A DNA stretch of 23,584 nucleotides from a virus, in the IMG/VR virus record IMGVR_UViG_3300005095_000085, positions 1 to 23,584 of that record; one strand, 5' to 3'. The position numbers and the translations under genes are program-made. Under the pieces are notes generated by a model. That model was given only the letters and a program-made list of their open reading frames with translations. It did not search any database and was not told the origin of the DNA. Positions 1 through 23,584 of the stretch are shown one piece after another; the stretch's first letter is position 1, and each line of letters begins with the position of its first letter.

Positions 1-228
1 GCACACTCTTAATCGATAATTCCTATCTTTTAGAGTACGATAATCTTTTTTAGATAAACATATCTTATTGCCATTTTTTGTATAACTAACCTTTGCTTTG
101 CTTACTTTGCAAGTTCTAAGCTTAGGGAGTTTAGGCGTAACATATTTAATTTTTTCCTTTGCACTGCACGCACTAAAAAGTATCTCTAAAGGTATTGTTA
201 TTAGAACCACTCTTAATAATCTCTTCAT
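1..228 (-). CDS. outer-membrane spanin lipoprotein (Rz1-like), partial
   Basis: Seen: an open frame starting with ATG at 228 and running off the window edge, so only the first 76 residues are present. It begins with basic MKRLL, then a hydrophobic stretch, and a lipobox-like LFSAC with Cys at residue 21. A Lys/Pro-rich segment (VTPKLPKLRTC) follows. The start lies inside the inner-spanin gene in another frame, overlapping it by 56 bases. Known: in two-component spanins the o-spanin is a small lipoprotein whose gene is nested in or overlaps the i-spanin gene; the pair fuses inner and outer membranes in the last step of lysis. Inference: this is the o-spanin, acting from the inner leaflet of the outer membrane with its partner at 173-472. 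Phe at lipobox -3 is not ideal. The C-terminus cannot be seen. Confidence 0.72.
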   Translation of the reverse strand, partial: MKRLLRVVLITIPLEILFSACSAKEKIKYVTPKLPKLRTCKVSKAKVSYTKNGNKICLSKKDYRTLKDRNYRLRVC

Positions 229-472
229 TTTCTACTCCTGTTGCTTCTAAATCTGTGCTATTTATCTCATAAGTACGTCTAAACTCATCCGCCCACTTTT
301 GCTCAAACTCTTTTGCTTTGTTCTCGCTTTTGCAAACTTTTAACTGCTCTTGCAGAGTTAAATTAGTATTTTTTAACTCTTTTAAGTCCTGCTCTTGTAA
401 ATAAACATAAACTCCCAAGCCAACCAGCACTGAAATTAATCCTAATCTAATAAAAGAAGATATATTAAACAT
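173..472 (-). CDS. inner-membrane spanin (Rz-like)
   Basis: A 99-residue protein with one N-terminal membrane helix (about residues 7-25), then a charged, helical periplasmic region (residues 26-75) with heptad-like Leu spacing, and a polar tail. Size and topology fit an i-spanin (Rz), which spans the periplasm from the inner membrane and pairs with the lipoprotein encoded in the overlapping frame downstream. It starts 8 bases inside the endolysin gene, with AGGTGG just upstream of ATG at 472. The sequence itself is not conserved enough to name the family. The assignment rests on topology, on position after holin and endolysin, and on the nested lipoprotein gene. Confidence 0.7.
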   Translation of the reverse strand: MFNISSFIRLGLISVLVGLGVYVYLQEQDLKELKNTNLTLQEQLKVCKSENKAKEFEQKWADEFRRTYEINSTDLEATGVENEEIIKSGSNNNTFRDTF

Positions 473-893
473 ATTCCACCTTTGCTAATTTTCTAATGTC
501 ATAATGCCTACGCCAGCCTGTCATTTGCCAATGCGGTCTATCCCATCCCCATAAATCGAAGCCGTTTTGAATAGGGAGATTATATTTCTTAATAACAGTA
601 TGCATAGCTTTAGCAATCTCTTCAAAATGCTCTATTTTGTCCCATCTATAATTACCATCTACATACGGCACTAAATCAACAGCAAGACCGTAAAGGTGAT
701 AAGAATTAAGCGTTTTAGAGTAGCCATTTTCTTTTAGCCATTTTTGTCGCTCTAAAGTTCTTACCCCCTCAACAACTCCAAAATCAACCTCGCTTATTTT
801 TATAGCTTCTATAACTGCAAAAGCTAAAAGAGGGTGCACTCCTACGAGTCTTTGCATACTCTTTTTACCTAGCTTAAAGTTACTTTTTTTCAT
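465..893 (-). CDS. endolysin, peptidase M15 (VanY/T5-lysin type)
   Basis: 142 residues from ATG at 893. A TTG two codons upstream (899) with AGGGAG in front is an alternative start. Motifs of zinc D,D-carboxypeptidase/L-Ala-D-Glu peptidases are clear: S-x-H-x-x-G-x-A-x-D around residues 64-73 (His66, Asp73) and a C-terminal P-H-W (His121), giving three zinc ligands. EGVRT near residue 43 matches the conserved Arg strand. Known: such M15 enzymes cleave the peptide part of peptidoglycan and serve as endolysins, for example in phage T5. There is no signal peptide, so release through the holin encoded immediately upstream is expected. The gene overlaps the holin gene before it and the i-spanin gene after it, forming a compact holin-endolysin-spanin lysis cassette. 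Confidence 0.88.
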   Translation of the reverse strand: MKKSNFKLGKKSMQRLVGVHPLLAFAVIEAIKISEVDFGVVEGVRTLERQKWLKENGYSKTLNSYHLYGLAVDLVPYVDGNYRWDKIEHFEEIAKAMHTVIKKYNLPIQNGFDLWGWDRPHWQMTGWRRHYDIRKLAKVEYV

Positions 894-1326
894 CTTCAAA
901 ACGCTCCCTTATTTTTCTTGCCAAGAGCGACAAAGCGTCCCATTCTGGCAATACCTGTTTAGTGCGTATTGTTACAATATTACCAATAATTGAGTATAGT
1001 TCACTAAATACCATTAGCCCAATTCCCCAATTAAAAGCAACTGCTGCATCTGCTCCTACTGCTTTTATTGCTGCAGCTAATACAACAGGAATTAAAAGCA
1101 AGCTAAATTTGCTAACAATTCCATATTTTGCACGATTACTTGTAATGTGCTGATTTAGTGTTCTAGCTGCAGCAATGCCCGTAAAGAAATCTACTACAAT
1201 TAAAGCAGCAAATATTGTAAATACTTCTCTATCTATTCCTAAATAGAGCAATAAAGCACTAAACGCACTCGCAATTCCAAAAAATATAAGCTTTGCACTC
1301 TCAAACATTTGCCACTTTTGTTCCAT
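880..1326 (-). CDS. phage holin, holin-4 / toxin-secretion type
   Basis: 148 residues. Hydrophobic segments lie at about residues 12-30, 34-55 and 70-92, with another near 95-118, and the tail is charged (ends EDEKK). The segment with FAALIVVDFFTGIAAA resembles the VDxxTG core of the phage_holin_4 family. Its product would accumulate in the inner membrane and form the lesion that lets the endolysin reach the cell wall. It lies directly before the endolysin gene and overlaps it by 14 bases. The N-terminus differs from the family norm in having a short polar lead before the first helix. Family membership is by eye, but lysis context supports the role. Confidence 0.82.
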   Translation of the reverse strand: MEQKWQMFESAKLIFFGIASAFSALLLYLGIDREVFTIFAALIVVDFFTGIAAARTLNQHITSNRAKYGIVSKFSLLLIPVVLAAAIKAVGADAAVAFNWGIGLMVFSELYSIIGNIVTIRTKQVLPEWDALSLLARKIRERFEDEKK

Positions 1327-1331
1327 ATTGC

Positions 1332-1535
1332 CTAGCCTTTTTGTCTTTTGTTTGTTTTTTTCTTAGGTAAAGGCTTTACTTCTATGTCTATTTGCTCATA
1401 TTGCTTTTTAATATCATCTCTATCTGTATAAACTAGCTTTGCGTCTTTCTCAACTGCTTCAAAAAATGCTGGATTTCTGTATGCTCCATCAAGCCCAGCA
1501 ATTAGAGCCGAGCTATAAATAACAACTTTAGACAT
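1332..1535 (-). CDS. small protein downstream of major capsid, unknown
   Basis: 67 residues, starting at ATG 1535 with a weak AAGGG upstream. The N-terminal half contains a hydrophobic segment (VVIYSSALIAGLDGAY). The C-terminal half is Lys-rich (PLPKKKTNKRQKG). No family recognised. It lies between the major capsid gene and the holin, 10 bases after the first and 5 before the second, so it is co-transcribed with both. Small genes just after the capsid often encode decoration or head-completion proteins, but nothing in the sequence shows which. Confidence 0.6.
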   Translation of the reverse strand: MSKVVIYSSALIAGLDGAYRNPAFFEAVEKDAKLVYTDRDDIKKQYEQIDIEVKPLPKKKTNKRQKG

Positions 1536-1545
1536 TATCTACCCT

Positions 1546-2487
1546 TTACGCACTTTTAACTTTGCCATACACTCCAGCACCTGCTTTAATGTCGCTTACT
1601 GCTTGTTCCCAGTTTGCACTTGCTCCAAGTGTTGCGTCATCTGGGTTTGCACCTGCTGTATCTTTGTACGCATACCCCTTAATAGAAACAGTAAATGCAG
1701 TTTCTAAAGATATTTGTAGAGCTAAGTTTTCACCATCATCTTTAATTTGCTGTATAAGTTCTCTCTCTTCACTCTCTTTAACTACAACACCACCACTTTG
1801 AAGCCCTAAAATAATATCGTTTCCATCTGCATCAGTTAAGGCTGTGCTATCTGTTACATAAGCATTTCTGCCCATTGTTGCAGGTGTAGCGTTATATAAA
1901 ATACCACTTGCAACAGTATCAAGAGAGCTATCAATTCCTGCATTATTTAAATTAAAATAAGCGTTAGAATTTAAAACCCAAGATTGAAGAGCTTGAATGT
2001 TGTCGCCAAATAATCTCAAAATTTGATTTAGTGTTTTCATATCAGGCGTTGCCGAACTTCCATCGTAAACTGTGTTATTTCCTGCACCAATAGCACCAAT
2101 CGCACCAATTAGCCCTTTGTTTAGCATTGTAACGGTTACTAAATCACCTAAATCCTCTCCGATTCTTACCGCTAAAGCGTCTGGATCTTTTCCGTATCTT
2201 TTAATATCCGTAAGCTTGTAAGATAACTTTTTATATAGATAAATCTTAACCGCTCTATGTTTAGAGTTATCAAGCGTATCTACTACCGCTGTATTATTGT
2301 TATTTGGATCTCTTCTTCTTAAATCACCAATAGGCTTAAAGAATAACTCCTCTTCAAAATCACCTTGATGATAATCCGTAAGAGGCACAATAGTTCCCTT
2401 TGTACCCGTATTAAAGTTTCTTGCATTTTGCATAATTCTTTCGGTAATAAGTGTATTTACCACCTCGTTACTAATCTCTATTGCCAT
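1546..2487 (-). CDS. major capsid protein (HK97-fold, probable)
   Basis: 313 residues, with a strong AAGGAG before ATG at 2487. Composition is typical of phage coat proteins: few Cys, many Ala, Gly, Asn and Thr. There is an N-terminal arm (residues 1-60), a region that looks like the spine helix and E-loop area (LDNSKHRAVKIYLYKKL), and a central part with AVRIGEDLGDLVTVTMLNKGL. The C-terminal half carries MGRNAYVTDSTAL, as seen in coat proteins from Gram-negative siphophages. It follows a coiled-coil scaffold gene by 13 bases, which is the standard scaffold-capsid order. HK97 fold is inferred from family and position rather than from any invariant motif. Confidence 0.8.
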   Translation of the reverse strand: MAIEISNEVVNTLITERIMQNARNFNTGTKGTIVPLTDYHQGDFEEELFFKPIGDLRRRDPNNNNTAVVDTLDNSKHRAVKIYLYKKLSYKLTDIKRYGKDPDALAVRIGEDLGDLVTVTMLNKGLIGAIGAIGAGNNTVYDGSSATPDMKTLNQILRLFGDNIQALQSWVLNSNAYFNLNNAGIDSSLDTVASGILYNATPATMGRNAYVTDSTALTDADGNDIILGLQSGGVVVKESEERELIQQIKDDGENLALQISLETAFTVSIKGYAYKDTAGANPDDATLGASANWEQAVSDIKAGAGVYGKVKSA

Positions 2488-2500
2488 TTATTTCTCCTTG

Positions 2501-3136
2501 TTAATCTTCTAATTTTAAATATGCCTCTTGCCCTTTTTCCTTAATAAATTGAGCTTTTTCTGTAGGACTCATCTCGCTTTTTCTCTTACCTACATAAGAG
2601 CCACCGCCATTACTTGCACCGCTTCCACCATTTCCTGCTGCTGCTAAAAGGTTTGGCTTTGCTTCAAATAGCTTTTTAACGCCATTTTCAAGGTTTAAAA
2701 CCTCATCTCCTACTTTTACAATAGGCTTATCATCTTCTAAAGAAATATGCTCTTTTAGGTACAATCTTGCTAAATCTGCATCTACTACTTTAGTTTCTGC
2801 TAAAACTTTATTAATTGCACTATCTAAAAGAGCCTGTTTTGTTTTAGCCTCTAGCTCACTTTTTTCATTTTCAAGAGCCTTTAACTTCTCTTCAAACTGT
2901 TTAGCAACTTCAAGCTCTCCAGCTTTTTTAGCTTCCTCAATCTTCTCTTCAAGCTCTTTTGTTTTTTCTTCTAGTTGTTTTTTGTAAGAGTCTTCAACTT
3001 CTTTTAGTTTTACTCTATAGCTTGCATCTTCATCTCTTACCTCTTTTAGAGCTACAGAAATTTCACTATCAAGTTCTTTTGCAATATTTTCATCAATTTT
3101 CCCAGCCTCTAGCAACTCTTTTAATTTTTTAAACAT
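2501..3136 (-). CDS. phage scaffolding protein
   Basis: 211 residues. Residues 1-115 are almost entirely charged coiled coil (long runs of Lys, Glu and Leu). A more compact segment follows (residues 115-160, with VVDADLARLYLKEH), then a Gly/Asn/Ser-rich linker and a polar C-terminal tail ending YLKLED. This is the architecture of the Gram-positive-type minor structural GP20/scaffold family: coiled-coil core with a C-terminal coat-binding tail. The product would organise coat protein into procapsids and then leave or be degraded. It sits directly upstream of the major capsid gene. GGAGG lies 7 bases before ATG 3136, and this is the first gene of the minus-strand late unit. Confidence 0.82.
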   Translation of the reverse strand: MFKKLKELLEAGKIDENIAKELDSEISVALKEVRDEDASYRVKLKEVEDSYKKQLEEKTKELEEKIEEAKKAGELEVAKQFEEKLKALENEKSELEAKTKQALLDSAINKVLAETKVVDADLARLYLKEHISLEDDKPIVKVGDEVLNLENGVKKLFEAKPNLLAAAGNGGSGASNGGGSYVGKRKSEMSPTEKAQFIKEKGQEAYLKLED

Positions 3137-3245
3137 AAATTACCTCCAGCAATTTTAAGTCTATTATTACGACCATTTTTTGCATAATTTGGCAGGAAAT
3201 GTAAAAAAGTAAAAATATTATTTAAAAAAGCAAAAGGCATTAAAA
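3137..3245. promoter_or_regulatory. divergent intergenic region between two late structural units
   Basis: 109 bases separate the scaffold gene (minus) from the adaptor-like gene (plus). Both units must start here unless transcription enters from elsewhere. I can place no convincing TTGACA/TATAAT pair on either strand; only loose AT-rich elements are present (TTTACA, TATTAT). That contrasts with the near-consensus promoters at 7.4 kb and fits promoters that need a phage activator. The latter is inference. Confidence 0.4.
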
Positions 3246-3563
3246 ATGATATATGAATACAAAGATGAGTTTTTAATTGATAGTATCGAAACTGAAGAGC
3301 TAGAGTATTATGAGCAAGAAGCAATAAAAGAAGTAGATAAATTAAACATTACAGATGATTTTTACAAAGAAAAATTAGTAGTAAATAGAGTTTATATGCT
3401 TTGTGCTAAAGCACAGTTAGAAGCAGACGGGATGCAACAAAAATACAATATTTACGAAAAAGAGTATAAGAGATTTTTAAAAGACGCTATGCTTTTTCAA
3501 AAAGGGCAGGATGGTATTTTGGATGAAGATACAATATATACAGTAAAATTAGGCAGGTCTTAA
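3246..3563 (+). CDS. head-tail adaptor/connector-like protein
   Basis: 105 residues, acidic and mainly helical: an N-terminal helix rich in Glu/Tyr, then KLVVNRVYMLCAKAQL and a helix around YEKEYKRFLKDAM. Size and predicted helical content resemble HK97 gp6/SPP1 gp15 adaptor proteins, which form the ring between portal and tail. The following genes (tail-terminator-like and gp10-like) are the usual partners of such an adaptor. The assignment depends mainly on this gene order, as no invariant motif is visible. It ends 0 bases before the next start (TAAATG), so translation is probably coupled. Confidence 0.5.
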   Translation: MIYEYKDEFLIDSIETEELEYYEQEAIKEVDKLNITDDFYKEKLVVNRVYMLCAKAQLEADGMQQKYNIYEKEYKRFLKDAMLFQKGQDGILDEDTIYTVKLGRS

Positions 3564-3944
3564 ATGGATACTTACGAATACTTAGAATTAGTAAAAGCAA
3601 AATTGCAAGAGATAGAAGACATTAAAACTATTGCTATAGGTTTAGAAAAAGGCATAGGAGCAAAAGACGCCCCTTTTATTAGAATTTTACCAATTCAGCG
3701 AAAAAAAGGCAATATGGTATCTAAGCTTATTTTTCAAGTTGCGTTTGGTTTCGATAGAAAAAATAAAGATATAGAGATACTATATAAAGATTTTTTCGAC
3801 TTAGAAGCAAAAATATTAAACAAAATAAACAATATCGCCCTCTGGCACTCTACAGTTACCGATGAAGATACAGTAGCAAATCTAAAAGTAGCAGTTATGA
3901 ATTTTGAGAGTGCGCATGATATAGGAGTTGTTTGTGTTAATTAA
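3564..3944 (+). CDS. tail terminator / head-tail completion-like protein
   Basis: 126 residues with alternating beta-strand and helical pattern. The segment APFIRILPIQRKKG, then a beta-rich FQVAFGFDR and a helix near DFFDLEAKILNKI, resemble minor tail/terminator proteins of the gpU/gp17 type, which cap the tail tube. The C-terminal strand (AVMNFESAHDIGVV) fits the same fold. The start ATG 3564 abuts the stop of the preceding gene. Identification is by size, secondary-structure pattern and its place beside the gp10-like gene. Another neck protein is possible. Confidence 0.45.
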   Translation: MDTYEYLELVKAKLQEIEDIKTIAIGLEKGIGAKDAPFIRILPIQRKKGNMVSKLIFQVAFGFDRKNKDIEILYKDFFDLEAKILNKINNIALWHSTVTDEDTVANLKVAVMNFESAHDIGVVCVN

Positions 3945-4392
3945 AATAAAAGGCTTAGAAGATGTCTTAGATGACTTAAATAGCTTAGAAAAGGTCGGCA
4001 AAAAGCTAATAAGAAGAATTACACAAGACATTTACGAAGAAACTTTAGAAAATGTCAAACCTCACACAAAAACGGGCAGATTGGAAAATAATATCTATCA
4101 CAAGGTTAAAGGTTTAAAGGGAGAAGTTGGCGTAGAAAATAATGGGATGTTGGTTGATTGGCGAGGTAGATATGTAAATTATGCTATTTTTGTGCATTTT
4201 GGCTCTAAGCCTCACAAAATTCTACCTAAAAATAAAAAAGCTTTAAGATGGACTAGCGGTAGTGTATTTCAATTTGCAAAAAGTGTAAATCATCCAGGCT
4301 ACAAAGGTGATGAATTTTTATACAACGCGGCAAGAGATACAATCAAAAACATAGACAAAATTTTTAAAGAGGTGGTAAATGCAAGTATATAA
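3934..4392 (+). CDS. HK97 gp10-like phage morphogenesis protein
   Basis: About 152 residues from GTG 3934. This start is chosen over the TTG at 3928 because AGGAG at 3923-3927 is 6 bases from the GTG and would abut the TTG. The protein has the hallmarks of the HK97 gp10 family: an N-terminal I-x-G-L-x-x-L segment, a region like VKPHTKTGRLENNI (PxxTGxLxxxI), then YAIFVHFGSKPHKILP and NHPGYKGDEFLYNA, the conserved H-F-G and H-P-G boxes. Known members take part in head-tail joining or tail-tube capping. It overlaps the preceding gene by 11 bases and the portal gene by 14. Confidence 0.85.
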   Translation: MLIKIKGLEDVLDDLNSLEKVGKKLIRRITQDIYEETLENVKPHTKTGRLENNIYHKVKGLKGEVGVENNGMLVDWRGRYVNYAIFVHFGSKPHKILPKNKKALRWTSGSVFQFAKSVNHPGYKGDEFLYNAARDTIKNIDKIFKEVVNASI

Positions 4393-5668
4393 AGAGATGT
4401 GGCAGGTTGCAGTAAATGCGTATAACGCACAAGGTGGATTTTACGATAAAAACTATTTAGATAAATATCCTAGAGAGGGCAACGACAAATACAAAGAGAG
4501 GCAAAAAGTAGCATATTATGAAAACATTTTTAAGCAAAAAGTAGAGAAATATGTAGGCTATCTTTTTAAGCAAAAGCCTATTAGAACATCTTCAAGCGAC
4601 CTAATAAAAATAATTTTTGATGATGTAGATAAAAAAGGTAACGCAATAGATATTTTTATGTCTAATTTTGCCTCTATGGCTAAAGTTAGAGGCACTATGT
4701 TGCTCTTAATCGATATGCCTAAAGAGATACCTACTACACTTAAAGAGCAAAAAGAGCAAAGAGCTTTGCCGTATTTTGTGCCTATAGAACCAGAAAGAAT
4801 AATTAAATATAAAATAGATAAGTTTGGTAAATTTGAGTGGATTTTATATGAGGATATTATAGATAACTCTACTTTAGATAACGAAGATATAAAGAAAATA
4901 CAAAGGTATTACGATACCACAAAATGGGCTATTTATGAAGATGATACTATTATAGAGCAAGGGGAACACAACTTAGGAGTTTGCCCTGTATTGCAATTTA
5001 CAGAAAGCGGAGAGTTCCCATCTGTTGGGGAATTTACACAAATTGGAGATATTAGTAAAAGATTATTTAACCTAAATAGCGAATTAGATGAGATTTTAAG
5101 AAGTCAAACTTTTAGTATTTTAACAATTCAGGCTAGAACGCCTAAGGATGTAGAAATCAATATAGGCACAGATAACGCTATAAGCTATGGTGCAGAGATG
5201 AATAAGCCTGAATTTATCGCACCTCCTGAAGCCCCAGCAAAAACATATCAAGAGCGAATTGAAAAGTTAGAAAAAAGAATAAATGAAATTACTTACGATA
5301 TTGCTACAACTGCTGCAAAAGAAAGCGGAATAGCATTGCAAATAAAATTTCAAGGGCTTAATAGCTCTTTAGCAAAATTTGCTCAAAAACTAAATGATCT
5401 AGAGCTAAGAGCATTTGATATAATATGTAGATATTTAGACATTAAAAACGATATTGAAATAACTTACCCTAAAGATTTTAATATTACCGATATTATGCAA
5501 GAGATTAATGTTTTAGAGAGCATAAAAGATTTAGGTTATACACTTCCTACTTACGAAAAACAAAAGCTAAATAGCATTATTAAAAATGATTTAGGTAGTC
5601 TTGGTGATGATGTTATTAAGCAAATTAATAGTGAAATTGAGGATAATTTAAAGGAAGCCATGTCGTAA
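4379..5668 (+). CDS. portal protein (DUF4055-type)
   Basis: 429 residues. The N-terminal region with YYENIFKQKVEKYVGYLFKQKP and the following nuclear-core segment resemble the DUF4055 group of portal proteins. A mid-protein ALPYFVPIEPERIIKYK and a C-terminal helical part with GLNSSLAKFAQKLNDLE (the usual xxSGxAxxxKFxxxxxxL portal/stem pattern) support this. Portals form the dodecameric ring through which the terminase pumps DNA and to which the adaptor and tail bind. Unusually, the gene is the last of the plus-strand unit, with terminase and the minor head protein more than 2.8 kb away on the opposite strand. GAGGTGG precedes ATG 4379. Confidence 0.8.
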   Translation: MQVYKEMWQVAVNAYNAQGGFYDKNYLDKYPREGNDKYKERQKVAYYENIFKQKVEKYVGYLFKQKPIRTSSSDLIKIIFDDVDKKGNAIDIFMSNFASMAKVRGTMLLLIDMPKEIPTTLKEQKEQRALPYFVPIEPERIIKYKIDKFGKFEWILYEDIIDNSTLDNEDIKKIQRYYDTTKWAIYEDDTIIEQGEHNLGVCPVLQFTESGEFPSVGEFTQIGDISKRLFNLNSELDEILRSQTFSILTIQARTPKDVEINIGTDNAISYGAEMNKPEFIAPPEAPAKTYQERIEKLEKRINEITYDIATTAAKESGIALQIKFQGLNSSLAKFAQKLNDLELRAFDIICRYLDIKNDIEITYPKDFNITDIMQEINVLESIKDLGYTLPTYEKQKLNSIIKNDLGSLGDDVIKQINSEIEDNLKEAMS

Positions 5669-5694
5669 ACTAACTACTACGGCATCTCTTTTTC
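5661..5694 (+). terminator. terminator between convergent genes
   Basis: Seven-base stem TGTCGTA (5661-5667) with TACGGCA (5678-5684), one G-U pair, followed by TCTCTTTTTC on the plus strand. It covers the stop codons of the portal (plus) and sigma-like (minus) genes. No T-run follows in the minus direction. Confidence 0.6.
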
Positions 5695-6099
5695 TATTTT
5701 CTCTACTCTAAAGTAAATATAGTATATTCTTTTTCTTGTTGCATACTCTTTTATCTTATTTTTAATAATACCTATTAGTCTTTTTATATCTCCTTTAGGT
5801 TGCACTTCTATAACATAAGCAATAGCCTCCTGAGCTATATCTGCCCCTATTGTTTCTGTGTTATCCACAAAACCATCTTTTAGATACAGCCTACAAAACC
5901 TAAAAGCATTTTTGTAAGCCACCCCTAAAAGAAGCTCTATATTTTCTTCTATTATAGGATTTTTAGGATTTAAAGCTTTTTTGTGGTAATCAACCCAACA
6001 CCAGCCTCTTTTTTTTGCCCTCCAATAGGAGGTTTTTGAAATTTTGCCCTCTTTATATAAGGCTTCTATTTCTTTTAAGTTTTCTACTCTTCTACGCAT
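5677..6099 (-). CDS. sigma-70 region-2-like / HTH regulatory protein
   Basis: 140 residues. Residues 8-40 (EALYKEGKISKTSYWRAKK) look like a small helix-turn-helix. Residues 55-125 resemble sigma-factor region 2: a helix with LLLGVAYKNAFRFC, then GADIAQEAIAYVIE (like the D-x-x-Q-E core of region 2.2), then a helix LIGIIKNKIKEYATRKR comparable to region 2.3-2.4, where the -10 element is read. No region 4 follows; the C-terminus ends shortly after. Inference: a phage transcription factor that may redirect host RNA polymerase to late genes. An alternative is an ECF-like remnant or an unrelated helical DNA-binding protein. It overlaps the upstream gene by 16 bases and faces the portal gene. Confidence 0.45.
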   Translation of the reverse strand: MRRRVENLKEIEALYKEGKISKTSYWRAKKRGWCWVDYHKKALNPKNPIIEENIELLLGVAYKNAFRFCRLYLKDGFVDNTETIGADIAQEAIAYVIEVQPKGDIKRLIGIIKNKIKEYATRKRIYYIYFRVEKIEKEMP

Positions 6100-6545
6100 T
6101 TTAATTCCTTTTCTGTGTTATAGATATTACCTCTACAAGTACTATAATGCTCTTTTATATCTATTTTGCATTCTCTATCTTTATATCTTATTAGCAAGAT
6201 ATAGTCTGTCCAGTGCATACCTGTTCGAGAACTACAAGTTACTTTTTTCCAAGCAATAATGCCACTCCCATTTAAATTATAATCGTGTTTTTTAGATGAA
6301 TATGCCACATCTTTCCCCTCTGCCAATTCTTTAAAAATAATCTCTCTTGGATTATTGTCTTTGACCTCGTAAGGTCTTGCAATTCTTATTCTAATGCCGT
6401 GTCTATCTACATTAAGAATTTTCCTGCCTAAAACCAATCCTCCTTTAGTAACAACATTCTTAAACCACTCTTTTTCCTCTTCTGTAGGCTCTCTTTTCCC
6501 AAGAAACCACTCTACATATATGTAGAGTGTGAGCCTCTTGAACAA
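6084..6545 (-). CDS. unknown protein, possibly 3' part of an interrupted gene
   Basis: The open frame runs from TTG 6545 to a stop at 6084, about 153 codons with no ATG near its start. The only possible initiator is this TTG, with AAAGGG just 2 bases away, so an independent start is doubtful. The frame is -1 relative to the 55-residue gene upstream and overlaps its end. The protein is basic and mixed alpha/beta. It carries RIRIARPYE and a C-terminal CSSRTGMHWTDYILL segment that resembles the end of the upstream ORF (CSRGSHSTY, which would continue VEWFLG in this frame). This suggests two copies of one domain in a single original protein split by a frameshift. No family recognised. Confidence 0.5.
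   Translation of the reverse strand: MFKRLTLYIYVEWFLGKREPTEEEKEWFKNVVTKGGLVLGRKILNVDRHGIRIRIARPYEVKDNNPREIIFKELAEGKDVAYSSKKHDYNLNGSGIIAWKKVTCSSRTGMHWTDYILLIRYKDRECKIDIKEHYSTCRGNIYNTEKELKCVEE
6508..6529. repeat. 22-bp perfect palindrome
   Basis: Arms CACTCTACATA (6508-6518) and TATGTAGAGTG (6519-6529) are exact reverse complements with no spacer. It lies at the junction of the two overlapping minus-strand frames and includes the TAG of the first. It could be a protein-binding site, an RNA hairpin or the scar of an insertion. Nothing else in the window shares the sequence. Confidence 0.75.
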
Positions 6546-6679
6546 GACCCTTTTGCTAATAACTTATAGCTACCTTCTTCCGATTTATCTAATTTTATGC
6601 CAAATAAAGGAGTTTCTATTTTTAAATAGAAAGCCCCTTTTAGTGGAAATGTTTTTCCTGTTATCTCTTTGTTTTGCAT
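6512..6679 (-). CDS. small unknown protein, possibly 5' part of an interrupted gene
   Basis: 55 residues, with a good AAAGGAG before ATG 6679, so this start is the strong one for the pair of frames. The protein has KTFPLKGAFYLKIETPLFG and ends CSRGSHSTYM, its last codons and TAG lying inside a perfect 22-bp palindrome. The -1 frame continues for about 145 further codons (6084-6545), with a segment similar to this C-terminus. It is either a short real gene translationally coupled to the next, or the front of a frameshifted gene. No function is recognisable. Confidence 0.5.
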   Translation of the reverse strand: MQNKEITGKTFPLKGAFYLKIETPLFGIKLDKSEEGSYKLLAKGSCSRGSHSTYM

Positions 6680-6720
6680 ATTTTCTCCTTTATTTTAATT
6701 TTATTTTTTTAGTATCTATT

Positions 6721-6751
6721 TTTACAAAAGAATACTTTTTAAGTATTCTTT
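6721..6751 (-). terminator. terminator of the acidic-protein gene
   Basis: An 11-bp perfect stem, AAAGAATACTT (6727-6737) with AAGTATTCTTT (6741-6751), has a 3-base loop. It lies 27 bases after the stop of the acidic gene in the minus direction. The T-run is short (TTCTTTTG), and the palindrome could act in both directions. Confidence 0.65.
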
Positions 6752-6777
6752 GTAACTTCTTTTTGCTTTTTGGAATT

Positions 6778-7380
6778 TTAATTATTTTCATCGCATTCTT
6801 CCTCAATTTTATTTATATTACACTCTTCTTCATCTAAAATATCAATACTTCCTTGATAATAACTACTAAAAACAACTAAATCATTCCCTTTTTTTGTTTT
6901 ATAGTAATATTTTTCAAAAGTGTTTCCTAATTCCTTTCCTTGGTATTCAGCTTCAATTTCGCACATATATTCAATTAAAATACATTTATGGTTAGAACCA
7001 TCCCAGTATACATAATATTTCTCCCAATCAAAATCAGCTTCGTTTGTTGGAAATTCTAATTTGTCCCAAAATAGAATACCCCCATCTTCAACTATTTCTT
7101 CTAAGTCTTTTCTACTAACAACATCTTCACAGTAGCAACCTGGTGCAATTTGAGGTGCATAGTTTTCATGCTCATCTAAAAAATCATTTAGTTCATCTTC
7201 ATCTATTTTTTCTATATCCATCTCAAGAGGATGAAAACCAAATTTTTTAATAAAAGCTTCAATATCTTCTTTTGTAAAATATCTAAGACTATTATCATAA
7301 ATACCTTCTATAATTTCATTTTCAGATACTACATAAGTTTCTTCTTTATTTTCAAGTTGTGCTAAGATTAATTTTTCCAT
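6778..7380 (-). CDS. strongly acidic protein, unknown
   Basis: 200 residues, extremely rich in Asp and Glu throughout, with a Cys/Asp/Glu-rich C-terminus (EEECNINKIEEECDENN). Hydrophobic beta-type segments alternate with acidic ones (GGILFWDKLEF, KYYVYWDGS, DLVVFSSYYQGSID), so a folded protein is likely. No family recognised. AAGGAG precedes ATG 7380, and upstream lies a consensus promoter with a palindromic operator exactly in its spacer. It is transcribed on its own, away from 7540. Small, very acidic phage proteins include DNA mimics that block restriction or CRISPR enzymes. That is a possibility from charge alone, not a prediction of a family. Confidence 0.7.
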   Translation of the reverse strand: MEKLILAQLENKEETYVVSENEIIEGIYDNSLRYFTKEDIEAFIKKFGFHPLEMDIEKIDEDELNDFLDEHENYAPQIAPGCYCEDVVSRKDLEEIVEDGGILFWDKLEFPTNEADFDWEKYYVYWDGSNHKCILIEYMCEIEAEYQGKELGNTFEKYYYKTKKGNDLVVFSSYYQGSIDILDEEECNINKIEEECDENN

Positions 7381-7411
7381 TTTTTACTCCTTAATTTCTT
7401 TTCATACCACA

Positions 7412-7440
7412 ATTATAGCGGAAATATTTTCCGTTGTCAA
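7412..7440 (-). promoter_or_regulatory. consensus promoter for the acidic gene
   Basis: On the minus strand TTGACA (7440-7435) and TATAAT (7417-7412) are separated by exactly 17 bases, a perfect sigma-70 match. The spacer contains the dyad CGGAAA-TAT-TTTCCG (7419-7433), so a bound protein would cover both elements. Confidence 0.8.
7419..7433. promoter_or_regulatory. operator site 1, CGGAAA-N3-TTTCCG
   Basis: A 15-base dyad with perfect 6-base arms. Read on the minus strand it is CGGAAAATATTTCCG and shares CGGAAAATATT with the sites at 7449 and 7510. It sits between the -35 and -10 elements of the minus-strand promoter. Confidence 0.7.
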
Positions 7441-7448
7441 TAGTTTTG

Positions 7449-7459
7449 CGGAAAATATT
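7449..7459. promoter_or_regulatory. operator half-site 2, CGGAAAATATT
   Basis: Second exact copy of CGGAAAATATT, lying between the two divergent promoters. Only one arm of the dyad is present, so binding would be weaker or would need a neighbouring site. Confidence 0.5.
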
Positions 7460-7477
7460 GTAAAAAACTCAAAAAAC

Positions 7478-7507
7478 TTGACAAATAGTTCCACTTTTAG
7501 TTAAAAT
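7478..7507 (+). promoter_or_regulatory. promoter for the 7.5-8.35 kb gene pair
   Basis: TTGACA at 7478-7483, then TAAAAT at 7502-7507 with an 18-base spacer (or TTAAAA at 7501 with 17). The probable start point is near 7513, inside the third operator copy, so the same protein could block initiation here. Confidence 0.7.
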
Positions 7508-7509
7508 AA

Positions 7510-7520
7510 CGGAAAATATT
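7510..7520. promoter_or_regulatory. operator half-site 3, CGGAAAATATT
   Basis: Third exact copy of CGGAAAATATT, at the expected transcription start of the plus-strand unit and 20 bases before its first codon. Confidence 0.55.
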
Positions 7521-7539
7521 ACATATATAAAGGAAAAAC

Positions 7540-8016
7540 ATGAAAACAACACCTACGGAATTGGCTAAATACTTTAATTTGCAAGAAGCAGAAAGAAATT
7601 TTCGCAACTGGGCAAATGAGGATAGTGGAACTTGGAGGAGAAAGCTTATAGAAAAGCTGGATGAAATAAAACAGTTAGAAGAGGCAACAAAAGAGGAGCT
7701 AAAAAATATTTTTAGGGCAAAAGATATTAAAGCTCTTATAAGTTGCCTAAGCTCGACGCTTCCAAGCGAAGAGTTTTGGAAAACAAATTATTGGGGGTTA
7801 CATATAGAAGATTGTGCTATATATGAAGGTATGAGTATAGCACAATTTCTCCCCGAAGATATTAATTTAGAATTATTTGTAAAACAATTAAAGGATAAAG
7901 TAGATAATTTGTCTACTTTTCAAAAATATATACTATTTAAAGAGGTGTTTGGTTTCTGGCAACAAAAGCAACCAGATTTAGAAAAATATATAAAAGAATT
8001 TGGATGGAGGGATTAA
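7540..8016 (+). CDS. unknown protein, possible HTH regulator of its own locus
   Basis: 158 residues. AAAGG lies 5 bases before ATG 7540. The N-terminus TPTELAKYFNLQEAERNFRNWANE reads like a helix-turn-helix, although no family could be named. The middle (residues 38-70) is a charged helical segment; the remainder is mixed with many aromatics (WKTNYWGLHIEDCAIYEG, FGFWQQKQ). It is the first gene of a two-gene unit under the operator-carrying promoter. Inference: it may bind the CGGAAAATATT sites and control both the acidic gene and itself. Nothing in the sequence proves DNA binding. The neighbour starts 2 bases after its stop. Confidence 0.65.
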   Translation: MKTTPTELAKYFNLQEAERNFRNWANEDSGTWRRKLIEKLDEIKQLEEATKEELKNIFRAKDIKALISCLSSTLPSEEFWKTNYWGLHIEDCAIYEGMSIAQFLPEDINLELFVKQLKDKVDNLSTFQKYILFKEVFGFWQQKQPDLEKYIKEFGWRD

Positions 8017-8018
8017 AA

Positions 8019-8354
8019 ATGGATTTGGAAAAAGTAGCAAGATTTAATGGGATAAAAGAAGAGGAATTAAATAGCTGGAAACAACCTATACAAGAAGGAA
8101 ATATAAAGTTTTATCCTCCCTATGGAAAGCATAACCTCTATAAAGGGGCTATGCTTTCTTATTATCTTCTAAGCTACGATGAATGGCTTGAAGATGATGA
8201 GGAAGTAAGCGAACACTTTAACAATTTAGATTATATTGAGGCATCCGTGCAAAAAATAGAGAGTTTAGCAGAAGGTAACGAAGAGCTACTAAAAGAGGTT
8301 GTTAATCTAAAGCAATCTCTTAAAGAATTAAAAAACATAACTGAGATTTATTAA
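8019..8354 (+). CDS. unknown acidic helical protein
   Basis: 111 residues. ATG 8019 is chosen over ATG 8004 because GGAGG at 8006-8010 is 8 bases from 8019, whereas 8004 lies inside the upstream gene with nothing in front of it. Residues 1-22 (ARFNGIKEEELNSWK) resemble a small HTH. Then come a Tyr-rich segment (FYPPYGKHNLYKGAMLSYYLLSYDEW), an acidic stretch and a C-terminal coiled coil (residues 70-108). No family recognised. The pair 7540/8019 has the compactness of a two-component accessory module such as toxin-antitoxin or immunity, but no toxin motif is visible in either protein. Confidence 0.6.
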   Translation: MDLEKVARFNGIKEEELNSWKQPIQEGNIKFYPPYGKHNLYKGAMLSYYLLSYDEWLEDDEEVSEHFNNLDYIEASVQKIESLAEGNEELLKEVVNLKQSLKELKNITEIY

Positions 8355-8362
8355 ATATATGA

Positions 8363-8368
8363 TATAAT
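8363..8368 (+). promoter_or_regulatory. -10 element before the structured RNA
   Basis: Perfect TATAAT in the context GATATAATTATAC, 6 bases before the RNA's first stem. The -35 region (around 8340) is poor. Campylobacterota promoters often lack a -35 element, so initiation near 8374 is plausible. Confidence 0.5.
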
Positions 8369-8374
8369 TATACA

Positions 8375-8476
8375 AAGCAACTAAGATAGTTGGAAATAAT
8401 CCGTTGTGCCAACGGCGAGGATCTAAGTCGTAAGTCGTCGCGATGGGAAGGTAACGGTCTCCCCTTAGTTGCTTTT
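8375..8476 (+). ncRNA. GC-rich structured RNA of about 100 nt, unknown class
   Basis: An 11-bp perfect closing stem, AAGCAACTAAG (8375-8385) with CTTAGTTGCTT (8464-8474), ends in a T-run and encloses 78 bases much richer in G+C than the surroundings. Internal helices are visible: CCGTT/AACGG (8401-8405 with 8411-8415, loop GTGCC), GCGA/TCGC (8415-8418 with 8438-8441), and GGGA/TCCC (8445-8448 with 8460-8463). GTTGG 8389-8393 can alternatively pair with CCAAC 8409-8413. A direct repeat AAGTCGT occurs twice at 8425-8438. No codon-like structure is seen. The stem is also a potential bidirectional terminator between convergent genes. I match it to no RNA family. Confidence 0.6.
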
Positions 8477-9946
8477 GTGATATATATGTTTATATATTCT
8501 TGTATTATTCATATCTCCCCTTTTAATATATCCTGCGGTTTTAATCAGTGTAATTTTTTCCTTTCTATTACTATATGCTTTTGTATCTACTACTAATTTA
8601 ATACACTTTTTTGATTTAAAATCACAATAAATTATATTAAACTTGTTTTCCCCTACTTCAAGGTATATATCTGTAAAGTTTTCTAAAATATCGGGTATTC
8701 TTAGTATATCATCCTCACTTAGAGATGCCCCTCTTTTCTTTTTACTATCCCTTGAAAGATGAGCTAAACCTTTTGCTGTTAAATATATCTCTTCTGTGTG
8801 TATAGTAATATTGTTTTCTTTTAAAGTATTAATTATATCTTCCGATAAAAAACCAACAATTATACTATTTCTTACTAACTTTGTTTTAGCTTTTATGTCA
8901 TTAAGCATCTGTTTTATTTTATCTACCGTGCTTAAATTATTCATCCTTACATTTAAAACTTTAGCAACATTTTGAATTGGATACTTAGGTCTATTCTTGT
9001 TAAAAATATTTAAAATATTACCTTTTTCCTTAAACTCCTTATAAGCCTCCCAGCTTCCTAAAATTTGCCTCTGTTCCTCTTTACTAAACTTTTCTAATGT
9101 AGTTTTTTCAGGCTCTTTTACTTTTTTATATTCAACATCTCTATAATAAGGCTCATATCTACACATACAATGCGGATGTAGAGGTAATGTAATCATCTTT
9201 TCTTTAGGCACTATACCTTTACCGTATCCTATGTTTAAATTAGCGAAATAATCGCATATATCTATCATAGGGTGCTTACTGCTCATCCTGTATCTTACAA
9301 ACTCTATCTCTTCATCTTCTAAATACTCTTTAGCTCTACCTAAGTTTAAAGCTCTTTGTTGCTCTGTTACTGCAATCCTGTTAGCATAGTATCTTGCTTT
9401 CTCTTCTAATGCTACTTTTAGAGCCTTTTTAGTAGCTTCTTTATCGTGCTTTTGTGCTACCTCTGCTAATTGTTTGTATGCGGTTCTTAAAGGCTTAGTC
9501 TTTAATTTATTAATATCTTTCTCAAATCTTTTTTGATTTAATCTTTTTTCTAAATATTTTTGAACATAAAGAGGTGTTAGCTTTCTAACTTCTAAAACTT
9601 CCTTTTCCCTAAAACCGTATCCCTCGTAAAGCATTAACGCTATATCTTTTATAGTTTTTTTGCTATTAGATTTAAATAGCCTTAAAATATTACTCTCCGC
9701 CTCTTTTGCATTTTTATATAACATTTTAGATAACGCTACTTCGGTAGGTAATAACTCTTCTATATCTTTAGTTAAAGAAGATGAGAATAAGCTATAAATA
9801 GCTTCTTTTAGTAGTTTTAAAACACTCTTATTATATTTACTTAAATTACGCTCTAATATCTCTTTAAAGCTCTCTTTGCTACTTAAAAACTCTTCTAATG
9901 TTTTATTATAAAGCTCTATTGCTAATTTTTTGATTTCTTTTTGCAT
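8465..9946 (-). CDS. minor head protein (SPP1 gp7/MuF-type) fused to toxin-like nuclease domain
   Basis: 493 residues. Residues about 1-275 form a phage head morphogenesis (MuF/gp7) domain, long and helical. Its conserved core is ANRIAVTEQQRALNLGRA (188-204), then YRMSSKHPMIDICDYFAN, and LPLHPHCMCRY at 255-264. Residues 280-350 are a linker. Residues about 358-493 are an extra domain (ILRIPDILENFTDIYLEV, IKLVVDTKAY, ITLIKTAGY) with His396 in LTAKGLAHLSRD. This fits the phage-encoded Barnase-EndoU-ColicinE5/D-RelE-like (PBECR) nuclease fold, known at C-termini of MuF proteins in polyvalent toxins. Inference: the head protein is injected and its tail acts as an RNase in the host. Last gene of the packaging unit; its stop lies in the RNA stem at 8464. 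Confidence 0.78.
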   Translation of the reverse strand: MQKEIKKLAIELYNKTLEEFLSSKESFKEILERNLSKYNKSVLKLLKEAIYSLFSSSLTKDIEELLPTEVALSKMLYKNAKEAESNILRLFKSNSKKTIKDIALMLYEGYGFREKEVLEVRKLTPLYVQKYLEKRLNQKRFEKDINKLKTKPLRTAYKQLAEVAQKHDKEATKKALKVALEEKARYYANRIAVTEQQRALNLGRAKEYLEDEEIEFVRYRMSSKHPMIDICDYFANLNIGYGKGIVPKEKMITLPLHPHCMCRYEPYYRDVEYKKVKEPEKTTLEKFSKEEQRQILGSWEAYKEFKEKGNILNIFNKNRPKYPIQNVAKVLNVRMNNLSTVDKIKQMLNDIKAKTKLVRNSIIVGFLSEDIINTLKENNITIHTEEIYLTAKGLAHLSRDSKKKRGASLSEDDILRIPDILENFTDIYLEVGENKFNIIYCDFKSKKCIKLVVDTKAYSNRKEKITLIKTAGYIKRGDMNNTRIYKHIYHKSN

Positions 9947-10191
9947 TTTTTAATTATCCTGTAAATTTGCGTTTTAGATTTACTAAAATCCTCTGCTAAA
10001 ATCTCTATAATTTTGCAATTTTTGTAATTCATTTTCTTCATATTTTTATATCTGCTATAAATCTCTTTATGCTCTATTTTAGTTCGCTTAAATACTACTC
10101 TATAACCAGCTAAAAATCTACATACTCTATCTGCTGTTTCCTTGTCTAAAATAGTGTATAAATGCTCCTGGTCTATATCTTTATAACTCAT
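9922..10191 (-). CDS. Mor/C-like transcription activator
   Basis: 89 residues from ATG 10191, which shares its A with the terminase stop (TGATG). A TTG one codon upstream is rejected because it lacks the coupled position. ETADRVCRFLAGYRVVFKR, a helix with EIYSRYKNMKKMNYKNCKIIEILAEDF, and the final SKTQIYRIIKK helix-turn-helix match the Mor family (activators of Mu middle and late promoters): beta/helix N-terminus, then an HTH. It lies between large terminase and the minor head gene and overlaps the latter by 25 bases. Inference: it turns on late genes, perhaps the units at 3.1 kb where I see no good promoter. Confidence 0.68.
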   Translation of the reverse strand: MSYKDIDQEHLYTILDKETADRVCRFLAGYRVVFKRTKIEHKEIYSRYKNMKKMNYKNCKIIEILAEDFSKSKTQIYRIIKKCKKKSKN

Positions 10192-11414
10192 CAAAGCCCC
10201 TTTACTTTTAAAGATATAGATTTGTGCGAATTAGCTTGAGAAAGAGGAGTAAATACACCATAACGCAGTGCGTCCATAGCGTCATCGTTGATTTTTATAG
10301 GTTCATCTAAGCTATTTCCATCTTTATCTAACTTCCAAACATAACTATCTAATTCTTTTATAACATTTACGCTTCTTGAAGTTACATAAAGATTATAGCT
10401 CTTAACCATATTTATTCCTGCAAAAACTGCTTTATTTGCAGGCTCTATAAGCATTCCTGTATCTTCGCACTCTTGTATTAAATCAGGTCTTGCACTATCT
10501 GCAAAGCACTCTATTTTAAATAGTTCGCTCCTACTACCCTTAAGCTCTTCTAACATTTGTGCATTAGTTTTACCGCTTTTATAATAGACCTCATCTACAT
10601 AAATATTATTCTTATCTATTTTAATCTCCAAGAGGGCTTGAGGATGGTTATAGCCGAAATCAAGTCCCAAAGTATGGAGTTCTGCGTATTGTGGTAGAGT
10701 GTCTATAATCTTGTAATCTGGGTAAATAAGACCTTTTAAGCTTCCCCATTCCCCTAAAGCATATATTTTATAATATGAATAATTAGTATTTTTTAAGCTC
10801 TCTAATGCCTCTACATACTCTTTTGGCAAATAAGGGTTATCTTTATATGTGCTTTCGTGGATTAAAACATTATCTTGCTTTTTATCAAAAAACCTCTTTT
10901 TAATCCAATGCGTGGAGCTTATGGGGTTAAGAGTTAATATTATTTGTGGGCTTATATCATTTCTATTTGGTCTTAATCTTAAGTTTAACTGCTCTATATC
11001 ATCCTGTGTAAATTCTGTTGCTTCCTCTGCCCAAATATTCGTAATTCCTGCAATAGATTTTATCTTTTCTGGGTCATCTAATCCGCTAAAAATTAGCTTA
11101 GAATTATTATGCAAAAATGTGATTGTCATATCACTTTTATTAACTTTATAGAGGCTTTCTGGTAAGCCTGTATCTGAAATAACTTGTTTAGCTAGCTCAA
11201 AAACAGACTCTCTTATCGTTCTGCCTACTTTTCTAAGAATTAACATTCTATGCTTAGGCTCTGTAATAGCCCTATATACTAATTTTAAAGCAGTATTATG
11301 CGATTTACCACTACCTGCACCACCTTTTAGTACTTCCCACCTCGTTTTGTTTTTTAAAAGATGTTTAAATTTAGGAGATATATTAAACTTTACTTCAATT
11401 TCACTCACTCTCAT
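10191..11414 (-). CDS. terL: terminase large subunit (PBSX/Terminase_3 type)
   Basis: 407 residues from ATG 11414; AGGAG lies 3 bases upstream, and GTG 11408 or TTG 11426 are alternatives. Walker A is GGAGSGKS at about 31-38. Walker B with the catalytic Glu is NIWAEEA at about 126-132, followed by TLNPIS (coupling motif). The C-terminal RNase-H-like nuclease has GLDFG (Asp about 252), CFADSARPD (Asp about 306) and DDAMDALRYG (Asp about 377/381). Full-length ATPase plus nuclease; it pumps DNA into the head through the portal and cuts the concatemer. Partner of the small subunit immediately upstream, overlapped by 14 bases. All key residues are intact. Confidence 0.95.
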   Translation of the reverse strand: MRVSEIEVKFNISPKFKHLLKNKTRWEVLKGGAGSGKSHNTALKLVYRAITEPKHRMLILRKVGRTIRESVFELAKQVISDTGLPESLYKVNKSDMTITFLHNNSKLIFSGLDDPEKIKSIAGITNIWAEEATEFTQDDIEQLNLRLRPNRNDISPQIILTLNPISSTHWIKKRFFDKKQDNVLIHESTYKDNPYLPKEYVEALESLKNTNYSYYKIYALGEWGSLKGLIYPDYKIIDTLPQYAELHTLGLDFGYNHPQALLEIKIDKNNIYVDEVYYKSGKTNAQMLEELKGSRSELFKIECFADSARPDLIQECEDTGMLIEPANKAVFAGINMVKSYNLYVTSRSVNVIKELDSYVWKLDKDGNSLDEPIKINDDAMDALRYGVFTPLSQANSHKSISLKVKGL

Positions 11415-11919
11415 TATCTCCTGCAACTTTTACAATAATAGAAGTTATCTTCTGTGAGTTATCCTTATTGTATCCTCCCAAGTGTCGCATTAGCATATCA
11501 AGAGCTTTAGTCTTATCGTGCATTTTGTACTTAACAACTTCGGTTATCTCATTATCTTCACTTTTTGCAATATTGCTTGTAATTTCGCTTATTGCTTTTG
11601 CTGTTTTCTCATCAACTTCTTTTACACTCTTTAGAGAGCCATCTTCATTAAAAAGCTCTCTAATATCAAAAAATGCAACTTTTGCAATCTCTTGAATAAC
11701 TCTTTCTATATCTATTTTACTCTTTTCTCTTATCTCTTCTTGTAGTTTGTCTATGTATATACTTACTTTAGGATGCTTGAGCAGCTCTTGAGCTTTTCTT
11801 GCTATTGTATTGCTATTCATTTTTGAGGCATTATAAGCTACTCTATAGGCTTTAGAGGCGTTACCTAACTTTACATATTCAAGAGCAAATTTTTCTTGTT
11901 TTGGTGTTAGTTTAATCAT
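11401..11919 (-). CDS. terS: terminase small subunit (Terminase_2 type)
   Basis: 172 residues. LTPKQEKFALEYVKLGNASKAYRVAY at residues 4-29 is the typical N-terminal helix-turn-helix of Terminase_2 small subunits, which recognise the packaging site. Then comes the conserved AQELLKHPKVSIYI, a long helical oligomerisation core, and DKTKALDMLMRHLGGY. Normal length for the family. It overlaps the VRR-NUC gene upstream by 8 bases and precedes the large subunit. The packaging (pac or cos) site should lie near, often inside this gene, but I cannot point to one. Confidence 0.92.
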   Translation of the reverse strand: MIKLTPKQEKFALEYVKLGNASKAYRVAYNASKMNSNTIARKAQELLKHPKVSIYIDKLQEEIREKSKIDIERVIQEIAKVAFFDIRELFNEDGSLKSVKEVDEKTAKAISEITSNIAKSEDNEITEVVKYKMHDKTKALDMLMRHLGGYNKDNSQKITSIIVKVAGDNESE

Positions 11920-12445
11920 TTACAGCACCTTTTAAAATCTTAATTACATCATCTACTAAAATTACATCTTTCTCAAAACTAAGAGATGTTATCTTATTTT
12001 CTCTTAGTTTTTTTTCTATGTTGCTAATGCTTCTTACTTTTAATTCCTCTTCTACAATTCTTATTGCATCATCTGCACCGTATGCAATTACAGCCTTAGC
12101 GTATGGATACTGATTTACTTTGTTTTTAAACGCCTCTTGCTCTTTAGATACTTTAGTGTGCGAAAAGCTTAATTTGCCGTTTTTAAGCCTTTTTGGAGCT
12201 CTTTTAAGCTCTAAAAATAAAATCTTATTTGGCAAAAATATAACTAAATCACTTACGCCTTTTAATTTTCCTAAAGATTTAGCTTTTTGTTCTGCAATTA
12301 GTGCATATTTTCTATTTTGTTTATATGTGTTATTCTCATTTGTAGGTGCAAAAAAGAAAAGTTTTTTATACTGCAACCACATTACTAATCTTCTTTGCTC
12401 TTGTGCCTCTGTTGGAACAATGCTTATATTGTTACTTTTGCTCAT
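11912..12445 (-). CDS. VRR-NUC domain nuclease
   Basis: 177 residues. Matches the VRR-NUC fold of the PD-(D/E)XK superfamily: N-terminal PTEAQEQRRLVMWLQ, then a Lys/Gly segment GKLKGVSDLVIFLP with the catalytic Asp of G-V-x-D, FLELKR giving the E-x-K pair, KEQEAF with the trailing Gln, and YAKAVIAYGADDA. These five pieces appear in order over residues 11-135. A C-terminal extension of about 40 residues is not part of the domain. Phage VRR-NUC proteins are structure-specific DNA nucleases, often encoded next to replication or terminase genes, probably resolving branched DNA before packaging. Directly upstream of small terminase. Confidence 0.85.
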   Translation of the reverse strand: MSKSNNISIVPTEAQEQRRLVMWLQYKKLFFFAPTNENNTYKQNRKYALIAEQKAKSLGKLKGVSDLVIFLPNKILFLELKRAPKRLKNGKLSFSHTKVSKEQEAFKNKVNQYPYAKAVIAYGADDAIRIVEEELKVRSISNIEKKLRENKITSLSFEKDVILVDDVIKILKGAVND

Positions 12446-12692
12446 TCAATTTCCTTTCTAAATACACTATTTCTTGCATAGTGTGTAAAATTTTTTCTCT
12501 TATATTTTTAATTTTTAAAAAAAGATATATTTGATAAAACAAAGCAAATATATTTACAATAAGAATTACTAACGACAACAGCATAAAATCGGTATTTATA
12601 AATATATAAAAGCTAAATGCAGACACAACAAGAGCAATAATATTAATAGCTAAATACAATTTTATATCTAGCATATAAGGCTTATTTCTCAT
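12432..12692 (-). CDS. small membrane protein, two helices
   Basis: 86 residues from ATG 12692, chosen because AAAGG lies 6 bases upstream, rather than ATG 12713 inside the neighbouring gene. Two hydrophobic segments (about residues 10-32 and 36-60) are followed by a charged helix (residues 60-86, KIKNIREKILHTMQEIV). N-in/C-in hairpin topology is likely. No family recognised. It sits between two cytoplasmic genes of the replication-packaging unit. A membrane protein in such a position may act in superinfection exclusion or membrane docking, but there is no direct sign. Confidence 0.6.
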   Translation of the reverse strand: MRNKPYMLDIKLYLAINIIALVVSAFSFYIFINTDFMLLSLVILIVNIFALFYQIYLFLKIKNIREKILHTMQEIVYLERKLNEQK

Positions 12693-12963
12693 TTTTAAAC
12701 CTTTCAAAAGCATTCACAAATGCTTCCATTTTTCTTCTATCTGCAAAGTAAAAATTACCTTTACTAGCTCTCCAAGCACACCATTTTAGAGTTTGCTCTT
12801 TTATGTTTATTTGTGCTAAAAGTAAAGCTCTTATACCTTTCTTTTTAGCCTCTTTCCACCTTGTTTTAAAGCTCTCTAGCTCTACAAATAGCCCTAAATT
12901 TTCTATATTTTCAGGGCAATCAAACCTTTTGTAGTCTGCTGGCAATGCAATAGGTCTTTTCAT
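12682..12963 (-). CDS. unknown small basic protein
   Basis: 93 residues, Lys/Arg-rich, with aromatic-rich segments (LKWCAWRASKGNFYFADRRKMEAFVNAFERFK). One helical basic region lies around residues 30-50. No family recognised. It starts one base after the stop of the gene at 12965 and overlaps the next by 11 bases, so it is translated with them. A nucleic-acid-binding role would fit its charge but is not shown. Confidence 0.6.
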   Translation of the reverse strand: MKRPIALPADYKRFDCPENIENLGLFVELESFKTRWKEAKKKGIRALLLAQINIKEQTLKWCAWRASKGNFYFADRRKMEAFVNAFERFKNEK

Positions 12964-12964
12964 T

Positions 12965-13504
12965 TTACGCCCCCTTTGCCCATCTTGGTTTATTTTGTAA
13001 TTTAAGCTCTACAGGAATAAGCTTTCCATCTTCTATAAAATCCTTAATGCTGTTTGCAATTACTAAAGAGGCTCTTACTGTTTCTCTTCCTGCAATATCT
13101 CTAAGAGCTTCAATAGCCTCCTCTTGCAAATTAGCAAATTTATTAAGCTCCGCCTTTAAAAGAATGTGTTTAGGGCAAAGAGATGAGTTAAAACTATCTC
13201 CTATGCTTAGAGCAGTTATAAGCATAATGTAACTCTCGCTTAGCTGGTCCTCTGGCATAAGCTTTTTAAGAGCTGCATCTATCTCTTTGCTTATTTTATC
13301 TCTCTCTTTGCCTTTTAAGTTTCTAACTTCTTGCAGCAAAAAAGTATAGATGTTTTTAATCTTAATCCAGAAAGCAAAATGCTCTGTATCTTGTTTTGCT
13401 TTCTCTAAGTTAAATTTGCCGTTACTTAGAATGTATCCTTGCTCTTGTAGAGCGTCTAGTAGCAGAGCAAAGGTTGTTATTAGGTATTTTTTTGTTTTAT
13501 TCAT
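12965..13504 (-). CDS. unknown helical protein
   Basis: 179 residues, nearly all helical, with mixed charge, no membrane segments and only one Cys. Part of the same minus-strand unit as the replication protein and terminase. The segment LSESYIMLITALSIGDSFNSSLCPKHILL is the most hydrophobic part. No motif or family recognised. AAAGGAAAC precedes ATG 13504. Confidence 0.6.
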   Translation of the reverse strand: MNKTKKYLITTFALLLDALQEQGYILSNGKFNLEKAKQDTEHFAFWIKIKNIYTFLLQEVRNLKGKERDKISKEIDAALKKLMPEDQLSESYIMLITALSIGDSFNSSLCPKHILLKAELNKFANLQEEAIEALRDIAGRETVRASLVIANSIKDFIEDGKLIPVELKLQNKPRWAKGA

Positions 13505-13515
13505 TTTTGTTTCCT

Positions 13516-14133
13516 TTAGAATTTTCTAACTAATTTATTTATGTTTTTTACTTTGCTAACGGTCGGATTTGTGCTGTTTGGAAGTAGATTTGCTTTAGCA
13601 TTTGTAAGTGCTTTTTGAGCTAATCTATTTAAAATAGTCTGAGCAACACTATCTTTTCCGAATGCCTCAATTTGGTAAAGCACGCCCCTTAAATCTTTAG
13701 ATACAAAAGATAAGAGCATTTGCTCATTTTTGCTAAAGAAAGGTTCTTTTGTATCTTTTTTTGTAAAGTTTTCGTAATTAATTTTTATGAATTTAAGAGT
13801 TGCAGCCTCTACAGCTGGTTTTGTTTTTGCTACTTTCTCTAGTATCTTATAAACTTCTTCCTCTTTTTCGCTTACAAACTTTTTCTTTTCTAGCTCTAGG
13901 TATCCTTTTTTAAACTTTTCTAACAAAGTTACAAACTTTTGATAGCCTGTTAGGTATTTAAAATCTGGATTGCTAAAATGTTTTTCGCAATAGTTTATAA
14001 ACTTATCTAAAAATGCTGGATTTAGCTCTTTTAGCTTAGTTTCTATGTTATGTGCAATAATTACTGCTTGCTCTGTATCGGTAGTGCTAATATTTAAAAT
14101 TAGCATTATTTGTTTTACTTTTGTAGCTATCAT
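13516..14133 (-). CDS. unknown protein coupled to the replication gene
   Basis: 205 residues, Lys-rich and helical. Its ATG at 14133 overlaps the stop of the replication gene (ATGA), so the two are translationally coupled and may act together. Initiator genes of this kind are often followed by a helicase-loader or accessory factor, but there is no Walker motif and no recognisable domain. The C-terminal 30 residues (NLLPNSTNPTVSKVKNINKLVRKF) are polar and probably flexible, a common place for a partner-binding tail. Confidence 0.55.
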   Translation of the reverse strand: MIATKVKQIMLILNISTTDTEQAVIIAHNIETKLKELNPAFLDKFINYCEKHFSNPDFKYLTGYQKFVTLLEKFKKGYLELEKKKFVSEKEEEVYKILEKVAKTKPAVEAATLKFIKINYENFTKKDTKEPFFSKNEQMLLSFVSKDLRGVLYQIEAFGKDSVAQTILNRLAQKALTNAKANLLPNSTNPTVSKVKNINKLVRKF

Positions 14134-14909
14134 CTTAGCACCTCCGCATCAACTACTTCGTTTTGTATTTGCTCTTTTGTATCGAAGTAGGTATCTACTA
14201 TCTCGAACATATTTACTTTGTTTTGTTTAGGTGCTTGTTTTCTAGCATACTCTATTGCTTCCTCATTCCCCTCTGCTACTGCCGTCAGCCATTTGTCCAG
14301 CCGAACGGCTAGATTTTTATTTCGTTTAACATATTCCGCATAAGCAATAGCAATAGCTTCTAAATCTTTGTCTTTAATCTCTTTAAAGGCTTCTAATGTA
14401 GAATTTGTTTTATTTATCTTTGCAGTAAATGTAGATATTCTGTAGAGTCTAAAAGTAGTTTTTAAAAGTTCTATAAAATCTTCAAAACTTTTTTTTATAT
14501 TATTTTTTTTATTCTTAGTTGTAGTCTTAGTTGTAGTCTTAGTAATAGTTTCGCCCTTTTGGCTATCACAGTTTTGCCCTTTGGGCTGAACTGTTACCTC
14601 CCTTTGGGCTAAACAAGTTTGGTATGTTTCCCAGCTAATTTCGTAATAAGTTTTAGCTGGAATACCCTCTCTTGTAATTTTTATAAAAGGTAAATTTTTT
14701 ATTTTTAATTTTGCATTTCTAAGTTCTTTTTCTGTTAGCATAGTTTCTTGCATAATATCTGCATCGGTTTTGTTAAATTTATCTTTTTTGCTAAACCAGT
14801 ACATCAACTGCGAAAGTAAAAGTGCCGCAGTTGTAGAGCCTGTAAGTTCTCGATAAATTGGATAGTATGCTATAGGGCGCTGGTTTAGCCCCTTTAGTAG
14901 TTCTTTCAT
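14130..14909 (-). CDS. replication protein with N-terminal winged helix
   Basis: 259 residues from ATG 14909. AGGAG lies 6 bases upstream, whereas the frame's extension to 15044 runs through the structured leader and has no ribosome-binding site. The first 100 residues are a winged-helix domain common in phage replication initiators: GLNQRPIAYYPIYRELTG, then LLLSQLMYWFSKKD, then LTEKELRNAKLKI and a wing ending AKTYYEISWE. A Thr/Lys linker (ITKTTTKTTTK) follows, then a helical C-terminal domain (about 140-245) with DKWLTAVAEGN. It probably binds the phage origin and recruits host or phage helicase. The leader folds into alternative hairpins (see 14914-15001). Confidence 0.75.
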   Translation of the reverse strand: MKELLKGLNQRPIAYYPIYRELTGSTTAALLLSQLMYWFSKKDKFNKTDADIMQETMLTEKELRNAKLKIKNLPFIKITREGIPAKTYYEISWETYQTCLAQREVTVQPKGQNCDSQKGETITKTTTKTTTKNKKNNIKKSFEDFIELLKTTFRLYRISTFTAKINKTNSTLEAFKEIKDKDLEAIAIAYAEYVKRNKNLAVRLDKWLTAVAEGNEEAIEYARKQAPKQNKVNMFEIVDTYFDTKEQIQNEVVDAEVLR

Positions 14910-14913
14910 TTTT

Positions 14914-15001
14914 TGCTCCTGTGCTGTAAGCCTACTAAACCTTCGTAAAAAACCCTCCCGCACAGGAGTGTAGGAGTAAGTCGGAGGGTTTAGTAAGCTT
15001 A
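14914..15001 (-). promoter_or_regulatory. structured leader of the replication gene (attenuator/translation switch)
   Basis: Read on the minus strand, AAACCCTCC (complement of 14983-14991) pairs with GGAGGGTTT (14950-14958), followed by TTT: a terminator-like hairpin. Its loop contains CTCCTGTGC (complement of 14960-14968), exactly complementary to GCACAGGAG (14916-14924), which contains the Shine-Dalgarno of the replication gene. A third pairing is TAAGCTTACTAAACC (14987-15001) with GGTTTAGTAGGCTTA (14927-14941): 15 pairs, one G-U. The first and third share AAACC, so they compete. The loop-to-SD pairing with the first hairpin would be an H-type pseudoknot. Confidence 0.65.
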
Positions 15002-15045
15002 ACTTTGTTATAATTTTTATGCCTTTTTTAAAGCTCCTACGCAAT

Positions 15046-15091
15046 AAAAAGGCTGAGAGTGTTGGCGGTGTGGGAATTTGCTAACACTCTC
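15046..15091 (-). terminator. terminator after the ribbon-helix-helix gene
   Basis: Stem GCTAACACTCTC (15080-15091) with GAGAGTGTTGGC (15055-15066), 12 positions with one A-G mismatch, followed in the minus direction by AGCCTTTTTA. It should partly separate the cro-like/RHH pair from the replication gene. Confidence 0.6.
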
Positions 15092-15128
15092 TTATCTACA
15101 CACTTTTTTGTATGCAGAAAAGAGAGAG

Positions 15129-15335
15129 TTACTTATCTTTTTCGCCTTTCTTCTCTAAAATTTTTCCTACGGTATATTGCATTAGTCCATATTCTTGCAA
15201 AGCTGTTACAAAATCTATTGCATATCTAACAGCTTCACTATCGCTATTAAAGTTATATTCGCTTGTTAGTCTATTTAGCTTTTCAATATGACTATTTCCT
15301 AATTTAAAACTTTTTGATATGTCATATTTTTCCAT
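15129..15335 (-). CDS. ribbon-helix-helix-like small DNA-binding protein
   Basis: 68 residues. Short strand SKSFKLGNSHIEKLNRLTSEYNFNSDSEAVRYAIDFVTAL at residues 7-46 follows the RHH pattern: one beta strand, helix, turn with S-x-S-E-A, and second helix. The tail is basic (ILEKKGEKDK). RHH proteins bind operators as dimers. It starts one base after the stop of the Cro-like gene, so it belongs to the early lytic regulatory unit under the CI-controlled promoter. Its target is not evident. A non-regulatory role in DNA compaction is possible. Confidence 0.6.
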   Translation of the reverse strand: MEKYDISKSFKLGNSHIEKLNRLTSEYNFNSDSEAVRYAIDFVTALQEYGLMQYTVGKILEKKGEKDK

Positions 15336-15620
15336 TTATTTATCCTCATTTTTTGTTTGGTGTGCCTCTGTGGCTCTCAAATCGCCCTCTATTGGGCTTT
15401 TAATCGCTTTTTGTTTTGTAATATTATTCTCTTGTAGAGATTGCAAATAGCTATTTATGTTTAGCCAAGCCTCTACAGGAATATTAAATTTTTGCTCTAT
15501 GATTAGAGCGTTTTTAATATTAGGCAGGTTTCTACCCTGAAACCAAGAGCTAACAGCTGAATGAGAGCGATTACACTCTCTTGCAATAGCATTAATTGTT
15601 CCTCTCGGTAGTAATTGCAT
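15336..15620 (-). CDS. Cro/CII-like helix-turn-helix regulator
   Basis: 94 residues. Residues 6-45 (GTINAIARECNRSHSAVSSWFQGR, then ALIIEQKFNIPVEAWL) are a clear lambda-repressor-like HTH of the Cro/YdaS type, with the turn and recognition helix at HSAVSSWFQG. The tail after residue 60 is polar and unrelated. It is divergent from the CI-type gene and separated from it by two GTNAG-N5-CTNAC operators, exactly where Cro lies in lambdoid phages. AAAGG is 7 bases before ATG 15620. It may act as the lytic counterpart of the repressor or as an activator; the sequence does not decide. Confidence 0.75.
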   Translation of the reverse strand: MQLLPRGTINAIARECNRSHSAVSSWFQGRNLPNIKNALIIEQKFNIPVEAWLNINSYLQSLQENNITKQKAIKSPIEGDLRATEAHQTKNEDK

Positions 15621-15638
15621 AGTAAAACCTTTATGTTT

Positions 15639-15667
15639 TTTATAATGTTAGCAAACCTTACATTAAA
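15639..15667 (-). promoter_or_regulatory. early promoter PR-like
   Basis: Minus strand TTTAAT (15667-15662) and TATAAA (15644-15639) with a 17-base spacer that contains the operator 15647-15661. Same architecture as the 17.6-kb promoter on the other strand. Confidence 0.55.
15647..15661. promoter_or_regulatory. repressor operator OR-a
   Basis: GTTAGCAAACCTTAC matches the dyad GTNAG-N5-CTNAC. It is 35 bases from the second site and inside the promoter for the Cro-like gene. Confidence 0.72.
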
Positions 15668-15681
15668 CAATACTTAAAGTT

Positions 15682-15696
15682 GTAAGGTTTACTAAC
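15682..15696. promoter_or_regulatory. repressor operator OR-b
   Basis: GTAAGGTTTACTAAC: same dyad, nearly the inverse of OR-a (14 of 15 positions). It lies just before TAAAAT (15700-15705), the likely -10 of the repressor's own weaker promoter, so the repressor probably regulates itself. Confidence 0.72.
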
Positions 15697-15738
15697 TCAT
15701 AAAATGTTACTATTTCTAACAATTAGGAGTTTTTGAGA

Positions 15739-16452
15739 ATGGATATAGGTAGTAGAATAAAAGAAATTAGAAAGAATAAAAAGATTACACAATTAAGATT
15801 GTCTGAATTAACAGGAATCAATAGAGCTTCAATTACACAATATGAAAATGGAACTTATGAGCCATCTATTGAAAAATTAGAACTAATAGCAAACGCCCTA
15901 AATGTAACAGTTCAAGACCTATTTGACCCTTCAAAAAAAGAGCTTATTGCAAAAGAAGAAATAACTAAAAATCCTCTTAAATATGTAGATTATTTCCCAG
16001 AAATTCAGCTCATAAAAGATTTAGTAAAAATAGAAGCATTTGCAATCGGTGCAGGTGCTGAAGCATTAGTGCAAACAGATATAGAATATATCTATTTACC
16101 TAAAGAAATTATCCCCAAAAGTTTTGATAGTAGATACACTAAAATAGGTAAAATTGTAGGCGATAGTATGGAGCCCGAATTTTGCGAGGGCGATATTGTT
16201 TTTTTAGATATGGTAGCAAATAGACATATAGAGTATATTGATGGAATCTACTTAATACAATATGGCGATGTAGTGCAGCTTAAAAGAGTGCAATTTTTAG
16301 GCAACTCTCACGCAAATATTATTAGCCTAAATCCAAAATATCCTACTATTAACACAAAAGATTTAGGTATTGAGTGGCAAATATTAGGTAAGCCATATTT
16401 TGTATGGAAGCATAAAGAGTATTCTAAATTAAAAATATTAGAAGATAACTAA
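15739..16452 (+). CDS. CI-type repressor with LexA/S24 peptidase domain
   Basis: 237 residues from ATG 15739; AGGAG lies 9 bases upstream, whereas the in-frame TTG at 15733 is only 3 bases from it. N-terminal XRE helix-turn-helix (about 3-60: IGSRIKEIRKNKKITQLRLSEL, then INRASITQYENG). C-terminal LexA-like protease fold: the nucleophile is Ser143 in GDSMEP, with the general-base Lys about 182 in DVVQLKRV. A possible Ala-Gly cleavage site lies in AIGAGAEA near residue 105. Known: RecA-stimulated self-cleavage induces such prophages. The operators at 15647 and 15682 lie in front and matching ones near 17.6 kb, so it would hold both early units silent in the lysogen. Confidence 0.92.
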   Translation: MDIGSRIKEIRKNKKITQLRLSELTGINRASITQYENGTYEPSIEKLELIANALNVTVQDLFDPSKKELIAKEEITKNPLKYVDYFPEIQLIKDLVKIEAFAIGAGAEALVQTDIEYIYLPKEIIPKSFDSRYTKIGKIVGDSMEPEFCEGDIVFLDMVANRHIEYIDGIYLIQYGDVVQLKRVQFLGNSHANIISLNPKYPTINTKDLGIEWQILGKPYFVWKHKEYSKLKILEDN

Positions 16453-16478
16453 AACTATAACGTTAATACATAACAGGA

Positions 16479-16486
16479 GGGGGGGG
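16479..16486 (+). repeat. G8 tract in the ribosome-binding site
   Basis: Eight consecutive G at 16479-16486, following AGGA, ending 5 bases before the ATG at 16492. In this A+T-rich sequence it is the only such homopolymer. Its length would set both SD strength and SD-to-ATG spacing. Poly-G tracts of this length are known contingency sites in Campylobacter and Helicobacter. Confidence 0.85.
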
Positions 16487-16491
16487 AATTA

Positions 16492-17091
16492 ATGCTTAAA
16501 AAACTTTTAATAACAAGTAGTCTATTTACACTTTTAACGCCTTTAAGTGCTGGAATATACTGTAAATATCTAAGCAGTTGTGCTGAAGCTTGTAAATATT
16601 ACAATATGGGATATTATCGATTAGATAGAGATAGAGACGGCATACCGTGTGAAAATTTGTGTTCTTATCCTTGCTCTGCACGAAAAGCAACAAAAAGGCA
16701 TACAAAACATTTAAAATCAAAAAGTAAGCACTATTATACAAAAGGCAAGAAAAGTTCTAAAAATACAAAACACCATAAAGAAAAATATTATCAAAAAGCT
16801 TTTTGTAAAAAAGTTTTAGGAATTATGGAGTATAAGCTAAAAGATGGCACACGAATAGATTGCTATACATCTACATACTCTTTTGAGGTTGATTTTGGTC
16901 ATAAAGCGTATGAAGCATTAGGTCAAGCGATGCAATACGCCGCCGTAGTAAATAATAAACCTGGAATTGCTTTAATTTTAGAAACTGCAATAGATAGAAG
17001 ATATGCAAATAGAATTAAAGCAACTGCTAAAAGATACGGAATAAAGATTTTTACTATTGATAAGAGCCTAAAAGTAAAGTTATTAAAGTAG
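16492..17091 (+). CDS. secreted protein: Excalibur domain plus PD-(D/E)XK-like domain
   Basis: 199 residues. Signal peptide 1-20 (KKLLITSSLFTLLTPLSA). Excalibur calcium-binding motif at about 24-57: Cys residues with LDRDRDGIPCENLC. Residues 60-100 form a Lys/His-rich linker. Residues 104-199 contain RIDCYTSTYSFEVDFGHKAY-EALGQAMQYA, with Asp123, Glu132-x-Asp134-x3-Lys138 and GQA, then GIALILE. This is a PD-(D/E)XK-like domain known in proteins with motifs such as DxxT..EfDf..K..EaiGQA. Inference: an exported nuclease or DNA-binding protein, expressed from the prophage because it follows the repressor gene. Its expression may switch through the G8 tract. Catalytic activity is unproven, since E-V-D replaces E-x-K. 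Confidence 0.72.
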   Translation: MLKKLLITSSLFTLLTPLSAGIYCKYLSSCAEACKYYNMGYYRLDRDRDGIPCENLCSYPCSARKATKRHTKHLKSKSKHYYTKGKKSSKNTKHHKEKYYQKAFCKKVLGIMEYKLKDGTRIDCYTSTYSFEVDFGHKAYEALGQAMQYAAVVNNKPGIALILETAIDRRYANRIKATAKRYGIKIFTIDKSLKVKLLK

Positions 17092-17122
17092 ATAGAACTA
17101 ATAATGTTCTATTCTACCTTTT
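17088..17122. terminator. bidirectional terminator between convergent genes
   Basis: GTAGATAGAAC (17088-17098) pairs with GTTCTATTCTAC (17106-17117), one bulge, then CTTTT on the plus strand. It overlaps both stop codons (17089-17091 and 17098-17100). Confidence 0.6.
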
Positions 17123-17541
17123 AAATCTGCATTACAAATAGCATTTCCGATTTCTCTAAAACCTTTATTTTGTAAAACATTCTTATAATCTACTATTTTT
17201 ATAAATAATTTATTTTTTAGTTTTACTTTATCTTGTATTTTAAGACATAAATATTCTGCAAAACCATTTCTATTTGTTTTGTCATCATACATACCGACAT
17301 ACAAAAAGCCACTATCCATCCAAATTGCGTCCTTAACTCTCCCCTCATCTTTAACTAGCTTTAATATTTGTTTTTTTTCATTATCTGATATTTGTCTATC
17401 TTTATGTATTTCTTTTTTTGTTTTATTGCTAAAAGTTTCTGTTTTAGCTGTATTAGTTTCAGCTATCCTAGGAATAGCTATTGCTGCAAGTACACCTATT
17501 ATAAAAACTAATCCTATTAGTTTAAATATCATCTTAAACAT
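17098..17541 (-). CDS. membrane-anchored protein, unknown
   Basis: 147 residues. One N-terminal membrane helix (about 4-25, IFKLIGLVFIIGVLAAIAIPRI), then a polar linker and a globular region. That region contains EGRVKDAIWMDSGFLYVGMYDD and ends with GNAICNADLKG. AAGGGG precedes ATG 17541; TATAAT at 17562-17567 (minus) is a probable -10. The position beside the repressor, and the opposite direction to the lytic unit, fit a lysogen-expressed gene such as a superinfection-exclusion factor. No family recognised, so this is by position only. Confidence 0.6.
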   Translation of the reverse strand: MFKMIFKLIGLVFIIGVLAAIAIPRIAETNTAKTETFSNKTKKEIHKDRQISDNEKKQILKLVKDEGRVKDAIWMDSGFLYVGMYDDKTNRNGFAEYLCLKIQDKVKLKNKLFIKIVDYKNVLQNKGFREIGNAICNADLKGRIEHY

Positions 17542-17594
17542 AATACCCCTTTTTAATCAAAATTATACCTAAAAATCATTTTATCCTAGAAAAT

Positions 17595-17609
17595 GTAAGG
17601 AATACTAAC
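17595..17609. promoter_or_regulatory. repressor operator OL-a
   Basis: GTAAGGAATACTAAC: matches GTNAG-N5-CTNAC and differs from OR-b at two of 15 bases. Lies upstream of both the 17541 gene (minus) and the early plus-strand unit. Confidence 0.65.
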
Positions 17610-17623
17610 AAATTTAATAATTA

Positions 17624-17652
17624 TTTAAGGTTAGGTTTGCTAACATTACAAC
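17624..17652 (+). promoter_or_regulatory. early promoter PL-like with operator OL-b
   Basis: TTTAAG (17624-17629) and TACAAC (17647-17652) are 17 bases apart, and the spacer contains GTTAGGTTTGCTAAC (17630-17644), the fourth GTNAG-N5-CTNAC site. The arrangement repeats that of the Cro-side promoter. It would drive the tRNA and the recombination genes when repression ends. Confidence 0.6.
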
Positions 17653-17725
17653 ATACAAACACACAAAAGCCCACAAAAGCTTTAGTGTTTGAGATATTTA
17701 ACTTAACATTGTTTTTATTTTTAAA

Positions 17726-17801
17726 GGGCAGGTAGCTCAGCTGGTAGAGCCAGCGGCTCATAACCGCTTGGTCGCAGGTTCGAATCCTGCTCTGCCCACC
17801 A
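17726..17801 (+). tRNA. tRNA-Met (anticodon CAT)
   Basis: Complete cloverleaf: acceptor GGGCAGG/TCTGCCC, D arm GCTC-GAGC, anticodon stem AGCGG/CCGCT around loop CTCATAA, T arm GCAGG TTCGAAT CCTGC, and an encoded CCA (17799-17801). Anticodon CAT may be elongator Met or, if lysidine-modified, Ile2. It is first in the early plus-strand unit, between the operators and the early genes, so it may be made with the early transcript. It could also have been an integration target, but no duplicated tRNA end is visible here. Confidence 0.92.
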
Positions 17802-17804
17802 ACA

Positions 17805-17907
17805 AAGCTTATATCTGGGGGCGCGAGAAATACCATCTTTTCCAAGTGTTATTCCTCCTCCTTTAGTATTATACACCCCACCACCTCACGCCCCTTGATA
17901 TAGGCTT
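17805..17907 (+). promoter_or_regulatory. long hairpin leader with anti-Shine-Dalgarno loop
   Basis: Starts 4 bases after the tRNA. Outer stem AAGCTTATATC (17805-17815) with GATATAGGCTT (17897-17907), one G-U; then GGGGCGCGAG (17818-17827) with CTCACGCCCC (17885-17894), one C-A mismatch. The apical loop contains CCTCCTCCTTT (17854-17864), complementary to the AAAGGAG (17928-17934) of the following gene. This whole stretch of about 100 bases is GC-richer than its surroundings and has no credible gene. It could be an RNA processed from the tRNA transcript or a translation control element. Confidence 0.55.
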
Positions 17908-17939
17908 TAGCTTATAAAAAATAAAAGAAAGGAGTAGCA

Positions 17940-18156
17940 ATGGCTACATTAGTTGAATTTTTAGCAGGAGATATTATGAGTGGCTTGGCTAATGTAGCCG
18001 AGCTTGTTGGATTTGCGGGTATTTGACTGGGCAGTAGCAAGAGGTTGGAAGAATGTATCAATGTTCGACCCAAGCAAGACAGAGTATGGCACTCTACCAA
18101 ACGGTAAGCAGGGAGCATTAAGTCAAGGTGGGCTTATCTTTGGCGACGAGGTTTAA
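17940..18156 (+). CDS. small gene needing +1 frameshift at AUU UGA C
   Basis: AAAGGAG lies 5 bases before ATG 17940. Frame 0 gives 28 residues (MATLVEFLAGDIMSGL, ending GFAGI) and stops at TGA 18024-18026. Skipping one base continues from GAC 18025 for 43 residues (DWAVARGWKNVSMFDPS, ending GLIFGDEV) to TAA 18154, total about 71. The site GGGT-ATT-TGA-C resembles the prfB-type +1 site (CTT TGA C), though the G-run is closer. An 11-bp perfect inverted repeat, GGCTACATTAG (17942-17952) with CTAATGTAGCC (17989-17999), lies just upstream. Either programmed frameshifting or a recent indel. No family recognised; codon use is GC-richer than its neighbours. Confidence 0.5.
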
Positions 18157-18170
18157 CCTCTTAGCCTTCT

Positions 18171-18210
18171 TATTTAATCTAAGAGCTTTGCGGAGCTTTT
18201 ATATTAAATA
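18171..18210 (+). terminator. hairpin after the frameshift gene
   Basis: TATTTAAT/ATTAAATA (18171-18178 with 18203-18210) outside AAGAGCT/AGCTTTT (18181-18187 with 18194-18200, one G-U). It could attenuate transcription into the early operon. The T-run is inside the stem. Confidence 0.5.
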
Positions 18211-18225
18211 AAAAAAGGAGACAAA

Positions 18226-18849
18226 ATGGGTTTTATAGATAACAACTTCACTTACAGCGAAGACAAAAATGAGTTTGCAGAAAAATTTAAATTCTTAAAC
18301 TTAAACTATGACGGAGAAATAATTGATGAGGGAAAAATATTAACATACCACCAATTAGAGGGTATGTTTTTCCCTAAAAATGTTGGTGAAGTTAAGCTTC
18401 CTTTTGTTAGCGACGAGAGACACTATAATTTTATCAGAGTAGTGTATAAAGATGAAAAAGATAGAAAAGAGGGGATAGAAAAAGCTAGAAAATTAGCAAG
18501 AAGAATCTTAATAGAACTAGATAGAGAGCAAGAGAAAAGGGAAGAGCTAACAAGGCTCTTTCTATACTTCAGAAATAAAGTATCTACAAGGAACACTGAA
18601 GGGTTGTCGCTATGGCTACCAAAATATGAGCCAAAAATGGGGGATTATTTAAAGGATTTAGAGTTTTATAAAAAATTTCTCAAAAAAATATACATATATG
18701 AAGGAGATGTATATCTTCCGTCTGCATTGCACAAAATAATGAAGAGAATTGCTAAAAACAAATCATTAGAAGATATTAAATTAACAAAGAGAGAAGTTGA
18801 AATGCTTCAAGATTCAGTAGACCTAGACGAATTAAAGAAAATTATTTAA
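18226..18849 (+). CDS. unknown early protein
   Basis: 207 residues. A strong AAAAGGAG precedes ATG 18226. The N-terminal part is aromatic and acidic (NNFTYSEDKNEFAEKFKFLNL). From residue 85 it is basic and helical (GIEKARKLARRILIELDREQEKREE), and the C-terminus is again helical (RAxxM-like LTKREVEMLQDSVDLDELKK). No membrane segment and no family recognised. It is the first long gene of the early unit, so it is probably among the first proteins made. Takeover or anti-defence roles are common there but are not shown here. Confidence 0.6.
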   Translation: MGFIDNNFTYSEDKNEFAEKFKFLNLNYDGEIIDEGKILTYHQLEGMFFPKNVGEVKLPFVSDERHYNFIRVVYKDEKDRKEGIEKARKLARRILIELDREQEKREELTRLFLYFRNKVSTRNTEGLSLWLPKYEPKMGDYLKDLEFYKKFLKKIYIYEGDVYLPSALHKIMKRIAKNKSLEDIKLTKREVEMLQDSVDLDELKKII

Positions 18850-18864
18850 AAAAAAGGAGATAAA

Positions 18865-18972
18865 ATGACTAAAATTGAAACTTATATTAACCTAAAAGAG
18901 CTAGTTGAGAAAATTACAAAAGAATTATATTTCAATAATAGAAATATCAGATTTGAAGAATGTCAAGAATAA
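18865..18972 (+). CDS. 35-residue early protein, unknown
   Basis: Short frame MTKIETYINLKELVEKITK ending NIRFEECQE. It has a strong AAAAAGGAG 6 bases before ATG 18865 and starts 15 bases after the previous stop. Predicted as a single amphipathic helix. The good ribosome-binding site and position in a tight series of early genes support it being real. Function unknown. Confidence 0.55.
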   Translation: MTKIETYINLKELVEKITKELYFNNRNIRFEECQE

Positions 18973-19014
18973 AGTCAAACAGAGTTCGTAATTTTATAGA
19001 GGAGGAAAAAAGAT

Positions 19015-19275
19015 ATGAGCCAACCAATACAACTAGACTTAGACACTTTTGAAATAGAGGAAGAATTAACATCTACAGAAATGCTGCAAGAAATTGCAGA
19101 GCAAAACGATATTAAGGCAAACGATTGGTTCGGCAAATACTTATTGCTGCAACTAATCTTAAACAATATGGATAAAGAAGAGGCTAATGAGTTTCTAGAA
19201 GATACATTTGATGTATTAGAAGATGAGATAGAAAGCCTATACAAAAAGGAGATAGAAAATGAGCAAGTTGCATAA
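19015..19275 (+). CDS. small acidic early protein, unknown
   Basis: 86 residues, very Glu/Asp-rich and helical (EEELTSTEMLQEIAEQ, then NEFLEDTFDVLEDEIESLYKKEI), with a central ANDWFGKYLLLQLILNN hydrophobic helix. GGAGG lies 10 bases before ATG 19015. Overlaps the following basic peptide gene by 17 bases. Charge and size resemble small phage inhibitor proteins, but no family is recognisable. Confidence 0.6.
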   Translation: MSQPIQLDLDTFEIEEELTSTEMLQEIAEQNDIKANDWFGKYLLLQLILNNMDKEEANEFLEDTFDVLEDEIESLYKKEIENEQVA

Positions 19276-19408
19276 AAAAACACAGAGAAAATATATCCCA
19301 GCTACTCCTGCATTTGCAAGGAGAGCAGTAAAAGCTGGGGCTAAAACAGTTAAGGATTTAGCAAAAATCCAGCAAGCACATATTGTGCTTATGGGAGGCG
19401 GAAGATGA
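19259..19408 (+). CDS. 49-residue basic protein, unknown
   Basis: Frame MSKLHKKTQRKYIPATPAF, then ARRAVKAGAKTVKDLAKIQQ and a hydrophobic AHIVLMGGGR end. Starts inside the acidic gene (AAGGAG 10 bases upstream) and its stop overlaps the next start (ATGA). Strongly basic beside a strongly acidic neighbour. Possibly a nucleic-acid-binding peptide. The overlaps on both sides support translation. Confidence 0.55.
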   Translation: MSKLHKKTQRKYIPATPAFARRAVKAGAKTVKDLAKIQQAHIVLMGGGR

Positions 19409-20307
19409 GCAAAAATGAAACCGAAGTAATTGATATAGAGGCAGTAGACAGTAAAGATATTATAGTGCTAAAACAAGAGCCTATTATCGTATATGATGCA
19501 GTAAAAGCTAAAGGGCAAGAGATAGAGCAAAAGATAAAAGCTCTAAATCTTGAAGCGATAGAGCCAAACGAGGCTAATTTAAAGCTGCTTAAAACAACTC
19601 GCATAGACTTAAAAAAAGAGTTTGATTTTTACGAAAGTAAAAGAAAAATGATTAAAGAGCTTATAATGAAGCCTTATCAAGATTTTGAAGCAGTTTATAA
19701 AGAATTTATTGCCTCTAAATTCAAAGAGGCTGATAGCCTCTTAAAAGATAAGGTTTCTAAAGTTGAAGATGAAATTTTAGCGCAAAAAGCAAAAAAACTC
19801 AAGCAATATTTTAACGAAATTAATACTTTCAATTTTATAAAGTTTGAAGATTTAGGTTTAAATATTATTAAATCGAAATCGGACAAATATTATAAAGAAC
19901 AGATAGAAGAGTATCTATTAAAAGTTCAACAAGATTTAAACACAATAGATACTTTAGCAAATAGAGATAGAGTTTTAGCAAAATATCAAATTTATAAAGA
20001 TTTAAACAAAGCTATTAGCGAAGTAAATATAGAAGTGCAAAGAGAAGAGGCTATAAAACAAGCTAAAATCGAAGCTCAAAAAAGAGAAAATGAGCTACAA
20101 GCGCAAATAGAACTACAAGAGGAGAGAGAGGCAATACAAGCTGAAGCAAATGAAAATCTTGCATCGCAAGAACCTGAGATAAAAGAGCAAAAAGAAGAGG
20201 CTAAAAAATATGTAGCAAAATTTAAGGTAACTGCAACAATAGAGCAAATTAAGGCTCTAAAGCAGTTTATGATTGAAAATGGTATTGATTTTGAAAGTAT
20301 AAAATAA
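19405..20307 (+). CDS. DUF1351-like recombination-associated protein
   Basis: 300 residues. After about 20 polar residues comes KQEPIIVYDAVKAKGQEIEQKI and the segment TRIDLKKEFDFYESKRKMIKE-LIMKPYQDFEAVY, the conserved part of the DUF1351 phage family (a Lys-rich helical pair with KxxxExxRKxIK...P). A helical middle and a Glu/Gln-rich coiled coil (200-265) follow, then a C-terminal compact segment YVAKFKVTATIEQIKALKQFMIENGIDFESIK. Members commonly sit just before recT and are thought to assist recombination; a reaction is not known. It ends 10 bases before recT here. Confidence 0.75.
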   Translation: MSKNETEVIDIEAVDSKDIIVLKQEPIIVYDAVKAKGQEIEQKIKALNLEAIEPNEANLKLLKTTRIDLKKEFDFYESKRKMIKELIMKPYQDFEAVYKEFIASKFKEADSLLKDKVSKVEDEILAQKAKKLKQYFNEINTFNFIKFEDLGLNIIKSKSDKYYKEQIEEYLLKVQQDLNTIDTLANRDRVLAKYQIYKDLNKAISEVNIEVQREEAIKQAKIEAQKRENELQAQIELQEEREAIQAEANENLASQEPEIKEQKEEAKKYVAKFKVTATIEQIKALKQFMIENGIDFESIK

Positions 20308-20317
20308 GGAGTAGAAA

Positions 20318-21001
20318 ATGAATGATTTAGTAGTAAAGTTTGAGGTAGATGGTAGTGAGGTTAAATTAAGTCCAAAAATTGTAGCAGAGTATCTTACAAA
20401 TGGGCAACAAATAACAATGCCTGAATTTAAGATGTTTACAGAGTTATGTAAGGCAAGAAAGCTAAACCCATTCTTAAAAGAAGCATACATTATTAAATAT
20501 GGGAACTCTCCAGCAACAATAGTTGTTGGTAAAGATGCTATTTTAAAAAGAGCTATTAAACACAAAGAGTTTAATGGTAGAGAGCAGGGAATTATTGTTA
20601 AAACAAAAGAGGGCAAAATTGAAGAGAGAAAAGGCTCTTTTTATACTAAAGATGAAGAGGTAGTAGGTGGCTGGGCAAAAGTTTATAGAAAAGGCTGGGA
20701 GCATCCAACATACATTACAGTATCTTTGCAAGAGGCAATACAAACTAAAAAAGATGGCACACCAAACAGCAATTGGGCTACTAAACCTGCAACTATGATT
20801 GAAAAAGTAGCACTTGTTAGAGCATTAAGAGAAACATTTGTAGAGGATTTAGGAGGTATATTTGATGAAGATGAAGCCTGGAGAGATAAAGAAGCAATGC
20901 AAGATAGAGCAACACAAGAGTCTTACATAGAGCAACCAGAGCCACCAGCAACGCAAGAAGATACAGAAAAAGAAGAGGTAATCGATATTGATTCAGTTTA
21001 A
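20318..21001 (+). CDS. recT: RecT/Bet single-strand annealing protein
   Basis: 227 residues, with AAGGAG before ATG 20318. Typical Bet/RecT family core: MPEFKMFTELCKARKLNPFLKEAYIIKY, then TIVVGKDAILKRA, ending WATKPATMIEKVALVRALRETF-EDLGGIFDEDE near residue 190. The final 35 residues are acidic and disordered (EEPATQEDTEKEEVIDID-like), the usual SSB-interaction type tail. It anneals complementary single strands during phage recombination, normally with a 5'-3' exonuclease. No YqaJ or lambda-exo type partner is seen in the window, though the next gene could serve. Last 14 bases overlap the next gene. Confidence 0.93.
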   Translation: MNDLVVKFEVDGSEVKLSPKIVAEYLTNGQQITMPEFKMFTELCKARKLNPFLKEAYIIKYGNSPATIVVGKDAILKRAIKHKEFNGREQGIIVKTKEGKIEERKGSFYTKDEEVVGGWAKVYRKGWEHPTYITVSLQEAIQTKKDGTPNSNWATKPATMIEKVALVRALRETFVEDLGGIFDEDEAWRDKEAMQDRATQESYIEQPEPPATQEDTEKEEVIDIDSV

Positions 21002-21662
21002 AATTATAGCAAGTAGCAGTAAAGGAAACTGCTACTTATTTGAAGACTTTATCTTGCTTGATGTAGGTATCTCTTTTAAAGCTCTAAAAGAAAAAGTAGA
21101 TATATCTAAGATAAAGTATGTGTTACTTACGCATATTCATAGCGATCATTTTAACAAAGATACTATTAGAAAACTTTATGTAAATAATAGAAGCATAAAG
21201 TTCGTATGCGGTAATCATCTTTTAAATGAACTTTTAAAAATTGCTATTCCTAAAGAAAATATTGCAGTTATTCAAATAGGTAAGAGATACAAAATAAAAG
21301 ATATAGAGATAGTAGCAATTAAATCATATCACGATGTGCCAAATATTGGCTATAGGATTTTTAAAGATGGTTATAAACACTTGCATATAACCGATACAGC
21401 ACACTTAAAAGGCATTAGTGCAAAAAATTATGATAGTGCTACTCTTGAGTGTAATCACGAAGAGGTTGAAGCACTAAGATTAATTGCAGAGGCTGAAGAA
21501 AAAGGAGAGTTCACACATCTAAAAGGTGCTATGAACTCTCATCTAAGTGTGCAACAGGCTGTAGAATTTGTTAAGGCTAACAACATTAAAAAGCTTATTC
21601 CTTGTCATATAGGCAGCACAAAAAAAGAGGTAGAGAGGTATTTAAATGCAGTTGGTTTATAG
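20988..21662 (+). CDS. metallo-beta-lactamase-fold hydrolase
   Basis: 224 residues from TTG 20988, which is preceded by AGAGG 9 bases upstream and is the only usable start. Motifs of the MBL fold: HIHSDH at 49-54, then His115, Asp136 in HITDTAHL, His185 (NSHLS) and His207 (PCHIGS), all expected metal ligands. N-terminal SSSKGNCYLFED-FILLDVG is the classic strand with Asp. Phage MBL proteins next to recT are often annotated as nuclease-like; a replacement exonuclease is possible, but substrate cannot be read. It overlaps recT by 14 bases and the next gene by 17. Confidence 0.82.
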   Translation: MIQFKIIASSSKGNCYLFEDFILLDVGISFKALKEKVDISKIKYVLLTHIHSDHFNKDTIRKLYVNNRSIKFVCGNHLLNELLKIAIPKENIAVIQIGKRYKIKDIEIVAIKSYHDVPNIGYRIFKDGYKHLHITDTAHLKGISAKNYDSATLECNHEEVEALRLIAEAEEKGEFTHLKGAMNSHLSVQQAVEFVKANNIKKLIPCHIGSTKKEVERYLNAVGL

Positions 21663-22059
21663 GGCTAATGATTGGTTTATTATGCAGCAAAAAGGCGACG
21701 AAATAGAGTTTATACCTCTCGACAAAGAAAAAGTTTATTTTTTAAAAGATGAAACAATAAATAAGCGAACATTGCAACAAAACAGAGCTTTACACCTATA
21801 TTGCAAACAAGTAGCAGAGGCTCTAAATAGTGCAGGCTACGATATGAAAAAGGTAATTAAAGCAGATGTGCAATGGACGCAATTACAGGTTAAAGAGCTA
21901 ATTTGGAAACCTATTCAAAAAGCTCTTTTAAACAAAGAATCAACAACTAAACTTAAAAAAAATGAGCTTGATTTAGTTTATACAACAGTTGCTAAATTAC
22001 TAGCTGAAAAGTTTGGTATTGATGTAGAATTCCCAAATAAAGGCGATATTGATGTATGA
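21646..22059 (+). CDS. NinB-like recombination protein (probable)
   Basis: 137 residues. From residue 40 (KRTLQQNRALHLYCKQVAEALNSAGYDM, then VQWTQLQVKELIWKPIQKALL, then STTKLKKNELDLVYTTVAKLLAEKFGI) the pattern is that of a widespread phage protein following recT genes, which I would place with NinB-like or similar single-strand-binding recombination factors. The first 35 residues are a separate beta-rich part. Location supports a recombination role. The exact family is uncertain without a search. Confidence 0.55.
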   Translation: MQLVYRANDWFIMQQKGDEIEFIPLDKEKVYFLKDETINKRTLQQNRALHLYCKQVAEALNSAGYDMKKVIKADVQWTQLQVKELIWKPIQKALLNKESTTKLKKNELDLVYTTVAKLLAEKFGIDVEFPNKGDIDV

Positions 22060-22375
22060 CAAAAGGCTTTATCTATGGAGCAAAAAAGTTAAAAAAAGAG
22101 ATGGTGTGTGCAAAGCGTGCATCTCTAAATATAACTTAGAAGCTCATCATATTTATCCTAAAAGCAAATATCCTAGCAAAAAGTATGACCTTAAAAATGG
22201 TGTAACTTTGTGCAGGGATTGTCATAGAGAGGGCTTTTTGTCTTATCATCAAATTTTTGGGTATAGCGGAAATTACATAAAATTTTACGCTTGGCTCTTC
22301 TTTAGGAGAGTTTATATTTTTATAATTTTTGTAGTTATTCCTATTACATTAATTATTCTTTTTTTAACTTTTTAA
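22052..22375 (+). CDS. HNH endonuclease with C-terminal membrane helix
   Basis: 107 residues from ATG 22052; TTG 22049 is one codon upstream. Complete compact HNH: CKAC (Cys20, Cys23), LEAHHIYP (His32, His33), Asn49 in LKNGVTLC, and C-R-D-C-H (Cys54, Cys57, His58). A linker of about 25 residues (GFLSYHQIFGYSGNYIKFYAW) follows, then RR and a strong hydrophobic helix to the C-terminus (87-107), usually absent in phage HNH proteins. It would place the nuclease at the inner face of the cell membrane. Overlaps the previous gene by 8 bases in another frame. Confidence 0.8.
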   Translation: MYDKRLYLWSKKVKKRDGVCKACISKYNLEAHHIYPKSKYPSKKYDLKNGVTLCRDCHREGFLSYHQIFGYSGNYIKFYAWLFFRRVYIFIIFVVIPITLIILFLTF

Positions 22376-22384
22376 GGGGAAGAA

Positions 22385-23584
22385 ATGGAACTAAACATAC
22401 AATTTGCAATTATGGCAATAGTTGTATTAGTGTTTGCTAGATTTGCATGGAAGCTTTATTTAAAAGTTTCTAACACTAGAGGTACAACAATGCTAAGTAA
22501 AACCTCTATGGCAATGCGGCTAACAGTAGGAGCTATAAGCGTTGCATTATCTGTTTTTGGGGTTTACAATTTCTCTAAAGCATTTGCTTTAGATATGGGC
22601 GTATCTGAAAATGTTGCTATAGCTTTAGCTACTACTTTCACTTTAGCTATCCCTATAGGGATGGAAGCTATAGGGATAACAGCGGAAAAGGCAGTTATAG
22701 AAAGTGTATATAGAGGTTTAGGGAAATTTATAGCTATGGCAATAGCGGCATTTGTTATTAGCTATACAAATTTTAAGAGCATGGAAGCAAATGGGAAATT
22801 TTTATTTAATAAATTTGTACAGGCAGAAGATAAGCAAAGCAATGATTTAATTATCGCCCCTAGTAAAAATATGATAGAAGCAAATAATAAAAGAATAGAA
22901 ATTTTAACAAGAGAGCTACAAAATATAAAAGTAGATTATAAGCAATATCTTCCTAGAAAATACTCTGAACTAAAAGCTCTAGAGGCTAGATATGCAAAAA
23001 AGCCTAACTACTATCATTCTGCCCTTATAAAATTAAGAGAGAGATTAAATACAATAGAGGCTAAAGCTAAAGCGGAAGCTAAAGAGGAAGAACTAGCAAA
23101 AAAGAATGAAATTAATAATAGGCTAGACTCTATTATTGCCGCAAATGCAAAGCTAGGAAACAATGCTCTTTATAAAAAAGACAAAAGACTTAAAAGTGCA
23201 GAGCAAAAAGCAAAAGAGATAGAAGAGAGAATAACATATTTAGCACTAGCAATAGTGTTTTTAAATGCCTTTTTGAGCTTTTTGCATACGGTTAATTCTA
23301 GGGCGTTAAGCGAGGCAAGAATTGCTGCTTTAGAAGAAGACATAGAGGAGAAAACGCAAGAGGTTGAGTTAAACGAAAAACTAAGCCAATTGCAGTTTTT
23401 GCAAGAACAACAGTTAAATAGTATAAGCTCTCAAAGCCCCAACAGACCAAGTTTAGACCAAAGAGAGGCAAATATAAACCAAAATGTAAACCGGCCCCAA
23501 CAAACGCAAACCGATATTTTTGCAGGGGCGTTTGAGAGAGATGATTTTGAAGCAGTAGCAAAAGAAGAAACAAAAAGCTTTGAT
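22385..23584 (+). CDS. large membrane and coiled-coil protein, partial
   Basis: The frame is open to the window edge (400 residues, no stop). AAGGGGAAGAA precedes ATG 22385. Hydrophobic segments at about 5-22, 46-63, 76-98 and 111-129; a charged helical stretch 160-282 with Glu/Lys heptads (AKAKAEAKEEELAKKNE); a fifth membrane helix 283-301; a second coiled coil 306-345; then a Gln/Asn/Pro-rich tail. No family recognised. It ends the visible early unit and follows a nuclease that is itself membrane-anchored. The topology suggests a scaffold or sensor in the inner membrane, but this is inference. Confidence 0.7.
   Translation, partial: MELNIQFAIMAIVVLVFARFAWKLYLKVSNTRGTTMLSKTSMAMRLTVGAISVALSVFGVYNFSKAFALDMGVSENVAIALATTFTLAIPIGMEAIGITAEKAVIESVYRGLGKFIAMAIAAFVISYTNFKSMEANGKFLFNKFVQAEDKQSNDLIIAPSKNMIEANNKRIEILTRELQNIKVDYKQYLPRKYSELKALEARYAKKPNYYHSALIKLRERLNTIEAKAKAEAKEEELAKKNEINNRLDSIIAANAKLGNNALYKKDKRLKSAEQKAKEIEERITYLALAIVFLNAFLSFLHTVNSRALSEARIAALEEDIEEKTQEVELNEKLSQLQFLQEQQLNSISSQSPNRPSLDQREANINQNVNRPQQTQTDIFAGAFERDDFEAVAKEETKSFD

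Follow-up and report, generated by a model that had tools for sequence, protein, structure and literature searches.

Gene content of the locus

The window, meaning the whole stretch of DNA analysed here, is the linear IMG/VR virus record IMGVR_UViG_3300005095_000085 (23,584 nt, 31.7% G+C). It carries phage genes for a repressor, a terminase, a RecT/Bet-like protein, a capsid and a holin. The structural genes show DNA similarity to the Nitratiruptor phages NrS-1 to NrS-3, and the terminase and portal show protein similarity to related viral contigs; this phage similarity points to a host within the Campylobacterota. The phage is probably temperate, and the predicted nuclease gene described below would be a cargo gene of its lysogeny region. 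Searches with the terminase and the repressor recovered relatives of the window phage, none of which carried this nuclease. The features around the repressor are as follows.

15739..16452, + strand: CI-like lysogeny repressor (Pfam HTH_3, E=3.6e-16, and Peptidase_S24, E=1.4e-14; phrog_4, transcriptional repressor, E=8e-40)
16453..16491, + strand: intergenic leader, 39 nt between the repressor stop and the ATG of the nuclease gene
16475..16486, + strand: putative extended Shine-Dalgarno site, AGGA plus G8, 5 nt before the ATG (sequence, pairing energy)
16492..17091, + strand: predicted exported Excalibur/PD-(D/E)XK fusion protein, 199 aa (translation, Pfam, AlphaFold2 model)
16492..16551, + strand: predicted signal peptide MLKKLLITSSLFTLLTPLSA, residues 1-20 (by inspection of the translation)
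16558..16653, + strand: Excalibur domain, residues 23-54, with the loop DRDRDGIPCE (PF05901)
16774..17088, + strand: C-terminal domain of predicted PD-(D/E)XK fold, about 105 residues (alignment, model, weak Foldseek matches)
17098..17541, - strand: 147-aa protein, convergent, with a hydrophobic segment at its N terminus (phrog_7191)

The leader reads ATAAC-AGGA (16475-16478)-GGGGGGGG (16479-16486)-AATTA-ATG (16492), and the full sequence of positions 16470-16494 is ATAACAGGAGGGGGGGGAATTAATG. No terminator-like site was found across 15500-17800, and transcription may therefore continue from the repressor gene into the leader. The idea of an RNA switch in the leader was rejected, as local folding is weak.

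Further downstream, positions 17726-17945 contain a tRNA-Met (CAT) and, behind it, 144 nt that include a long stem (z -2.3) and belong to no Rfam family. At 17941-18158, a short ORF, MATLVEFLAGDIMSGLANVAELVGFAGI, stops at a TGA while the adjacent frame goes on as RVFDWAVARGWKNVSMFDPSKTEYGTLPNGKQG; the pair resembles a small gene interrupted by a frameshift. Positions 20988-21662 encode a metallo-beta-lactamase-fold hydrolase (phrog_392), whose match to the anti-Pycsar protein Apyc1 is marginal and below threshold.

Domains and predicted fold of the putative exported protein

The initial annotation had described the gene after the repressor as encoding an exported Excalibur/PD-(D/E)XK-like protein. 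The gene does lie beside the lysogeny repressor, the stop codon of the HTH/S24 gene being located 39 nt upstream, and the Excalibur assignment was upheld by a PF05901 match above the curated cut-off (E=1.6e-5; 25.6 bits against 22). The loop DRDRDGIPCE fits the DxDxDGxxCE motif, which in the Excalibur protein CbpL was shown by NMR to bind Ca2+ (PMC5137146), and by analogy the Excalibur domain of the window protein may bind Ca2+ as well. A lysine-rich linker connects it to the C-terminal domain.

Both the C-terminal domain and the full-length protein were modelled with AlphaFold2. The domain model (pLDDT 96, pTM 0.87) has the topology H-EEE-H-E-HH-E, in which the core order of the PD-(D/E)XK fold (helix, three strands, helix, strand) is present as H12-22, E26-30, E36-40, E44-50, H51-67 and E71-78. 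Foldseek returned weak matches for this model, the leading ones at E of at least 0.03 and none below E=0.001; the leading ones included YaeQ, AF2093, a CdiA toxin domain and the influenza PA endonuclease, with a tRNA-splicing endonuclease lower down. Most of the leading matches are members of the PD-(D/E)XK superfamily. By sequence, the C-terminal domain matched nothing in Pfam, NCBIfam, PADLOC or the PDB sequences, so that neither a defence family nor a solved nuclease was found there.

Eight residues (E97, E113, D123, E132, K138, E141, Q145 and Y149) are invariant in an alignment of 109-113 members of the domain family described below. Q145 and Y149 form a QxxxY motif of the RecB/Cas4 kind, and D123, E132 and K138 together with this motif would constitute an active site of RecB/Cas4 type in which the lysine is displaced, as K138 sits six residues past E132, on the helix, rather than at the canonical (D/E)xK spacing of two. 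The invariant residues and the topology together support the PD-(D/E)XK assignment of the initial annotation and a nuclease function, which nevertheless cannot be assumed given the displacement of K138 to the helix. The displaced lysine and the weak structural matches, which include YaeQ, a protein not known to have an established nuclease activity, would also be consistent with a catalytically dead PD-(D/E)XK-fold module in a protein that binds DNA or the envelope. We consider this rather improbable, because invariance of the acidic residues, K138 and QxxxY across more than 100 divergent sequences fits catalysis better than mere binding.

A widespread family of predicted exported proteins

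Pattern and tblastn searches identified relatives of the C-terminal domain in about 95 viral and 135 genomic sequences. Scans with the whole protein as a single sequence retrieved none, and an alignment of the conserved domain was needed to recover them. Named phages carrying the domain are Nitratiruptor NrS-2 to NrS-5, Dulem virus 31, Rhizobium RR1-A and Salicola SCTP-2, and one member comes from a giant phage, where its gene adjoins ribonucleotide reductase genes. Only 2 of 109 family members made contact with a PHROG. The predicted export of the window protein, first suggested by its N-terminal sequence, agrees with the family as a whole: scored by a simple heuristic, a signal-like N-terminus occurs in 137 of 151 distinct members (~90%), compared with 129 of 662 control ORFs.

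The window protein alone among family members has an Excalibur domain in the same chain. Matches to the protein were found in 48 of 397 Campylobacterota genomes, 16 of them through the C-terminal domain and the rest through Excalibur-like stretches, and no single match in these genomes covers both. The C-terminal domain represents a widespread family of predicted exported proteins with a predicted PD-(D/E)XK-type fold that is absent from the family libraries searched. More than 200 relatives were found in temperate phages and bacteria; prophage-encoded exported nucleases are an already known kind of protein.

Gene order around the repressor

Among the 26 viral loci in which an S24 repressor was found, it lies at most 1.2 kb from the family gene in 22, against an expectation of 33% (binomial p about 8e-8, with related loci treated as independent), mostly upstream and on the same strand. 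A detectable S24 repressor nearby characterizes about a third of the viral family loci; given this proportion and the giant-phage member, the role of the family may differ between phages. A Pfam scan upstream of the viral members found mixed neighbours, of which HTH domains were the commonest.

Two prophages show a related arrangement. In L131 (2530-4318), the repressor is followed by genes for an exported protein, an Excalibur protein and the nuclease, with ATGA overlaps among the last three, and L133 (2050-4318) has the same order plus one extra exported protein between Excalibur and nuclease, its start and stop codons overlapping likewise. Both prophages thus keep Excalibur and nuclease as distinct genes, which are fused in the window; fusion of genes that are separate but adjacent elsewhere suggests that the two act together. 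An Excalibur protein also follows a regulator in Aeromonas LPM4 and lies further down in Mannheimia PHL101. As a separate observation, L131:3259-3744 and L133:3462-3926 encode predicted exported-type proteins without Pfam matches within these repressor-Excalibur-nuclease operons.

The G8 tract as a probable ribosome-binding site

The initial annotation had placed the end of AGGA-G8 5 bases before the ATG, as the coordinates above confirm, and had regarded it as the sole homopolymer of its kind in the A+T-rich window; indeed, no other G or C run of at least 6 occurs anywhere in it. Of 100 dinucleotide shuffles, 3 reached the observed count of 7-mer G matches. Low-GC comparison loci totalling 638 kb contained 5 G runs of at least 8 on both strands, or ~0.2 per window, so a single G8 is unusual but by no means extreme. 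In the same loci, there were 9 G runs of at least 7, and a start codon follows none of them. The position of G8 at a start codon is therefore less expected than G8 itself, although G runs are favoured at purine-rich Shine-Dalgarno sites.

Pairing of the leader with the anti-Shine-Dalgarno sequence was computed at -12.2 kcal/mol, the third strongest among 25 starts examined in the window. Several registers contribute, with AGGAGG giving -8.6 at a spacing of 11 nt and GGGGGG giving -8.6 at 7, 6 and 5 nt. On this basis, AGGA-G8 looks like a strong, register-tolerant Shine-Dalgarno site. The earlier proposal that a change of one or two bases alters Shine-Dalgarno strength and spacing sits poorly with the computed equal pairing at 5, 6 and 7 nt, which should buffer the gain or loss of one or two G, and a large effect is not expected.

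Comparable sites are found elsewhere. In viral contigs, 39 of 121 AGGA-G7 sites before an ATG, among the matches listed, precede a candidate ORF of at least 60 aa, and 10 of these 39, again among the matches listed, lie in A+T-rich contigs, indicating that poly-G-extended sites resembling Shine-Dalgarno sequences occur beyond this window. In the 397 Campylobacterota genomes, AGGA-G7 or longer before an ATG was found at 6 sites, compared with none in a mirrored control; the reading frames behind five of them are shorter than 50 codons and the sixth, at 83 codons, is doubtful, so none of the six is convincingly located at a gene start. DNA searches of phages, plasmids and viral contigs, allowing for any tract length, detected no relative of the leader, and a leader DNA search of the Campylobacterota genomes gave short partial matches only. 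The leaders of the nearest homologues of the nuclease lack the G tract, and in L131 the gene that comes first behind the repressor is preceded by a strong Shine-Dalgarno site of the ordinary kind, AAAAGGAGGAGAAATG.

The initial annotation had further proposed a phase-variable switch, on the grounds that poly-G tracts of about this length mutate often in Campylobacter and Helicobacter. The mutability itself stands, since a G8 tract slips at a useful rate in C. jejuni (0.004, compared with 0.02 for G11; PMC4965091), which makes slippage plausible here; the known tracts consulted, however, do not work through Shine-Dalgarno length. In Campylobacter and Helicobacter, poly-G contingency loci resemble the present one in tract length (at least 7-8), A+T-rich genome and Campylobacterota link, whereas their tracts act by reading frame or promoter and G8 of the window is a putative Shine-Dalgarno site. 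In M. tuberculosis, altering a homopolymer of the leader by one base changes translation (PMC11898584). Together with the phase-variable poly-G tracts of Campylobacterota hosts and the isolation of G8 as the sole G run of at least 6 in a 32% GC window, this could favour a contingency element in which slippage would change Shine-Dalgarno strength or spacing and tune export of the nuclease between lysogen subpopulations. We regard such an element as very unlikely: the pairing is saturated and register-tolerant, no homologous leader carries the tract, no relative of the leader that might show another tract length was found in the collections searched, the 397 Campylobacterota genomes yielded no convincing gene with a poly-G Shine-Dalgarno site, and among tracts known to switch G8 is one of the short ones. 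The switch proposal was accordingly not supported, and its extension to a lysogen population mixing cells open and closed to foreign DNA, through an exported nuclease tuned by poly-G slippage, is highly improbable.

The length of the tract may also be questioned, as the sequence comes from a linear contig in IMG/VR and G homopolymers yield slippage products in PCR (PMC4965091); the eight G could then be an assembly consensus for a tract that is truly shorter, longer or mixed. This seems unlikely, given that a run of 8 is easily spanned by short reads and that the flanks are intact, and the Shine-Dalgarno reading would stand for any length near 8.

Longer G tracts were encountered in other genomes. 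At L250:615 (+), from a gut bacterium, G9 separates the ATG of MKWLKCCNSNILTGGG from a prepilin-like motif, KLGFTLAEVLITLGIIG, which is read in the adjacent frame, making this a candidate frame-switching pilin gene. L239:6811 (-) and L262:7041 (-) mark one shared site in two Gastranaerophilales genomes, where one genome has G12 and the other G10. This is a possible length-variable tract, across which no clear ORF runs.

Comparison with known systems and proposed role

Among the closest known systems are hypothetical proteins of Nitratiruptor phages NrS-2 to NrS-5 (NrS2_34, NrS4_21), which share the C-terminal domain at 56% identity, an exported-type N-terminus and a location near the repressor. 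Unlike the window protein, they have no Excalibur domain, their gene is convergent with the repressor, and they lack the G tract. Moraxella phage Mcat8 encodes a secreted SNase-Excalibur protein directly after a repressor-like gene, as in the window, but its nuclease has the staphylococcal-nuclease fold instead of the predicted PD-(D/E)XK fold and the domain order is reversed. The nuclease domain of YokF, a Bacillus subtilis prophage protein, also has the staphylococcal-nuclease fold. An Excalibur domain in YokF, like that of the window protein, is supported indirectly by the literature, in which YokF is described as sharing Excalibur motifs (PMC5137146). It is also described as lowering transformation (PMC4372405, PMC4774983). 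According to the same two papers, natural transformation is blocked by the DNases of the C. jejuni elements CJIE1 (Dns/CJE0256), CJIE2 (CJE0566) and CJIE4 (CJE1441) (PMC4372405, PMC4774983). Like the window protein, for which export is predicted, they are exported nucleases on Campylobacterota mobile elements. By their descriptions they are set apart in having their own Pfam domains, while Pfam has no model for the C-terminal family of the window, and the portions of these accounts consulted mention no Excalibur domain, which the window protein has.

With the CJIE1/2/4 DNases and YokF as models for a barrier role, our best reading, to which we assign a probability of roughly 55%, is that the gene encodes an exported Excalibur/PD-(D/E)XK nuclease that would be made in the lysogen and degrade incoming DNA, with G8 as a tolerant Shine-Dalgarno site. 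The repressor transcript would also carry the nuclease gene, 39 nt downstream, and with a shared transcript the protein would be made in the lysogen. Once exported, its Excalibur module may fold on Ca2+, and the C-terminal PD-(D/E)XK domain would cut DNA outside the cytoplasm. The likely use would be a barrier to incoming naked DNA in natural transformation, and perhaps also to the DNA of superinfecting phages, and such a barrier could keep the prophage from being replaced. One-base slippage of G8 would leave a good register, and output would change little.

The main rival is a superinfection-exclusion factor that would act on phage DNA in the periplasm and not as a transformation blocker. The gene adjoins the repressor, where lysogenic conversion genes lie, the export signal and predicted nuclease fold would suit such a function, and CbpL has an Ltp domain, for which a relationship to superinfection-exclusion lipoproteins of phages is described (PMC5137146). 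The best-described secreted prophage nucleases nevertheless block transformation, and the PADLOC search gave no match, so we hold superinfection exclusion as the principal function to be possible but somewhat doubtful.

For the reading as a lysogen-made barrier to incoming DNA, the position beside the repressor and the link to Excalibur, by fusion or within an operon, point to a common phage strategy in which the lysogen makes an extracytoplasmic nuclease. The family is a candidate means by which prophages may bar transformation of their hosts or the entry of rival phages, beyond the known Dns- and SNase-type enzymes.
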